Assembly: GCA_024349765.1 (NCBI GenBank) | Contig: AP026073.1 | Location: 3,534,001 to 3,598,000 of the forward strand | From: Streptomyces nigrescens | GTDB lineage: Bacteria > Actinomycetota > Actinomycetes > Streptomycetales > Streptomycetaceae | DNA length: 64,000 nucleotides | Direction of reading: 5' to 3' | Shown: piece after piece, positions 1-64,000 of the stretch | Layout of the letters: each line of letters begins with the position of its first letter | How positions within the stretch are numbered: position 1 is the stretch's first letter | Program-made: the position numbers and the translations under genes | Notes under the pieces: generated by a model | Told to the model about the DNA's origin: nothing | Database searches by the model: none | Seen by the model: the letters and a program-made list of their open reading frames with translations, nothing else

Positions 1-573
1 CGGGCCACCACGATCACCCGGGTCCCGGCCGTGTACGACAAGGGCACGGCCGCCGTCATCGTCCAGGAGTCCACCCTCCTCGGCGAGGACGGCCGGCCGC
101 TGATCACCCAGCGGAACCAGATCTTCGTCCGCGGCGAGGGCGGGTTCGGCGGGGACCGCGGTCCCTCCGAGCGTCTCCCCGCACCGGACCGGGAACCCGA
201 CCGGTTGCTGGACCTCCCGACGCTCCGTCAGCAGGCACTGCTCTACCGGCTCGCAGGTGACGGGAACCCGCTGCACGCCGATCCCGCCACCGCCCGCCGT
301 GCCGGCTACGACCGCCCCGTCCTGCACGGGCTGTGCACCTTCGGGATGGCGGTCAAGGCCGTCACCGACCGCCTGCTGGGCGGGGACGCCACCCGCATCG
401 CGGCGTGCCGTACGCGCTTCGCGGGCGTGTTCTTCCCCGGCGAGACCCTGCGGCTGCGCATCTGGGCCGCATCCGAAGGGGACGAGGGCGGCGCCGGCTA
501 CCGGCTCACGGCCACGGCAGCGGACCGCGACGACGCCCCCGTCCTCACCGACGCCCGACTCACCACACGCTGA
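1..573 (+). CDS. MaoC-like (R)-enoyl-CoA hydratase, C-terminal part
   Basis: The frame is already open at base 1, so the gene is cut by the window edge; 190 residues are visible. It carries the hydratase-2 signature: a YRLAGDGNPLHADPATA stretch, with the Asp and His that act as catalytic pair in this family, followed by PVLHGLCTFG. Hot-dog hydratases of this type add water to 2-enoyl-CoA during beta-oxidation, and double-hot-dog members serve sterol side-chain and fatty acid breakdown. A KstD-like dehydrogenase begins 75 bases downstream, which supports a catabolic role, probably on steroid-like acyl-CoA. The substrate cannot be read from the sequence. The internal GTG at 31 is probably not the true start. 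Confidence 0.85.
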   Translation, partial: RATTITRVPAVYDKGTAAVIVQESTLLGEDGRPLITQRNQIFVRGEGGFGGDRGPSERLPAPDREPDRLLDLPTLRQQALLYRLAGDGNPLHADPATARRAGYDRPVLHGLCTFGMAVKAVTDRLLGGDATRIAACRTRFAGVFFPGETLRLRIWAASEGDEGGAGYRLTATAADRDDAPVLTDARLTTR

Positions 574-648
574 TCCGGCCGCCGTTCCACCTGCCACCGC
601 CCCGGCGCGCCGTGCTCCGGGCCGGACCGACACGACGAGGTTGACGCG

Positions 649-2328
649 ATGAACAACACCTGGGACCACACCTACGACGTGGTGGTGGTCGGCTCCGGCG
701 CGGCGGGAATGGCCGCGGCCCTCACCGCCCGCCTGCGCGGACTGACCGCCCTCGTGGTGGAGAAGACCGCCGTCTACGGCGGCACCACCGCCCTGTCCGG
801 CGGCGCGGTCTGGGTACCGAACAACTTCCACCTGGACGAAGCCGGGCTCGGCGACACCCCCGAGAAGGCCCGCGCCTACCTCGACGCCACCGTAGGCGAC
901 CGGGTCCCCGCCGACCGCAAGGACGCCTACCTCGCGCACGGACCGCGCATGGTGAAGGAGTTCCACGACCGCACGGCCGTGCAGTTCGTCTACACCCCCG
1001 GCTACTCCGACTACTACCCCGAGCGGCTCGGCGGCTACCCCCAGGGCCGCTCCATCGAACCGCGGATCTTCGACCTGAAGAAGCTCCCGCCCGAGCAGCG
1101 TGCCACCCTGCGCCGGGCGGGGCTGCCCACCTACGGACTGACCATCACCTCCAAGGACTTCCGCCACCTGAACATGGTCGGGCGCACCTGGGCCGGCAAG
1201 CGGACCTCGGCCAAGGTCGGCGCCCGGGCCGTCAAGGCCCTGCTGACCGGCCAGAAGCCGCTGGCCCTCGGCGAGGCGCTGATCGCCCGGATGCGGCGCT
1301 CGCTGGACCTGCTCGGCGGCGACCTGTGGCTGTCCGCACCGCTGACCGGTCTGGTGGAGGAGAACGGCCGGATCGCCGGCGTCCGGGTCACCCTCGGCAA
1401 CCGGGAGCTGGCGGTCCGCGCGACCGGGGGTGTGGTCCTCGCCTCGGGCGGCTTCTCGCACCACCAGCAGCTGCGCGAGAAGTACCTGCCCGCACCCACC
1501 TCCACCGAGTGGAGCGCCGCGGCCGAGGGCCAGACCGGCGACGGCCTGGAACTGGGCCTGGCCGCCGGCGCCGCCGTCGACCTGATGGACCGGGTCTGGG
1601 GCGCGCCCTCCGTGGTGCCGCCCGATGGCAAGCCGTTCTTCCTCGTCGCCGACCGCGGCGTGCCGGGGATGGTGATCGTCGACTCGGCGGGGGAGCGCTA
1701 CGCCAACGAGGCCGCCCCGTACCACGAGTTCGTCGACGCGATGTACGCCCACGACCGGCCCGAGGCGACCGCCGTGCCGTCCTGGCTGATCCTCGATGCC
1801 ACCTCGAAGTCCCGCTACCTCTTCATGGGGCTGTTCCCGGGCCAATCGTTCCCCAGGCCATGGCTGGAGACCGGATTCGTCAAGAAAGCCGCCTCCGTCG
1901 AGGAGTTGGCCACACGGATCGGCGCCGCCCCGGAGCGGCTGCGCGCCACCGTGGACCGCTTCAACGGCTTCGCCCGCGCCGGCCGCGACGAGGACTTCCA
2001 CCGCGGCGACAGCGTCTACGACCGCTACTACGGCGATCCGACACTGCCCAACCCCAACCTGGCGCCGCTCGAGAAGGGGCCGTACTACGCGATCCCGGTG
2101 CACCCGGGCGACATCGGCACCAAGGGCGGCCTGGTCACCGACGCCACGGCCCGGGTGCTGCGGGAGGACGGCACGGTGATCGACGGCCTGTACGCCTCCG
2201 GCAACGTCTCGTCCGCGGTCATGGGAGAGACCTACCCGGGGCCCGGCGCGACCATCGGCCCCGCCATGACCTTCAGCTGGCTGGCGGCCCACCACATCGC
2301 GCACACCCGTTCCCACGGCACGCACTGA
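649..2328 (+). CDS. kstD: FAD-dependent 3-ketosteroid delta1-dehydrogenase-like protein
   Basis: A 559-residue flavoprotein of the fumarate reductase/KstD superfamily. The FAD dinucleotide-binding motif GSGAAG lies at residues 15-20 and is followed by EKTAVYGGTTALSGG. The C-terminus has YPGPGATIGPAMTFSW with the Tyr at about residue 529; KstD enzymes keep a catalytic Tyr and Gly in this position. An AAPY segment in the substrate domain also fits KstD. The family removes C1 and C2 hydrogens from 3-ketosteroids, the step that leads to ring A/B opening. Length is as usual. It lies in an apparent operon with SDRs, a CoA ligase and a Baeyer-Villiger enzyme. Related delta4-dehydrogenases or other 3-keto-terpenoid dehydrogenases cannot be excluded. 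Confidence 0.85.
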   Translation: MNNTWDHTYDVVVVGSGAAGMAAALTARLRGLTALVVEKTAVYGGTTALSGGAVWVPNNFHLDEAGLGDTPEKARAYLDATVGDRVPADRKDAYLAHGPRMVKEFHDRTAVQFVYTPGYSDYYPERLGGYPQGRSIEPRIFDLKKLPPEQRATLRRAGLPTYGLTITSKDFRHLNMVGRTWAGKRTSAKVGARAVKALLTGQKPLALGEALIARMRRSLDLLGGDLWLSAPLTGLVEENGRIAGVRVTLGNRELAVRATGGVVLASGGFSHHQQLREKYLPAPTSTEWSAAAEGQTGDGLELGLAAGAAVDLMDRVWGAPSVVPPDGKPFFLVADRGVPGMVIVDSAGERYANEAAPYHEFVDAMYAHDRPEATAVPSWLILDATSKSRYLFMGLFPGQSFPRPWLETGFVKKAASVEELATRIGAAPERLRATVDRFNGFARAGRDEDFHRGDSVYDRYYGDPTLPNPNLAPLEKGPYYAIPVHPGDIGTKGGLVTDATARVLREDGTVIDGLYASGNVSSAVMGETYPGPGATIGPAMTFSWLAAHHIAHTRSHGTH

Positions 2329-2350
2329 CCTGAGAGAAGGAGCAGACACC

Positions 2351-4007
<1,657 letters not shown>

Positions 4008-4049
4008 GCAGCTGAGGTGGGACATGGGGCCGGTGGGGAGGAATCATCG

Positions 4050-5621
4050 ATGAGCAGTGGCGCACGGACGGTCGCCCGGCTCGTGGACTGGGCCGCGGAG
4101 CGGTACGGGGAGGGGGAGGCCCTCGTCTTCGGCGCGGACCGCTGGACGTTCGCGGAACTGCGCGAGCGGGTCGCCCGGACGGCACGCGCGGTGATCGCGC
4201 AGGGGGTGCGTCCCGGCGACCCGGTCGCCGTGTGGGCGCCCAACAGTGCCCGCTGGGTGGTGGCCGCGCTGGGTGCCGTGGCGGCGGGTGGGGTGCTGGT
4301 TCCGGTGAACACCCGCTACAAGGCGGCCGAGGCCGCAGACATCCTGCGCCGCTCCCGCGCCCGTCTGCTCTTGACCGAGCACGACTTCCTGGGCACGGAC
4401 TACCGCGCGTTGCTCGCAGACTCAGGGGAGGAACTGCCCCTGCTGGAGCGGACGGTGGCCCTGCACGACTCGGACTGGGACCGGTTCCTGGCGGGTGCGG
4501 AGCGGGTGACTGAGGCGGAGCGGCTGGCCCGCACCAACGCCGTCACCCCCACCGACCCCGCCGACATCCTCTTCACCTCCGGTACCACCGGCCGCCCCAA
4601 AGGCGTGCCCACCACCCATGAGCAGAACCTGCGCGTCTACGACGCCTGGGCCCGCGCGGTCACCCTCCGACGGGGCGACCGCTACCTCCTGGTCAACCCG
4701 TTCTTCCACACCTTCGGCTACAAGGCAGGCATCCTCGCCTGCCTGCTGTACGGGGCCACGATCGTCCCGGAGCAGGTCTTCGACGCGGAGACGGTCCTGG
4801 GCCGGATGCAGGCCGAGCGGATCTCCGTCCTGACCGGCGCGCCCACGGTCTTCACCTCGCTCATCCACCACCCCGGACGCGAGGCGTACGACCTGACCTC
4901 GATGCGGCGGGCCGTCACGGGCGCGGCGAACATCCCCACCGAACTCATCGAGCAGATACGGACGTTCCTCGGCGCGCGGCACGTCAGCACCGCATACGGA
5001 CTGACCGAGTCGACGGGCGTGGTGACGATCTGCGCACCGCACGAGTCCCCGCGGACCCTGGCCCGTACCTGCGGAACCGCCCTGGAGGGCACCGAACTGC
5101 GCATCGACGCACCACCCGGGGAACCCGGCGAGATCCTCACCCGCGGCCACCATGTGATGCACGGCTATCTCGACGACCCCGAAGCCACCGCCGAGGCCGT
5201 CGATGCGGACGGCTGGCTGCACACCGGGGATGTCGGCGTGCTGGACGAGCGTGGGTTCCTGCGGATCACCGACCGGCTCAAGGACATGTTCGTGGTGGGC
5301 GGGTTCAACGTGTACCCCGCAGAGGTGGAGCAGGTGCTGCGCGGCCATCCGGCCGTCGTGGACGCGGCGGTCGTGGGCACGCCGGACGGGCGACTGGGGG
5401 AGGTCGGCGTCGCGTACTGCGTGCCGGCGGCCGGGGCCCGGATCGACGCGGCGGAACTGACCGCGTACACGCGGGAGCGCCTCGCCAACTTCAAGGCCCC
5501 CCGCGCCTTCCACTCCGTGACCGCACTCCCGCACAACGCGGCGGGGAAGGTCGACAAGGGTGCCCTGCGACGGCTGGTGCGCTCCGCCGGACACCCCCTG
5601 GACGAGGAGACACGCACGTGA
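4050..5621 (+). CDS. Acyl-CoA synthetase (ANL superfamily, FadD3-like)
   Basis: A 523-residue adenylate-forming ligase. The phosphate loop FTSGTTGRPKG is near residues 175-185. YGLTEST, TGDVG and the hinge DRLKDMFVVGGFNVYPAEVE follow, and a terminal NAAGKVDKG carries the catalytic Lys. The start at 4050 is chosen because GGGGAGGA lies 8 bases upstream; a longer frame from 4017 lacks this. Such enzymes activate carboxylates to acyl-CoA. From memory, the N-terminal part recalls FadD3, which activates the C/D-ring propionate of steroid breakdown. Its place in a kstD operon agrees, but an unrelated carboxylate is possible. Confidence 0.87.
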   Translation: MSSGARTVARLVDWAAERYGEGEALVFGADRWTFAELRERVARTARAVIAQGVRPGDPVAVWAPNSARWVVAALGAVAAGGVLVPVNTRYKAAEAADILRRSRARLLLTEHDFLGTDYRALLADSGEELPLLERTVALHDSDWDRFLAGAERVTEAERLARTNAVTPTDPADILFTSGTTGRPKGVPTTHEQNLRVYDAWARAVTLRRGDRYLLVNPFFHTFGYKAGILACLLYGATIVPEQVFDAETVLGRMQAERISVLTGAPTVFTSLIHHPGREAYDLTSMRRAVTGAANIPTELIEQIRTFLGARHVSTAYGLTESTGVVTICAPHESPRTLARTCGTALEGTELRIDAPPGEPGEILTRGHHVMHGYLDDPEATAEAVDADGWLHTGDVGVLDERGFLRITDRLKDMFVVGGFNVYPAEVEQVLRGHPAVVDAAVVGTPDGRLGEVGVAYCVPAAGARIDAAELTAYTRERLANFKAPRAFHSVTALPHNAAGKVDKGALRRLVRSAGHPLDEETRT

Positions 5622-7237
5622 TCGACAGCAACAGCAGCACCGAGTCCGTCGACGTCATGGTCGTCGGAGCAGGCGTCACCGGCCTGTACGCCGTGCACAG
5701 ACTGCGCGGCCTCGGCTACCGCGTACGGGGCTTCGAGCGCGGGGACGACGTGGGCGGTGTCTGGTACTGGAACCGTTACCCGGGCGCCCGCTGCGACGTG
5801 GAGTCCGTCGACTACTCGTACTCCTTCGACGAGGACCTCCAGCAGGAGTGGGACTGGAGCGAGAAGTACGCCGCCCAGCCGGAGATCATGCGCTATCTGC
5901 GCCATGTCGCCGACCGCTTCGACCTCCGCCGCAGCTACACCTTCGCCACCTCGGTGACCTCGGTCGAGCTGGACGAGGAGACGTTGCGCTGGACGGTGCG
6001 CACGGACCGCGGCCAGGTGGTGTCGGCCCGGTTCTGCGTGTTCGCCGTCGGCTGCCTCTCCCGCACCCATCTACCGGACATCCCGGGGGCCGGCGAGTTC
6101 GCCGGCGCCACGTACCACACCGGTGAATGGCCGCACGAGAGCGTGGACTTCACCGGCTTGCGCGTCGGGGTGATCGGCACCGGTTCCTCCGGCATACAGT
6201 CCATCCCGCTGATCGCCGAGCAGGCCGCGCACCTGACCGTCTTCCAGCGCAGCGCCAACTACAGCATCCCGGCCGGCAACGAGCCCCTGGACGACGAGGC
6301 GCGCAGGCGGCAGAAGGCCGGCTACGCCGAGCGGCGGCGGCTGTCCCGGCTCAGCGGCGGCGGCTCGCCGCACATGGCGCACGCGTCCAGGGCGTTCGAG
6401 GTGTCCGAGCGCGAGCGCCGGGCCGCGTTCGCCCGGCGCTGGGAACTGGGGGGCGTGCTGTACGCGAAGACCTTCCCGGACCAGCTGTCGGATCTGAAGG
6501 CCAACGAGGCGGCGCGCGCGTTCTGGGAGGAGAAGGTCCGCGTCCTCATCGACGACCCGGAGGTCGCCGACCTCCTGGTCCCCACCGACCACCCGATCGG
6601 CACCAAGCGGATCGTCACCGACTCGGACTACTACGCGACGTTCAACCGCGACAACGTGCGCCTGGTCAGCCTGCGCGAGAACCCGATCCAACGGATCGAC
6701 GGCGCCGGGATCGTGCTGGCGGACGGCACCGTGGTGGAGCTGGACGCGATCGTGTTCGCGACCGGTTTCGACGCGATGACCGGCGCGGTCGACCGGATCG
6801 ACGTGCGCGGCCGCGACGGCCGGAAGCTCACGGACGTCTGGCGGGAGGGCCCGCGCACCTACCTGGGCCTGGCGGTCAACGGCTTCCCGAACCTGTTCAA
6901 CCTCACCGGGCCCGGCAGCCCGTCCGTCCTGGCCAACGTGGTCCTCTGCGCCGAGCAGCACGGTGACTGGCTCACCGACTGCCTGCGCCACCTCGATGCC
7001 CATGGCTACCTCGCGATCGAGGCGCGCGAGGAGTCCGTCGAGCAGTGGGTCACGGAATGCCGCGAGCGGGCGGCCACGACCTTGTACCCCTCGGCGAACT
7101 CCTGGTACCTCGGGGCCAACATCCCCGGAAAGCCACGGGTGTTCATGCCCTTCATCGGCGGGCTCGGGGCATACGGGGAGATCATCGCGGACGTGGCGGA
7201 CCAGGGGTACAGGGGGTTCGACCTGATCAGGGACTGA
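5618..7237 (+). CDS. Flavin-containing Baeyer-Villiger monooxygenase
   Basis: A 539-residue class B monooxygenase that starts with GTG inside the stop of the CoA ligase gene (GTGA overlap), so translation is coupled. It has two Rossmann motifs, GAGVTG at 17-22 and GTGSSG at 187-192, and between them the Baeyer-Villiger fingerprint FAGATYHTGEWP at 161-172 (FxGxxxHxxxW). The GGVWYWNRYPGARCD segment is typical of cyclohexanone/steroid monooxygenases. The reaction is NADPH- and O2-dependent insertion of oxygen next to a ketone to give an ester or lactone. Convergent esterase genes just downstream could hydrolyse the product. Substrate class (17-ketosteroid, cyclic terpenoid ketone) is inferred from context only. 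Confidence 0.9.
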   Translation: MIDSNSSTESVDVMVVGAGVTGLYAVHRLRGLGYRVRGFERGDDVGGVWYWNRYPGARCDVESVDYSYSFDEDLQQEWDWSEKYAAQPEIMRYLRHVADRFDLRRSYTFATSVTSVELDEETLRWTVRTDRGQVVSARFCVFAVGCLSRTHLPDIPGAGEFAGATYHTGEWPHESVDFTGLRVGVIGTGSSGIQSIPLIAEQAAHLTVFQRSANYSIPAGNEPLDDEARRRQKAGYAERRRLSRLSGGGSPHMAHASRAFEVSERERRAAFARRWELGGVLYAKTFPDQLSDLKANEAARAFWEEKVRVLIDDPEVADLLVPTDHPIGTKRIVTDSDYYATFNRDNVRLVSLRENPIQRIDGAGIVLADGTVVELDAIVFATGFDAMTGAVDRIDVRGRDGRKLTDVWREGPRTYLGLAVNGFPNLFNLTGPGSPSVLANVVLCAEQHGDWLTDCLRHLDAHGYLAIEAREESVEQWVTECRERAATTLYPSANSWYLGANIPGKPRVFMPFIGGLGAYGEIIADVADQGYRGFDLIRD

Positions 7238-7273
7238 CGCTGAGATGTGCCTGGTGGGCCTCCGGCACAGCGG

Positions 7274-7313
7274 TGCGCCCCGCCCTCACCGTCTCTCGTG
7301 AGGGCGGGGCGCA
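7274..7313. terminator. Bidirectional hairpin between convergent genes
   Basis: A 16-bp perfect GC-rich stem (TGCGCCCCGCCCTCAC, 7274-7289, with its complement at 7298-7313) and an 8-base loop lie between the stop of the monooxygenase gene and the stop of the convergent esterase gene. No T-run follows, as is common for Streptomyces terminators. Confidence 0.75.
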
Positions 7314-7336
7314 TGCGCACGCCCCTCGCGTGGCGG

Positions 7337-8251
7337 TCAGTCCACCTCAAGTGCCGTGCGCAGCGCCGTGAAGGCGGTTTCGCAGGCCGCGGCCGCCTCG
7401 GGCAGCGCGGCGGCCATGGACAGGAAGCCGTGGAACATCCCGGCGTAGTGGTGGGCCTCCACCGGGACCCCGGCCGCGGTGAGGGCCTCCGCGTAGGCCA
7501 GGCCCTCGTCCCGCAGGGGGTCGAAACCGGCGGTGACGACGTACGCCGGCGGCAGCCCGGACAGATCGGTGCAGGCCAGGGGAGCGGCATACGGGGCAGT
7601 CCGGTCTGCGGGTGCCGGCAGGTACCGGTCCCAGTACCAGCGCAGATGGTCGGCGGTGAGGAAGTACCCCCGGCCGTTCGCGCGGTGCGAGGGCCGGGAG
7701 CGGGCGGGGTCGAGCATCGGGTAGTAGAGCGCCTGGAAGGCGATCCCCGGCCCGCCCCGGTCACGGGAGAGCAGGGTCAGCACCGTGGCGAGGTTGGCGC
7801 CCGCGCTGTCCCCGGCGACGGCGATCCGACGGCCGGGGAAGGTCGTCGCCGCCCACAGCAGAGCCGTGTACGCGTCCTCCGGAGCGGCGGGGAAGGGGTG
7901 CTCGGGGGCGCGGCGGTAGTCCACGGAGACGACGACCGCGCCCGTGGCGTCCGCGATCGCCCGGCAGAAGCCGTCGTGGCTGTCGAGGTCGCACAGGACG
8001 AAGCCGCCGCCGTGGCAGAACAGGACCACCGGCGCGCTCTCGTGAGCGCTGCCGTGATAGACGCGCACGGGCACCCCGTCCGCATCCTCGTCCCGCACGC
8101 GGGCCACGGCGACCGGCGAGACCGCGGGGGTGGGCCGGGCGGCGAAGAAGGCCCGCACCTCGCCGATGTCCGTCATCTCCGTCCCCAGTGCTGGGAAGTT
8201 GGCGGTGGCCAGGTCGATCACCGCCTGGACCTCGGGACGGGGCCGGGTCAT
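7337..8251 (-). CDS. Alpha/beta hydrolase, HSL-type esterase
   Basis: A 304-residue hormone-sensitive-lipase family esterase. The oxyanion motif HGGG stands before FVLCDLDSHD, and the nucleophile elbow is GDSAG. The acid lies in DPLRDEG and the catalytic His in GMFHGF. Its ATG overlaps the stop of the upstream SDR gene by 4 bases (ATGA), which indicates translational coupling. Enzymes of this family cleave short-chain or bulky carboxyl esters. Facing a Baeyer-Villiger monooxygenase gene, it may open the ester or lactone made there. The cytosolic location is inferred from the lack of a signal peptide. Confidence 0.87.
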   Translation of the reverse strand: MTRPRPEVQAVIDLATANFPALGTEMTDIGEVRAFFAARPTPAVSPVAVARVRDEDADGVPVRVYHGSAHESAPVVLFCHGGGFVLCDLDSHDGFCRAIADATGAVVVSVDYRRAPEHPFPAAPEDAYTALLWAATTFPGRRIAVAGDSAGANLATVLTLLSRDRGGPGIAFQALYYPMLDPARSRPSHRANGRGYFLTADHLRWYWDRYLPAPADRTAPYAAPLACTDLSGLPPAYVVTAGFDPLRDEGLAYAEALTAAGVPVEAHHYAGMFHGFLSMAAALPEAAAACETAFTALRTALEVD

Positions 8252-9012
8252 GCGTCCACCCCCTTGTGCCCGAAGACCGGCATGCGTCCCGCGGACGCCC
8301 CGCCGTCCACCGCAAGCTCGGCGCCGGACAGGTACGACGCCTCATCGGAGGCGAGGAACGCGACGAGACGGGCGACCTCCTCGGGCTCTCCCACCCGCCC
8401 GAGCGGAGCGCCCGGGTGCTTGGTGGTCCCCAAGTGGGCGGTCATCGCCGTGGCGATGGCCCCGGGGTGGACGGAGTTGACGCGGATGCCGTCCGCGCCG
8501 AGCTCCAGCGCGGCCGTCCTGGTGAGCCCCCGCAATCCCCACTTCGCGGCCCCGTACGCGCCGTGCCCCCAGATGCCCTGCAGGCCGGCCTGCGAGGAGA
8601 TGTTGACGATGGACCCGCCGCCACCGGCCTTCATCGCCGCGGCGACGGCGCGGACGCCGAGGAACGGGCCGATCAGGTTGACCCGCAGGAGCGCCTCCAG
8701 CCGGGCCGGGTCCTCCGCCACGATGGGCGAGGTGGTGTAGATCGCGGCGTTGTTCACGAGTACGTCGAGCCGGCCGAAGCCGTCCACGGCGGCGGCCACG
8801 GCAGCCTCCCAGGACTTCTCGTCGGTCACGTCGTGCCGCACGAACCGGGCGGCGGAGCCGAGGGACGCGGCCACCGCCCGGCCCTCGGCTTCCCGTACGT
8901 CGGTCAGGACGACCTTCGCCCCGAGGGCGGCGAACAACCGTGCCTCGGCCTCGCCCATCCCGCGTGCCGCGCCGGTGACGAGCGCGACCTTTCCTGTCAG
9001 ATCGACGGACAT
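8248..9012 (-). CDS. SDR oxidoreductase, hydroxysteroid dehydrogenase-like
   Basis: A 254-residue classical SDR with TGAARGMG at 13-20, NNAA for the NNAG element, a catalytic Ser, YGAAKWG, and a GAELAVDGG terminus. It is close in layout and motifs (GAARGMGEAEARLFAALGAKVVL, RFVRHDVTDE) to the SDR at 3237-4007, which suggests duplication or a shared steroid-type substrate. An AGGAGG-like site precedes the ATG. It lies between two esterase genes on the minus strand and is coupled to the downstream one. Confidence 0.86.
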   Translation of the reverse strand: MSVDLTGKVALVTGAARGMGEAEARLFAALGAKVVLTDVREAEGRAVAASLGSAARFVRHDVTDEKSWEAAVAAAVDGFGRLDVLVNNAAIYTTSPIVAEDPARLEALLRVNLIGPFLGVRAVAAAMKAGGGGSIVNISSQAGLQGIWGHGAYGAAKWGLRGLTRTAALELGADGIRVNSVHPGAIATAMTAHLGTTKHPGAPLGRVGEPEEVARLVAFLASDEASYLSGAELAVDGGASAGRMPVFGHKGVDA

Positions 9013-9168
9013 CAGCGGTCCTCCTGGTTGCGGACGCTCGGAAGGAGCCCCGTGTCCCGCCGACAGGGGCCGCCCCGGAGCCTGCCGCTCCCGGGCCCGG
9101 AGGCGGCACCGTCCTTTCCCGGTGAGTGGGAGTTCGTCGCGCCGGGGACCGGGACCGCCGGCGAAGCG

Positions 9169-10116
9169 TCAGCTGACCTGGTCGAGCAGATCGGTGATGT
9201 CCGCGAAGACCCGGTCTCCCGCCGTCGCGGCGGCGGGGGAGAGGGTGTCGAGGGTGAGGAATCCGTGGACCAGTCCGGCCTCGCAGCGGTGTCTGACCGG
9301 AACGTCCGCGGCGGCCAACCGGGCGGCATAGGCGTCGCCCTCATCCCGGAGGGGATCGTGCTCCGCGGTGATGACAACCGCGGGCGGCAGCCCGCTGAGG
9401 TCGGCGGCGTACAGCGGGCTGACACCGGGATCGGCGCGCCGCGACGGGTCGGGGACCCATTGCTCGGCCCCCCACGCGACATCGTCGGTCGCCAGGCCCC
9501 AACCAGTGGCCTTCGATCGCGCGCTGGGACAGGAGAGGGTCAGATCGGTGTTGGGATATGCCAGGATCTGGGCGGCCGGCAGCGGTCCGCCCTCGTCGCG
9601 CAGGCGCAGACAGGCGAGCGCGGCGAGGTTCCCGCCGGAGCTGTCACCCATGACGACGATCGGGCCGGCGATCCCGCTGCTGGCACCTCCGTCGGCCGCT
9701 GCCCACCGGATGGCATCCACACAGTCATCGACGGCAGCCGGCCACGGGTGCTCCGGAGCCCGGCGGAAGTCGACGCTCAGCACCGCCGTATCGGTCGTGA
9801 GTGCCAAGCGGCGGCACAGCCGGTCGTGCGACTCCAGATCCCCGATCGTCCACATCCCCCCATGAAGGAACACCACCAGCGCCCGGACCGCCACCGAAGG
9901 CCGGTAGCGGCGGGCCCGTACGGCAGCCGCGCCGACCGCGAGATCCTCGACATGGGCGACCTCGGGGCCCGGCGGCCGGACGTCGACGCGGAGCCGTTGG
10001 GCACGCCGCAACTCCGTCGCGCCCACGGCACGCGCGGGGAGTCCGGGGTCCTGCCGAACGGCCCTGACGAAGGCGGCCAGTTCGGCATCGGCGAGGGAGG
10101 GATCGATCGGTTCCAT
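9169..10116 (-). CDS. Alpha/beta hydrolase, HSL-type esterase
   Basis: A 315-residue hormone-sensitive-lipase family hydrolase, a second copy of the type found at 7337-8251. The oxyanion motif is HGGM rather than HGGG, the nucleophile elbow is GDSSGG, the acid is in EHDPLRDEG and the catalytic His in GLVHGF. It is probably the first gene of a three-gene minus-strand unit (esterase, SDR, esterase). The 156-base gap to the SDR shows no clear hairpin. Two esterases with one SDR next to a Baeyer-Villiger enzyme suggest ester cleavage followed by alcohol oxidation. Confidence 0.85.
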   Translation of the reverse strand: MEPIDPSLADAELAAFVRAVRQDPGLPARAVGATELRRAQRLRVDVRPPGPEVAHVEDLAVGAAAVRARRYRPSVAVRALVVFLHGGMWTIGDLESHDRLCRRLALTTDTAVLSVDFRRAPEHPWPAAVDDCVDAIRWAAADGGASSGIAGPIVVMGDSSGGNLAALACLRLRDEGGPLPAAQILAYPNTDLTLSCPSARSKATGWGLATDDVAWGAEQWVPDPSRRADPGVSPLYAADLSGLPPAVVITAEHDPLRDEGDAYAARLAAADVPVRHRCEAGLVHGFLTLDTLSPAAATAGDRVFADITDLLDQVS

Positions 10117-10141
10117 GCGGGCCAGGATGCCACCTTGATCC

Positions 10142-10178
10142 GAACGGTTCCCGGCCCTTCCTGGGCCGGGAACCGTTC
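10142..10178. terminator. Perfect 16-bp hairpin terminator
   Basis: The arms GAACGGTTCCCGGCCC (10142-10157) and its exact complement (10163-10178) are separated by 5 bases. The hairpin begins 14 bases after the stop of the minus-strand NmrA-like gene and so very likely ends that transcript. It also lies just upstream of the esterase start at 10116. Confidence 0.8.
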
Positions 10179-10192
10179 GTGCCGGGCCCGGC

Positions 10193-11041
10193 TCAGCGGA
10201 AGATGTGGAGGTTCTCGTCCACCCATGTGCGCAGGGTCAGCGGCGCTGTGCCGGTGATCTTCTGGACGGAGTCGGAGATCTTCCAGTCCCAGGCGGCCGA
10301 CTGGCGCTTGAGCTCCAGAAGGGCATCGAGGCGCGGGCCGCCCCAGCCGAGGCGGTCGAATTCTGCCTGGGTTTCGGCGGTGGTGCGCTCGACGACCTTG
10401 ATCTGCCGGCCGAGGGCCTCGCCGATGATCTCGCCCTGCCGCTGCGGGCTGAGGGCTTCGCCGCCGGTCAGGGTGTAGGCCCGGCTCTCGTGGCCGGAGG
10501 CGGTGAGGACCTTGGCGGCCACGGAGGCGATGTCCCGTGGGTGGATCATGGCCGAGACCGGGTCGCCTTCCGTGACATACATGGTCCGCTCCTTGCCGAT
10601 GGTGTCGGCGTAACCGTGGAGGTAGACCATGAAGGTGCCGGGACGCAGGATGGTCCACTCCATACCGGACTCCTGGACGACCCGCTCGCCGGCGCGGTGG
10701 CCGGAGGAGAGCGGGTCGGTGGCACCGAAGCCGACGCCGCTGGTGGACAGTTTGACCAGGTGCTTGACACCGGCCTTGCGGGCGGCGGCGACGAGGGTGG
10801 TCTCCTGGACCGGGCCTTCGGGGCCGTAGCCCGGCGGGACGACGAAGACGCGCTCGACGCCGGCGAGGGCGGCGGGCAGAGTTTCCGGCTTGTCGAAGTC
10901 GCCGGCGACGACCTCGATGCCGGTGGGGAGGTTCGCCTTCTCGGGCGAACGGGTCATGGCCCGCACCGCCACGCCTTCGGCGGCGAGCTGTGCGACGAGT
11001 TCGCTGCCGACGTTGCCGGTGGCGCCGGTAACCAGAATCAC
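10193..11041 (-). CDS. NmrA-like NAD(P)-binding protein (atypical SDR)
   Basis: A 282-residue Rossmann protein that starts MILVTGATGNVGSEL. The GTG at 11041 is preferred because GAAGGAGA lies just upstream; the frame continues open far upstream but there it overlaps the efflux-pump gene in another frame. GATGNVG at 5-11 is the dinucleotide loop, and EWTILRPGTFM is typical of NmrA/YwnB-type atypical SDRs, which lack the Tyr-x3-Lys pair. Members act as quinone or nucleotide-sugar reductases or as redox sensors. A DHA2 efflux pump is encoded 71 bases upstream on the same strand, so the two are probably co-expressed in response to a toxic compound. The substrate is unknown. Confidence 0.82.
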   Translation of the reverse strand: MILVTGATGNVGSELVAQLAAEGVAVRAMTRSPEKANLPTGIEVVAGDFDKPETLPAALAGVERVFVVPPGYGPEGPVQETTLVAAARKAGVKHLVKLSTSGVGFGATDPLSSGHRAGERVVQESGMEWTILRPGTFMVYLHGYADTIGKERTMYVTEGDPVSAMIHPRDIASVAAKVLTASGHESRAYTLTGGEALSPQRQGEIIGEALGRQIKVVERTTAETQAEFDRLGWGGPRLDALLELKRQSAAWDWKISDSVQKITGTAPLTLRTWVDENLHIFR

Positions 11042-11112
11042 GGGTGTCTCCTTCGGGAGGATGTGGGTGCACGGTGGACGCCGTGCGGGAAGTCCACTCG
11101 TCGAGTGGTGAG

Positions 11113-12705
11113 TCAGGAGTCGCTGCGGTCGACGGAGCCGGCCGGCTCGGCGTCCAAGGACGTTTCCGGCTCGGTCGGCGCGTGCCCGCCGGCGAGCTTG
11201 ACGTCCTTGAGGAAGAGCGAGGCCACGAGTCCGATGAGGACGAGGGGAATGACCGCGTAGAAGATGAAGCGGAGCGAGTCCGCGTAGACGCCGGCGAGTT
11301 CGAGCCGCAGCGGGGCGGACAGCTGGGCGACGCCCTCGGGCGAGAGGGAGCCGGCCTTGTCGATGTGGACACCCAATGTGCCGAGGCGGTAGTGGAGTCC
11401 GGTGCCGAGCCGACTGTTCATGACGGCGGCGAAGAAGGAGACGCCGAGGGCGGTACCGAGCTGACGCAGCAGGGTCGCGGTGCCCTGGACGGCACCGATG
11501 TCCCGCGTGCTCGCGGTATTGCGGGCGGCGATGCTGAGAGCCTGCGTGTTGAGGCCGCCGGCGATGCCGAACAGCAGCATGTAGACGACGGCGAGCAGGA
11601 TGCCGGTCGAGGGCCCGGCGGTGGAGAACAGCACCGCGGCGATGGCGAAGACGACCATGCTGAGCGCGGGGAACCAGCGGTAGGAGCCGGTGCGACCGAT
11701 GACCTTGGCACTGACGTAGGAGGTCAGTACGACGGCGAGCATCATCGCGGTGAGGGCGAAGCCGGATTCCTGGACATCGAGGGTGAGGACGGTCTGCAGC
11801 CACAGCACCAGGTAGTTGATGAGGCCGAGACCGACGAACCCCGAGATGAAGCCGAGGATGACGACGGTGGTGAAGGTCCGGTTGGTGAACAGTCGCAACG
11901 GGACCACCGGGTCGACCGCCCGGCGCTGCGACAGGACGAAGAGCACCGTGGCGAGGGCGGATCCGGCCGCGAGGCCGATGATGACCGGGGAGCTCCAGGC
12001 GTAGCTGACGCCGGCCCAGCCGGTGAGCAGGTTGAGGCCGACGATCGCCAGGACGAGAAGGACCACGCCCGTGTAGTCGATGTGGGCCTTCCGGCGGCGG
12101 GCGGGCAGGTGAAGCAGTGTGGAGAGGACCAGGAGGATCACCGCGCCGATGGGCAGGTTGACGAAGAACACCCAACGCCAGTCGGCGAGTTCGGTCAGGA
12201 CGCCGCCGAGTGTGGGGCCGGCCAGGGAGGCGACGCCGAAGGTGAGGGAGAGCCAGCCGTAGTACCGGACGCCTTCGCGCGGGGAGAACATCTCGCCGAG
12301 GATCGCGAGCACGGAGATGAACAGGCCGCCACTGCCGATGCCCTGGACCACACGGAAGGCGATGAGCTGGCCCATCGTCTGGGCGAGACCGCACAGGGCG
12401 GATCCGAGCAGGAAGACGACGACGGAGGTGATGAAGACGCGCTTGCGTCCGAACAGGTCGCCGAGCTTGCCGTGGACGGGGACGGCGGCGCTACCGCCGA
12501 TGAGGTAGCCGGTGGTGACCCAGGCGAACTGGTCCATCCCGCCCAGGTCGTTGACCACGCGCGGCAGCGCCGTGGCGACGATCTGGGAGTCCAGCAGGGA
12601 CAGGAAGACCGTCACCATCAGGGTGAGGACGACGGCGTGGGTCTTGGCCGGCGCGGCAGGCGCTGCGGGGGCGTCGACGGCAGGCTCGGGAGAGCGGGAA
12701 GCCAC
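11113..12705 (-). CDS. DHA2-family MFS drug efflux transporter
   Basis: An approximately 530-residue 14-TM major facilitator. LDSQIVATALPRVVNDL in TM1, the loop motif GKLGDLFGRKRVF after TM2 and the antiporter motif C in TM5 (GPTLGG) mark a proton-driven drug exporter of the EmrB/QacA type. The GTG at 12705 follows AAGGA at 7 bases and is preferred; an ATG at 12750 in the same frame has no ribosome site. The N-terminus is Ala/Pro-rich before the first membrane segment. It is followed by the NmrA-like reductase gene. No dedicated regulator adjoins it. Confidence 0.88.
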   Translation of the reverse strand: MASRSPEPAVDAPAAPAAPAKTHAVVLTLMVTVFLSLLDSQIVATALPRVVNDLGGMDQFAWVTTGYLIGGSAAVPVHGKLGDLFGRKRVFITSVVVFLLGSALCGLAQTMGQLIAFRVVQGIGSGGLFISVLAILGEMFSPREGVRYYGWLSLTFGVASLAGPTLGGVLTELADWRWVFFVNLPIGAVILLVLSTLLHLPARRRKAHIDYTGVVLLVLAIVGLNLLTGWAGVSYAWSSPVIIGLAAGSALATVLFVLSQRRAVDPVVPLRLFTNRTFTTVVILGFISGFVGLGLINYLVLWLQTVLTLDVQESGFALTAMMLAVVLTSYVSAKVIGRTGSYRWFPALSMVVFAIAAVLFSTAGPSTGILLAVVYMLLFGIAGGLNTQALSIAARNTASTRDIGAVQGTATLLRQLGTALGVSFFAAVMNSRLGTGLHYRLGTLGVHIDKAGSLSPEGVAQLSAPLRLELAGVYADSLRFIFYAVIPLVLIGLVASLFLKDVKLAGGHAPTEPETSLDAEPAGSVDRSDS

Positions 12706-13045
12706 GGGGGAATCCTTGTAATCGAGGAGCGACGCCGCGGTAGGGAGCATCGCCCGAAGTGGGAGTACGCGTAACGAACTCGTGGAAGAACGCCGCTTGT
12801 TCAGCAGCGGAGATGGGGTGGTCGGATCCTCTGTCCGACTCCGGCCTTCTTCGGCCCTCTCAACCGTCGATCAGTCCTCAACGGACGTGTCGATCGCGGT
12901 CCTTCGCAAGTCGCTTGGCTTCTCGCCACTCCTCTATGCCGATTACAGACATCGAACACGCTAGCGCAGCGTTCGCGAACCCTGCAACCTTGATCGCGTC
13001 GAGGCCGACGCCGAAGCGTACCGGTGTGGACCCACCGCGGCCAGG
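12706..13045. other. Divergent intergenic region
   Basis: This non-coding stretch separates the minus-strand efflux operon from the plus-strand acyltransferase gene and must hold both promoters. A 10-base palindrome GTTCGCGAAC is visible at 12971-12980. No promoter hexamers were convincing and no RNA gene was seen. Confidence 0.4.
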
Positions 13046-13789
13046 ATGAGTACGGCGACTCACGCGAGTGCGGTGCCCAACGGCGACGATGAGGGTCCGT
13101 ACCGTCCAGCAGCCGGGAGACCCCCATTGCTCAACCGCATCGCCGACACGCTGGTGCCCGTCTTCGGCCGTCTGTCCGTGACCGCCGACTCCGGCGCCGC
13201 GTTCTCTCCCGGCACCCTGATCGTCGCCAATCACACGTCCTTGGCGGACCCTGCGGTCGTGCTCGCCGCCCTGCATCGCCTGGGCGCCGAACCACTCATC
13301 ATGGCGGCGGCCGGTCTGTGGCGCATTCCGCTGCTCGGCCGCGTCCTGAGCCGTGAAGGGCACATTCCCGTCCACCGGGGTGACCGGCGCGCCGCCGCCG
13401 CGTTGGAAACCGCGGCACGGGCCCTGGAGCGGGGCCGGTTGGTCCTGATCTACGCGGAAGGCGGTCTGCCGCGGCGAAGGGATGCCGCCGAGGCCGCTCC
13501 GGCGGCGTTCCGCAGCGGCCTGTCCAGATTGGCGGAGCGCACCGGCGCGCCGGTGGTGCCGGTGGGGCAGGCGGGTGCGCGCCGACTGGTCTCGGGCAGT
13601 GCCGCCAAGCAGGTGGCCGGCCTGGCCACCGCGCCACTGCGGCGGCCCGCGATGCACGTCCATGTGGGAGCGCCGGTGGAGCTGACCGGTGACCGCCGCG
13701 CACGCACGGCCGCGGCGAGGACCGCGGTGACGGCCGCATGGCGCACGGCGGCGTTCCATCTGGGAGAGCCCGCCGCCCTTGCCGCGTAG
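13046..13789 (+). CDS. PlsC-like 1-acylglycerol-3-phosphate acyltransferase
   Basis: A 247-residue lysophospholipid acyltransferase-type protein. The catalytic motif HX4D is present as NHTSLAD (His63, Asp68). REGHIPVHRGD and a YAEGG segment stand for the usual EGTRS block, which is altered here (Glu kept, Thr-Arg lost). An Arg/Ala-rich C-terminus follows. Members transfer acyl chains to lysophosphatidate or to other acceptors at the membrane. It stands alone between divergent efflux genes and a convergent MarR operon, so it could serve lipid tailoring rather than bulk phospholipid synthesis. Confidence 0.8.
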   Translation: MSTATHASAVPNGDDEGPYRPAAGRPPLLNRIADTLVPVFGRLSVTADSGAAFSPGTLIVANHTSLADPAVVLAALHRLGAEPLIMAAAGLWRIPLLGRVLSREGHIPVHRGDRRAAAALETAARALERGRLVLIYAEGGLPRRRDAAEAAPAAFRSGLSRLAERTGAPVVPVGQAGARRLVSGSAAKQVAGLATAPLRRPAMHVHVGAPVELTGDRRARTAAARTAVTAAWRTAAFHLGEPAALAA

Positions 13790-13911
13790 TCGCCGGTGGC
13801 ATCATCTCGCCATGAGCGGCGGCAGGAGAGGCGGCCTGAGGCCCGTCCCGCCGCCGGCAGGGCCCACCCACCCATCAAGTGGCGTTCCGATCGTGTGGGG
13901 CGAAACGGAAC

Positions 13912-14358
13912 TCAGACGCCAGCCAATTCGGCATCAGCGCGCTCCGTGACCAGTGCCAGCACGCGGCCCGCGATCGCCAGGTCCTCGGCGGGAATGCCGG
14001 CGTACAGCCGGGCGGAGATCTCGGCGGTCTCGGCGGCGGTGCTCTCGCACAGCTCCCGTCCGGCGTCCGTGAGGCGCAACCGGAACGCCTTCGCCGGGTC
14101 CTCTTCCAGCAGTTTCGCGGCCACCAGCTCCTCGATGACGGCACGCACCACCGACTCCTCGATCTTCAGCGAACCGGTGACGTCCCCGACGAGCTCGTCC
14201 CGGCCGATGGACTCGCCCGCGGTCACGACCGCCCGGAGCGTCACACTCTGGTGGAACGTGGCGTCGTGGCGGGCCATCACGCCCTCCACGAGGGCCCGCC
14301 CGGCATAGTGCGCCAGGGCTATGACCCGGCCGTTGACCGGAGGTGCGGTGGTGGTCAT
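13912..14358 (-). CDS. MarR-like winged-helix protein
   Basis: A 148-residue all-helical protein with a wHTH layout. The recognition region lies around SLKIEESVVRAVIEELVAAKLLE, followed by a wing and RLTDAGREL, as in MarR proteins. Its ATG overlaps the stop of the upstream MarR gene by 4 bases, so the two are translated together. The two may form a heterodimer or bind different ligands. It lacks the strongly basic recognition helix of its partner, so a sensing or modulating role is possible. Confidence in the fold is fair, in the function low. Confidence 0.7.
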   Translation of the reverse strand: MTTTAPPVNGRVIALAHYAGRALVEGVMARHDATFHQSVTLRAVVTAGESIGRDELVGDVTGSLKIEESVVRAVIEELVAAKLLEEDPAKAFRLRLTDAGRELCESTAAETAEISARLYAGIPAEDLAIAGRVLALVTERADAELAGV

Positions 14359-14837
14359 GACTGCTCCTTGTCGTTCTCGGTGTGGAGATCAAGAGGTGCG
14401 TCGAGCAGGGTCGCCAACTCGCGGGTGAACTGCCGGGTGCGCGGGCTGCCCTGTCCGCCGAGCGGCTCCAACAACTGGTCCAGCAGGCCCTGGACCACCT
14501 TGATCGCGCGGCGGGTGACGTCGCGCCCCTGCTCGGTGAGCGACAGCTGCATGGCGCGCGGGTCGTTCGGGTCCCGGCTGCGGGCGACGAGTCCGGCGGC
14601 CTCCAGGGCGCGGGCGAGCTTGGAGACGTACAGCGCTTCGAGCCCGGTGGTGTCGGCGAGCTGACGCTGGCTGGGCCGCAGTCCGGAGCGTCCCATGCCG
14701 TGCAGCGATGCCATCAGCGCGTACTGGGCATGGGTCAGGCCCAGCGGCGCGACCGCCCGGTCGACGGCCACCCGCCACTTCATCGACAACCGCCAGACCA
14801 GGAACCCGGCCGTAGCGTCCTCGGCTGCTGAACTCAT
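14355..14837 (-). CDS. MarR-family transcriptional regulator
   Basis: A 160-residue MarR protein. The dimerisation helix is at the N-terminus, then LTHAQYALMASL, the helix-turn-helix SQRQLADTTGLEALYVSKLARALE, and the wing VARSRDPNDPRAMQLSLTEQG with the DxRA motif. It is the first gene of a two-gene MarR operon. A tandem 15-bp direct repeat begins 11 bases upstream of the ATG and is probably the operator, giving autorepression. The ligand and any further target are unknown; the divergent gene at 14988 is one candidate target. Confidence 0.88.
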   Translation of the reverse strand: MSSAAEDATAGFLVWRLSMKWRVAVDRAVAPLGLTHAQYALMASLHGMGRSGLRPSQRQLADTTGLEALYVSKLARALEAAGLVARSRDPNDPRAMQLSLTEQGRDVTRRAIKVVQGLLDQLLEPLGGQGSPRTRQFTRELATLLDAPLDLHTENDKEQS

Positions 14838-14847
14838 GCCGAATACA

Positions 14848-14877
14848 GTACATGGCTACTATGTACATGGCTACTAT
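14848..14877. promoter_or_regulatory. Probable MarR operator, tandem 15-bp repeat
   Basis: The unit GTACATGGCTACTAT occurs twice without a gap (14848-14862 and 14863-14877). The junction also makes an inverted repeat, GTACAT-N7-ATGTAC (14848-14866). It lies between the marR start at 14837 and the divergent gene at 14988 and is AT-rich against the surroundings, as expected for an operator overlapping a promoter. Confidence 0.7.
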
Positions 14878-14987
14878 TTTCGCGCTCGCGCGGGTCTGCC
14901 CTTGTGGGCGGCTGATCATGGCGTCGCCCAAGGAGACGAGGGGGCTCGCGCGAGTGCGAGTCCGCCACCGCTGCTACGTTCGATGCC

Positions 14988-15428
14988 GTGCATCCCGAGG
15001 TAGAGAAATTCCGCGAACGCAACGTACGTACAAGGGACATGGGATTTGGACTCGCCGTCATCGCGGTCCTTTTGTGGGTGTGGTGCGGCGTGCTGCTCGC
15101 CATGCCCTACGAGGTGGGCCCCGGGTTCTCGGGCTCCACCCGGAAGTGCGAGGCTCGCCTGTTGACCGACGAGGGCACCGCCAATGTGGGACGGATCCAG
15201 GCCCCCTGCGCGGATGAGCGGGACTGGCCCAAAGTACTCGCCGTACTGGGCCTGTCTGTCCCTGTCTCCGTGGCGGCCTGCGCGCTCATCACGTACGGCA
15301 GCCTCAGTTTCCGGATGAGCAAGCATGCGGCCGCCCTGGCCGGCCTCCGGGAGTCCGACGCCCGCGAAGAGAAGGAGAAGGAGGAGGAGAAGGACGGGGA
15401 AAAGGAGAAGGGGCGGGATGGCGAATAG
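14988..15428 (+). CDS. Hypothetical protein with two membrane segments
   Basis: A 146-residue protein not recognised as a known family. It has a first membrane segment at about residues 18-38 (GFGLAVIAVLLWVWCGVLLA), an outer loop with two Cys (CEARLL, APCADE) that may pair, and a second segment at about 84-104. A cytosolic tail rich in Glu and Lys ends the protein. GTG start at 14988. It is divergent from the marR operon and shares the repeat-containing region with it, so MarR control is possible. Confidence 0.6.
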   Translation: MHPEVEKFRERNVRTRDMGFGLAVIAVLLWVWCGVLLAMPYEVGPGFSGSTRKCEARLLTDEGTANVGRIQAPCADERDWPKVLAVLGLSVPVSVAACALITYGSLSFRMSKHAAALAGLRESDAREEKEKEEEKDGEKEKGRDGE

Positions 15429-15443
15429 CCCTTCTTGAGTTGA

Positions 15444-15851
15444 GTGGCGTCGCGGAGGACGCAAACGGAAGTCCTGGAACGGGCCAAGGAGAACGGGCCG
15501 GTGATCCTCGTCTCGCACAGCCGCGGCGGTGTCACGGCCACCGCTGCGGCCAACGCCCGGCCGGACCTGATCGACCGCATCGTCTACGTTCTGGACGTCG
15601 GCACCTCCGCCGACCGGGCACAGGCGGCGACCTGGGGCCGTATCCCGAAGACCTTCGTGCGCCTGGACGCCGACGCGAGTCTGCCGCCGGCCATGCAGGA
15701 CCGGCTGATCCGCGAGGGCAACGCGCTGACGCCGGACAACCCGTACGACGTCCGCACTCTCGAAGGCAGCCACCTGAAGTGGCTGATCGACCCGGCACCG
15801 GCGGCCCGAGTTTTGGGTGAACTCGCCGCGCTCACCACCCGGTCCGCCTGA
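15444..15851 (+). pseudogene. Alpha/beta hydrolase remnant, N-terminus missing
   Basis: A 135-codon frame that encodes only the later part of an alpha/beta hydrolase. It contains ILVSHSRGG, which corresponds to the nucleophile elbow GHSxGG, and near the end LEGSHLKWLIDPAPAA with a possible catalytic His. The first beta strands and the oxyanion HG motif are absent, and the first dozen residues do not look like a genuine start. Of 250 or so residues usual for the family, roughly half remain. It is probably a decayed gene; a short functional hydrolase is unlikely. Confidence 0.6.
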
Positions 15852-15984
15852 TCACGAGCGCCGCGGGCGTGTCGCCAGGGATCCCGATCGGTGGCAGAGC
15901 GGATCGGTGCGAACATGGGCCTCACGTACTGGGCGACCGGTGGACTGCACGTCCGCGGTGCCCGCGGGTGGGGAGGGAGTGACA

Positions 15985-17451
15985 GTGGGGGCGGCTGAGG
16001 AAGCGGCTGGGATCGCCGAGCTGCTGAAGGAGTGGAAGGACCGCTCCGGATACAGCTACGGGGTGCTCGCGAAGCGATTACACATGAGCACCTCGACGCT
16101 GCATCGCTACTGCAACGGTGACGCGGTGCCGACGGAGTACGCACCGCTGGAGCGGCTGGCACGGCTGTGCCGGGCGACGCCGGACGAGCTGGTGGAGCTC
16201 CACCGGCGCTGGATCCTGGCGGACGAGGCACGTCGGCGGGAGCGGGACCGTAAGCAAGGGGGCGGGGGCGCGGCCGATGCAGAGACAGTCGATGCAGAGA
16301 CAGCTGATGCAGAGACTGGGGCCGAGAGAGAGACAGAGACAGAGGTAGAGGCAGGGACGGGCAGAGAGACAGAGGCAGAGGCAGAGCAACGTACCGGTGG
16401 CGTGCCCCCGACGGTCCCTGTCGTCGCGCTCGCCGCCTCATCCTCCGCCTCCTCCTCCGCTTCCGGCCCCGGTCCGGTCGCCGAGATCGCCCGCGAGGGG
16501 TGGCCCGTGCGGCAGGTGACCTCCGCGGGTGGTCGACGGCGTCTTGCGCTGACCGCCGGCATCGCCGTGGCCGCCGTCGCCGCGTCCGCCGCGCTGGTGG
16601 CGGGGCTTGCCTCCGGTAGTGGCGACGGCCGTAAGGCGGAAGCCGGAGCGGTCACGAGTACGGAGAGCGGCAGCAGGACGACGAAGACCAAGGGCGGCCG
16701 GTCGGCGTCCGCGAAGCCGCCCGGTGCGGGTGGCGCGAGTCGGTCCCCGTCCCCGTCACCGTCCTCGTCCCGTACGCCCAACGGCAAGGCGTCCGGTGGA
16801 GCCGGTGACCGGGCGACCAGTCCGGACGCGGCCGATCCGGCCGGCCTCCCGGTGAGTGTGGATGTCCGCCCGTTCACCTGGGAGGACCCGTGCAGCCAGC
16901 GGTACTTGGTCGACCGGGATCCGAGCGAGATGCCCCCGCCGCCCGCCGAACAGAACGCCCGGGGCTGGATCTCGGGGCTGGGCGCCATCTCGGCGGACAG
17001 CCAGCTGGTGCAGCTGTCGGTGCAGGGCGCGGGTGACGACACGGTGGTCCTGCACGCCCTACGGGTGCGCGTGGTGGGAAGTGCGGCGCCACCCGCCTGG
17101 AACGCCTACAGCATGGGCGTGGGCTGTGGCGGTGGCATCGAGCCGAAAATGTTCGGGGTCTCCCTGGACGCGGCGCAGCCACGGATCACGCCGCAGAACG
17201 GTCAGCGGGACTTCCCGTACAAGGTGAGCGAGCGGGACCCCGAGGTCTTCAAGGTCATCGCGCGGGCCGGCGCCCGCGACGTGCGCTGGTACCTGGAGCT
17301 GGAGTGGTCCAGTGGGAACCGGCACGGCACGCTCCGGATCGACGACAACGGGGAGCCGTTCCACACCAGTGGGATGGCAGGCCGGCCTCAGTACGACTAC
17401 CCGCTGGGTGGCAGCAATGAGTGGATTCCCGCCCCGAAGGAGAACGGCTGA
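15985..17451 (+). CDS. Membrane-anchored HTH protein with extracytoplasmic domain
   Basis: About 488 residues from the GTG at 15985, which follows AGGGAG. Residues 8-65 form an XRE-like helix-turn-helix (YGVLAKRLHMSTSTLHRYCNG). Residues 97-135 are a low-complexity acidic linker with DAET repeats. One membrane helix lies at about 187-209, then a Ser/Pro/Lys-rich spacer and a roughly 190-residue outer domain with two Cys that I do not recognise. The layout suggests a one-component membrane sensor, with a cytosolic DNA-binding or scaffold part and an outside sensing part. Codon 32 is TTA (16078-16080), so translation may depend on the bldA tRNA. Confidence 0.75.
   Translation: MGAAEEAAGIAELLKEWKDRSGYSYGVLAKRLHMSTSTLHRYCNGDAVPTEYAPLERLARLCRATPDELVELHRRWILADEARRRERDRKQGGGGAADAETVDAETADAETGAERETETEVEAGTGRETEAEAEQRTGGVPPTVPVVALAASSSASSSASGPGPVAEIAREGWPVRQVTSAGGRRRLALTAGIAVAAVAASAALVAGLASGSGDGRKAEAGAVTSTESGSRTTKTKGGRSASAKPPGAGGASRSPSPSPSSSRTPNGKASGGAGDRATSPDAADPAGLPVSVDVRPFTWEDPCSQRYLVDRDPSEMPPPPAEQNARGWISGLGAISADSQLVQLSVQGAGDDTVVLHALRVRVVGSAAPPAWNAYSMGVGCGGGIEPKMFGVSLDAAQPRITPQNGQRDFPYKVSERDPEVFKVIARAGARDVRWYLELEWSSGNRHGTLRIDDNGEPFHTSGMAGRPQYDYPLGGSNEWIPAPKENG
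16276..16320 (+). repeat. Three 15-bp repeats encoding DAET units
   Basis: GATGCAGAGACAGTC and two near-identical copies follow in tandem (16276-16290, 16291-16305, 16306-16320) and encode DAETV-DAETA-DAETG in the linker of the membrane HTH protein. Shorter ACAGAG-type repeats continue to about 16390. The stretch is lower in GC than its flanks and may vary in copy number. Confidence 0.8.
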
Positions 17452-17549
17452 TCCCGGTCCCGGCGGGCTTTCCCTGGGCCCGAAATCGGCTGTTCCCGGT
17501 CCCGGCGATGGTGCCGGTCCCGGGACCCGACCGAGATAGGTGATGCTCC

Positions 17550-18281
17550 TTACCAGGTCAGGGCATCCTCGGCGGAGGCCTGCCAGTAGGTGACCCAGGC
17601 CGAACTGTCAGTGGCGATGCCGCCCTTGGGCAGCGCGAACCGCACAGCCGGGCCGGTGGAGCCGTTCGCCGCCCGGTTGGAGAACAGGACGCCGAGGGTG
17701 CGGGCAGTGTAGGGCTCGCTGCCGGAGCCGTCGGCGGACTGGTACATGACCCCCGCGTACGCCGACTCGCCCGGTGCGAGCCTGATCACGGCCTGCGGCT
17801 TGGACTTGTCGAGAATGGTGGTGGCGGCCTGGGCGTCGTCCCACCGCAGGTACGGGGCGTTGTAGGCGTAGCAGGGCACGGAGCCGGTGTTGGTGGCGGT
17901 GAGGAGCAGGTGGTTGACGGGGCGATTGGCCTTGGTCACGGTGACCTTGACCCGCGCGCCGGTGCAGACGACGGTAGCCGCGTTGCTGCCGGCACCCTTG
18001 CCGCCGCCGGCGGCCTGACCGGAGCCATTCCTTCCGCTGGTTCCGCTGCCGGCGGCACCCGACCCGGCCTTCGACGAGTGACCGTCCTCGGCCTGGCCGT
18101 TCGCCTGCGATGACGACGATGAGGACGGGGCGTCCTGGCCGCCGGTCGCGGGTGAGGAGGGCGCGGCCGGGGCCTGGCTGCCGGTGTCCTTCGCCTCGTT
18201 CTCGCAGGCGGTCAGCGAGAGGGCGGCCGCCAGTACGGCGGCGGAGGCGACGAGGCGGGTGGTGTGGCGGGCGATGCGCAT
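17550..18281 (-). CDS. Secreted lipoprotein with DUF4232-like domain
   Basis: A 243-residue lipoprotein. The signal peptide ends in the lipobox LTAC with lipidated Cys26. A long Ser/Gly/Ala-rich linker (about residues 30-110) leads to a beta-rich C-terminal domain of the DUF4232 type with two Cys (VCTGA, PCYAY) likely to pair. The ATG at 18281 is chosen since it begins the signal peptide (MRIARHTTRL); the frame stays open further upstream. Function unknown; DUF4232 proteins are common on the Streptomyces cell surface. Confidence 0.82.
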   Translation of the reverse strand: MRIARHTTRLVASAAVLAAALSLTACENEAKDTGSQAPAAPSSPATGGQDAPSSSSSSQANGQAEDGHSSKAGSGAAGSGTSGRNGSGQAAGGGKGAGSNAATVVCTGARVKVTVTKANRPVNHLLLTATNTGSVPCYAYNAPYLRWDDAQAATTILDKSKPQAVIRLAPGESAYAGVMYQSADGSGSEPYTARTLGVLFSNRAANGSTGPAVRFALPKGGIATDSSAWVTYWQASAEDALTW

Positions 18282-18349
18282 GGTGAGTAGGTGCTTTCTC
18301 TCTCGGTGGGGTGGCCCGGTCGGCCTACGTGAGGTCAAAGACAGGGGCG

Positions 18350-18469
18350 TCACAGACAGCTGACGACCAGGAGGCAGACGGTTGCTGCTGAGGCGGCGAA
18401 CACCGCCAGTGCCACCACGTCGGTGACGTCGGCACGGCGCAACCGTCGGATCCGGAAGCGGGTCCGCAT
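18350..18469 (-). CDS. Small single-span membrane peptide
   Basis: A 39-residue peptide with a strongly basic N-terminus (MRTRFRIRRLRRAD) followed by one hydrophobic segment (VVALAVFAASAATVCLLVV) and a terminal SCL. The ATG follows AAGGGAGA at a proper distance, which is the main support. It lies 68 bases upstream of the lipoprotein gene on the same strand and may be co-transcribed. Below the usual gene-calling length, so it may be missing in other annotations. Function unknown. Confidence 0.45.
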   Translation of the reverse strand: MRTRFRIRRLRRADVTDVVALAVFAASAATVCLLVVSCL

Positions 18470-18807
18470 GGTGTCTCCCTTCGGCATGAGGTCGTCGCTG
18501 CTTGCCGAGCTGAGCTTGCGGTGCCCTCCGTCCCAGCCGCCACGGGCACCGCGGAACACGGGACACTGGAACGCTCATACCGTCTCTGACCTGCGGGAAC
18601 GCGCACTGCCTGGAACGCCGCACCGGGACGCGGCAGGCGTCGGCCGCCGTGCAGGAACGTGCGAGCGGCGTGTGGGCCGGGCGGAGCGGTGCGTTGCCTT
18701 GGGTAGGAAGCGGGCCTGGACGGCCGGGTCGGGCAGTCCCACGTGAGCATCGTCACAACTGCCGTGCCGCAGGGGTGCGTTGTCCAGTCCGGGCTAGGAC
18801 TTGCTGC
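18470..18807. other. Divergent intergenic region
   Basis: About 340 non-coding bases between the minus-strand small peptide/lipoprotein genes and the plus-strand ABC genes. Open frames here have neither ribosome sites nor recognisable products. Promoters for both sides should lie here, but no clear hexamers or palindromes were seen. Confidence 0.4.
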
Positions 18808-19500
18808 ATGACAGGGGCTGGAGTTGAGGTGATCGCCCGCGGGGCGAGTGTGCAGGGTCCGAGAGGACCGGTGTTCGAGGGCGTGGACCTGGAGGTGCCG
18901 GCGGGCGGACTGCTGGCCGTGCACGGGCCGGCCGGGTCCGGGCGTACCTCCCTGCTGCTCGCGCTCGCCGGGCGGATGCGGTTATCCGGCGGGGCCATCC
19001 GGGTCGGCGGGTCCGTCCTGCCTGCGGAGGGCCGGCGGGTACGCGCGGCGGTCGCCGTCGCCCGGGCGGCGCCCGCCGTCGCTCTCGAAGGGCGACTGCG
19101 GGTGACGGAGGTGATGGCTGAACGCCGCCTCACCGGAGCCGGGGTGACCGAGCGGCGCATCCGCGAGGCGTTCGAGATCGTGGGCATCGCCCCACGCAGG
19201 TCGGACCTGGTCGAGGACCTCGATCCGGTCGAGGCGCTGCTGCTGGCGGCTGCGCTGGCCCTCGCCGAGCGTCCCGGCGCCCTCGTCGTCGACGACGTCG
19301 ACGAAGGCCTGCCGCCCGACGCGCACGACAGCGTGTGGCAGGCGCTGGACCGGGTCAGGAACAGCGGGCCCACCGTACTGGCCGGGTGCCTCCGCACGCC
19401 GTCGCCCACGGCCGGTCTCGTCGCACTGTCCTTGCCGCGGCGCAGCCGGGACCGCCTCCCGGCCGACACGACCGTCGCCCGAGAGGACGCCGACATATGA
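18808..19500 (+). CDS. Degenerate ABC transporter ATP-binding protein
   Basis: A 230-residue ABC-type nucleotide-binding domain with altered motifs. Walker A is GPAGSGRTS, with Arg in place of the catalytic Lys. No Q-loop Gln is evident, the signature LSGGQ is replaced by LDPVEALLLAAAL, Walker B is ALVVDDVD, and no switch His is seen. Such weak ATPases accompany YhgE/Pip-type permeases in Streptomyces. Its stop overlaps the start of the permease gene (ATGA), so the two form one unit. Codon 59 is TTA (18982-18984), which may place it under bldA control. ATP hydrolysis is doubtful. Confidence 0.78.
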   Translation: MTGAGVEVIARGASVQGPRGPVFEGVDLEVPAGGLLAVHGPAGSGRTSLLLALAGRMRLSGGAIRVGGSVLPAEGRRVRAAVAVARAAPAVALEGRLRVTEVMAERRLTGAGVTERRIREAFEIVGIAPRRSDLVEDLDPVEALLLAAALALAERPGALVVDDVDEGLPPDAHDSVWQALDRVRNSGPTVLAGCLRTPSPTAGLVALSLPRRSRDRLPADTTVAREDADI

Positions 19501-21440
19501 AGGCCGTCAAGCTGGCACTGCTGGAACTCCGGCGCTTCCGCGGTCCGGTGCGCCGCCTGGTTCCCGTACTGCTCTGCCTGGTGCCGTTGCTGTACGGGGC
19601 CATGTACCTCTGGGCGAACTGGGACCCGTACGGCAAGACCGACCGCATGCCGGTGGCCGTCGTCAACCAGGACCACCTGGCGCATGCCAAGCAGGGCCGC
19701 CGGGTGGACGCCGGTGATCAGCTGGTGCAACAGCTCAAGGCGTCCGGCACCTTCGACTGGCACTTCGTCGGCCGGGACGAGGCGCGGGACGGGCTGGAGC
19801 ACGGCCGCTACTTCTTCACCATCCACATCCCGCCCGACTTCAGCCACAAGATCGCCACCGGCGCCGACACCCGTCCCCAACAGGCCGGCATCCGGATCGA
19901 ACTCAACGATGCCAACAACTACATCGCCGGCATCATGACCGAAGTGGTGCAGACCAAGCTGCAGGACCAGATCAACTCCGCCACCCATGCCGCCTATGTG
20001 CGCAGCATCTACGGCGAACTGTCCGCCGTACGCGCCAAGTTGACCACCGCCTCCGACGGCGCACACCGCCTGGTGGGGGCCACCCGCGTGGCCCAGCAGG
20101 GCACGTCCACGATCACCTCGGCCACCTCCACCCTGCACGACGGGGCCTTTGACGTCGCATCCGGGGCACGGCAGATCGCCCGGGCCACAGGACAGATCGA
20201 CGACCTCACCGGCCGCCTGGACCAGGCCGCCGCCGACCGGCTTCCCGGCGCCGCCTCCGCGCTGGTGAGCACCGCCCGGCTGACCGCCGACGGTCTGGAC
20301 GCCGTGCACACCGCCACCACCGCCACCCGCAAGGGCACCTCCCGGGCCGTGGCCGACCTCACCGCTCTCGCCACCACGCACCCGGAACTACGCGACGACC
20401 CCGTCTACCGCCGGGCCCTGGGCCACGCCCGTAGCCTGGACTCCACCGCCACCGCTCTCGACGGCCGGGCCGCCGCCGCGGAGAACAACGCCCGTCGGTC
20501 CCTCGACGAAGCCGAGCGCCTCCAGGACGACGTCGGCTCACTCCAACGCGACGTACTGGCCCTGCACACCCCGCTCCGCCTCGTCGACAGCGGTTCGCAC
20601 AGCGCGGCCGACGGCGCGCACGGCCTCGTCGCAGGGCTCGCCACCCTGGAAAAGGGCTCCGGTGCCCTGCACACCGCTGCCGAGCAGGCGCACGGCGGCG
20701 CCTCGGAAGTCTCCCGCACCGTGGACGACGGACTGCACAAAATCCCCCGCACCAGCCCCGACCAGGTCGCGCACGCCGCCGAGGTACTGGGCACGCCCGT
20801 GCACATCGACCGGACGAACCTGCACCCGGCCGGCGTCTACGGCCGAGGCCTCGCACCGTTCTTCTTCGGCATCGCCCTGTGGGTGTTCGGCCTCTTCGCC
20901 TACCTGCTGCTGCGCCCCCTCAACACCCGTGCCCTGGCCGGGCGGGTCAGCGCCTTCACCACGGCCGTCGCCGGATGGCTACCGGCCGCACTGCTCGGCG
21001 CCGTGGGGGCACTGGTGCTCTACGGCGTCGTCGACCTGACCCTCGGACTGAACCCCGTCCACGGCTTCTGGACGCTCGCACTCCTGGTCACCGCGGCGGC
21101 GGCGTTCGTGGCCGTCGACCACTGTCTGCGCACCGTGTTCGGGGTGCCCGGCGACGTCCTGTCACTGGTCCTGCTCATCCTGCAGCTCACCGCCTCGGGC
21201 GGCCTCTACCCGCTGCCCACCGAACCGGCCTTCTTCCAGGTCCTGAACCCGTTGCTCCCGATGACCTACCTCGTCGACGGACTACGAGTGACCGTCTCCG
21301 GCGGCCTCACCGGAAATCTGCTGCGGGACTTCGCGGTCCTCCTCGCCTGCACCGCCGGTTTCCTGGCAGTGACCGCCCTCGCCGTACGGCGGCAACGGGT
21401 GTGGACGGTCGGACGCCTCCATCCCGACGTTTCGCTGTAG
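19497..21440 (+). CDS. YhgE/Pip-type ABC permease
   Basis: A 647-residue membrane protein. One membrane helix lies near the N-terminus (VPVLLCLVPLLYGAMYLWAN), followed by the family hallmark ANWDPYGKTDRMPVAVVNQD. A large outer region of about 430 residues rich in Ala, Thr and Asp with coiled-coil character comes next, and then five or so C-terminal membrane helices. This is the YhgE/Pip/ABC-2 type seen in phage-infection proteins and in ESX- or lipid-linked exporters. It is translationally coupled to the degenerate ATPase gene. Cargo unknown. Confidence 0.88.
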   Translation: MKAVKLALLELRRFRGPVRRLVPVLLCLVPLLYGAMYLWANWDPYGKTDRMPVAVVNQDHLAHAKQGRRVDAGDQLVQQLKASGTFDWHFVGRDEARDGLEHGRYFFTIHIPPDFSHKIATGADTRPQQAGIRIELNDANNYIAGIMTEVVQTKLQDQINSATHAAYVRSIYGELSAVRAKLTTASDGAHRLVGATRVAQQGTSTITSATSTLHDGAFDVASGARQIARATGQIDDLTGRLDQAAADRLPGAASALVSTARLTADGLDAVHTATTATRKGTSRAVADLTALATTHPELRDDPVYRRALGHARSLDSTATALDGRAAAAENNARRSLDEAERLQDDVGSLQRDVLALHTPLRLVDSGSHSAADGAHGLVAGLATLEKGSGALHTAAEQAHGGASEVSRTVDDGLHKIPRTSPDQVAHAAEVLGTPVHIDRTNLHPAGVYGRGLAPFFFGIALWVFGLFAYLLLRPLNTRALAGRVSAFTTAVAGWLPAALLGAVGALVLYGVVDLTLGLNPVHGFWTLALLVTAAAAFVAVDHCLRTVFGVPGDVLSLVLLILQLTASGGLYPLPTEPAFFQVLNPLLPMTYLVDGLRVTVSGGLTGNLLRDFAVLLACTAGFLAVTALAVRRQRVWTVGRLHPDVSL

Positions 21441-21547
21441 GGGCGTGCGTCGTCGACCGACGTGGGGTGCGGGCATGGCTGCCCGTCGGTCGGTCGCCCC
21501 CGGGCCCGGCCTCGGCCAGACGGCCAGGCGGCCAGCCGGGCAGGCCG

Positions 21548-22441
21548 TCAGGCGGAAAGGCCGAGCGTGGTCAGGCGGTCAGGGTCGGTGAGGATGTCGA
21601 GTCCGGCGATACGGCCGTCCCGGATGGTGAACGACATGACCGACAGCGGTCGGCCCTCGGCGAAGGAGACGACGCCGGGCGTGCCGTTGACCAGCACCAG
21701 ACGCGCCTCGGCCGCGAAGCGGGCGAAGGTGATGGCCTGGGACGCCACGTCGGCCGCACCGCGCCGCAGGACGCTCGGGACGAGCGTGCCGCCGTCGGAG
21801 CGCGCGACCACATCGGGGTCGAGGACGGCCAGCAGCGCTTCGAAGTCGCCACCGCGGGAGGCGGCCAGGAAGGCGTTGACGACGTCGCGCTTGCGCGTGA
21901 GGTCCGTGTCCGCCGCCGGGGCGGCGCCCTGGACCCGGCGGCGGGCGCGGCTGGCGAGCTGCCGGGTGGAGACCGTGGTCCGGCCGAGGATGGGCGCGAT
22001 GTCGTCGAAGGGAACGTCGAACATGTCGTGCAGGACGAAGGCGAGCCGCTCGGCCGGGGCGAGGGTCTCCAGCACGATCATGAGCGCGATGCCCACCGAG
22101 TCAGCGATCAGGATCTCCTGCTCGGGATCGACCCGGGCCAGCGCGGTGACCACCGGGTCGGGCAGCCGCACCGATCCGTCCTGCTCGGGCAGCGGATCCT
22201 CGCGGCGCGAGGTACGCGAGCGCAGCATGTCCAGGCAGATCCGGCCGACGACCGTGGTGAGCCAGGCCCCCAGGTTCTTCACCTCGCTCACGTCGGTGCG
22301 GCTGAGCTTGAACCACGCCTCCTGGACGGCGTCCTCCGCCTCGGCGAGCGATCCCAGCATCCGGTAGGCCACCGCGCGCAGCCCCGGCCGCTCCACCTCG
22401 AAGCGGTCGGCCAGAAGAAAGTTCTCGCTCACCTGCCACAC
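21548..22441 (-). CDS. ECF sigma factor with SnoaL-like C-terminal domain
   Basis: A 297-residue SigJ/ECF41-like sigma factor. Region 2 is at about residues 15-80 (YRMLGSLAEAEDAVQEAW), region 4 at about 115-170 (LAPAERLAFVLHDMFDVPFDDIAPILGRTTVSTRQLASRARRR is split by a short loop), then a SnoaL/NTF2-like domain of about 110 residues. DGGT and NGTPG motifs in that domain recall ECF41 members; the WLPEP linker motif is not present (RLPDPVV instead). In this group the C-terminal domain takes the place of an anti-sigma factor. It is divergent from the LuxR gene at 22639. Its regulon is unknown. Confidence 0.87.
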   Translation of the reverse strand: MWQVSENFLLADRFEVERPGLRAVAYRMLGSLAEAEDAVQEAWFKLSRTDVSEVKNLGAWLTTVVGRICLDMLRSRTSRREDPLPEQDGSVRLPDPVVTALARVDPEQEILIADSVGIALMIVLETLAPAERLAFVLHDMFDVPFDDIAPILGRTTVSTRQLASRARRRVQGAAPAADTDLTRKRDVVNAFLAASRGGDFEALLAVLDPDVVARSDGGTLVPSVLRRGAADVASQAITFARFAAEARLVLVNGTPGVVSFAEGRPLSVMSFTIRDGRIAGLDILTDPDRLTTLGLSA

Positions 22442-22638
22442 CCCCGTGTCCGGATCCGTCGGTCCGGAGAAGACGCTAACCGATCACCGGGAAAGCATGG
22501 GATGAATACCGCAATCGGCAGCGGTGCCGGAGTGCGCGGCCCGGGTACCGACCGAGGCCGGCACTCGGGTCGCCCAAGCGCCGGCGGGTGGCTGGGAGGT
22601 CGGTGGCCTGGCCGGGATCCGTTGGGCAGGATGCTCGG

Positions 22639-25257
22639 GTGGCGAAGTCGTGGGCGTGTGAGGCATGTGGGGTGCGGCTCCCGGGGCGCTCGCGGTCCGG
22701 GGCGGACGGCAGACAGCGCGGGGGCCGGCCGGCGCGGTACTGCTCCGACGCCTGCCGCCAGCGCGCGTTCCGGGAGCGGGCGGCCGCGGCGTCCCGGGCC
22801 GCCCCGCGCGCGGAACTGCCGGGCCGCGGACTACCGGTCTCGCTCGATGCGTTCGTGGGACGCGAACGCGAGTTGGCGCGCTTGCGTACGCTGCTGCGGT
22901 CGTCGCGACTGCTGACGCTGACCGGGCCCGGCGGAGTGGGCAAGACGCGGCTGGCGGTCGAGCTCGCGGGCGGTGTGCGCGGCGGACGCGCGGGACGTGC
23001 CCAGTTGGTGGAGCTGGCCGGGCTGCACGACGGTGAGCTGCTGCCGCAGACCGTGGCCGCCGCCCTCGGTGTGCGGGAGCGCGCCGGCCGGACGGGAACG
23101 GAGGCGTTGGTCCGCGCCCTGGAGAAACGCAGCACCCTGCTCCTTCTCGACAACTGTGAGCATCTGGCCGAGCCCTGCGCGGTGTTGGCCGCGGCACTCC
23201 TCACCCGCTGCCCCGGCCTGCGGATCCTCGCCACCAGCCGGGAGCCGCTGCGGGTGCCCGGCGAGGTGGTGTTCCGCGTCGGCATCCTGTCGCTGCCGCC
23301 GGGCCCCGCAGGTGCTGGCGGGGATCAGCACGGAGACCAGGGCACCGACCCGCTCCTCCGGTCGGAGGCGGTCCGGCTCTTCCTGGAGCGCGCCCGCACC
23401 TGCCATTCGGGGTTCGAGCCCACGCCCGGGGACGTCCGGACCGTGGCCGAGATCTGCCGACGGCTGGACGGGCTGCCGCTGGCCATCGAACTCGCCGCGG
23501 GCCGTATGGCAGCGCTCCCGCCCGCCGGGATCCTGCGCGGACTGGACGATCAGCTGTCCCTCCTGACCGACGGCAGCAGGACGGGACCGGGGCGCCATCG
23601 CGAGCTGGGCGCCACGATCGACTGGAGCCATCGCCTGCTGGATCCCCTGGAACGGGCGGTCTTCCGACGGCTGTCGGTGCTCGGCGGCGGGTTCGACGCG
23701 GAGAGCGCCGCCGCGGTCTGTGCGGATTGCGCTACGGCCGCCGACGGTGTCGAGGGATGCGTGGGTTGCCGCGACGGGCGGTGCTGCGTACGGCGGAAAC
23801 AGGTGTTGCCCGTGCTGTGCGCCCTGGAGGCCAAGTCCCTGATCGTGCGGGTGCACGGGGACGCGCCGGGCACGGCGAGGTTCCGGCAGCTCGCGGCGAT
23901 CCGGGCGTACGGCATGGACCGGCTCGCCGAGGCCGGGGAACTACCGGCGGTCTGGGACCGGGCGGTGGACCGGCTGGCCGAACAGGCGGCTGAGGGCTCC
24001 ACCATGGTCTTCCCGGACGGCGCCGCCCTGCCGCTGGCCCGGGAACAGGAGAACCTCGCGGCGGCCGTGGCCCGTTGCGGCGAACGGAGCGACCCACGGC
24101 ACACCGAGCTCGCCCTCGCATTGGCCCGACTCCACTACCAGCAGGAGCAGTTGACGGCAGCCCGGACGCTGCTGACCGAGGTGCTGGCGCGGACCACGTA
24201 CGGCTCCCGGGACCACGGTGCGGCGTTGGCGCTGGCCGCCCGCGCGGCCTGTCAGCAGGACGACCGGTCGGCGGCGCTCGCCTTCGCCCGGGAAGCGGTC
24301 GCCGTGGAACGCGCCGGCCCACCGCACCCCGGCCGGCTGGCCAACGCCCTGGACGCCCTGGCGGCCGCGCACCTGTGCCGCGGTGCCTACCACGAGGCCG
24401 TCGCCGTCTTCGCCGAGTGTGTGGCGGTGGTCCGTACGCTGGACCGCCCGCTGGACATCGCCGTGTGCGGGCACCACCTCGCCTGGGCCCTGCTCCAGAC
24501 GGGCGACACGGCGCAGGCGGCCGCACTGATGGAGAAATGCCTCCCCGTCCTGGAATCCGGCGCTCCACCGGGGCAGGCAGCGGCCGCTCTCCACACCTCC
24601 GGCGCGATCCAGCTGGCGCTGGGGAACTGGGACGCGGCCGAGAACAGGTTCGCCGAGGTGCTGGCAAAGGTGCCGGACGGTGAGAGCCTCCACGCGCTCT
24701 ATCCGGTGGAGGGCCTGGCCATCGTGGCGGCCGAACGCGGCGCGCCCGAACGGGCGTTACGGCTCTATGCCGCGGCCGCCGCGGCGCGGCAACGCACCGA
24801 CGCCGAACCGGAAGCGAGCTGGCGGACGACGGTGGAGGCCGCCGCGTCCCGGGCCAGGGAGCGGCTCCACCCCGCACGGGTCGACGCGGCGATGACGGCC
24901 GGCCGCCGCCTGTACGGGGAACGACTGCTGTCCTACGCCCTACGCGACAACGCATCGGCCGACCGCTCGACGCACGCGAACCACGATGATCCCACCGACG
25001 TCGCGCACCCGACCCCAACCGAACCGATCAGCTACCCCGTTACCCAACTTCTGCTCACACCACGAGAATTGACGGTCTCGCAGCTGGTCGCCGAGGGGAT
25101 GACCAACCAGCAGATCGCCGCGCAGCTGGGCCTGTCCAAGAGCACGGTCGCCAGTCATCTCGACCGGGTCCGGGACAAGCTGGGCGTCCGCTCCCGTACG
25201 CAGATCGCCGTCCGGGTCTCCGGACGGGCGGGTGGTCCGGGGGCTGAGTCGGTGTAG
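22639..25257 (+). CDS. Large LuxR-type ATPase regulator with Cys-rich N-terminus
   Basis: About 872 residues. Residues 7-39 hold CEAC and YCSDAC pairs (Cys7, 10, 35, 39) as in a small zinc ribbon. An NB-ARC/AAA-type ATPase follows, with Walker A GPGGVGKT at 96-103, Walker B LLLLDNCEHL, an ATSREPLRVPGE sensor and LPLAIELAAG. A TPR-like helical region comes next, and the last 60 residues form a LuxR helix-turn-helix (LTPRELTVSQLVAEGMTNQQIAAQL). GTG at 22639 is chosen; a GTG at 22588 is possible. Codon 707 is TTA (24757-24759), which points to bldA-dependent timing. Likely a ligand- and ATP-gated activator; targets unknown. Confidence 0.85.
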   Translation: MAKSWACEACGVRLPGRSRSGADGRQRGGRPARYCSDACRQRAFRERAAAASRAAPRAELPGRGLPVSLDAFVGRERELARLRTLLRSSRLLTLTGPGGVGKTRLAVELAGGVRGGRAGRAQLVELAGLHDGELLPQTVAAALGVRERAGRTGTEALVRALEKRSTLLLLDNCEHLAEPCAVLAAALLTRCPGLRILATSREPLRVPGEVVFRVGILSLPPGPAGAGGDQHGDQGTDPLLRSEAVRLFLERARTCHSGFEPTPGDVRTVAEICRRLDGLPLAIELAAGRMAALPPAGILRGLDDQLSLLTDGSRTGPGRHRELGATIDWSHRLLDPLERAVFRRLSVLGGGFDAESAAAVCADCATAADGVEGCVGCRDGRCCVRRKQVLPVLCALEAKSLIVRVHGDAPGTARFRQLAAIRAYGMDRLAEAGELPAVWDRAVDRLAEQAAEGSTMVFPDGAALPLAREQENLAAAVARCGERSDPRHTELALALARLHYQQEQLTAARTLLTEVLARTTYGSRDHGAALALAARAACQQDDRSAALAFAREAVAVERAGPPHPGRLANALDALAAAHLCRGAYHEAVAVFAECVAVVRTLDRPLDIAVCGHHLAWALLQTGDTAQAAALMEKCLPVLESGAPPGQAAAALHTSGAIQLALGNWDAAENRFAEVLAKVPDGESLHALYPVEGLAIVAAERGAPERALRLYAAAAAARQRTDAEPEASWRTTVEAAASRARERLHPARVDAAMTAGRRLYGERLLSYALRDNASADRSTHANHDDPTDVAHPTPTEPISYPVTQLLLTPRELTVSQLVAEGMTNQQIAAQLGLSKSTVASHLDRVRDKLGVRSRTQIAVRVSGRAGGPGAESV

Positions 25258-25760
25258 CTGGAGGTGGCTGAGGGTAGCCGAGGCGCGGTCGGCCCGAAGG
25301 GCGGTCGGGCCGAGGGACGTCTGAGGGCGCCGCCCGCCACGGCCAGGCGGCGGAGGGGGGTAGGGCGGTAGGGCGGTGGTGCATCGGGCTGCTCCCAAGG
25401 ACGGCGGCCACAGAGCCAGGAGTCGGTAGCTCGCTGACAACTCTCCCTGCCCTGACGCCCGTTGCCCTCAGGGTTCAACCCTGGGCGGTCCCCGAGGCAA
25501 CCCTGAAAGCCCCCTGCCTCCTGCCAGACACATCCTGGTCCCCGCGGGTGTGCGACCGGCAGCTCGGCGACCGGCGCGGCTCCGTCCGTGATCCGCCGGA
25601 CAGGCCCTTCACCTCCCTCGTGGGGTTTCGTCACGCCCGTAACTGGTCGGTCATTCGACGGATGTGCGCAGTCGACCTGACCACGGAGGCTGATCTGAGC
25701 CGGGAGAGTGCTTCCTCCCCGGCGCTCTCCCCAACGCCATCACCCCGCAAAGGAGACGCG
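25258..25760. other. Intergenic region before the dioxygenase gene
   Basis: About 500 bases without a supportable gene. The left part has short GGTAGGGCGG repeats at about 25357-25380. The right part should hold the promoter of the dioxygenase gene. A frame open from 25548 into that gene has no signal peptide at its start and no ribosome site. Confidence 0.4.
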
Positions 25761-26489
25761 ATGCGGTACGCCGACGAGACCGGCCCGGACGATGCTGCCG
25801 GAACGCAGCACGGTTCACGCAGGTCCTTCATCAGGTCGACCTCCGCCGGAGTGACGGCAGTGGCGCTCGGCGCGAGCGTGGCCGCCTCTGCCGGCCCTTC
25901 GGCCCAAGCAGCGGAGGCGGCCGCCCCGGGGGCCCGGCGCGGCACCCGTCCGCTCGCCGTCACCCCGGCCTGCTCGGGCCAGGAAACACCGGCATCCATC
26001 GAGGGCCCGCTGTTCAAGCCCAATTCCCCCGCGCGCAGCGATCTGATCACGCCTGCGATCCAAGGCGTACGGCTCGACCTCAGCGGTGTCGTGTACGACA
26101 CGTCCTGCAAGCCCCTGCCCGAAACGCTCATCGAGTTCTGGCAGTGCGACCAGAACGGCGACTACGACACCTCGGGCTTCTCCCTGCGCGGCCACCAGTA
26201 CACCGACAGCAGGGGTGCCTACCAACTCCGGACCATCATCCCGCGGGACTACTGGGGACGTTGGGGCCAACGTGCCCCGCACATCCACACCCGGGTCCAG
26301 GCCTCCGGCGGCCCGGTGCTCATCACTCAGCTGTACTTCCCCGACAGCACCCAGGCGTACGGACGGGACTTCGCCGCTCTCAACGCCGCCGACCGACTCC
26401 TCAACCGCGCATGCACGATCAGCCTCACCGGTCAGGAGGGCGGCCGCTACACCGGCGCCTTCGACTTCGTGATCACGACCACGGTGTAG
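25761..26489 (+). CDS. Tat-exported intradiol ring-cleavage dioxygenase
   Basis: A 242-residue protein starting after AAAGGAGA. A twin-arginine signal (SRRSFIR followed by a hydrophobic stretch) is at about residues 19-45. The catalytic domain shows WQCDQNGDYD and RAPHIHTRV. By family comparison the Fe(III) ligands are Tyr135, Tyr164, His174 and His176. Intradiol enzymes split catechols between the hydroxyls with O2. Secreted Streptomyces members have been linked to lignin-derived aromatics. Export by Tat fits a folded iron enzyme. It stands alone, with no muconate-pathway genes nearby. Confidence 0.85.
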   Translation: MRYADETGPDDAAGTQHGSRRSFIRSTSAGVTAVALGASVAASAGPSAQAAEAAAPGARRGTRPLAVTPACSGQETPASIEGPLFKPNSPARSDLITPAIQGVRLDLSGVVYDTSCKPLPETLIEFWQCDQNGDYDTSGFSLRGHQYTDSRGAYQLRTIIPRDYWGRWGQRAPHIHTRVQASGGPVLITQLYFPDSTQAYGRDFAALNAADRLLNRACTISLTGQEGGRYTGAFDFVITTTV

Positions 26490-26639
26490 GCGCCGGGGGC
26501 CAAGTTCGTCACCACCACGATGCAGGTAGCGGGGCCCGAGTTCGTCAGCACCGTCCGATGGCCCGACGGGTCCGACGCGGCCTTCGCCGTCCCCGTACCC
26601 ACCCTCATCTCCCGTCCCCCTTCAGACAAGGAAATTCGT

Positions 26640-27809
26640 ATGCCCTCGCACAGCCCCTTCCCCCGGCGGCGATCCGTCCGGGTCTCCCTGCTGGCGGCCC
26701 TCGTCGCCACCGTGGTCACCGGGAGCCTGGTATTGGTCGGCCAGAGCGGTGATCCGACGACTCCGACCGCAGCCTCCGCTCCCGCGGCATCCCTCGCCCC
26801 CGCCGCCCCGCACGCGGGGGCGTGGCAGGCAACCCCGGTGCCCGTCAAGAAGGGGGATCTGACGGCCGTCGCCGCCCTGAGCGACAAACAGGCCTGGGCC
26901 GTCGGCTACCGGCTCAAGAGCGCCACCTCGCTCGAGGCGGTCGCACTGCGCTGGGACGGTAAGACCTGGACCCAGGAATCCACCCTCCCCGACAACAGCT
27001 TCCCGCAAGCGCTCGCCGTCCGTTCGGCCACCGACATCTGGGCGGTGGGCAGCGCCTCGGCCCATTGGGACGGCACCAAGTGGACCGCGTACCAGCTGGA
27101 CAAGGACCCCTCCGGCCACGTCGTCCCGGATGCCGTGGCAACAACCTCCGACGGGAAAGTGTGGACGGCGGGCCGGGCCATGGGCCGGTCGATCAAGGAC
27201 GGCGTGCCGGCCGTCCAGTCCTGGGACGGCAAGGCCTGGCACCGCCAGTCCCTGCCCGATGTCGGCAAGGGTGAACTCAGCGGCATCACGGCGGTCGCGC
27301 CCGACGACATCTGGGCCGTGGGAGCGGCCTACGCTCCCGATGAGAAGTCCCAGCAGTCGGCGCTGCTGCTGCACTTCGACGGCAGCAATTGGCGGCGTGT
27401 TGCGGCGCCCGGCCCGCAGACCACCCACAACTGGCTCGGCGGGATCACTGCCCTCTCGGCAGACGACATCTGGGCGGTAGGCGGAAGCACCACCGGCAGT
27501 ACGGAGCGGCCGCTCGCCGTGCACTGGAACGGCAGCACCTGGACCACGGCCAGGACACCGGACGTGGCCGACGGCCGACTCCGCGGCGTAGGCAAAACAG
27601 GCAACGGCGATCTGTGGGCCCTCGGCGGGAAGGGGGCGGCCCCCGTCGCTCTGCACTGGAACGACCAGCACGACCAGTGGGAGAAGACCACTGCGCCGGA
27701 CCTCGTCATCCGCAGCTTCACCACCGTGCCCCACAGCGCCGACCTGTGGGCCACCGGAATCTCCCCCCACGGCGACCTCATTCCGGCGATCACCCGCCTC
27801 AAGAACTGA
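26640..27809 (+). CDS. Secreted repeat protein, beta-propeller-like
   Basis: A 389-residue exported protein. A basic N-terminus and hydrophobic segment (residues 8-35) form a signal peptide or anchor. The rest holds about six repeats of the form DDIWAVG ... HWDGTxW, spaced by 45-60 residues, which recall tectonin or Kelch-like propeller blades. No catalytic motif was seen, so binding is the likely role. The start at 26640 has a short AAGGAAA site; a GTG-free open frame extends upstream to 26520 without a signal peptide. It follows the secreted dioxygenase gene by 150 bases and may be co-expressed. Confidence 0.75.
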   Translation: MPSHSPFPRRRSVRVSLLAALVATVVTGSLVLVGQSGDPTTPTAASAPAASLAPAAPHAGAWQATPVPVKKGDLTAVAALSDKQAWAVGYRLKSATSLEAVALRWDGKTWTQESTLPDNSFPQALAVRSATDIWAVGSASAHWDGTKWTAYQLDKDPSGHVVPDAVATTSDGKVWTAGRAMGRSIKDGVPAVQSWDGKAWHRQSLPDVGKGELSGITAVAPDDIWAVGAAYAPDEKSQQSALLLHFDGSNWRRVAAPGPQTTHNWLGGITALSADDIWAVGGSTTGSTERPLAVHWNGSTWTTARTPDVADGRLRGVGKTGNGDLWALGGKGAAPVALHWNDQHDQWEKTTAPDLVIRSFTTVPHSADLWATGISPHGDLIPAITRLKN

Positions 27810-28112
27810 TACCGGGTACTGCGTGGGCCGCCGGCACTGGCGCACAGCGGGGTTGTCCCTCCCCGCGTAAGCCCGCTGGGAGGCTCCGGACGGAGCGGAG
27901 TAACTTGCTCAACTCAGCTCACAGCAAAACGGATTGGGTTCGTCCAATGTGCCGATCCGCTTCCGACCAGCGGGTATGTTCCCCGCTCCGCTCCACCACG
28001 ACCGGCAACTACCACCGCATCCGTAAAAAAATTCGATCATGGCGCGGTTGTTCGGTGTTAGCTTGTGCCCGAGCAGTCGGATGACTGCCGATTTATACCC
28101 ATGGAGGCTGAT
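27810..28112. other. Promoter region of the lasso peptide operon
   Basis: Some 300 bases that are less GC-rich than the flanks, with several A/T runs (AAAAAAATTCGATCATG near 28026). An inverted repeat ATTGG-N6-CCAAT is at 27933-27948. The ribosome site GGAGG (28103-28107) for the precursor gene lies at the end. The promoter is expected here but hexamers cannot be assigned safely. Confidence 0.4.
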
Positions 28113-28247
28113 ATGGAAGAGCAGAACGAGCTGTCGACCGTGGAGCCGTACGCAGCCCCGATGCTGGTTGAGGTCGGCGAGTTCAACGAGGACACGCTGG
28201 GCTTCATCGGCTGGGGCAAGGACATCTTCGGCCACTACGGCGGCTGA
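28113..28247 (+). CDS. Lasso peptide precursor, anantin-like
   Basis: A 44-residue precursor (48 if the ATG at 28101 is used). The leader, residues 1-29, has the RRE-recognised motif YAAPML (13-18), Gly22 and Thr28 at position -2. The predicted core is residues 30-44, GFIGWGKDIFGHYGG. An isopeptide bond from Gly1 to Asp8 of the core would give an 8-residue ring with a 7-residue tail. From memory, anantin, an antagonist of the atrial natriuretic peptide receptor, is GFIGWGNDIFGHYSGDF; this core differs by Asn7 to Lys, Ser14 to Gly and loss of the last two residues. Cyclase, RRE and protease genes follow directly. Confidence 0.93.
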   Translation: MEEQNELSTVEPYAAPMLVEVGEFNEDTLGFIGWGKDIFGHYGG

Positions 28248-28258
28248 CCGACCGTCAC

Positions 28259-28308
28259 CAGCTGATCGACAGCTGGCTGACCCTCAACAGCTGGATTTCG
28301 CCAGCTGA
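28259..28308 (+). promoter_or_regulatory. Two CAGCTG hairpins between precursor and cyclase genes
   Basis: Two 7-bp perfect inverted repeats with the same arm sequence: CCAGCTG at 28259-28265 with 28271-28277, and CAGCTGG at 28289-28295 with 28302-28308. Arms can also pair across. They lie in the only gap of the lasso operon, right after the precursor stop. A role as partial terminator or 3' stabiliser that raises precursor over enzymes is inferred. Confidence 0.55.
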
Positions 28309-28327
28309 CTTTCAGGAGTAAGCACAG

Positions 28328-30205
28328 ATGACCGGTGCTGGGTTCGTGGTCCTGCCGGATGCGGCGTCCGCGGTAGAGGTACGTGCGGCGGTGCCCTGGC
28401 CGGCGCCCCAGGTGCTCTCGCACGCCTCTGGACGTCCGTGGCTGGTGGGCAGGTGGCTGCCTGACGCGGTTCAGGTGGCCACGGCGGGCCCGGTACGGGT
28501 GGCGGTGATCGGGATCTGCCCGGTCACCGCCACGCGGTTGTCCGAACTCACCGCCCGTATCCGCACCAGCGCCGACATCGACGCCCTGGCGGCGGCCCTG
28601 CCGGGATCGTGCCACGTCATCGCCTCGCTCGACGGACAGGTCCGCGTACAAGGCAGCATCACCGGGCTGCACCGGATCTTCCACACCCACCTCAACGGCC
28701 TGCCCGTCGCCGCCGACCGCGCTGACGTGCTGGCCACGATGACCGGTGCCGGAATCGACGAACGCGCCCTGGCCCTACGCCTGGCCTGCGGCGGACTCGT
28801 TCCCCCGCCGCTGAGCGACACACCCCTGTGGTCAGGCATCTCCCCACTGCCCGCGGACCACTACCTGCTACTGCAGGACCAACAAGCCCGGCAGGTCCGC
28901 TGGTGGCGGCCACCCACCCCCGACCTCTCCCTCGCCGCGGGCGCAACGGCCCTGCGCGAGGTGCTGGAGACGGCCATGGCCGGCCGCGCGCCCTCCGCGG
29001 GCCGGCTGAGCAGCGACCTGTCCGGCGGCATGGACTCCACCTCCCTGTGCTTCCTCGCCGCCCGCACCACCCCCGACCTGCTGACCTTCCGCTGGGGCGA
29101 GGCCGAGGCCGGCAACGACGACGCGGCCTTCGCCGCCCACTCCATCGACGCCCTCGACCGGGCCGAGCACCTCGTCATACCCCCAACCGACCTCCCGGCC
29201 CTCTTCACCGACCCGGCCACCACGACCGAGTTGGAAGAGCCCTACCCGTTCGTCCGCACCGGCGCACGTACCCGCCACACCGCCCGGTTGCTCGCCGACC
29301 GCGGAGTCCACCGCCATCTGGCCGGGCACGGCGGCGACGAATTGTTCACCCCCTTCCCCGGCTATCTGCACCCGCTGCTGCGGCGCCGCCCCGTCACCGC
29401 GCTGCGGCACGTCCGCGGTTACGCCGCCCTCAAGCGCTGGCCGCTGCTGCACACTCTGGCTGCGCTGACCCGCCCCGGTCACCAGGCATCGTGGTGGCGC
29501 GCCCAGGCCGACCACCTCACCGACCCACCGTCGCGCAAGCGCCGCCCCAGTCTGGGCTGGGGTCTGTGGCCGCTGCGCGCCCCGGCCTGGGTCACCACCG
29601 AGGCCATCGAGACCGCCCGCGCCGGCCTCGGCCGGACCGCAGCCCAGGCAGAGCCGCTCTCCACCGACCTCGGTCAGCACCAGACCCTGCTCGCCGTACG
29701 CATCGCCGCCCCCTGGTACCGGCTGCTGGCCCGCCCGTTCGCCGACGCCGGCGTCCAGCTCGACTCGCCGTTCTTCGACGACCGCGTCGTCGAGGCCGTG
29801 CTCCGGGTGCGCACCCACGAACACGCCGGGCCCTGGCACTACAAACCCCTGCTCGCCCACGCCATGCGCGGCATCGTCCCCGACACGGTGCTGGGCCGGT
29901 CCACCAAGGGCGAGTTCAGCGAAGAGGCCAGCACCGGCCTCCGCCGCAACCTGCCCGCCCTGCTGGAGCTCTTCGACGATTCGGCCCTGGCCGCCCACGG
30001 CCTCATCGACCCGGCCGTACTGCGCACCCAACTGCTGGCCCCCCAGGCGACCAACGCCATGAACATCGCCCTGGAACCCCTCATCGGCTGCGAAACCTGG
30101 CTGCGCGCAGCCACCCGGCCCACCGCACCCACGCCCGCTCGATCCACGCCCATCCGACCCACCCCCGCCCGAAGGACGACCGACACCCATGCACCTGCAC
30201 CCTGA
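28328..30205 (+). CDS. Lasso peptide cyclase (asparagine synthetase-like)
   Basis: A 625-residue protein of the asparagine synthetase B superfamily. A degenerate N-terminal glutaminase-like part without catalytic Cys2 is followed by the ATP pyrophosphatase loop SGGMDST at 232-238 and the conserved GHGGDELF. In lasso synthesis it adenylates the core Asp side chain and lets the new N-terminal Gly attack it. The last 40 residues are Pro/Thr/Arg-rich with no known role. An AGGAG site precedes the ATG, and the 3' end overlaps the RRE gene by 17 bases. Assignment rests on motifs and on the precursor, RRE and protease context. Confidence 0.93.
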   Translation: MTGAGFVVLPDAASAVEVRAAVPWPAPQVLSHASGRPWLVGRWLPDAVQVATAGPVRVAVIGICPVTATRLSELTARIRTSADIDALAAALPGSCHVIASLDGQVRVQGSITGLHRIFHTHLNGLPVAADRADVLATMTGAGIDERALALRLACGGLVPPPLSDTPLWSGISPLPADHYLLLQDQQARQVRWWRPPTPDLSLAAGATALREVLETAMAGRAPSAGRLSSDLSGGMDSTSLCFLAARTTPDLLTFRWGEAEAGNDDAAFAAHSIDALDRAEHLVIPPTDLPALFTDPATTTELEEPYPFVRTGARTRHTARLLADRGVHRHLAGHGGDELFTPFPGYLHPLLRRRPVTALRHVRGYAALKRWPLLHTLAALTRPGHQASWWRAQADHLTDPPSRKRRPSLGWGLWPLRAPAWVTTEAIETARAGLGRTAAQAEPLSTDLGQHQTLLAVRIAAPWYRLLARPFADAGVQLDSPFFDDRVVEAVLRVRTHEHAGPWHYKPLLAHAMRGIVPDTVLGRSTKGEFSEEASTGLRRNLPALLELFDDSALAAHGLIDPAVLRTQLLAPQATNAMNIALEPLIGCETWLRAATRPTAPTPARSTPIRPTPARRTTDTHAPAP

Positions 30206-30440
30206 CGTGGTCTCCACCGACACCGACGACGGCACCGTGCTGCTCAACCAACGCACCGGCCGCTACTGGCAGCTCAACACCACCGGCGCCCACGTACTGC
30301 GCGAACTCCTCGCCGGCCACACCCCGAACGACATCGCCGCCGACCTCGCCGCCCGGCACCACATCGACTCCACCCGAGCCGAACAGGACGTCACCGCGGT
30401 CCTCACCCAGCTGCGCACCGCCGACCTGGTGACCACATGA
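30189..30440 (+). CDS. Lasso RRE protein (PqqD-like, B1)
   Basis: An 83-residue RiPP recognition element. It opens with three short strands (VVSTDTDDGTVLLNQRTGRYWQLN) and continues with helices containing ALRELL-like and AEQDVTAVLTQL segments, as in PqqD-fold proteins. It binds the leader motif YxxPxL and brings the precursor to the protease. Its start lies within the end of the cyclase gene and its stop overlaps the start of the protease gene (ATGA), so all three are coupled. Size is usual for a stand-alone B1 protein. Confidence 0.92.
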   Translation: MHLHPDVVSTDTDDGTVLLNQRTGRYWQLNTTGAHVLRELLAGHTPNDIAADLAARHHIDSTRAEQDVTAVLTQLRTADLVTT

Positions 30441-30865
30441 GCCTCCCCGTTGCCCTGTCCGAACGACCCCGCCTGCCCCTGCACCGCCGCCCGGTACCCC
30501 TGCTGGCCGTCGCCGCCGCCCGCCTGCTGGCCAAGCTGAAACCGGCCCGCCTGCGCCGGATCCTGGAATTCGCCCGCCGCGGCGCCCGACCTGCCACCGC
30601 CGAACAGGCCCTGGCCGCCCGCGAAGCGGTCGTCGCCGTCAGCCTGCGCTGCGCCGGCCAGGGCTGTCTGCAACGCTCCATCGCCACCGCTCTGCTCTGC
30701 CGCCTGCGCGGTGCCTGGCCCACCTGGTGCACCGGTGTGCGCACCCACCCGTTCGCCGCCCATGCCTGGGTCGAGGCCGACGGCCACCCCGTAGGCGAGC
30801 CCCACCCCAAGGGCCACTTCAAACCACTGATCGCCGTGCCACCCCTCTCGCCGGCGGGGGAGTAG
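30437..30865 (+). CDS. Lasso leader peptidase (transglutaminase-like, B2)
   Basis: A 142-residue protein of the lasso B2 cysteine protease family. The likely triad is Cys77 in GCLQRS, His109 in AHAWVEADG and Asp115. It cuts the leader after Leu29, next to the Thr at position -2. This is the last gene of the operon; an ECF sigma gene converges from 15 bases downstream. No ABC exporter (D gene) or isopeptidase follows, unlike many lasso clusters. Length is as usual. Confidence 0.92.
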   Translation: MSLPVALSERPRLPLHRRPVPLLAVAAARLLAKLKPARLRRILEFARRGARPATAEQALAAREAVVAVSLRCAGQGCLQRSIATALLCRLRGAWPTWCTGVRTHPFAAHAWVEADGHPVGEPHPKGHFKPLIAVPPLSPAGE

Positions 30866-30879
30866 CTGAGCGCCACCCG

Positions 30880-32085
30880 TCAGCGACTCAGGCGCGCGTT
30901 GACCCGGGCGGCCTGGCGCGTCAGGTGGTCGCGCTCGGCGAGGTTGGGTGCCTTGTGGGCCGCCTCGGCGTACAGCCGTGCCGCAGTCGCCAAGTCGCCG
31001 TCGCACTCGTGGAGGTAGGCGGCCACCGCGGTGTGGCGGGGCAGTGCGTCGTCCAGCTCCGCGAGCGCCGCCAGGCCGGCGCGCGGTCCGTCCGCCTCGC
31101 CCACGGCGACCGCGCGGTTGAGCCGGACGACCGGGCTGTCGGTCAGGCGCGTGAGCTCGTCGTACCACTCGACGATCTGCACCCAGTCGGTCTCCTCGGC
31201 GGTGGGCGCGTCGGCGTGGAGGGCGGCGATGGCGGCCTGGGCCTGGAACTCGCCCAGCCGGTCGCGGGCGAGGGCCGCCTGCAGGATCTCCACGCCCTCG
31301 GCGATCAACTTCGTGTCCCACCGGCCGCGGTCCTGCTCGGCGAGCGGCACCAGACTGCCGTCGGGCGCGGTCCGGGCGGCTCGTCGGGCGTGGTGGAGCA
31401 GCATGAGGGCGAGCAGCCCGGCCACTTCGGGGTGGTCGATCGCGGCCGCGAGCTGCCGGGTGAGCCGGATGGCCTCGGCGGCCAGGTCGACGTCGCCGGA
31501 GTAGCCCTCGTTGAAGACCAGGTAGAGGACGCGCAGCACGGTGGCGACGTCGCCGGGCCGGTCGAACCTTCCCCCAGCTCTCGAATGCGCTCGAGCAGGG
31601 GATAGCCCAACATCGGAGACGGTGCGCTTGCCCCGGCTGATGCGCTGCGCCATGGTCGCCTCGGGCACCAGGTAGGCCTGGGCGATCTGGCGGGTGGTGA
31701 GCCCGCCGACGGCGCGCAGCGTGAGGGCGACCGCGGACGCAGGTGTCAGCGACGGGTGCGCGCACAGGAAATAGAGCTGGAGTGTGTCGTCCGCCGCGGG
31801 CACGGGCCCGGACGCCGGCTCCTCCTCGACGCGTTCCTCACGCCGGCGGCGGGCTGCGTCCGCCCGGGTCGCGTCGAGGAACTTGCGCCAGGCCACGGTG
31901 ACCAGCCAGCCCTTCGCGTCCCGCGGAGGGTCGGCCGGCCAGACGCGGACCGCCTCGACGAGCGCGTCCTGCACCGCGTCCTCGGCCGCCGCGAAGTCGG
32001 CTCCGCGGCGGACGAGGACGGTGAGCACACTCGGCGTGAGGCTCCGGATCAGGGCCTCGTCCATCTGGGACACCTGCGGGGTCAC
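30880..32085 (-). CDS. ECF42-type sigma factor with TPR-like extension
   Basis: A 401-residue ECF sigma factor. Region 2 is in the first 90 residues (ADFAAAEDAVQDALVEAVRVWP), region 4 at about 115-165 (LTTRQIAQAYLVPEATMAQRISRGK), then a 220-residue helical C-terminal domain with the VLYLVFNEGYSGD hallmark. ECF42 factors use this domain in place of an anti-sigma factor and are partnered by DGPF proteins, as here. The start GTG overlaps the stop of the DGPF gene (GTGA). About 15 codons between region 4 and the C-terminal domain derive from an inserted palindromic repeat (see 31567-31611); the frame is kept. Confidence 0.88.
   Translation of the reverse strand: MTPQVSQMDEALIRSLTPSVLTVLVRRGADFAAAEDAVQDALVEAVRVWPADPPRDAKGWLVTVAWRKFLDATRADAARRRREERVEEEPASGPVPAADDTLQLYFLCAHPSLTPASAVALTLRAVGGLTTRQIAQAYLVPEATMAQRISRGKRTVSDVGLSPARAHSRAGGRFDRPGDVATVLRVLYLVFNEGYSGDVDLAAEAIRLTRQLAAAIDHPEVAGLLALMLLHHARRAARTAPDGSLVPLAEQDRGRWDTKLIAEGVEILQAALARDRLGEFQAQAAIAALHADAPTAEETDWVQIVEWYDELTRLTDSPVVRLNRAVAVGEADGPRAGLAALAELDDALPRHTAVAAYLHECDGDLATAARLYAEAAHKAPNLAERDHLTRQAARVNARLSR
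31567..31611. repeat. Palindromic Streptomyces repeat inserted in sigma gene
   Basis: The stretch CCCCCAGCTCTCGAATGCGC TCGAGCAGGGG (written in two parts) is an imperfect palindrome. It matches in form the small intergenic repeats with CAGCTCTCG and CTCGAGCAGGGG arms that I recall from many Streptomyces genomes. Here it lies inside the sigma-factor frame and encodes about 15 extra residues (DVGLSPARAHSRAGG) where related ECF42 proteins go straight from TVSG to RFDQPGD. Confidence 0.65.
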
Positions 32086-32489
32086 TCCGTGATGGTGGGG
32101 GGCGCGGTCAGGAACGGGCGCAGCTCCAGCCACTCGTGGATCGGCTTCCCGCCCGCCCCGGGGGCGGCCGACAGTTCCCCGGCCAGCTCGACGGCGCGCT
32201 CGTAGCTGTCGACGTCGATCACCATCCAGCCGGCGATGAGGTCCTTGGTCTCGGCGAACGGACCGTCGGTGACCGGCGGGCGGCCCTCGCCGTCGTACCG
32301 GACCCACTTCCCCTCGGGGGCGAGCGCCTGACCGTCGACGAACTCGCCGGTCTTCTCCAGCCGGGCCGCGAAATCATTCATGTACTGCACGTGGGCCGAG
32401 ATCTCCTGCGGCGTCCACTGATCCATGGGCACGTCGTTGACCGCAGCCGGAGCGCCGCGGTAGTGCTTGAGCAGCAAGTACTTGGCCAT
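32082..32489 (-). CDS. DGPF/YCII-domain protein, partner of ECF42 sigma
   Basis: A 135-residue YCII-fold protein with the diagnostic TDGPFAETKDLIAGW segment at about 75-90 and a MKYLLL-like N-terminus (MAKYLLLKHYRG). Genes of this DGPF family are the regular upstream partners and presumed targets of ECF42 sigma factors. A GAGGAGAG site precedes the ATG, and its stop overlaps the sigma GTG start. Biochemical role unknown; the fold resembles muconolactone isomerase-type dimers. Confidence 0.9.
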   Translation of the reverse strand: MAKYLLLKHYRGAPAAVNDVPMDQWTPQEISAHVQYMNDFAARLEKTGEFVDGQALAPEGKWVRYDGEGRPPVTDGPFAETKDLIAGWMVIDVDSYERAVELAGELSAAPGAGGKPIHEWLELRPFLTAPPTITE

Positions 32490-32610
32490 GGTGTCTCTCC
32501 TCGATGCTGTTGCGACCCATTGTGGCCGCGTTCAATGCTGGGACGGAGCCGGCCACGCGTTCTCGGCATCGCCGTCAGAAATTTTTTTGGGCTCTTGTGG
32601 GGGCTCATCG

Positions 32611-33141
32611 ATGAGCCTGGGTGAGCCGTCTCCCGGCGTCCGGGTCCACGGCGTGGCGCAGGGGGAGAGGGCGGCTCGCCCACACCTCGCACGGTCTGCC
32701 ATCGCGCACTTCGCCTGCCACGGCACCAGCGACAGCACCGACCCCTCGCAGAGCCGGCTGATCCTGGACGACCACGCCACCGCCCCGTTGACCGTCTCCG
32801 CCCTCGGCCGGGTCAGCCTCGACCACGCCCAGATGGCCTACCTATCCGTCTGCAGTACCGCGCACGCCGGCAGCTCCGACCTGATCGACGAGGCCATCCA
32901 TCTCACCAGCGCCTTCCAACTGGCCGGATTCCCCCACGCCATCGGGACTCTGTGGCCGATCGACGACCGCTTGGCCGCCGAGATCGCCGACTCCTTCTAC
33001 ACCCATCTGACCACCGGTACGCCAGGCAGGCTCGATCCCGCACTGGCCGCCACCGCCTTGCACCGCACCCTACGGACCGTGCGCGACCGCTACCCGGCCA
33101 CCCCTTCCCTGTGGGCGGCATACCTCCACGCCGGCGCATAA
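32611..33141 (+). pseudogene. CHAT-domain protease remnant
   Basis: A 176-codon frame that holds only the C-terminal part of a CHAT (caspase HetF-associated with TPR) domain. It contains AHFACHGTSD with the catalytic His and LSVCSTAHAG with the catalytic Cys, then HLTSAFQLAGFPHAIGTLWPIDD, typical of the family end. The usual N-terminal sensor or TPR region (several hundred residues) is missing. The ATG lies inside a 16-base palindrome GGCTCATCGATGAGCC (32602-32617) and has no ribosome site. Most likely a truncated gene, though the His-Cys pair is intact and a short active protease is conceivable. Confidence 0.65.
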
Positions 33142-33285
33142 CCGGGCCTCGTTGGGCGCGAACTCCCGTAGACGTCGCTCCTACGCGACCACATTTCCCA
33201 TCGTCCTGCCCCCCATGTCACAAACGGCCCGGCTGTCTTGTCTTGTGTGGTGAAGACAGACGCTCACGTCAGGAAGGTGATGGGC

Positions 33286-34218
33286 ATGCGGGTGTTCGTG
33301 GCAGGCGGGACGGGGGTCCTGGGGCGGAGGCTGGTGTCGCAACTCCTGGACCGTGGCCACCAGGTGACGGCCACGACCACGAGTGCGGCCAAGCTGGGAC
33401 AGCTGGCGCAGATGGGCGCGGACGGTGTGGTGATGGACGGGTTGGATGCGGCGTCGGTGGGTGAGGCGGTCGCCACGGCGCGGCCGGAGGTGATCGTGCA
33501 CCAGATGACCGCGATCTCCACTGCGCACGCCGGCAAGCCCGATATCAAGCATCCGGACCGTTGGTTCGCCCGCACCAACCGGCTGCGCACCGAGGGGACG
33601 GACCACCTGCTGGCGGCGGCCGAGGCGACCGGTGTGCCCCATGTCGTCGCGCAGGGGTACGCCTCGTGGAACGGCATCCGCGAGGGCGGGTGGGTGAAGA
33701 GTGAACAGGACCCGCTGGACCTGCTGGAGGGGACGGCGGCGCACGTGGGGTTGAAGGCGTTGAGTCGGGTCGAGGACGTGGTCCTCAAGGCCGGCGGTGC
33801 GGTGATGCGCTACGGCGCGTTCTACGGGCCGGGGGCCATCGACGACCAGGTCGAGCTGGTGCGCAAGCGGAAGTATCCGCTGGTGGGGCGGGGTACCGGC
33901 TACAGCTCGTGGGTGCATCTCGACGATGCGGCGAGCGCCACCGTCCTGGCTGTGGAGCAGAAGGCGACGGGCGTGTTCAACATCGTCGACGACGAACCGG
34001 CGCCGGCGAGCGACTGGTTGCCCCACCTGGCGGCGTGCGCGGGCGCGAAGCGGCCGATGCGCATCCCGGTGTGGCTGGCCCGGCTGCTGGCCGGTGACCA
34101 GGCGGTGGTGATGATGACCGAGGGACGTGGTTTCTCCAACGCCAAGGCCAAGCGGGAGCTCGGCTGGCAGCTTCGTCATCCGTCGTGGCGGCAGGGCTTC
34201 AAGGAGGAGCTGGCGTGA
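33286..34218 (+). CDS. NAD-dependent epimerase/dehydratase family protein
   Basis: A 310-residue extended SDR-type protein with the loop GGTGVLG at about 6-12. HQMTAIS and HVVAQGYASWNG stand in place of a clear Tyr-x3-Lys. A mid-protein YGAFYGPG and the SSWVHLDDAASATVLA segment are typical of NAD-dependent epimerases. AGGAAGG precedes two possible starts (33280, 33286). Its stop overlaps the ECF41 sigma start, and ECF41 factors are known to be linked with carboxymuconolactone decarboxylase, oxidoreductase or epimerase (COE) genes, so it is the probable target of that sigma factor. Confidence 0.85.
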   Translation: MRVFVAGGTGVLGRRLVSQLLDRGHQVTATTTSAAKLGQLAQMGADGVVMDGLDAASVGEAVATARPEVIVHQMTAISTAHAGKPDIKHPDRWFARTNRLRTEGTDHLLAAAEATGVPHVVAQGYASWNGIREGGWVKSEQDPLDLLEGTAAHVGLKALSRVEDVVLKAGGAVMRYGAFYGPGAIDDQVELVRKRKYPLVGRGTGYSSWVHLDDAASATVLAVEQKATGVFNIVDDEPAPASDWLPHLAACAGAKRPMRIPVWLARLLAGDQAVVMMTEGRGFSNAKAKRELGWQLRHPSWRQGFKEELA

Positions 34219-35153
34219 CCGGAATGATGGAAAAGGCCGAGGAATTCGAGGAGTTGCGGCCGCTGCTGTTCTCGATCGCCTACCGGATCCTGGGCAGCGT
34301 GACCGAGGCGGAGGACGCCGTCCAGGAGACCTGGCTGCGCTACGAGGCGTCCTCGACACCGCCGGTCTCGGCCAAGGCGTTCCTGTCCGCCGTGGTCACC
34401 CGCATCTCGATCAACGTGTTGCACTCGGCCCGCGTCCGGCGCGAAGAGTACGTCGGGCCGTGGTTCCCCGAGCCGCTGCTGAGCGATCAGCGGTCGGCGG
34501 AGTTGGCCGACTCCGTGTCGATGGCGGCGCTGCTCCTGCTGGAGCGGCTCACCCCGCTGGAGCGCGCGGTGTTCGTGCTGCGGGAGGTGTTCGAGTTCGG
34601 CTTCCCGGACATCGCCTCGGCGGTGGGCCGCTCACCGGCCGCGTGCCGTCAGCTGGTGGTACGGGCCCGCCGCCACATGCACGCCGGCCGGCCCCGGTTC
34701 GAGGCCGACCGGCGAGAGCACGAGGAACTCGCGCTGCGGTTCTTCGACGCCTTCACCGAAGGGGACATCGACGGGGTGCGGGAACTGCTCGCCGCCGACG
34801 TGCAGATGGTCGCGGACAGCGGCGGCAAGGCCCCGCAGTGGGCCGGCGGCTTCTTCGGCGCCGACCATGTGTCCCGGGTGCTCGCCGCCCTCGTCGCGTC
34901 GTTCGTCCGTATCGGCGGGATCGTGGAACCGCACCAGATGAACGGCCAGCCCGGCGCGATCTTCCGCGACCGGGACGGCAAGGTCATCCACACCTGGACC
35001 CTCGACATCCTCGACGGGCAGATCCAGACGATCCGCACGGTGAGCAACCCCGACAAGCTCGGGCATGTGGGCCCCGTAGCGGATGCCTGGGCGGTCCTGC
35101 GTGAAACACAGCAGGCACGCCGGGACGACACACATACATACACAACCACCTGA
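34215..35153 (+). CDS. ECF41-family sigma factor
   Basis: A 312-residue ECF sigma factor with region 2 (YRILGSVTEAEDAVQETWLRYE), region 4 (ERAVFVLREVFEFGFPDIASAVGRS) and a SnoaL-like C-terminal domain. The ECF41 marks are present: WFPEP in the linker between regions 2 and 4, DSGGKAP and NGQPGA in the C-terminal domain. That domain controls activity in cis, so no anti-sigma factor is needed. The GTG start overlaps the stop of the epimerase gene (GTGA). Together with the FMN reductase and NAD(P)-binding genes downstream it forms a four-gene redox unit. Confidence 0.9.
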   Translation: MTGMMEKAEEFEELRPLLFSIAYRILGSVTEAEDAVQETWLRYEASSTPPVSAKAFLSAVVTRISINVLHSARVRREEYVGPWFPEPLLSDQRSAELADSVSMAALLLLERLTPLERAVFVLREVFEFGFPDIASAVGRSPAACRQLVVRARRHMHAGRPRFEADRREHEELALRFFDAFTEGDIDGVRELLAADVQMVADSGGKAPQWAGGFFGADHVSRVLAALVASFVRIGGIVEPHQMNGQPGAIFRDRDGKVIHTWTLDILDGQIQTIRTVSNPDKLGHVGPVADAWAVLRETQQARRDDTHTYTTT

Positions 35154-35172
35154 ACAAAAGGACCGGCCCAAA

Positions 35173-35763
35173 ATGACCAGGATCGGCATCATCATCGGCA
35201 GCACCCGCCCCGGCCGCAATGGCGACCGGGTGGCCCAATGGGTACGGGACCTGGCCGCCGAACATGCAGGTGGCGTCGGTGACTTCGAGCTCGTGGACCT
35301 GTCCGACCACGCGCTGCCGCTGCTCGACGAAGCCATTCCAGCGGCCCAGGCGCCGGGCCGCCAGCCGCACACCCGGCGGTGGGCCGAGCGGATCGGCTCG
35401 TACGACGCCTACATCTTCGTCACTCCCGAGTACAACACCGCCCCGCCCGCCGCCCTGACCAACGCCATCGACTACCTCTACGCGGAGTGGGGCGGCAAGC
35501 CGGTCGCCTACGTCGGTTACGGCGTCTTCGGCGCGGTCATGGCGGTGCAGAAGCTGCGCGCACAGGCGGGCGTGCTGCGGATGGCAGACATCGGGCCCCA
35601 GGTGGCGCTGTCGCTGCGCGAGGACTTCGTGAACTTCGCCGACTTCCGGCCTCGGGAACTGCACACGGCGGAGGTGCACCGGCTGGTCGACGAGCTGCTG
35701 GCGTGGGCGCAGGCTCTCGGCCCGCTCCGTACGGCTGCCCGGACCGCTGACCACACCGCGTAG
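35173..35763 (+). CDS. NADPH-dependent FMN reductase family protein
   Basis: A 196-residue flavodoxin-fold protein. The FMN phosphate loop GSTRPGRNG is at about 9-17 and the TPEYNTAPPAALTNAIDYL motif at about 84-102, both typical of NADPH:FMN/quinone reductases of the azoreductase-like group. The ATG at 35173 lies 20 bases after the ECF41 gene. Likely role is two-electron reduction of flavin, quinones or chromate-like acceptors, perhaps as part of an ECF41-controlled stress response. Confidence 0.88.
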   Translation: MTRIGIIIGSTRPGRNGDRVAQWVRDLAAEHAGGVGDFELVDLSDHALPLLDEAIPAAQAPGRQPHTRRWAERIGSYDAYIFVTPEYNTAPPAALTNAIDYLYAEWGGKPVAYVGYGVFGAVMAVQKLRAQAGVLRMADIGPQVALSLREDFVNFADFRPRELHTAEVHRLVDELLAWAQALGPLRTAARTADHTA

Positions 35764-35784
35764 CAACCAGGGAGAACAGTCGTC

Positions 35785-36480
35785 GTGCGTATCACCGTCT
35801 TCGGAGCCAACGGCCCCACCGGCCGCCTCCTCACCGGCCAGGCACTCGCCGCCGGACATCAGGTCACCGCGGTCACCCGGCAGCCGGATTCGTTTCCCCT
35901 GCACCACGACCGGCTCGACGTAGTGGGTGGCGATGCGCTCGATCCAGTGGCCGTCGAAGCCGCCGTGGCCGGTCGGGAGGCGGTGCTCTCAACCCTCGGG
36001 GTCCCCGCCGGGAAGGAGCCCATCAGCACCTACTCGCGCGGAGTGGCCAACATCGTCGCGGCGATGACCCGGCATCAGGTGCGCCGGCTCGCCGTGGTCA
36101 GCTCCAGCGGGGTCGCTCCGCACCCGTACTCCGAGGGTGGGCTGCTGTTCCATCACGTGCTTCTGCCCTACGTGACAAGGGTGTTGGGCAAGACGCTCTA
36201 CGACGATATGCGCCGGATGGAAGCGCTGGTGCGAGCCAGCGGTCTGGACTGGACGATCGTGCGCCCGAGCGGTCTGTTCCACCTGCCGTCGGTCACCGAC
36301 TACACCGTTGTCGAGGGCCACGCCGACGGCAGGTTCACCGCCCGGGTGGACCTGGCCGCCGGCATGCTGGCTCTGCTGGATGACGACCGCCATGTGCGCA
36401 CCACTGTCAGCGTCATCACCACCGTCGACAACCCCACCTTGCTCCACTGGATCCGCCGGGAAGCTCTCTCCAAGAGCTGA
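35785..36480 (+). CDS. NAD(P)H-binding atypical SDR
   Basis: A 231-residue Rossmann protein. GANGPTGRLL (about residues 6-15) is the cofactor loop, and SSSGVAPH and DWTIVRPSGL are typical of the NAD(P)H-binding/BVR-B-like atypical SDRs. GTG start, 21 bases after the FMN reductase gene, preceded by AGGGAGA. Members reduce flavins, biliverdin or isoflavone-like compounds. Probably the last gene of the ECF41 unit. Confidence 0.85.
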   Translation: MRITVFGANGPTGRLLTGQALAAGHQVTAVTRQPDSFPLHHDRLDVVGGDALDPVAVEAAVAGREAVLSTLGVPAGKEPISTYSRGVANIVAAMTRHQVRRLAVVSSSGVAPHPYSEGGLLFHHVLLPYVTRVLGKTLYDDMRRMEALVRASGLDWTIVRPSGLFHLPSVTDYTVVEGHADGRFTARVDLAAGMLALLDDDRHVRTTVSVITTVDNPTLLHWIRREALSKS

Positions 36481-36832
36481 GCCGATGCGTACGCACCGCC
36501 GTGCGCACGTGGTGGGCGAGGTGGCGACGTCTGCGGTCGGGGGCCGGAGCCCTCAGTGTGATCCACATGCACGGAGCGTGCCCCATCTGCCCTTCGTTCG
36601 CGGGTAATTCGCACCTGATCCACATTTTCCTCCTTGAGCGATGACATGCGCAGGCCCTCGGTATATGGTTCGGCCACTGTCACCCAGGGTGGTGCTCTGG
36701 CCAACGGTTGATCCGATGGTTGAACGTCGCCGTGCCTGGGGTGCAGTGCCCTACCCCCCTCAAGCTCTGCCCGCGTGCACCGGACCCGGTCATGACCGAC
36801 CGGGTCCGTGCGCGCCGCTGAAAGGCATGCCC
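36481..36832. other. Intergenic region upstream of the metalloprotease
   Basis: About 350 bases without a supportable gene. It includes the 3' end region of the redox unit, an AT-richer stretch near 36605-36640 and 36660-36670 that may hold the promoter, and the hairpin listed separately at 36781-36808. Confidence 0.4.
36781..36808 (+). promoter_or_regulatory. Hairpin in the leader of the metalloprotease gene
   Basis: An 11-bp perfect stem (CGGACCCGGTC, 36781-36791, with 36798-36808) and a 6-base loop end 12 bases before the AAAGG ribosome site of the metalloprotease gene. It looks like a terminator but stands directly in front of a gene, so attenuation or mRNA protection is possible. Confidence 0.5.
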
Positions 36833-38560
36833 ATGTCCCGAATACGGGTCACCAGACCCGCCGCCCTGACCGCGCTGGCAGGCGTTGGAGCCTGTCTGGC
36901 GGTCGTCGTCGTGCCGTCCGCGTTCGCGGGTACGACCACCCCGACCGGCAGCACCTGTACGATCCGTCCCGCGGCGAAGGGCTCCGAGGCGCCGCTCAGC
37001 TGCCTCGGCGTCACCGCTTCTCTCGACCACCTGCCTGCTGTCGGCGAGCAGGCCACCCTCACCGTGAACGTCCGGGCGCAGGCCGACGTCAAGCACGCCG
37101 GGCTGTCGATCCAACTGCCGCCCGCGATCCGGGTGACTGGCAACGACTCCGGACTCACCGCACCCACAACGGACGCCTTCGGCCAGCGCACCAGTCGGAC
37201 GCTCGCCCTCACCCCCGGCACCCGCACCGTCAAGCTCAAGGTCAAGGCCGTCGCCGCCGGGCCCGCCCAGATCCAGGCGGACATCAGCGACATCGACCGT
37301 CCCGACCCGCGCCGCGCCGGGCACGACTCGTTGGAACTCACCGTCGGCACGTCCAAGGGCTCCTCCGACAAGGGCGTCTCGGTCACCAAGGCCGACGCGG
37401 CCCCGGTCCACCGCCCCGGCTCCGGCACCCGCAAGGCGCGCCCGGTCACCCCCAAGGCCGGCCCGGCTCCTGTCTCTTCCCGTGCCTCGGCTGCCTCGGC
37501 CCCGGCCTCCCGGCGCTCCGCCGCCGCGACCGCGTCCAACGCCCAGGTCTGCGTCGGCGGCACCTTCCGCAACCGATTCCAGTCCGCCGAGGGCGGCAGT
37601 TGGAACGGCAAGGCCAACCGGGACGAGCCGGTCAGCAACGTCAACATCACCCTGTGGGGCAAGCCGACCGCCAACAGCGGTACGCAGAAGCTCGCCACGG
37701 GGATGACCGGCAACGGCGACGGCAGGTTCAACCTCTGCTACGCCCCGAGCGGCTCCGTCATCTCCCAGGCCTGGGTGGAATTCCAGACCCAGGCCGGCCG
37801 CATGTGGTCGGTGGTCGACGGCAGCGGCCGCCTCTACTCCACCGCCACGTACTCGCTGAACAACATCTCGGGCAACACCAGCCTGGGCAACGTGTACGCC
37901 AACGAAGGACAGAGCCGTGCCTGGCACGCGCTCGACACCCTCAACAAGCTGTGGTGGAACCGCGGTTCCACGACCAACTGCTGGGCGAGCAGCCAGCAGG
38001 ACGGCCGCTGCACCCCCATCACCGTCCAGTGGTACCCCGGCTCCACCGACGGTACGTACTGGACCACCAGCGACGACAAGATCCACCTCGCGGACAGTGA
38101 CCCCGACTCCGAGCACACCACCGTCCACGAGGCGGGCCACGCCCTCATGGGCAAGCTCTACAAGGGCTGGTGGCCGAACGTGAGCAACTGCTCGCCCCAT
38201 TACGTCAATCGCACCTCCTCCACCAGCTGCGGCTGGACCGAGGGCTTCGCCAACGCGGTGGCGTTCCACACCTTCAACGACACCACGTACTACTGGGGCA
38301 ACGGCAGCTCCATGAACCTCGCCAATGACCGCGCCACGAACGGCATCGATCCGGGCGACGCCTGCGAGGCCCGCGTTGCCACCGCGTTGGTCGACCTGTG
38401 GTCCAAGGTCGACGGCGGCTGGACGAAGAGCAACAGCATGATGTCCCGGACCTGGCAGTCCAGCTTCCGTGAGTACTTCGTCGACGACCGGCCCGATTAC
38501 GGCCTGGACAGCGGCTCGACGGCCCGGAACATCCTCTACAACCACACCATCCAGTACTGA
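36833..38560 (+). CDS. Secreted zinc metalloprotease-like protein (HEAGH)
   Basis: A 575-residue exported protein. A signal peptide ([20 protein letters not shown], cut near VPSAFAG) is followed by a beta-rich region of about 170 residues that resembles adhesion/DUF11-like folds, an Ala/Ser/Pro linker, and a C-terminal catalytic part. His432-Glu-Ala-Gly-His436 is the zinc motif, and [15 protein letters not shown] some 30 residues later offers the third ligand Glu. Several Cys pairs fit secretion. The second ATG (36833) is chosen because AAAGG lies 7 bases upstream. Substrate unknown; I do not recognise the exact peptidase family. Confidence 0.82.
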
Positions 38561-38594
38561 CACAGACACTGACTGCTGTCAGCTGGAGGGACCC

Positions 38595-38624
38595 ATGGAC
38601 CGGGCCGCAGGCGGCCCGGTCCAT
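38595..38624 (+). terminator. Hairpin terminator after the metalloprotease gene
   Basis: ATGGACCGGGCC (38595-38606) pairs perfectly with 38613-38624, and a further G-C pair closes a 4-base loop. It begins 35 bases after the stop codon and has no T-run. Confidence 0.7.
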
Positions 38625-38878
38625 GCGCGTGTTCCCACTGATTCCCACGGAAGGTCCCGTGTGCGTCGTGGGCAGCGGTTCTGGGGCCGGCCAGGCCCTT
38701 CAGGGCCCCCGCATCGGCCTGGGGGACCGCTCCTCCTTCCGCCGTGCGGCGGAGGCGTACCGGCCTGTGGTGCGATGTGGCGATACGGGTGCGGACGGCA
38801 CCGTGGTGAGCAGCCGGGAACCTCCCGGGTGACGGACTCGATGACGGTCCGCCCACGCCACTTCCGTTGGAGGAAGCC

Positions 38879-39502
38879 ATGCTCCCCACTCGCGCCCGCA
38901 TTCGCCGCCCCTTCCTCGTCGCCGCCACGGCCCTCACCGTCGGCGCGGCGACCGCACTGACGCTGGGCACCACGGGCGCGGCCACCGCGGCCGAATCCGC
39001 CGCCGCAGCCCCCGCGGCAACCGGGGCCCATGCCGCCCGCCACACCGTCGACGAACCGCTGCTCAAGGGCTCGGCCAAGCTCAAGCGTCAGCCGGGCGAC
39101 AACGTCCACTTCACCATCGACGCCCATGGATTCGCCGACAAGGCACGCGGCACCTTCTACGTGAGCCACCACATCGGCAAGCAGTGGGGCGGCTACTTCA
39201 AGGGCCGTATCGACTGCCTGGTGACCGGTGGCCCGGTCGCCGTCGCCACCGGCATCGTGTCCGAGTCGCATTTCCGGGGCGCACCGGGCATGCCCACGAT
39301 CGGCGACCTCAAGGGCAAGCGGTTCGGCTTCACCGTGCTGGACGACGGCAAGAAGGACCGACTGGGCTACAGCTGGGCCATGGACGGCCTGCCGATGAAC
39401 AGTGTCGGCAAGTGCCTGGGCTCGGCCCCCTTCGAGACCCTGGCGAAGGGGGACTACACGGTTCACCACTGGATGCCGCCGCGCAAGCCCGCCAAGCACT
39501 GA
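38879..39502 (+). CDS. Secreted hypothetical protein
   Basis: A 207-residue exported protein of unknown family. The basic start MLPTRARIRRP and a hydrophobic stretch up to TAAESAAAA form the signal peptide. The mature part is beta-rich, with Gly/Lys-rich segments (SAKLKRQPGDNVHFTIDAHG, TFYVSHHIGKQWGGYFKG) and two Cys (RIDCLV, GKCLGS) likely to pair. A GGAGG site precedes the ATG. It is one of three neighbouring secreted products and converges with the hydrolase gene at 39582. No enzymatic motif was found. Confidence 0.72.
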   Translation: MLPTRARIRRPFLVAATALTVGAATALTLGTTGAATAAESAAAAPAATGAHAARHTVDEPLLKGSAKLKRQPGDNVHFTIDAHGFADKARGTFYVSHHIGKQWGGYFKGRIDCLVTGGPVAVATGIVSESHFRGAPGMPTIGDLKGKRFGFTVLDDGKKDRLGYSWAMDGLPMNSVGKCLGSAPFETLAKGDYTVHHWMPPRKPAKH

Positions 39503-39581
39503 CTATGGACGCCCGTACTGGACAGTGACGGCGTATCAGGTGTGGCGTGCCGGACCTGCCGCGACGGCATCGGAACGGCGT

Positions 39582-40871
39582 TCAGCGCACGAAGTGGATC
39601 TCCGGGAACCGGCGCGAGGGACCGTCGAGCAGGGGGCTCTGCCGGTGGCGCAGATGCTTGTCGAAGAAGGCCGCGAGGTAGGTGCGCTGGACTGCGATGG
39701 AGCGGTTGGGATCGATCGTGCCGAGTATCTGCACCAGTTGCTCAGGGGTCAGCCGGAACGCGCCCGCTGCCTGGGGGAGGAGGACCTGGTTGTCGACGAA
39801 GGAGTTGTGCGCGGAGCCGAGCAGTTTCAGGTCGAGGCGCTCTCCGTGCAGGTGGTCCCAGAACTTCGCCCAGCTCCGGTCGGTGTTGCGGTTGTGGTTC
39901 TGGGAACTGAACAGCAGGAAGGGGCGCTTGAGCGGCTGGTTGGTGGACGGCCCGAAGAATTGCCCGTCCAGGTTCGCGCCGGCGTCGATCCTGGAGTCCG
40001 CATGCATGGCCGCGGGCACCGCTCCTCCGCCGAGGGAAGCGCCGAACATCCCGATGCGGTTCATGTTCACGGCCTTGGAGAGTCCGTGGGGGAGCGGCTG
40101 GTGGTCCACGTCCGGATTGTGGCCGCGGGCGAGCGACGCCAGTTGATTGATGACGAAGTGGGTGTCCGCCGCCCGGACGGCGATCGTGTCGGACGAGTGG
40201 GAACCCGGCGGCATGGTGTTCACCTCCACCCGCCCGCCGGGGAACTCCACCTCGCTGGCATCGTGGGTGTGGTCGATGGTGACCACCATGTAGCCGCGAC
40301 TGGCCAGGTCCTGGGCGAGGGCGGTGCCCATCGCGCGGGGTGAGTGGAGCCCGGTCGAGTACAGCAGCACAGGCAGTTTGCCGGCCCCGCGGTCAACCGG
40401 TGCGCCGAGGTGTCCGGCAGTGGTGGGCAGGGTCACCGAGCCCGGCGGCACCTGCGCGCGGGCCAAGTAGTGTGCGGCGGCGGCTGGTTGCAGCCAGGGC
40501 GCGGCGGGGTAGCGGTCGGTGTCCGTGGCCGGGTACCACACCGAGACCATCAGCTCGCGCGGCTGATTGCCGGGCACCCACGGGTCCACGCGCGACGTGT
40601 CGCGCAGGTGGAGGTCGACCGTCCCGACGCGATGACGTCCGGTCGGCGCGGGGAGAGTCAGCTGACCTGGAACCGGCGCCGGGTCCAAGGCCGCTGCCGT
40701 GTCCGAGGACGGCGCAGTGTCCAAGGACGCTGCCGTGGCCAGGGGCGCACTGGTGGTCTTCTCCGCGGCGGTGGCCGGGGCGACCCCGGCGCCCAGAGCG
40801 AGGGTCAGCAACCCTGTGGTGCCGGCGACCCGGGCGCGCAACCGACTCTGGCGCCTTCGTGCGTGTTTCAT
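39582..40871 (-). CDS. Secreted alpha/beta hydrolase, PAF-acetylhydrolase-like
   Basis: A 429-residue exported hydrolase. The start at 40871 follows GGAGGGG and begins a signal peptide (RARVAGTTGLLTLALGAGVAPATA). The N-terminal ELMVSVWYPATD strand, the oxyanion-side STGLHSPR and the nucleophile elbow FGASLGGG recall PAF acetylhydrolase/polyesterase-like enzymes. SAHNSFVDN may carry the catalytic His. It likely cleaves lipid or polyester esters outside the cell. A Ser/Thr/Ala/Asp-rich linker follows the signal peptide. It converges with the secreted protein gene at 38879. Confidence 0.82.
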   Translation of the reverse strand: MKHARRRQSRLRARVAGTTGLLTLALGAGVAPATAAEKTTSAPLATAASLDTAPSSDTAAALDPAPVPGQLTLPAPTGRHRVGTVDLHLRDTSRVDPWVPGNQPRELMVSVWYPATDTDRYPAAPWLQPAAAAHYLARAQVPPGSVTLPTTAGHLGAPVDRGAGKLPVLLYSTGLHSPRAMGTALAQDLASRGYMVVTIDHTHDASEVEFPGGRVEVNTMPPGSHSSDTIAVRAADTHFVINQLASLARGHNPDVDHQPLPHGLSKAVNMNRIGMFGASLGGGAVPAAMHADSRIDAGANLDGQFFGPSTNQPLKRPFLLFSSQNHNRNTDRSWAKFWDHLHGERLDLKLLGSAHNSFVDNQVLLPQAAGAFRLTPEQLVQILGTIDPNRSIAVQRTYLAAFFDKHLRHRQSPLLDGPSRRFPEIHFVR

Positions 40872-41855
40872 GGGCAGCCCCTCCATGGTGGTGATCGCCT
40901 CGTGGCCAGCGATCGGCTGGCGATCAGCGTAGAGGGCAGTTTGCCATGGCTCTGCCAACCCATCGGAATGGGTAGGGAGTTATCCCCACGACGGTTGGTG
41001 AGCTGGGCGCTGCCGACGCGTCCGGAAATGCACGGTGGCGACTTCAACCCCGTCCGTTGCCGGTCCCCTGCGACCGGCCATTTCCCCGGAATCGTCTGCC
41101 CAGGCAACGACCTCTCGGTGTTCGTGGAGTCTGCCCTGAGGTGAGCGGCGTCGAGTGGCGATACGGGACACGGGCGGGAGGGATTTCCTGGTGCGACAGG
41201 TGGAAGCGGGCAGTGCGCGGCAGCTCGGGGCCCACGGCCAACCGTCGCAGCAGCAAAGGCCCGAGCTGACGGAGGGGCGGCGTAACCGGCCGCTCCGTCG
41301 CCTCGGCGCAGTGACTGTCGGGGTGTCATCCCCGGTCAGAGGGCCTCTTCTGGAGCGACTGATTCACGCCAACATGGAGTGGCGGCCAGCGGATCCGGGA
41401 TTTCGGCAGCGTTGCTCATCGTTTTCACTGAGCGTTTTTGTTACGCGGCAGTTCGTGACCGCTGGGGCTCGCCGGCGGTCCCTGCGGGTTAGTGGATTCT
41501 CCGAGAGGGTGCGCTTTCGGGGGCGGTCTTCGGACGGGTACGCCACCGTGTGTGACTTGGCGAATGCGGACGGAAAGGTACAGGCAATTACCCCTGCCTG
41601 ACAGGGTCGTTGGGAATTGCGCCACACCGGAGACGAGACCGGAGAGGCATAAGCTACCTTTCCCGAGAGCGAGTTGAGTGCAGTTCCTGTGAGCCGGTAT
41701 ACAGGGCCCAGCACGAAAAGACTTGTGATTATCTTGTGCCCCCGTATTCATTCTGGGCGAGTCGCCGCACGGCCATCCCCACACGCCGAGAGGACGCTGC
41801 TCTGCACGCTGTTGCCCGCGCGCCCCGCCCGCACCGCACCCGACGCCGCGCCGAC
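40872..41855. other. Long non-coding region before the pgs-like operon
   Basis: Almost 1 kb without a supportable gene between divergent transcription units. The right third (about 41400-41760) is clearly less GC-rich, with TTTTTGTTACG, GTATACAGG and GTATTCATTC segments, and probably holds the promoter and a 5' leader of the envelope operon. Frames open here (for example 41155-41601) lack ribosome sites and recognisable products. No known riboswitch was recognised. Confidence 0.4.
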
Positions 41856-44174
41856 ATGCCTCTGCTCGGAGGCGTCCGCCCACCGATCGCCGCACTGCTC
41901 TGCGCCCTGCTGGCAGTCGCCGGGTTCACCGCACTCGGTCTCGGTACCGTTCACGAACAGGATGTCCCACAGGCGCTACGCGACAACGAACGCCAGATCG
42001 CCGAGGACGCCGCCGACTCGGTCGGGACCTCCATCGACGCCAGGGCCACGGCAGTGCGCCGCGCGGCGGCGTCGGACGCCGCCGCCGGCAGCACTCCGGC
42101 GGCGCTGCTGCGGTCCCTTCTCCCGACCAGGCACCCTGCCGGAGGCGGTGTGCTGCTCGACCCGCGCACGGGCCGACCGCTGGCGGTCAGCGGCGAAACC
42201 GTGCCGCTGACCGGGGTGGATGCGGCGGCGCTGGTGCGGCCCGATACCGCCAACATCGCGCCGCGGCTGGTCCTTTCGGGCAGTGGCGAACCGCGGCTGT
42301 TGCTCTTCGCCCGGGTGGCCGTCCCCGCACCGGGCACCAAGCAGGACGAGAACCAGGATCAGACAGGCGACCTGAGCGGCAATCGGAACGAACGCCAACT
42401 CCTCCTCGTCGTCTCGGAAAAGGTCGCTGCTCCCTCGGTGTACGGAGTGGGGCGCACCGGCCAACTGGTGGACCGGAACGGCAAGGTGCTTGCCACCGCC
42501 GCCACCACCGGCCCGGCGCTGGCGCTCCGTACCGACCACCGTGCGCTGCCGGCCGCTGCGGTGAACGCCGCGAACGCAGGTCTCCACACCGGCGACGTCT
42601 CCGGCAGCGTGCTCGGCGACGGTCGCGACGGGCAGCGCAGGGTCACGGGGTGGGCATCGGTCGCCGCGGCGGACGGCAAGGGCGACACATCGGGCCTGGG
42701 ACTGACTGTCCTCACGGCCAGGGATGTGCCCCCGGCGAAGGAGGCAGCCGACCATACCTGGTTCGCCCTCGTGACCGCGGGTGCCCTGGTGGTGATCGCC
42801 GTGCTGGTCACCCTGGTGCTGTGGAGGGGCGTGCAGCGTGCCCTGCTGCGGCTGCATCTGTCCGCTGCCCGGCTGGCCAGGGCGGTCGGCGAGATGCCCG
42901 CGGGGAGTGCGGAGTTGGGGCGTCCGGTGCCGGTCGTCGCGTTCGGCGAGCCCGGCAGGGTCGGCCGGGCATTGGAATCGATACGCCGCCAACTGCTCGG
43001 CGAGACCGGACCGGAACCCCTGCCGCCGGTGCGGCGCCGTCCCGGTGTCCGGGCTCTGGTCCTTGTCTGCGCACTCGTGATCGCCGCATGGGGGACGCCG
43101 CTGCTGTTCCTGCTCAACCGCGTACCGGCAGGCAAGGCAGTACCGGCAGCCGCCGTCGCCGACCAGCAGGCCCGCACCGAGGCCGCCGCTGACCGGGTGC
43201 AGCGATCCCTCGGCCGGAGCTGCACCGACCTCGCGGCGGCGGCGTCAGCGATCTCCGGTGCGCCACGCGAGCGGGCGGCGGAGGTGCTGCGACGCGAACG
43301 CGCCGACCACCCCACGTTCCGGTCGCTGTACGTGCTGGACCGCACCGGAGCCGTCGTGCTCCGAGTGGGCAAGCAGCCACTGCGCACCCTCGACCATACG
43401 CCGGCCGGCGACGGAATCATCCAGGCCAACACCTCGGGCACGATCCCCGCGATCGCCGCCTACGCCCACATCCCGGCGGCCCGCAAGGCCAAGAGCACCG
43501 AGGACGCCGTCCCGGCGGTCGTCGTCGCCGAGATCGGCGTGAACGCGCTGAACTCCCAGGTCGCGCGACAGGGGCTGGGCAGTGTGTGGCTGACCGACGA
43601 GCGCCAGAGGGTGCTCGCGGCGAGCATCGGCTTCCAAGCCTTCCAGGCTCTTCCCCACCGGGGCCTCACCCGTCTGGTGGCCAGGACCGAGGCGGCCCCC
43701 GGCAGCGCGGGCGGCCCGGCATCGGCCGTACTGCACGCCGGGACGGCCCCGGGCGAGGGCCCGTCGATCGCGGCCGCAGCGCCACTGGCACGGAAGGGAC
43801 CGGTCGCCGCACTCGGCTGGCGGGTGGTTTCCGCCGAGCCCGCCGCAGCGCTCAAACTGGCGGCCTATCAGCTGCAAGCACGGACCATGCTGGCCGGTCT
43901 GCTCGCCCTGTCTGTGGGGGTGGCATGTCTGGGCTGGCTGCACATCGTGGTGGTCAGGCCGCTGCGCGCCGTCACCAGATGCGCCGAGCGGCTGGCCGGC
44001 GGTGACCGTCGCACCGTGCTGTACCCGGTCCACCACGACGAGTGCGGCTCGGTCACGCGCAGCCTGGAACTGCTCCGGCAGGCACTGGTGGACCGGGACC
44101 GCGGCGGCGGAAGCGCGTATGTGGCCCCTGTTCCTGCCCCCTCGTTCCCGCGCGGCGGCCCGCCGCAGCAGTGA
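41856..44174 (+). CDS. Membrane protein with two extracellular and two HAMP-like domains
   Basis: About 772 residues from the ATG at 41856 (start uncertain; no clear ribosome site). Helix 1 lies near residues 8-30, then an outer domain of about 270 residues. Helix 2 (HTWFALVTAGALVVIAVLVTLVLW) leads to a HAMP-like segment. Helix 3 (VRALVLVCALVIAAWGTPLLFLL) is followed by a second outer domain of about 250 residues that resembles a Cache sensor, and helix 4 leads to a HAMP domain (VRPLRAVTRCAERLAGGD). There is no kinase or cyclase domain. It starts the pgsB-pgsC-glycosyltransferase operon, so it may sense or organise polymer synthesis. Confidence 0.75.
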   Translation: MPLLGGVRPPIAALLCALLAVAGFTALGLGTVHEQDVPQALRDNERQIAEDAADSVGTSIDARATAVRRAAASDAAAGSTPAALLRSLLPTRHPAGGGVLLDPRTGRPLAVSGETVPLTGVDAAALVRPDTANIAPRLVLSGSGEPRLLLFARVAVPAPGTKQDENQDQTGDLSGNRNERQLLLVVSEKVAAPSVYGVGRTGQLVDRNGKVLATAATTGPALALRTDHRALPAAAVNAANAGLHTGDVSGSVLGDGRDGQRRVTGWASVAAADGKGDTSGLGLTVLTARDVPPAKEAADHTWFALVTAGALVVIAVLVTLVLWRGVQRALLRLHLSAARLARAVGEMPAGSAELGRPVPVVAFGEPGRVGRALESIRRQLLGETGPEPLPPVRRRPGVRALVLVCALVIAAWGTPLLFLLNRVPAGKAVPAAAVADQQARTEAAADRVQRSLGRSCTDLAAAASAISGAPRERAAEVLRRERADHPTFRSLYVLDRTGAVVLRVGKQPLRTLDHTPAGDGIIQANTSGTIPAIAAYAHIPAARKAKSTEDAVPAVVVAEIGVNALNSQVARQGLGSVWLTDERQRVLAASIGFQAFQALPHRGLTRLVARTEAAPGSAGGPASAVLHAGTAPGEGPSIAAAAPLARKGPVAALGWRVVSAEPAAALKLAAYQLQARTMLAGLLALSVGVACLGWLHIVVVRPLRAVTRCAERLAGGDRRTVLYPVHHDECGSVTRSLELLRQALVDRDRGGGSAYVAPVPAPSFPRGGPPQQ

Positions 44175-44187
44175 AGGACCGACTGAC

Positions 44188-45525
44188 GTGCTTTTCCTCT
44201 ACGTTGTGCTGCTGTTGAGCTGTGCCGCGCTGCTGGTCGCCGGCGTGCTGGAGCAGCGGCGCCACTACGCCGCGCTGGCGCAGATCCCCACTCGGGTGCT
44301 GGTCAACGGCATTCGCGGCAAGAGCTCGATCACGCGACTGTGCGCGGGGGCGCTGCGCGGCGGTGGTCTGGTCACCGTGGCCAAGACCACCGGCACCGCG
44401 GCCCGGTTCATCCACCCGGATGCCACCGAGGAGCCGGTGTACCGCAAGTTGGGCATCGCCAACGTCGTCGAGCAGATCGGCATCGCCCGGCGCGCGGCGG
44501 CATACCGTCCGGACGCTCTGGTGATCGAGTGCATGGCGGTGATGCCGGCACTTCAGGAGATCAATCAGGAGAAGCTGATCCGTTCCACCATCGGCGTGCT
44601 GTGCAACGTGCGCGAGGACCATCTCGCCGAAATGGGGCCGACGTTGGACGACGTGGCCCGTTCGCTGTCCCGGTCGATGCCGGTCGGAGGGGTCTGTGTC
44701 ACCGCCGAGCGCGAGCGGCTGCACATCCTCAAGGAGGAGGCGGACAAACGGAGCTGCCGCCTGATCTCGGTGGATCCGGAGTCGGTCACGGATGAGGAGC
44801 TGCGTGGGTTCAGTTGGTTCACGTTCAAGGAGAACGTCGCCATCGCGCTGGCAGTGGCCGAACTGCTCGGTGTGGACCGGGCCACCGCCCTGCGCGGTAT
44901 GTGGGACGCGCCGCCGGACCCCGGCGTGCTCTCCGTCGAGCGCTATCGCACACCGGACGGCAAACGGCTGCGCTTCGCCAACGTCTTCGCCGCCAACGAT
45001 CCCGAGTCGACGTTGATGAACGTCCGCCAGCTGGAGGACCTCGGTGCCATCCGCCGCCCGCTGAACGTGGTCATCAACTGCCGACCGGACCGGATCGAAC
45101 GCAACGGTCAGATGGGAGCGATCATCCCCGCCCTGGACCCGGAGGCGGTCCTGCTCATCGGGCATCCGACCAAGAGCGCCCGCGACGGCATCCCACCGGG
45201 CTGGTCGTCGGGGCGGGTGGTGGACCTGGGCGGCGACCGGCGCGACGCACCGGAGCTGACCCGCGCCATCCTCGCCGAACTGGGCCCGGATTCCTCGCTG
45301 GTGGCGGTCGGCAACATCCACGGCCAGGGCGAGCTGTTCCTGGAACACCTCGCCAAGCTGCCGGCTGACGACGCCGACGAGCCGCTTCCGGTCGCGCCGC
45401 CGCCGGAGCCGCAGCCGTTCAGCTGGGTGGCGTCGCTGAACCGCCCCAGGCCCCGCCCGCATCTCCCCAGTCCCGCCTCCGTCCACGCCGACGCCCGGTA
45501 CCGGTCGACAAGGAACCCCCTGTGA
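44188..45525 (+). CDS. pgsB: Poly-gamma-glutamate synthase ligase subunit, PgsB/CapB-like
   Basis: A 445-residue Mur-ligase-type ATP-dependent amide ligase with an N-terminal membrane anchor (residues 1-20). The P-loop NGIRGKSSITR is at about 40-50, followed by the family hallmarks KTTGTAARF, IECMAVMPALQEINQEKLI, NVREDHLAEMG and FANVFAANDPEST. PgsB/CapB joins glutamates through gamma-amide bonds with ATP. The GTG start follows AAGGA, 13 bases after the HAMP protein gene, and the stop overlaps the pgsC start. A Pro/Arg-rich C-terminal tail is longer than usual. The polymerised acid might not be glutamate. Confidence 0.9.
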   Translation: MLFLYVVLLLSCAALLVAGVLEQRRHYAALAQIPTRVLVNGIRGKSSITRLCAGALRGGGLVTVAKTTGTAARFIHPDATEEPVYRKLGIANVVEQIGIARRAAAYRPDALVIECMAVMPALQEINQEKLIRSTIGVLCNVREDHLAEMGPTLDDVARSLSRSMPVGGVCVTAERERLHILKEEADKRSCRLISVDPESVTDEELRGFSWFTFKENVAIALAVAELLGVDRATALRGMWDAPPDPGVLSVERYRTPDGKRLRFANVFAANDPESTLMNVRQLEDLGAIRRPLNVVINCRPDRIERNGQMGAIIPALDPEAVLLIGHPTKSARDGIPPGWSSGRVVDLGGDRRDAPELTRAILAELGPDSSLVAVGNIHGQGELFLEHLAKLPADDADEPLPVAPPPEPQPFSWVASLNRPRPRPHLPSPASVHADARYRSTRNPL

Positions 45526-46004
45526 TCCCCGTCAACGTCACCCCGCAGACCATCGCGCTGGGGATAGCCCTCGGACTGGTCTTCTCACTGGTCTGCTATC
45601 TGACCACCAACCTCTCTCCCGGCGGCATGATCACCCCCGGCTGGCTGGCGCTGACCCTCGTCACCGATGTAGTCCGGGCCGCGATGGTGATCGGGGTCAC
45701 CGCGCTCACCTATCTCGCGACCAAGCTGCTGCAGCGCCATGTGATCCTTTACGGGAAGCGGCTGTTCGCCGCCGTGGTGCTGTCCGCCGTGCTGCTCCAG
45801 ACCACGGTGCTGCTCGCGCTCCAGCACGAGTTCCCGCTCCTTTACACCGCCCAGACACTGGGCTTCATCGTGCCCGGCCTCATCTCGTACCAGTTGGTCC
45901 GCCAACCGTTGGCCGCCACCGTTATCTCCACCACGGCGGTGACCCTCGGCACCTATGTGGTGCTCGTCGCCGGGTTGCTGCTGGGAGCGCTGCCCACCGG
46001 CTGA
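45522..46004 (+). CDS. pgsC: PgsC/CapC-like membrane subunit
   Basis: A 160-residue protein with about five membrane helices, GTG start in the stop of pgsB (GTGA overlap). It has the characteristic NLSPGGMITPGWLAL segment near residues 30-45 and LGFIVPGLISYQLVRQ near 110-125, both seen in PgsC/CapC. It forms the membrane synthase with PgsB. No PgsA/CapA (polymer handling) or CapD (cell-wall anchoring) gene is seen nearby. Confidence 0.9.
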   Translation: MIPVNVTPQTIALGIALGLVFSLVCYLTTNLSPGGMITPGWLALTLVTDVVRAAMVIGVTALTYLATKLLQRHVILYGKRLFAAVVLSAVLLQTTVLLALQHEFPLLYTAQTLGFIVPGLISYQLVRQPLAATVISTTAVTLGTYVVLVAGLLLGALPTG

Positions 46005-46123
46005 GCCGCGCCGTGCCGCCCGCGTCCGCCGCGCCCCTCACACGTAGAGGAGGCCCTCATGGGTCCGCGAAACCGACGAACGATCACCGCACCCCAGCCC
46101 CACCTCCCGTGAGAGAACCTGCC

Positions 46124-48022
46124 ATGGCCACCACCACCCTCGCCCGGGACCCCGCCCGCCGTCGCCGGCGCACCACCGGAGTCCGCCAACGTGCTTTGGC
46201 GAGCTGGGAGTTGTCCGCCCTCCTGCTCGTCCTGGCCACCGCCGCGGTGCTCTACGCCTGGGGCATCGACCATGCCGGGGTACACCCGTACTACAGCGCG
46301 GCCGCGCGGTCGATGGCGGCGAACTGGCACGCCTTCTTCTTCGGCGGGCTCGACCCGAGCGGCTCGATCACCGTGGACAAGATCCCCGGTGCGCTGTGGC
46401 CGCAGGCCCTGTCCGTCAAGCTCTTCGGACCGCACAACTGGGCCGTGGTGATGCCGCAGGTACTGGAGGGCGTACTGGCCGTCTGGACGCTGCACAGGAT
46501 CGTCCGTGCCTGGGCCGGTCCATGGGCAGCGCTGCTCGCCGCGCTGGTACTCACGCTCACCCCGGTCACCGTCGTACTCGACCGGCACACCATCCCCGAC
46601 ACCCTGCTGGTCCTGCTGCTGCTCCTCGCCGCGGGAGCGCTGCAGAAGGCCGTCGCCACCGGGAAGCTGCTGCCGCTGCTCGTCTGCGGGGTGTGGGTGG
46701 GACTGGCGTTCCAGGCCAAGATGCTCCAGGCATGGCTCGTCCTGCCGGTGTTCGCCGCGGTGTACCAGATGGCGGCGCCCGGCTCCCGGTGGAACCGGGC
46801 CCGGCGGCTGCTGCTCGCCGGGGCCACCGCACTCCTCGTCTCCTGTTCCTGGCTGCTGCTGGTGTGGGCGACCCCCGCACCGAACCGTCCCTACATCGAC
46901 GGCACCACCAACAACAACCCCTTCACCCTGGTCTTCGGCTACAACGGGCTGAGTCGCTTCGGCCACGACCCGAACGCCCTGGGCGCCGTCGCCGGCACCG
47001 CAGCCAGTCGCACCACTGACAACACCGGTTGGACCATGCTGGTCAACGAGACCGTGGGCCCGCAGATCGCCTGGCTCCTGCCGCTCGCCGTACTGGCCCT
47101 GGCGCTGGGCGTGTGGTGGCGCACCGGACAGCCGCGCACCGACGGGCCACGGACCGGGTTCCTGCTCTGGGGCGGCTGGCTGGCGATGCACATCGTGGTG
47201 TTCAGCAACTCCAACGGCAACCACGGCTACTACACCGCCGTACTGGCCCCGGCCCTCGCCGCGCTGACCGGCGGCGGAGTCGCCCTCTTCTGGGCCGAGT
47301 ACCGCGCCGGTGGCCGCCGTCGAGCGGCGCTGCCCCTCGCCATCGGGCTCACGGCACTGTGGGCCGTGGCGATGGAAGGCCCGCACAGCGACTTTGCGCC
47401 CTGGCTGCTGCCGATGGTGCTGATGCTGGGACTGTGCGGGACCGTCGGCCTGTGCGCCCGCGGACCACGCACCACGCGACGGGCGGTGCACAGTGCCCTG
47501 GCAGCCTCCCTGGCGTCCGTACTGCTCGCCCCGGCTGTCTGGGCCACCTCCTGCCTGGACCCGCAGTACGCCGGCTCACCGCTGTCGCCGCTGGCCGGAC
47601 CGGTGGGACCCGACTACCGCGACCGGCCCCACCATCGCCCCACCTTCCGGCGATATCCCTTGAGCACGCCGTCCCGGCGGGACGCCGCATTGTTGCAGTA
47701 CCTTTCCGCGCACCGTTCCGGGGAGAAGTACCTGCTCGCCACCCAAGCCGCCTACGGTGCCGAGCCCCTGCTGCGCGCCACCTCGCACCCCATACTGGTC
47801 ATGGGCGGCTTCACCGGCCTGACCCCCTATCCGGCCGCACGACAGCTCAGTGACCTGGTCTCGACCCGTCAACTGCGTTACGCCCTGCTGACCACGCGCC
47901 GCTCGTCCACACCGGCGACGGCCTGGGTGAAGAGGAACTGCACCCCCCTCTCCCCACGCACCTACGGCCGCACCTCGGACGGAAGCTTCACCCTCTACGA
48001 CTGCGCTCGACGAGCCGACTGA
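46124..48022 (+). CDS. GT39-type membrane glycosyltransferase
   Basis: A 632-residue polytopic protein of the PMT/ArnT superfamily with about 12 membrane helices. The first outer loop has YYSAAARSMAANWHAFFFGG and GSITVDKIPGALWPQALSVKLFG, a pattern typical of actinobacterial GT39 proteins. A terminal soluble domain of about 120 residues follows. These enzymes move a sugar from a polyprenyl phosphate to a protein, lipid or polymer on the outer face. It follows pgsC by 120 bases on the same strand, so it may decorate the polymer or its carrier. ATG at 46124 is chosen over an upstream frame without a membrane-protein start. Confidence 0.85.
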   Translation: MATTTLARDPARRRRRTTGVRQRALASWELSALLLVLATAAVLYAWGIDHAGVHPYYSAAARSMAANWHAFFFGGLDPSGSITVDKIPGALWPQALSVKLFGPHNWAVVMPQVLEGVLAVWTLHRIVRAWAGPWAALLAALVLTLTPVTVVLDRHTIPDTLLVLLLLLAAGALQKAVATGKLLPLLVCGVWVGLAFQAKMLQAWLVLPVFAAVYQMAAPGSRWNRARRLLLAGATALLVSCSWLLLVWATPAPNRPYIDGTTNNNPFTLVFGYNGLSRFGHDPNALGAVAGTAASRTTDNTGWTMLVNETVGPQIAWLLPLAVLALALGVWWRTGQPRTDGPRTGFLLWGGWLAMHIVVFSNSNGNHGYYTAVLAPALAALTGGGVALFWAEYRAGGRRRAALPLAIGLTALWAVAMEGPHSDFAPWLLPMVLMLGLCGTVGLCARGPRTTRRAVHSALAASLASVLLAPAVWATSCLDPQYAGSPLSPLAGPVGPDYRDRPHHRPTFRRYPLSTPSRRDAALLQYLSAHRSGEKYLLATQAAYGAEPLLRATSHPILVMGGFTGLTPYPAARQLSDLVSTRQLRYALLTTRRSSTPATAWVKRNCTPLSPRTYGRTSDGSFTLYDCARRAD

Positions 48023-48231
48023 CCGGGACACGGGGTGCCCAGCAGAAAGCTGGGAGTGCCGGCCCGGATCCCCACCCGGACGCGCCAGGGCGTCGTCCGC
48101 CGGGCCGCTGACCAGCGCTTTTGTGTCGACCGGCGCACCGGAGCCTTCTGCGGTAGTTTTTTGTTGAATCGCCTGTATCCAGCCTGTCCCGCTCGTCAGC
48201 GGGCGGGAAGGCGAGCAAGGAGGTGCGCACC

Positions 48232-48522
48232 ATGCGCGCACAGCACATCAAGCGCTCGTTGGCGGCCGCTGCCGCCGGCGCCGTGCTGGCCGGCGGCGCT
48301 GCCATGGGAACGGCCGGCACCGCAACGGCCGCTCCGGCCGCGGCCACCACGACCGTGGCGAACCAGCACGCCCAGTGTGTCTGGCACAAGGGCTACTGGA
48401 TCAAGCACTGGCAGAAGGGGCACTGGGAGTACCGGTGGCACAACGGGCACTGGAACAAGTACTGGAAGCCCGGCCACTGGGTGAAGTTCTGGCACGGCGG
48501 CTACTACATCTGTAAGCGGTGA
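48232..48522 (+). CDS. Secreted WXXGXW-repeat peptide
   Basis: A 96-residue exported protein. The ATG at 48232 lies 8 bases after AAGGAGG, while the in-frame GTG at 48223 overlaps that site. A signal peptide (residues 5-37, cut near TAAPAAA) precedes a mature part made of five 9-residue units: WHKGYWIKH, WQKGHWEYR, WHNGHWNKY, WKPGHWVKF and WHGGYYICK. The general form is W-x-x-G-[HY]-W-x3. It is very rich in Trp, His and Lys, with one Cys before and one after the repeats, likely a disulfide. WXXGXW repeats are known in other bacteria but their role is unclear. Confidence 0.8.
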   Translation: MRAQHIKRSLAAAAAGAVLAGGAAMGTAGTATAAPAAATTTVANQHAQCVWHKGYWIKHWQKGHWEYRWHNGHWNKYWKPGHWVKFWHGGYYICKR

Positions 48523-48552
48523 ACCGTCGACTGACGGCTGACCGCTGACGGC

Positions 48553-48594
48553 GCCGCCCGCGGCGATCCACGCGAGCGGGCGGCCTCCAGCCCC
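48553..48594 (+). terminator. Hairpin terminator after the WXXGXW gene
   Basis: GCCGCCCGC (48553-48561) pairs perfectly with 48586-48594. The loop is 24 bases. It starts 31 bases after the stop codon. Confidence 0.6.
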
Positions 48595-48704
48595 CTTACT
48601 CCCTTGCCGGGGCCGCCGCCCGTGGCGAGCTTTCGGTGCCTGCCGTCCCGCGGATGGGTCGCCGATGGCCGCCGTGCCCACGTCGAGGGCGCACTCGTTG
48701 TGCG

Positions 48705-49889
48705 TCAGTCCAACGACGGGTGCGGTGACCACGGCCCCGGCCGCAGCTCGCGTGCCGCCAGCGCCCAGCTGATCTCCACTGTCGTGTCCGGCGAGTCGAG
48801 ATGGACGCCGGTCAGTTCCTCGAAGCGCCGGAGGCGGTAGCGGACCGTGTTGACGTGGACGTGCAGGATCCGCGCGACCTCGCCGAAATGCCGCCCCGTC
48901 GCCAGATACAGCCGCACCGACTCCTCGATGAGCGTGCCGAACTCCCCTTCCGCCTCAAGCGGTCGCAGATAGCGGGCAAGGAGCATTCGGGAGAGTTCCG
49001 GCTCGGCGACGACCGCCGCTCGCCAGGACAGATCGCCCAGGTCGTACACGCCGCGCAGGCCGTAGGCACCGGCCGCATCGAGCAAGCGGCCGGCGGTGCG
49101 GAACGACAGGTGGACCTCACCCAGTTCCGTCGGCGGGCCGAGCCCCGCGGTCACCTCCAGTTCGCCGATGACGGGCCTTGCCGCCACGACTCCCGCGATC
49201 GTCTCGTCCAGTACGGCGAGCATCGCGGTGCGGCCGTGCGGACGGCACAGCGCTTCCAATGCCTGTTCCAGCCGGTCAAGGCCGAGGCCGCCGCTCGGCA
49301 GGGCCCTGACGGCCTGGTAGCGCTGCGACGGGTCCAGTCCGTAGATCGCGGCACCGCTGTGGATCTCCACCGTGCTGAGCATGCCGTAGAGCAGGCCGCG
49401 CAGAAAGTCCGCGCGGCGACGGGCATCGAACAGGGCCGCGGTGACTTCTGCCTGGCGATGCACCGAGGCGATCTGCAGGCTTTCGGTGTCGGCGAGTTCC
49501 CACAGCGCCGTGGTGCGCTCGACAACCAGGAGGGGGTCGAGTCCGTGGCGGGCCGCTTCCGACAGGAACAGATCGCGTATCGCCCCCAACGCCCCTCTGA
49601 AGGCGCGCAGGCCGTCGTCGAGCGGCACCCCGCGAGCCGCCCGGTCGCGGGCGACATCCGCCTCGTCGATGTCCTCGGGCGCGGGCACCCAGCCGTCGCG
49701 CAGCACCGCGAGCGCGCGCCTGAAGTGCCGGTCCCACACCTCCTCGATCAGCTCGCGAGGTACGGCGCGGTAGGACGGGATGCGGTCGGCCAGGCTCGTG
49801 TGCAGCCGATCGCCGACCTCGTCCGCCTGGGCGCGCATGGCGTCGATCACCGCCTCCAGGGCCGCTGCGGCGACCTGCTGTCCGGCCAT
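48705..49889 (-). CDS. PucR/CdaR-type transcriptional regulator
   Basis: A 394-residue regulator. The N-terminal 160 residues are helical (RsbRD-like layout around IPSYRAVPRELIEEVWDRHFRRAL), the middle resembles a degenerate GGDEF-like domain, and the C-terminal 60 residues form the PucR helix-turn-helix (VARILHVHVNTVRYRLRRFEELTG). The ATG at 49889 is taken; a longer frame to 50348 crosses tandem repeats and is not credible. It is divergent from the carboxymuconolactone decarboxylase/SDR pair and is their likely regulator. Ligand unknown. Confidence 0.87.
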   Translation of the reverse strand: MAGQQVAAAALEAVIDAMRAQADEVGDRLHTSLADRIPSYRAVPRELIEEVWDRHFRRALAVLRDGWVPAPEDIDEADVARDRAARGVPLDDGLRAFRGALGAIRDLFLSEAARHGLDPLLVVERTTALWELADTESLQIASVHRQAEVTAALFDARRRADFLRGLLYGMLSTVEIHSGAAIYGLDPSQRYQAVRALPSGGLGLDRLEQALEALCRPHGRTAMLAVLDETIAGVVAARPVIGELEVTAGLGPPTELGEVHLSFRTAGRLLDAAGAYGLRGVYDLGDLSWRAAVVAEPELSRMLLARYLRPLEAEGEFGTLIEESVRLYLATGRHFGEVARILHVHVNTVRYRLRRFEELTGVHLDSPDTTVEISWALAARELRPGPWSPHPSLD

Positions 49890-50055
49890 GGACCTCACCT
49901 CTGACTTCGCACCTCGGTTGTAGGGGCGAACAATATGCCTGCCGTCAACCTTTGCCGAAGTGCCATCGACAGTGAGCCCGCGGGACCCGCACAGTGACTG
50001 ACCAGCGGGACATCCGGTCGGCAGGCCAACGCGGTGCCGCAGGCAAAGGAGATGC

Positions 50056-50345
50056 CGTGGACGAGGCAACGGGCGTGGAAGATCAGGTCGCCGTCGTGAC
50101 GGGAGCCGACTCACGGGGCGACGGCATCGGGAACGGCCGTGCCGCGGCAGTGCTGCTGGCCCGCCGCGGCGCGCGGGTCGCGCTGGTCCGATGGCCGCCA
50201 CAGGGCAGTGACGGACGAGGTGCACGAGATCCGCCGCGAGCGGTCGTTGCTCGGCACCGAAGGCACCGAAGGCACCGAAGGCACCGAAGGCACCGAAGGC
50301 GCCGCCTGGGACGCGCCACGGACGACGTGGCGCGCAAGCCAGTGA
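50056..50345 (+). pseudogene. Frameshifted, truncated SDR gene
   Basis: The frame at 50056 encodes an SDR N-terminus (DQVAVVTGADSRGDGIGNGR then AAAVLLARRGARVALV), including the cofactor loop. The homology then moves to the next frame (AVTDEVHEIRRE) and stops at a 9-bp tandem repeat. The active-site and C-terminal parts are missing. The intact SDR at 51054 has a similar start (VGNGRAIAVLAAREGAAVA), so this may be a decayed relative. Confidence 0.6.
50253..50297. repeat. 9-bp tandem repeat, five copies
   Basis: GGCACCGAA is repeated five times without interruption, followed by a partial copy (GGCGCC). On the plus strand it could encode Gly-Thr-Glu units. It sits within the SDR remnant, at the point where homology ends, so it probably arose by slippage during decay. 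Confidence 0.85.
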
Positions 50346-50395
50346 CATACGGACGATTTCCCAGTTCTTCCGAAACGAACAGTATGGAGGTTGCC

Positions 50396-51049
50396 ATGAC
50401 CACGAAGGACGACTCGTTGCGCGGTGGTGCCGCCGGAGCCGGACCCCGTCTCGCCCCGCTGGCCGAGGATGAGTGGGACTCCCGGACCCGCCAGCTGCTC
50501 TCCCTGGTCGCCCGGGATGCCGGAGGCCGGGTCCCCAACGTCTTCACCACCCTGGTACGCCATCCCGATCTCTACGAGCGGTTCATGCCCTTCGGCGGCT
50601 ACCTGCTGCGCAGCGGCCGCCTGTCGGGCCGGGTTCGTGAACTGCTGATCCTGCGTACCGCGTTGAACACCCGGGCCTCGTACGAATGGGGGCGGCACGT
50701 CCCGCTGGCGAAAGAGGCCGGCGTCACCGATGCCGAGATCGAACGCGTTCTCTACGGGCCGGACGCCGACGGATGGGCGGAGCTCGAAAGCCACCTGCTG
50801 CGCGCCGCCGATGAACTCCACCGCGACGCCCGGCTCTCGGACGCCACCTGGGAGGCTCTCTCCGCCCACCACGACGATGCCGACCTGGTGGAAATCACCA
50901 TGCTCGTGGGCCAGTACCACATGGTGGCGTTCCTCTTGAACTCGGCCGGTACCGAACTCGATCCCGGTTTCGGCGCGGCGGCGTTCCCCGCATCCGCCGA
51001 GGGCACCACGGGGACCTCCAACCCGGCTCGCTCCGCCGAAGGAAAGTGA
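50396..51049 (+). CDS. Carboxymuconolactone decarboxylase-family protein
   Basis: A 217-residue all-helical CMD/AhpD-fold protein. ELLILRTALNTRASYEWGRHVPLAKEAG is the family core; the paired Cys of peroxidase-type AhpD members are absent, so a hydrolase or decarboxylase-like role is more likely. The start at 50396 follows GGAGG. The next gene, an SDR, begins 4 bases after the stop. Divergent from the PucR-type regulator gene. Members of this type occur with SDRs in aromatic or terpenoid degradation. Substrate unknown. Confidence 0.85.
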   Translation: MTTKDDSLRGGAAGAGPRLAPLAEDEWDSRTRQLLSLVARDAGGRVPNVFTTLVRHPDLYERFMPFGGYLLRSGRLSGRVRELLILRTALNTRASYEWGRHVPLAKEAGVTDAEIERVLYGPDADGWAELESHLLRAADELHRDARLSDATWEALSAHHDDADLVEITMLVGQYHMVAFLLNSAGTELDPGFGAAAFPASAEGTTGTSNPARSAEGK

Positions 51050-51053
51050 GGGC

Positions 51054-51863
51054 ATGAGCGACGTGCAGCAAGCACCCACCACTGCCGCTCACCGCTTGGC
51101 CGGCCGCAGGGTGCTGGTCATCGGCGCGGGCACCCGGCCCAGCGACGACCCGGAGGCTCCGGTGGGCAATGGCCGGGCCATTGCCGTCCTCGCCGCACGC
51201 GAGGGCGCGGCCGTCGCCTGCGCCGACATATCCGCCGAGGCCGCCGGGGCCACCGCCGGGCTCGTCGGTGCGGAGGGCGCCGACGCCCTCACGATCGTGG
51301 GTGATGCCACGGATCCGGAACAGGCCTCCGCGATGATCGCCGAGGCCCGCCGCCGCCTCGGCGGTCTGGACGCCCTCGTGGTCAACGTCGGCGTCGGCCT
51401 GGGTTCCGGTCTGGCGAACACCTCGCCCCAGGACTGGGAACGCGTGCTCTCGCTCAACCTGGATGCTCCCTTCCTGGCGGCCAAGCACGGCCTGCCCGAA
51501 CTCGCCGACGGCGGCGCGATCGTCCTGATCGGCTCGGTCGCCGGCCTTCGTGCGGCCACCAACTCCCCCGCGTACGACAGCTCCAAGGCGGCGCTGTTCG
51601 GTCTCGTCCGTCATGTCGCCAAAGAAGGCGCCCCACGCGCCATCCGTGCCAATCTCGTCGTCCCCGGCCTGATCGACACCCCGATGGGCCGAGGCGCCTC
51701 CGCACGGCGGCCCGCGAGAACCGCCTCGTTCGAACGCATCCCGCTCGGCCGCCAGGGCACAGCCTGGGAGGTGGCCGAGGCCGTCACCTTCCTGCTCTCC
51801 GACCGAGCCTCCTACATCACGGGACAGAGCCTGGTGGTGGACGGCGGGCTGAGCGCCGTCTGA
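51054..51863 (+). CDS. SDR-family oxidoreductase with extended cofactor loop
   Basis: A 269-residue SDR. The cofactor region reads VIGAGTRPSDDPEAPVGNGR, in which the usual TGxxxGxG is split by about 8 residues, as seen in a subset of SDRs where the loop binds the cofactor differently. NVGVG replaces NNAG, the catalytic Ser is in IGSVAG and the active pair is YDSSK. GQSLVVDGG ends the protein. It starts 4 bases after the CMD gene and is surely co-transcribed with it. Probably acts on the same small-molecule substrate. Confidence 0.85.
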   Translation: MSDVQQAPTTAAHRLAGRRVLVIGAGTRPSDDPEAPVGNGRAIAVLAAREGAAVACADISAEAAGATAGLVGAEGADALTIVGDATDPEQASAMIAEARRRLGGLDALVVNVGVGLGSGLANTSPQDWERVLSLNLDAPFLAAKHGLPELADGGAIVLIGSVAGLRAATNSPAYDSSKAALFGLVRHVAKEGAPRAIRANLVVPGLIDTPMGRGASARRPARTASFERIPLGRQGTAWEVAEAVTFLLSDRASYITGQSLVVDGGLSAV

Positions 51864-51889
51864 GACGAGGAGAGCGGGGCGACCGCCGT

Positions 51890-52146
51890 TGCGGTCCCGA
51901 CTACCGGCAGTTGTTCCAGATCCACGTCCATCCGGACGCTTGGGGACGCGGAACAGGCGGCGCCTTGCACAGAGCGTTCACCGACCGGTTGTTGCGGGCG
52001 GCTTCGCCGACGGGGTTTTGGAGGCATGGGAGGCCAACACCCGGGCCCGGAAGTTCTACGTCAAGCACGGCTGGCGTGCGGACGGCGGGCGGCGGCCCGG
52101 CCCCGGAGGAACCGACTACGTGCGGATGCGGTTGCGGCTCAGCTCA
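51890..52146 (+). pseudogene. GNAT acetyltransferase fragment with frameshift
   Basis: One frame encodes FQIHVHPDAWGRGTGGALHR, the acetyl-CoA-binding motif A of GNAT enzymes. From about 52000 the homology continues in another frame (LEAWEANTRARKFYVKHGW), which is motif B with the Asn and Tyr typical of the family end. The N-terminal half is missing and the two parts are out of frame. A decayed gene. Confidence 0.7.
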
Positions 52147-52173
52147 GGTTCCTCGGCCGGAGCAGTCCTGAGT

Positions 52174-52782
52174 TCAGGCAGCTCCGGATGTGGTGCCGGA
52201 TGTGGTGCCGGTTGTGCCGCGGCGTTTGCGATACGCGATGGTCAGTACGGCCAGCAACGGTCCCCACAGGCTCAGCGGGGCGTAGCAGAAGTAGTACCAG
52301 GCGGCTTCCCAGCCGGTGGCCAGGCTCGGGGAGCCGACAGGCAGGTCGTCGCCTTGGATCGTGGTGCCCCTGAACTCGGAGACGAGGAACAGGACGGTGA
52401 AGACGAGCGTGAGGATCGCGGCCCCGATGGCGGCTGGGATCACCGCCGCCATCGTCGGGACCTGGCGACCACGAAGGAACGGGACCCAGTTCGGGAACAC
52501 CTCGCCCCAGCGGGCGATCAGGCCGATCGCGGTGAAGGCGAGAACCTCGGACAGGACCGACAGGAAGATGATGTATGCCCGCTCGCCGAGTGCGATTCCC
52601 TGGTCGAAGGCGGCCGGCAGCCGCCAGATACCGGCGGGCAGGACGGTGCACGGCACAGCGTAGGCGAGGAGTTGTGTCCGTCGGGATACTCCGGCAACGG
52701 GATCGTGGGCGGCCCGCCATGCGGCGCGAAGTCGTCCGGGGCGGGCGGCAGTGGGTTCTTCTGCGTGCCGGAGCTGCTGCAT
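52174..52782 (-). CDS. Hypothetical membrane protein, four helices
   Basis: A 202-residue protein with about four membrane helices (near residues 35-55, 70-92, 110-135 and 165-185), a basic N-terminal cytosolic part and a Thr/Gly-rich tail (RRGTTGTTSGTTSGAA). An outer loop SEFRGTTIQGDDLP lies between the last two helices. Not assigned to a family, though similar four-helix proteins are frequent in Streptomyces. It has its own promoter region and no obvious partner. Confidence 0.75.
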   Translation of the reverse strand: MQQLRHAEEPTAARPGRLRAAWRAAHDPVAGVSRRTQLLAYAVPCTVLPAGIWRLPAAFDQGIALGERAYIIFLSVLSEVLAFTAIGLIARWGEVFPNWVPFLRGRQVPTMAAVIPAAIGAAILTLVFTVLFLVSEFRGTTIQGDDLPVGSPSLATGWEAAWYYFCYAPLSLWGPLLAVLTIAYRKRRGTTGTTSGTTSGAA

Positions 52783-53128
52783 GTCTGTCCTCGATGACTG
52801 GGCCGGTCCTGAACGTTCCGTGATGGAGATGAAGATGAAGATGCCAGTCAGGGACGAGTGCTGAATCGCCCTGTGGGAGAACTCGGCTCCGCCGTACGGC
52901 CGATGGCGACTGCGACCGCAGGATGACGGCAGCCGGGGTCGTGATGTCAGAGGGGGGCGAAGGCTTCAGCGATCGCTTCCCTCCGCAGGCGCCTACGCCG
53001 AAACGAGGCAGACGCCCGCGTGATCAGTGTCAGGCGTGCGGAGGCACAGCGCTCCCTGCAATCGCCAATTCGTTGGTGGACCGCGCCGGTGGGGCCAGGG
53101 GTCGGTTGGTCCTGCGCCATCGCTTCGG
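52783..53128. other. Gene-poor stretch
   Basis: About 345 bases between two minus-strand genes. A GATGGAGATGAAGATGAAGATG run is at about 52823-52845. No gene, hairpin or RNA was recognised. Confidence 0.35.
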
Positions 53129-53569
53129 TCAGCGGGGCATGTGCTGCCCGAGTTCCCGTGCCTTCTCGCGCAGTCCCGCCCCCCAGGCTCGCCCTTCGGC
53201 CGGAGCGGACATTGCCGTAACGACGGAAGCCTGCCCATCTTTGAGTGCGTCCTGCGGGGCGGACCCGAGCTGCGCCCAGTCCACGCTGATCCCGGCACGC
53301 TCCGCAAGAACCAGCACGGTGGCGGTGAAGCCTTCAGAGAGTGCGAGCAGGATGGCATGGCTCGTTTTTCGCTGCTGCGCCAATAGGGCGTTGACGAACG
53401 TCTCGAAGGTTGCTGGGTCGATCTTGCACTCGTCGTTCTCCATCGGTCCGATACCCGACGGGAGTTGGAGCTCCGCCTCGAAGACCGCTATGTGACGCTG
53501 GAACATACGCGAAGGTCCGTTGGAGGGGTTCCACAGGGTTGTGTCGCCCAGATCAAAGTACTGGCTCAT
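53129..53569 (-). CDS. Conserved hypothetical protein (DUF6086-like)
   Basis: A 146-residue protein starting MSQYFDLGDTTLWNPSNG, which I associate with the Streptomyces DUF6086 group. It is mixed alpha/beta with a helical C-terminal half (AILLALSEGFTATVLVLAERAG). No signal peptide, membrane helix or catalytic motif. Base composition is somewhat lower in GC than the neighbours. It lies 270 bases downstream of the TIR-like/DUF4429 gene on the same strand and may belong with it. Function unknown. Confidence 0.65.
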   Translation of the reverse strand: MSQYFDLGDTTLWNPSNGPSRMFQRHIAVFEAELQLPSGIGPMENDECKIDPATFETFVNALLAQQRKTSHAILLALSEGFTATVLVLAERAGISVDWAQLGSAPQDALKDGQASVVTAMSAPAEGRAWGAGLREKARELGQHMPR

Positions 53570-53838
53570 CGCGGCAGCTTTCAGGTGGTTGTGAGCAGGC
53601 CGTGCGTCCGTAGCGACGGTGGAGCCGGCCGCGGAATGCCAGCTTGGACACAGTGCGCTCGACGACCCGGTCGATGCGGTAGGTGCAGGTGATGGAGTTT
53701 AACTGTGCGGTCGATAGAGGTGGGCCCGTGCCCATCACGTTCTCCTCGTCCACCGAACAAGTGAAGCGAGCGCAACGGGAGCGACGAACCGACCATCGGG
53801 CAGCGGAGCCGGAGGGCTGGTTTCAGGAGTCCTTGGTG

Positions 53839-55509
53839 CTACCGGTCCTGGAAATCCGCCTCGGCGAGTGCGGTTCTGATGGCTGCCACCAGCGCGAGCC
53901 ACTGTTCGCGAGCAGGCAGGCAAGCCATACCGTCGATGTCTTCCTTGAGGTCCGGTAGCGAAGAGCCGGAACGGCCGCGGCGAAGGACCCTGAAAGCGCT
54001 CTTGACCAAGCCGTACTGGTACGTGACCTCGGCGATATCGGCGACGGGAATCGTGTGTGTCCTGCTTCGCTTTGCGGGCGGGGCGGTGCTACCGAAGGAG
54101 AGCTTTACCGCCTCCCCGTCGAAGGACGCCCAACCATGGGTGCCTTCGGCGACATAGGGCGGTGTGCCGGAGCGAACCAATGCGGGGGGACCTGCGTGGG
54201 TTTGTGTCTGGGGGTGGGTGATCGCCGCGTTGATGTGCTCGCTGATCTGCTCGGCTACAGCCTCAGCCTGCCCTTGCGTACCGGGCTTGATGAGCAGGGT
54301 GTTCAGGTTCTCCCACTCGGTAGCGGGAGCCACCGACGGTTTGAGAAGGTCAGCCCCCTCGCGCACCACGAGGTGCAGTGATTGTTGGCCGATGGGCGAG
54401 GCGAGGTCCAGCTCGACTCCTGCCAGGGACGCATACGGGTAGCTGCGGCTTCCCAGCGCCGCTCGCAGAGGTCCCTTTTCCTTACCGGAATAGGCGATCT
54501 CCACGCGGTCCTCGTAGGCCGTGACCTTTCCGTCGAATCCACGGACGGCGGCGGGCACGCGAGTGACGGCATCGCTGCGCGGGTCCGGCGGCTGGACCGA
54601 GAGGGGCGACGGGGAGTCATCGGCGACGTCATCGAAATGGCACGGCCAGGTGCTGCCGGACGGCCGGGTCAGGCCCTCTGCGAGTTCTGAGCGCCAACGG
54701 TCGATGATTCGCCTGCGCAGGGACGTCTCCAGAGCGGACCTGTGTGACCAGCCCTTCTGGAAGACGAGGGGTTCGAGGCTCGGTGTTCCGGCCGTATCGA
54801 AGCGGACCGCCGCCCGGATCGTCCTGCGGTCGTACAGCGACAGCACCGTGGGCCATTCCGGCAGCTCGCTGCGGGGGAATTGGCCGCGCATCCGTGCCCG
54901 GAGCCGGAACCTCTCGTAGTGGTGACCGTCCCCGCAGACGACGATCAGCAGCCGCTCCAGGGGCAGGTCCGCCTGGACGTGTGCGTACTCCCAGTCCAGG
55001 CCGCCGGAGTCGCCGGTGGTGATGACCACGAGCGATGCGGTGTGGATGAGTTCGCCGGCGATCCTCTTCCAACCGCTGCCGCGCCGGCGGTAGTAGACGC
55101 GCTGCGCTCCGAGCTGGGGAAGCCGGTCCGTGGGATCCCCGATGGCGATGACGGGTGCGACCTCGGACAGGGCCCGGACCAGCAGCTCTTCCTCACTGAG
55201 CTTCGGCATTCCCAGAACGGTCAACGGGCCGTGCGGCACCGTGTCGCGGGTTCGAGGGTCCACCTCGAACCCGCGCAAGTAGAGGATGAACGGCTCCTGC
55301 GGGACGACCAGGTCGGCGGAGTCGGCCAGTTCCGTGACGTTCCCGGCACTGGCCAGTTGCCGTCCTCGTTGACGGACACGGAATCCCACACCCACGAGTG
55401 CCGTGCAGGGATACGTCATCCAGGCGTGGCCGTCGAATCCGTAAACGATGCCCAGCGACGACAACAGCATGACGGTTGACCCCGCGGCGACGAGCAGCCC
55501 TGCTTTCAT
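53839..55509 (-). CDS. Membrane protein with TIR-like and two DUF4429-like domains
   Basis: A 556-residue protein from the ATG at 55509 (GTG at 55557 possible). Two hydrophobic segments lie at about 5-40. Next comes a domain with ILYLRGFEVD, EEELLVRALSEVAPVIAIGDP, LVVITTGDSGGLDWEYAHV and LLIVVCGDG; the order of strands and a Trp-Glu after the Gly-rich turn recall TIR-type flavodoxin folds. The C-terminal half has two related beta-rich units (GFDGKVTAYEDRVEIAY and GWASFDGEAVKLSF) of the DUF4429 type. TIR identity is an inference; no characterised homologue is known to me. A role in stress signalling or defence is possible. Confidence 0.6.
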   Translation of the reverse strand: MKAGLLVAAGSTVMLLSSLGIVYGFDGHAWMTYPCTALVGVGFRVRQRGRQLASAGNVTELADSADLVVPQEPFILYLRGFEVDPRTRDTVPHGPLTVLGMPKLSEEELLVRALSEVAPVIAIGDPTDRLPQLGAQRVYYRRRGSGWKRIAGELIHTASLVVITTGDSGGLDWEYAHVQADLPLERLLIVVCGDGHHYERFRLRARMRGQFPRSELPEWPTVLSLYDRRTIRAAVRFDTAGTPSLEPLVFQKGWSHRSALETSLRRRIIDRWRSELAEGLTRPSGSTWPCHFDDVADDSPSPLSVQPPDPRSDAVTRVPAAVRGFDGKVTAYEDRVEIAYSGKEKGPLRAALGSRSYPYASLAGVELDLASPIGQQSLHLVVREGADLLKPSVAPATEWENLNTLLIKPGTQGQAEAVAEQISEHINAAITHPQTQTHAGPPALVRSGTPPYVAEGTHGWASFDGEAVKLSFGSTAPPAKRSRTHTIPVADIAEVTYQYGLVKSAFRVLRRGRSGSSLPDLKEDIDGMACLPAREQWLALVAAIRTALAEADFQDR

Positions 55510-55987
55510 CGGGCACCCCGTGTGCGGGACGTTCCCTCTTCGGTGTCCGGCGACCACTTCGCCAGCCAGTGTTCGTTGCGGTTGGCGGACCGGGACCGGA
55601 CACTCCGCTGATTCCCGACCGTTGACAGCACCGACTCGTCGCCCTCGACCACCCTCCGATTTTGCCGGACCGTAGGCTCAGGGGGCAGAGGGCCACCGGA
55701 GCCGGCGAGGAGATCCAGCAGCGTTACGCCTCGCCCGGGAGTGGCCGTCGCCTCCCCTCGGCCGCGCGGTCCTCGGTGGACGGATTGCCCCAACGGGACG
55801 CCACTCGACGACGAGTTGGCCAGCGGGACACGTTGGCCAGCGGGACACCGGAAGGCCCAGGTCGGGCCGCCCGGGCCGCAACCCTTGTACGTGGCGGACA
55901 ATGACCTCACGGCCCGACAATCTGGCATGCCCCCAATCCGGATCGAGGGGGTGGGAGGCGGCCAGGGACGGGGTACCGTTCGGCATC
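55510..55987. other. Gene-poor stretch
   Basis: About 480 bases between the divergent TIR-like gene and the epimerase remnant. No supportable gene. A 17-bp tandem duplication at 55815-55848 is listed separately. Confidence 0.35.
55815..55848. repeat. 17-bp tandem duplication
   Basis: GTTGGCCAGCGGGACAC occurs twice in direct succession (55815-55831 and 55832-55848). A related CAGCGGGAC-like piece (CAACGGGACGCC) lies 35 bases upstream. Confidence 0.8.
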
Positions 55988-56567
55988 GTGAGGGTTTTGA
56001 TCCTTGGTGGTAGCGGGTTCCTGGGCTCTGAGCTGGTTCGGCAGGCGATTGCGGCGAGGCACTCGACGACCGCGACCTACGCGACCCGCCCCGGCCGCAC
56101 TCGCGAGGTTGCGTGGTACGCCCTCGACCTGCGGGACCCTGGGCGCATCGACGCGGTCATGGCCGAGGTCGGCCCGCATCTCGCTGATCATCGGCGACCG
56201 GTCCGTCCGCTCCCTCCACGAACGTGCCGTGCACGAACTCGCGGCCGGTACACGCGACGGCGCCCTGTTCACCGACGACATCCGCTGCCCGGTACACGTC
56301 GCCGATCTCGCCGCGGCCCTCCTGGAGCTCGCCTCGCACGACACCAGCGGTATCCACCATCTCGGCGGAGCCGACGCGGTGAGCCGCCACGAACTCGGCG
56401 TCCTCATCGCCAGGCGTGACGGCCTGGACGCCTCCCGCTTGCCCACGGGTCTGCGGGCCGACAGCACACTTCCCGGCGCCCTTGACGTCCGCCTCGACAG
56501 CCGCGCAACCCAGCGCAAACTGCGCACCACGCAACGCGGCGCCTATCAATTCACCGCGACGGTGTGA
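55988..56567 (+). pseudogene. Epimerase/dTDP-rhamnose reductase-like remnant
   Basis: From the GTG at 55988 one frame encodes an extended-SDR N-terminus (VRVLILGGSGFLGSELVRQA, then VAWYALDLRDPGRIDAVMAE). The homology resumes in another frame with DDIRCPVHVADLAAALLELA and HHLGGADAVSRHELG, the C-terminal part of RmlD/epimerase-like proteins. About 100 residues, including the active-site Tyr-x3-Lys, are lost and the frame is shifted. A decayed gene. Confidence 0.7.
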
Positions 56568-56778
56568 ACCGCCCGCCCTCTGTTCTCCACGGACAGACAC
56601 GTGGGCCCAGGTTGCTCAGCGGGAGGGGATTGAGCGCCGTGGTTGAGGGGTGCCTGGGGCCTGCCGGTCAGCAGTCTGGGGAACCCGGTGTCGCGGGTGG
56701 AGGTCAGCGGGCTGGTGCCGTGGGCGTCGGGGACCGTGCACAGGCGCAGGTAGACGCGCAATAGGCGTCTCAGGACAG

Positions 56779-57498
56779 TCATGTCGTCGCCTTCACCCTG
56801 GTGACGGCCGCTGCCGCGAGGCCGCGGATGAGGGGGTGCGGGCGGGTGCCGTCGCCGGCGAGTTCCGGCTGGAAGAGGGTGGCGAGGAAGAACGGGTGCT
56901 CCGGCAGCTCGGCGATCCGCACCTCGCCGTCGGTGTCGGTGCCGGTGAATTGCAGGCCGGCGGTGCGCAGCAGCTCCACGTGGCGGGGGCTGGCACCGAA
57001 GTTGCAGTGGTAGCGCTCAAGGGATCGCTCGGCGCCGATGAGCAGTTCGGCACGGGAGCCCGAGGTCAGTTCGATCGTGCCCTCGTGGCCGACCAGGGAG
57101 CAGGCAAGCGGCACCACCACGGCGTCGGCCGCCGACGTGTCGGGTGCGTTCTCCGCATGACCGGCCGTTGCCAACCCGGCCACGTTGCGGGCGTATTCGA
57201 GCAGGACGTGCTGGAAGCCGGCGCAGGTGCCGAGCAGCGGGATGCGGTTCTCGCGGGCGGTGCGGATGGCCGCGAGCGCGCCGACCTCGCTGCGGTAAGG
57301 GCTGCCGGGCAGCACCCAGATCGCATCGAACCCGGTCAGGGTCGTGTGGTCCGCAACGTCCTGCGTGGGGATCCAGTACGCGTCCAGATCCAGGCCGTCT
57401 CGCTCGCGCAGCGCGTCGAGCAGGCCCGGGATACGGGTGTGGGAACGGACGTGGGGCGAGCGGTCGCCGACCAGGGCGACGCGGGCGGTGTGTGTCAT
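56779..57498 (-). CDS. CTP-synthase-like class I amidotransferase protein
   Basis: A 239-residue protein related to the glutaminase domain of CTP synthase but without the synthetase domain. The nucleophile elbow is GTCAGFQHVLLEYARN. In the end segment LFQPELAGDGTRPHPL, Gln stands where glutaminases have the catalytic His of FHPE. From memory this FQPE form is normal for the stand-alone 'CTP synthase C-terminal region-related' family, so classic glutamine hydrolysis is doubtful. It is divergent from a LysR gene with a shared operator, which suggests ligand-controlled expression. Substrate unknown. Confidence 0.8.
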   Translation of the reverse strand: MTHTARVALVGDRSPHVRSHTRIPGLLDALRERDGLDLDAYWIPTQDVADHTTLTGFDAIWVLPGSPYRSEVGALAAIRTARENRIPLLGTCAGFQHVLLEYARNVAGLATAGHAENAPDTSAADAVVVPLACSLVGHEGTIELTSGSRAELLIGAERSLERYHCNFGASPRHVELLRTAGLQFTGTDTDGEVRIAELPEHPFFLATLFQPELAGDGTRPHPLIRGLAAAAVTRVKATT

Positions 57499-57552
57499 GC
57501 GGCCATCCTGAGCCGCCCACCTGCATCACGTCCAACGATGATTACTGCATCC

Positions 57553-57573
57553 AGTATCAGCAATACTGATACT
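57553..57573. promoter_or_regulatory. Probable LysR operator, perfect inverted repeat
   Basis: AGTATCAG (57553-57560) and CTGATACT (57566-57573) are perfect 8-bp arms with a 5-base spacer. The site ends directly before the LysR start codon at 57575 and lies 55 bases from the start of the divergent amidotransferase-like gene. Its AT content stands out. Autocontrol and control of the neighbour are expected for LysR proteins. Confidence 0.7.
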
Positions 57574-57574
57574 C

Positions 57575-58471
57575 ATGGATCCGCAGCAGCTGCGTACTTT
57601 CGTCGCCGTGGTCGACCACCGCTCCTTCTCCGCCGCCGCCCAGGCCCTCGGCTACACCCAGTCCGCGGTCTCGCAGCACGTCGCGAGCCTTGAGACCGAT
57701 CTGGAGGCGCCGCTGCTGACCCGCCGACCGGTGGCGCCGACCGAGGCGGGGGAGCGGCTGCTGGAGCACGCCCGGCCGCTGCTGCTGCGCCTGGACGCGG
57801 CGCGGGCGGACGTCGCGCGCCTGCGACAGGTGCGCCCGGGGCGGCTCGCGGTGGCCTGCACACCGGGCACGCTGACGCCCGCCACCGCACTCGCGCTGGT
57901 ACGCGCCCGTAGCGCGGCCCCGCAACTCGCGGTCTCGGTACGGGTGTGCGGCCGGACCGAGGCGGTCCAGTCCGTGCTGACCGGCGGGGCGGACCTGGCA
58001 CTGGTCGACGGGGCGGTGGCAGCCACCGATCCGCTGCCGCTGCCCGACGCCGGCCCCCTGACCGCCTTTCCCATCAGCGAGGAACCTCTCGCGGTACTCC
58101 TGCCCGCCGCCCACCCGCTCGTCGGCCGTCCGACGCTGCGGCTGGCCGACCTCGCCGTCGCCCGCTGGATCGACGCAGCCGACGCCGCCGTGCCCCTGGC
58201 CGAGCTCCGGGCCGCCGCCCAGTCCGACGGCTTCGGCCACCAACTCACGTACACCGGAACCGACGTCCGCGGACTGTCCGTCCTGGTGGCCGCCGGAGCC
58301 GGCCTCACCACTGCCGCCCTGTCCGCAGCCGGAGACCTCCCCGGTGTCGTGGCCGTGCCGATCAGCGAGCCCCGCATCGTGCACCGCACCGAGCTCCTGC
58401 ACCCCCGCACACCCACCACCCCGGCCGCCGAACTGGCCGCCACCTTGCGGTCCGCGCAGTCACCGCGGTGA
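57575..58471 (+). CDS. LysR-family transcriptional regulator
   Basis: A 298-residue LysR regulator. The N-terminal winged HTH is complete (LRTFVAVVDHRSFSAAAQALGYTQSAVSQHVASLE), the linker helix follows to about residue 85, and the rest forms the periplasmic-binding-like ligand domain (ARSAAPQLAVSVRV, EPLAVLLPAAHPLVG, GLSVLVAAGAGLT). The likely target is the divergent amidotransferase-like gene through the repeat at 57553-57573. The start codon is nearly within that repeat, so the transcript is probably leaderless or very short-leadered. Confidence 0.92.
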   Translation: MDPQQLRTFVAVVDHRSFSAAAQALGYTQSAVSQHVASLETDLEAPLLTRRPVAPTEAGERLLEHARPLLLRLDAARADVARLRQVRPGRLAVACTPGTLTPATALALVRARSAAPQLAVSVRVCGRTEAVQSVLTGGADLALVDGAVAATDPLPLPDAGPLTAFPISEEPLAVLLPAAHPLVGRPTLRLADLAVARWIDAADAAVPLAELRAAAQSDGFGHQLTYTGTDVRGLSVLVAAGAGLTTAALSAAGDLPGVVAVPISEPRIVHRTELLHPRTPTTPAAELAATLRSAQSPR

Positions 58472-58568
58472 AGCCGGCACGCACCATGAGCCCGGCTGGG
58501 CGGCATCCGCCGCCTCATCTTCGCCACCGCCGACTCAACGGGGCGGCTGCGCAGCCATAATGCAGGGC

Positions 58569-59171
58569 ATGTCGCTTCAGGGGACCGACGCCTACCGGAA
58601 CAACGACGCCCTGCCTGTGCTGGTCCGGCGGGCCGTCGAGGCGGCGCGCACGCACGGTTTCGCCTACTCCTGCCGGCCCGAACAGGGGCGTCTGCTGCAG
58701 GTGTTGGCCGCAGGAGCACCCCACCGCGTCGCCGAGACCGGAACAGGCTGCGGCGTCGGGCTGGCCTGGCTGGCCTCGGGCGCGTCTCCGGCCACCCGGC
58801 TGATCAGCATCGAACGGGATCCGGAACGAGCCCGCATCGCTGCGGACGTCTTCCATGACTGCGACCGTGTCGAGGTCCTCCAGGGCGACTGGCAGCGCAT
58901 CGAGGAGTACGGACCGTACGACCTGCTCGTGCTCGACGGCGGAGGCCAGGCCAAGGGCGACGGCACCGCAGACCCCGCTCGCCTGCTCACCGCCGGCGGC
59001 ACGGTCGTGATCGACGACTTCACCCCGGCCACGACATGGCCACCCCAGTTCAACGGCGCACCCGACCACTCCCGACTGCACTGGCTCCAGCACCCCGGAC
59101 TGCGAGCCGCTGAACTCCGCCTCGCAGCAGACCTCAGCGTGATCGTCGGCACTCACCTACCGGACAGCTGA
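58569..59171 (+). CDS. Class I SAM-dependent methyltransferase-like protein
   Basis: A 200-residue Rossmann-type protein. AETGTGCGVGLAWLASG is motif I, ISIERDPERARIA carries the acidic end of beta-2, VEVLQGDW is motif III-like and DLLVLDGG is the O-methyltransferase motif. TVVIDDFTPAT follows. This is the layout of class I O-methyltransferases (CCoAOMT-like), though shorter. ATG at 58569 or 58560 (ATG-CAG-GGC-ATG). The 3' end is duplicated in degenerate form just downstream (59147-59204). Acceptor unknown. Confidence 0.82.
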   Translation: MSLQGTDAYRNNDALPVLVRRAVEAARTHGFAYSCRPEQGRLLQVLAAGAPHRVAETGTGCGVGLAWLASGASPATRLISIERDPERARIAADVFHDCDRVEVLQGDWQRIEEYGPYDLLVLDGGGQAKGDGTADPARLLTAGGTVVIDDFTPATTWPPQFNGAPDHSRLHWLQHPGLRAAELRLAADLSVIVGTHLPDS

Positions 59172-59204
59172 GAATCGGCATTCATCTACCGGACGGCTGA
59201 GACC
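59147..59204. repeat. 29-bp diverged tandem duplication
   Basis: The last codons and stop of the methyltransferase gene (59147-59175) are repeated at 59176-59204 with five or so changes. Both copies contain TACCGGAC and GGCTGAGA or AGCTGAGA. It looks like an old local duplication outside the coding frame. Confidence 0.7.
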
Positions 59205-59374
59205 GGCTCGCTCGCCAGACGCAACGACCTCTGCGGAAGCTGTCACCTGGTACTCGCGATGGCGGCGCATGACCACGATCACCAGGTCCCGGCCCCTGCG
59301 TCCGCGTTGCGGCCGGCGCGTGAGCTACGGGCTGCGGAGCCGTGCGCTTCGGGTCGGGTTTCCGGGCCGGAGCC

Positions 59375-60109
59375 TCAGCCGTTGGCCAGGGTGCGGCCGA
59401 GGAGCGGCAGCAGGCGGTCCCAGTGAAGCTGCAGTGCGGCGGGGTTGAAGGCGTCGGTGTCGGACATGGTGAAGCCGTGGACGGTGCCGGGGTAGATCTC
59501 GGAGGTGTGGTCGACACCTGCGGCGTCGAGTGCCTGGTTGAGTTCGCCGAGGGCCTCGGGCGTCAAGTCGGTTTCGGCGTGGCCGAGGTGGACCTCCGCG
59601 GTGATCGTGGAGAGGCTGTCGGGTCCGTCGGCGCCCACGGGGCCGTGGAAACCGGCGAAGGCCGCCACCTGGCCGGGGTGGGCCGCGGCGGTGCGCATCG
59701 CCAGGAGGCCGCCGATGCAGTAGCCGGTCACCGCGACCGGTCCGGCGCTGACCTCGGGCTGAGCGGTGAGGAACCCGAGGTAGGCGTCGGCGTCGCGCAG
59801 GGCACGTTCGGCGGTGTGCGCCTCGATCAAGGGCATCAGTTGGGCGAAGATCGCGGGCCGGACCTCTTCTCCGATGTACTCGGGAAGTTCGATCACTGGT
59901 GCCGGCCCGTGCCGGTAGAAGAAGTTGGGGACGAGCACGTAGTACCCGTGCCCGGCCAGTTCGCGGGCCATCTCCCGCAGCACGGGCCGGATGCCGAAGC
60001 CGTCCGCGTACATCAGCACCCCAGGGTGCCGCCCGCCACCGTCGGGGTAGGCGGCGAAGGCGTCGGCCTGGCCGTCCGTGGTGGGAATCTGCAGTGTCTT
60101 GGTGGGCAA
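59375..60109 (-). CDS. Dienelactone hydrolase family protein
   Basis: A 244-residue alpha/beta hydrolase of the dienelactone hydrolase type. The nucleophile is Cys in GYCIGG, the acid is in GHAETD, and the His in GTVHGF. MYADGFGIRPVLREMA gives the oxyanion side. Members open lactones such as dienelactone in aromatic breakdown, or other small esters. It is divergent from a MarR gene, and two identical 17-bp palindromes lie between them, one of them 35 bases from its start, so MarR repression is very likely. Confidence 0.9.
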   Translation of the reverse strand: MPTKTLQIPTTDGQADAFAAYPDGGGRHPGVLMYADGFGIRPVLREMARELAGHGYYVLVPNFFYRHGPAPVIELPEYIGEEVRPAIFAQLMPLIEAHTAERALRDADAYLGFLTAQPEVSAGPVAVTGYCIGGLLAMRTAAAHPGQVAAFAGFHGPVGADGPDSLSTITAEVHLGHAETDLTPEALGELNQALDAAGVDHTSEIYPGTVHGFTMSDTDAFNPAALQLHWDRLLPLLGRTLANG

Positions 60110-60143
60110 GAGCTTCCTTTCTTCACTTCACTCGCACCGGTAC

Positions 60144-60160
60144 CGTTAGTGTCACTAACG
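60144..60160. promoter_or_regulatory. MarR operator site 1
   Basis: CGTTAGTGTCACTAACG, a perfect 17-bp palindrome with one central base, next to the dienelactone hydrolase start. Confidence 0.82.
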
Positions 60161-60184
60161 TTCTCGGCGCGAGTGAACGTATAT

Positions 60185-60201
60185 CGTTAGTGGCACTAAC
60201 G
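60185..60201. promoter_or_regulatory. MarR operator site 2
   Basis: CGTTAGTGGCACTAACG, identical to site 1 except for the central base, 41 bases away centre to centre (about four helix turns), and 20 bases before the marR ATG. The same face of the DNA would be bound at both sites. Confidence 0.82.
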
Positions 60202-60221
60202 CAATAGGTAGGGTGGGCGCC

Positions 60222-60704
60222 ATGATCAGAGACGAAGCCGCGGACCTGCCCGACGGCGGCGCACCCAAGACGCCGGACAGGCTGCGACGACGGGCGAGCC
60301 GACTCCTGTCGCAGCTCACCGTGCGGTCGGACCGGCTGATCACCGAGGGGCTGGCCCGGGCCGACGCCCGCAAGTGGCACTACGCCGTGCTCGCCTCACT
60401 GCAGGAGTTCGGGCCGGGCAGCCAGGCGGAGCTGAGCAGGCGCTCCGGCATCTACCGCAGCGACATGGTCGGCGTGCTCAACGAACTGACCGAGCGCGAC
60501 CTCGTCGAGCGGGCACCGGATCCCGATGACCGGCGCCGCAACATCATCACGATCTCCGCCCAAGGCCGCCGCCGTCTCCGCCGCCTCGACAAGGTCCTGG
60601 ACGACCTCCACGACGAACTGCTCGCGCCGCTGAGTCCGGCCGAACGCGATCAACTCGTGCGGTTGCTCATCCGCTTGCTGGACCACCACACGCAGAGCTC
60701 TTGA
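60222..60704 (+). CDS. MarR-family transcriptional regulator
   Basis: A 160-residue MarR protein. HYAVLASLQEFGPGSQAELSRRSG and IYRSDMVGVLNELTERDLVERAPDPDDRRRNIITIS show the helix-turn-helix and the wing with DDRR. C-terminal helices complete the dimer. ATG at 60222 follows a GTAGGGTGGG stretch. It very likely binds the two CGTTAGTG palindromes in the divergent region and represses itself and the dienelactone hydrolase gene; the inducer may be a lactone or phenolic compound. Confidence 0.92.
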   Translation: MIRDEAADLPDGGAPKTPDRLRRRASRLLSQLTVRSDRLITEGLARADARKWHYAVLASLQEFGPGSQAELSRRSGIYRSDMVGVLNELTERDLVERAPDPDDRRRNIITISAQGRRRLRRLDKVLDDLHDELLAPLSPAERDQLVRLLIRLLDHHTQSS

Positions 60705-60858
60705 GTCGCGAAGGCGTCGACCGGCGTGGCGGTGACCCGGATGTCCGGGACACCGAGACCGACTGATGCGGTGGCCGCACCGTGCCATGGAGCCCAGGGG
60801 ACACGGTCAGCGACGGTAGGGCTGCGTGCCGTTGCCGGGCGTGGCCGCGGGGCAGTGG

Positions 60859-61467
60859 TCAGGTCGAGGACGAAGGTGCGTCGATCGCCAGACCGTCCAC
60901 GAGATCGCGTACGAGATCGGCTGCCTGAGTTCGGGCCTGGTCAGGGCTGTCGGCCTCGGCGATCGCGAGGGACAGTTCGGTGAGGGTGCCGTAGAAGGCC
61001 CTGGCGATCAGTTCGGCCGGGTGGGGCCGGATGCGCCCGGCGTCGAGCGCGGCGTTGACGATGTCGAGGACCAGGCCGCCGAGATGGCGCTGGTCCAGTT
61101 CACGCCATCGCTGCCAGCCCAGGGCGATCGGGCCTTGCTGGAGCACGATGTGGCGATAGGCGTGTTCCATACAGACGTCGAGGAACTCGTCGACGGCCCG
61201 GTCGGCTCGCTCACGCGGGTCCGAGACGGAGTCGATCGCCGCCCTGATGCGCTGCGTGGCCTGCCGCTCCAGGTCTTCGAAGACGGCCTCGAAGAGTCCG
61301 AGTTTGCCGTCGAAGTGGTGGTAGAGCGCGCCGCGGGTGAGGCCGGCGGTGCGCACCAGCTCTTCGGCCGGCACGCTCGAATATTCGCGCTCGGTGAAGA
61401 GCCGCAGAGCGGTGTCGAGCAGGGTGCGGCGGGTGTTCTCCGCGTATTTCTCGCGCAGCGTTTCCAC
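60859..61467 (-). CDS. TetR-family transcriptional regulator
   Basis: A 202-residue TetR repressor. The N-terminal HTH is typical (RRTLLDTALRLFTEREYSSVPAEELVRTAGLTRGALYHHFDGK), with the ligand and dimer domain after it. It is divergent from the amine oxidase gene, with inverted repeats in the 58-base gap, so it probably represses that gene and itself. A substrate or product of the oxidase, perhaps an amine or aldehyde, may be the inducer. Confidence 0.92.
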   Translation of the reverse strand: METLREKYAENTRRTLLDTALRLFTEREYSSVPAEELVRTAGLTRGALYHHFDGKLGLFEAVFEDLERQATQRIRAAIDSVSDPRERADRAVDEFLDVCMEHAYRHIVLQQGPIALGWQRWRELDQRHLGGLVLDIVNAALDAGRIRPHPAELIARAFYGTLTELSLAIAEADSPDQARTQAADLVRDLVDGLAIDAPSSST

Positions 61468-61479
61468 ACGGCATGGATA

Positions 61480-61518
61480 TCACATACGCTGCGCATGTCA
61501 GATTCACTCTGTATGTGA
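61480..61518. promoter_or_regulatory. TetR operator region between divergent genes
   Basis: TCACATAC (61480-61487) and GTATGTGA (61511-61518) are perfect 8-bp inverted arms 23 bases apart. Within them lies a 15-bp near-palindrome CATACGCTGCGCATG (61483-61497). It fills most of the gap between the TetR start (61467) and the amine oxidase start (61526). Confidence 0.68.
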
Positions 61519-61525
61519 GGTGGCG

Positions 61526-62890
61526 ATGGACAAGCCGGTGGACGTTTGGGACGCCGTGGTCGTCGGGGCCGGAGTGGCGGGTCTGGTGGCCGCTCGCGAC
61601 CTGGTTCAGGGCGGGGCGGAAGTGCTGGTGCTGGAGGCGCGCGACCGGGTCGGTGGCCGGCTTCTCAACGATGAGTTACCCGGCGGCGCCCCCATCGAGG
61701 TGGGCGGGCAATGGGTCGGCCCGGGGCAGGACCGCGCGCTGGCACTGATCAACGAACTGGGTTTGCGCACCTACCCCACCTACGTAGACGGCGAGCACAT
61801 CGCCGAGATGGGCTCCTTCCGTTCCCAGTACACGGGCCGGATACCCAGGCTGAACCCGCTGGTGCTGGCCGACATCGGACAAGCCCAGTACCGCCTGGAC
61901 CGGCTCGCGCGCCAGGTCGCCGCGACCGATCCGTGGCGGGCACCCCGCGCCGAGGAGTTGGACACCCAGACTTTCGACACCTGGCTTCGCAAGACCGCGC
62001 ACACCGCGGGCGGCCGCGCCTTCTTCCGGCTGGTCACCGAGGGCGTGTTCTCCGCCGAGCCCGAGGACATGTCCGCGCTGTGGGCCGCCTTCTACGTCGG
62101 CGGAGCCGGCGGCCTCGACGCGCTGATCAACACCGCAGGCGGGGCGCAGCAGGACCGCGTGGTCGGCGGAACGCAACGCATCGCGCTGGGACTGGCGGAG
62201 CAACTCGGTGACCGGGTCGTCCTCGACGCGCCGGTGACCGACATCGACTGGCAGACCTCCGGTGTCCGCGTCGTCACCCGCAACGGCCTGACCGTGCGCG
62301 CCCGCCGGGCCGTGGTCGCGGTGCCGCCCCCGCTCGCCGCGCGCATCCGCTTCACACCGGGCCTTCCTGGCGACCGTGACCAGCTCGTCCAGCGGATGCC
62401 GATGGGCCGGGTCATCAAGGTCAACGTCGCCTACGACGAGCCGTTTTGGCGCCACGCGGGCCTGAGCGGCCAGGCGAACAGCACCGACCGCCCCCTGGGC
62501 ACCGTGTTCGACAACACGCCCTTCGGCGGCTCTCCCGGCGTGCTCGTCGGCTTCCTCGAAGGCCGGCACGCCGATGCCGGCGCGCGCATGGACCTCGACG
62601 CGCGGCGCGCCCAGGTGATCGATGACCTCGTCGGCTACTTCGGGCCCCGGGCCGGCAACCCCATCGCCTACATCGAGCGTGACTGGGCGGAAGAGGAGTA
62701 CAGCCGCGGATGCTACGGAGCGTTCGCCGTGCCCGGCACCCTCACCCGCTTCGGGCCGGCCCTGCGCAGCCCGGTCGGTCCCCTGCACTGGGCGGGCACC
62801 GAGACCGCCACGAACTGGGCGGGCTACATCGACGGAGCCGCTGAATCCGGCCACCGCGTCGCGGGCGAGGTCCTCCCCGAGCTCTCCTGA
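61526..62890 (+). CDS. Flavin monoamine oxidase family protein
   Basis: A 454-residue amine oxidase. The FAD motif GAGVAGL is at about 13-19, then EARDRVGGRLL, and the C-terminal GTETATNWAGYIDGAAESGHRVAGEVL, all as in MAO/putrescine oxidase enzymes. Cys396 in SRGCYGAF corresponds by position to the Cys that binds FAD covalently in mammalian MAO; covalent binding here is unproven. It oxidises an amine to an imine and then aldehyde, with H2O2. The divergent TetR gene likely regulates it. Codon 51 is TTA (61676-61678), pointing to bldA dependence. Confidence 0.9.
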   Translation: MDKPVDVWDAVVVGAGVAGLVAARDLVQGGAEVLVLEARDRVGGRLLNDELPGGAPIEVGGQWVGPGQDRALALINELGLRTYPTYVDGEHIAEMGSFRSQYTGRIPRLNPLVLADIGQAQYRLDRLARQVAATDPWRAPRAEELDTQTFDTWLRKTAHTAGGRAFFRLVTEGVFSAEPEDMSALWAAFYVGGAGGLDALINTAGGAQQDRVVGGTQRIALGLAEQLGDRVVLDAPVTDIDWQTSGVRVVTRNGLTVRARRAVVAVPPPLAARIRFTPGLPGDRDQLVQRMPMGRVIKVNVAYDEPFWRHAGLSGQANSTDRPLGTVFDNTPFGGSPGVLVGFLEGRHADAGARMDLDARRAQVIDDLVGYFGPRAGNPIAYIERDWAEEEYSRGCYGAFAVPGTLTRFGPALRSPVGPLHWAGTETATNWAGYIDGAAESGHRVAGEVLPELS

Positions 62891-63128
62891 CACCCGCACC
62901 CGACCTGCGAGCGAGGCTGCGAACGCGAAGACCAGCCCCACCACCGACGATCTCGCCGTGGCCCCGACATCGACGCACTCCTCGTGCGATCGCGCAACTC
63001 GCCGCCGGGGGAACGCACCCGGGCCCGGAGTCCCTGTCCCTGTCTCTGTCCCTGCCTGTCCGAACGACGCGACCTGCTCCGCGAAGTCGCCGACTCCACA
63101 ACGGCCGTGGCCGACGGGTCAGACATGT

Positions 63129-63160
63129 CACCTCTTCGGGCCTGACCGCCCGAAGAGGTG
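63129..63160. terminator. Perfect 13-bp bidirectional terminator
   Basis: CACCTCTTCGGGC (63129-63141) pairs with 63148-63160, with a 6-base loop. It stands 10 bases from the stop of the minus-strand hemopexin gene and closes the region after the convergent amine oxidase. The 240 bases between the oxidase stop and this hairpin show only CCTGTC-type repeats near 63028-63060 and no gene. Confidence 0.8.
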
Positions 63161-63170
63161 ACGAGCGCGC

Positions 63171-63755
63171 CTACGGAAGGCCCGGCCAGCCGCTGGAGAT
63201 CGGGCTCGGGTAGCCGGGGTCGACCTTGTCCCCGGCCATGTCGTAGCGCATGTACTCCGATCCGCGGAAGAAGTAGGCCTTGCCGTTGTTCCACACCACG
63301 CCACCGTCGAGATCAGACGTCCAAAGGCCGGGCCAAGCACCGGAGATCGGCTTGGGGTAGCCCGGGTCGACTTTGTCCCCGGCGATGTCGTAGCGCATGT
63401 ACTCCGATCCGCGGAAGAAGTAGGCCTTGCCGTTGTTCCACACCACGCTGGTGTCAATCCGGTCCGTGAAGAGCCCGGGCCAGCCGCTGGAGATCGGCTT
63501 CGGGTAGCCGGGGTCGACTTTGTCTGCGGCGATGTCGTAGCGGACGTACTCCGATCCGCGGAAGAAGTAGGCCTTGCCGTTGTTCCACACCACACCGGCG
63601 TCGGCCCGGGACGTGAACAGCCCGGGCCAGCCGCTGGAAATCGGCTTCGGATAGCCCGGGTCAACCTTGTCGCTGGCCACGTCGTAGCGGTAATAGTTTC
63701 CGCCGTCGAACATGTAGGCCTTGCCGTTGTTCCACAGAACTGGTGCTGTGACCAT
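63171..63755 (-). CDS. Four-repeat hemopexin protein
   Basis: A 194-residue protein made almost entirely of four hemopexin repeats of about 48 residues. Each has VVWNNGKAYFFRGSEY then R/YYD, DKVDPGYPKPIS and WPGL; the first has YMFDGGNYY. Four repeats form a complete four-bladed propeller. The ATG at 63755 follows AGGAGG at 10 bases. No signal peptide or membrane helix is seen, so it is probably cytosolic or part of a complex. Hemopexin domains in bacteria and plants bind small ligands or proteins (haem, spermine, metal). The ligand here is unknown. Confidence 0.85.
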   Translation of the reverse strand: MVTAPVLWNNGKAYMFDGGNYYRYDVASDKVDPGYPKPISSGWPGLFTSRADAGVVWNNGKAYFFRGSEYVRYDIAADKVDPGYPKPISSGWPGLFTDRIDTSVVWNNGKAYFFRGSEYMRYDIAGDKVDPGYPKPISGAWPGLWTSDLDGGVVWNNGKAYFFRGSEYMRYDMAGDKVDPGYPSPISSGWPGLP

Positions 63756-63772
63756 CGCTCTGACACCTCCTG

Positions 63773-63831
63773 TGTGAGTGTTTGCCACCGCGCGGGATGT
63801 CCTCTGTGAGTGTTTGCCACTGCGCGGGATG
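63773..63831. repeat. 27-bp direct repeat upstream of the hemopexin gene
   Basis: A 27-base unit at 63773-63799 recurs at 63805-63831 with one change (GCCACCGCGC against GCCACTGCGC), period 32 bases. The nearer copy lies 18 bases before the hemopexin start, next to its ribosome site. It could be a regulatory site on the 5' leader or a simple duplication. Confidence 0.7.
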
Positions 63832-64000
63832 CGGAGCGCGTCCACCGGCCGGGTTCATCGCTGGGCAGAAGGCCGAGGTTTCCCTCGGGGAGCGCAGGCC
63901 AGAGCGAGCTTCCGACGCACGCTCTCGTGTGCCCTATGTGCGGACGCCCCGGTGCCGGGCTGATGACCGATCCGCGGAGCCGGCGCTGAGCCGCCCCCAA

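Follow-up and report, generated by a model that had tools for sequence, protein, structure and literature searches.

The window (the whole 64 kb stretch of DNA that was analysed) carries an intact lasso peptide operon with the gene order A-C-B1-B2 at 28113-30865, and all four frames lie on the + strand. A and C are separated by 80 bases, and overlaps are present at C/B1 and B1/B2. The features of the region are:

28113..28247, + strand: gene A, predicted ulleungdin precursor, 44 aa, leader MEEQNELSTVEPYAAPMLVEVGEFNEDTL followed by core GFIGWGKDIFGHYGG (ORF, NF033521, core identity)
28200..28244, + strand: codons of the core peptide, precursor residues 30-44, with a predicted Gly1-Asp8 ring (translation, class II 15-mer in reviews)
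28328..30205, + strand: gene C, lasso cyclase, asparagine-synthase-like, 625 aa, SGGMDS at residues 232-237 (PF00733)
30189..30440, + strand: gene B1, leader-binding PqqD-like (RRE) protein, 83 aa (NF033530, solved relatives)
30437..30865, + strand: gene B2, leader peptidase, transglutaminase-like, 142 aa (NF033537, PF13471)
30880-32088, - strand: next gene, converging, with matches to sigma-70 regions and DUF6596 (Pfam)

An earlier note on this DNA had described a complete A-C-B1-B2 operon followed by a converging gene, and both points hold: the frames are intact, A, B1 and B2 score above their NCBIfam cut-offs and C above that of Pfam, and the neighbour is the minus-strand sigma-70/DUF6596 gene. 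The part of the window from 24002 to 32600, which includes the operon, was aligned with Streptomyces sp. NRRL S-337 in three pieces with 89-92% DNA identity.

The precursor starts with ATG at 28113, with GGAGG ahead of it, and this start position is common to the relatives (MEEQ, MDEQ, VDEQ or MNEN). Against the NCBIfam lasso leader model NF033521 it scored 31.4 bits (cut-off 19). The leader motif Y..P.L...G.....T.G was found at precursor residues 13-30, and the core has Gly1 and Asp8; it means that the protein has the leader motif, Gly1 and Asp/Glu at 7-9 by which lasso precursors are recognized. The anantin-like core with Gly1 and Asp8 in ring positions, as the earlier note had it, can be seen directly in the translation. 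Among 392 genomes of the genus, three (the window genome, G064 and G194) encode the 44-aa precursor with 100% identity; compared with the window gene, the DNA of the other two differs by 5 and by 3 bases out of 132, always at third codon positions. Because the protein is unchanged in two other genomes and the DNA changes are at third positions only, we do not consider the operon a product of chance. With E 0.001, precursor matches were found in 18 of 392 genus genomes and 21 of 394 family genomes, two samples that overlap, and most of these matches were distant.

C matched Pfam Asn_synthase (PF00733) with 136.9 bits (cut-off 21), in keeping with an asparagine-synthase-like lasso cyclase. It stayed under the curated cut-offs of both NCBIfam macrolactam cyclase models, NF033561 among them (260.2 vs 300 and 53.9 vs 525 bits). 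As two further lasso loci in the same genome have cyclases that are likewise under these cut-offs, the models were taken as narrow. B1 was recognized as an RRE protein by NF033530 (110.1 bits, cut-off 70), and its solved relatives were TfuB1 (6jx3, E 4.3e-17), TbiB1 (5v1u, E 8.5e-7) and, weakly, 9x90. B2 was recognized as a leader peptidase by NF033537 (124.9 bits, cut-off 33), with 103.6 bits for PF13471. The search of solved structures gave no relative for C at E 0.001 or for B2 at E 0.01. Scanning contigs with C gave 13 loci with cyclases 53-90% identical over the best segment, and a lasso-like precursor was present upstream of each.

The core GFIGWGKDIFGHYGG is letter for letter the sequence of ulleungdin, a class II lasso peptide according to Table 1 of a 2025 review (PMC12427821), which cites Son et al. 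2018. A second report (PMC7955054) gives the mass and fragmentation of ulleungdin in Streptomyces sp. ID38640, together with a cluster having the identical predicted core. For the 15-mer minus one water we computed [M+2H]2+ = 796.8859, the same as the calculated value given there. Ulleungdin is described in PMC6636559 as a threaded class II 15-mer that inhibits A549 cell invasion and migration, and it appears in two genome papers as one of the matches for clusters of S. explomaris and S. auratus. As far as these sources describe it, the uld cluster of Streptomyces sp. KCB13F003 agrees with the window in the core, the length of 15 residues, class II and the m/z that we computed. The two differ after B2, where a review (PMC9266682) places an acetyltransferase gene, thought unrelated, in KCB13F003, whereas the converging sigma factor gene follows in the window.

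With the core identity given by the review table and by the report of a second group, the window operon is, almost beyond doubt, predicted to be the ulleungdin biosynthetic operon. Its product is already known, and was isolated and described in 2018. The earlier note had considered the core possibly unreported and had named an identical core in the literature as the finding that would speak against this. Such a core is in print as ulleungdin, and on the published review table (PMC12427821) and the second report (PMC7955054) we rejected the novelty of the core. As read from the genes, the window strain is one more strain encoding ulleungdin.

When established lasso peptide biochemistry is applied to the observed genes, family matches and core identity, B1 would bind the leader of precursor A and B2 would cut between Leu29 and Gly30. 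C would then convert Asp8 of the core to an acyl-adenylate and link it to the Gly1 amino group, closing the ring around the threaded tail; the result would be ulleungdin, a class II peptide of 15 residues.

Compared with anantin (GFIGWGNDIFGHYSGDF), the window core shows N7K and S14G and is missing the last two residues, so that residues 7 and 14 differ, positions 16-17 are absent, and it is not the anantin core. Lys7 and the tail shorter by two residues had been pointed out in the earlier note, and these differences stand, but the S14G change was overlooked. The anantin ring is one residue off the ulleungdin ring, and L062 in genome G539, whose core is exactly that of anantin, likewise has the order A-C-B1-B2. 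A review table (PMC7549694) lists anantin B2 with a MIC of 12.5 µM against B. subtilis, and that table has no antibacterial entry for ulleungdin. The earlier note took anantin not to be a strong antibiotic; by the listed value, anantins do have some antibacterial action.

The relatives were counted as 11 distinct genomes with a GFIGWG core; contigs that occurred twice were entered a single time, six such pairs having been compared over 300 bases. The identical 15-mer was present in four of them: the window genome, G064, Streptomyces sp. NRRL S-337 and S. piniterrae. Over the 300 bases compared, the S. piniterrae contig has the sequence of G366, a genome assigned to the genus of the window, which identifies that genus as Streptomyces. 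S. chattanoogensis has the 16-mer GFIGWGKDIFGHYGGR ending in Arg, S. olindensis has GFIGWGDDIFGHYSGDF, and GFIGWGNDIFGHYSGGF is found in S. tibetensis, S. massasporeus and S. paradoxus, while G539 has the exact anantin core. The core of S. echinatus is the Lys7 17-mer GFIGWGKDIFGHYGGGF (L045/L027), which resembles ulleungdin in Lys7, Gly14 and the order A-C-B1-B2 but anantin in length; it was not found printed in the literature searched. A cyclase tree was made with 10 of the 11 GFIGWG genomes (G539 left out) and five outgroup rows. The five 17-mers, S. echinatus included, formed one clade (100/99), and the fork uniting the ten had 92/94, short of the tool's mark. The tree leaves the order among the shorter cores open and so gives no direction of change. 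As a by-product, these genomes provide naturally occurring cores that bridge anantin and ulleungdin. In the plasmid search 10 records had partial matches and none covered 80% of the query, and viral contigs gave one pattern match and no relative.

No adjacent ABC transporter gene (D) was found at the window operon. A scan for ABC ATPase motifs, requiring Walker A and an LSGG-type signature in the same frame, gave no match in the whole 64 kb window, and none of the 23 PF00664 matches of the genome, an incomplete list that omits the ABC gene of the C2 locus L037, lay inside it. The earlier note was right that no ABC exporter adjoins the operon. It had also seen no isopeptidase there, which holds within the six neighbouring proteins scanned with Pfam, where no peptidase was found. 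In the fetched flanks of the 11 GFIGWG genomes no ABC ATPase motif was seen beside the operon, the S. echinatus contig ending 337 bases after B2. One of the 11, S. piniterrae (L026), has such a motif in its flanks, 9 kb upstream of C, and L062 with the exact anantin core has none in 19 kb. The same scan detects an ABC gene in each of two other lasso loci of the window genome, L035 and L037, at a distance of 3.9 and 4.0 kb from the start of C. Judging from these sequences, the relatives examined in general have no ABC gene next to the operon, and its absence is therefore not to be read as a trait of the window member. The claim that export was lost in this member fails on the relatives, L062 among them, and exporter loss specific to the window operon was rejected, other GFIGWG operons also being without an adjacent ABC motif.

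Frames of other transporter types were seen by eye. In S. chattanoogensis (L041) a 692-aa MFS-like efflux frame (5504-7582) lies shortly before A (7830) in the same orientation, and no such frame was seen beside the other operons with listed flanks, a check made on the relatives. In S. piniterrae (L042) an importer-permease-like frame lies downstream of the operon.

The earlier note read the operon as coding for a new analogue of anantin whose charge had changed and whose export had been lost. Residues 7 and 14 do differ from anantin, the last two are missing and the window gave no ABC exporter, but the same core was published as ulleungdin, and neither the exact anantin core nor the other GFIGWG operons have an ABC motif beside them; we give this reading practically no chance. 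That the cluster is intact but silent, with no product in the window strain, is improbable. A promoter and terminator scan found none, the sigma-70-like promoter scan of 27800-31000 giving 0 vs 0.1 expected, which says little in Streptomyces, and the wild type of ID38640 is reported in PMC7955054 to have produced traces only. The four intact frames argue against silence, as does a precursor protein that is the same in three genomes with DNA changes at third positions.

Ulleungdin might also be exported by the ABC exporter of another lasso locus, at C1:4032938 (with C, B1, B2 and an ABC gene) or on C2 near 997 kb (with a cyclase-like gene, B2 and an ABC gene). Each of these ABC genes sits with another lasso locus, however, and with 23 PF00664 matches in the genome nothing singles these two out, which makes shared export very improbable. 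An ulleungdin operon with no ABC gene of its own beside it is the reading that we prefer.

The neighbours of the related operons were named by eye. On the 3' side of the operon in S. olindensis, S. tibetensis, S. paradoxus, S. massasporeus and G539 (L043, L044, L046, L047 and L062) we found LemA-like, PdxS, PdxT, YebC, RuvC and RuvB frames, not every one of which passed the coding filter at every locus. S. echinatus has its LemA-like frame on the upstream side, and the operons whose cores have 15 or 16 residues are flanked by other genes than the anantin-type ones. The anantin/ulleungdin family may form a lasso lineage that lacks an ABC exporter of its own, the anantin-type at one fixed housekeeping site and the ulleungdin-type elsewhere, which would hint at a conserved role in the producer cell rather than a secreted weapon; we regard this as an unlikely, speculative idea.

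Further lasso loci are present in the window genome. L037 (G000:C2:988000-1007000) has a cyclase-like gene of 28-29% identity, B2 and an ABC gene; its B1 was seen by eye only, with no NF033530 match there, and its precursor was not identified. In L036 (G000:C1:470000-489000) the precursor core is GFTGYHWDGWAGFFGW, the cyclase has a long low-complexity stretch, the B1 match covers profile positions 1-33 only and no B2 match was obtained; this locus looks decayed. L035 (G000:C1:4022000-4041000) has C, B1, B2, its own ABC gene and a core of about LLNSSGNDRLILSKN. Profile searches show that the ABC genes of L035 and L037 encode ABC transporters, and neither reaches the curated cut-off of a named type. 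The L035 core presumably resembles citrulassin, and the letters used for citrulassin A were found in print.
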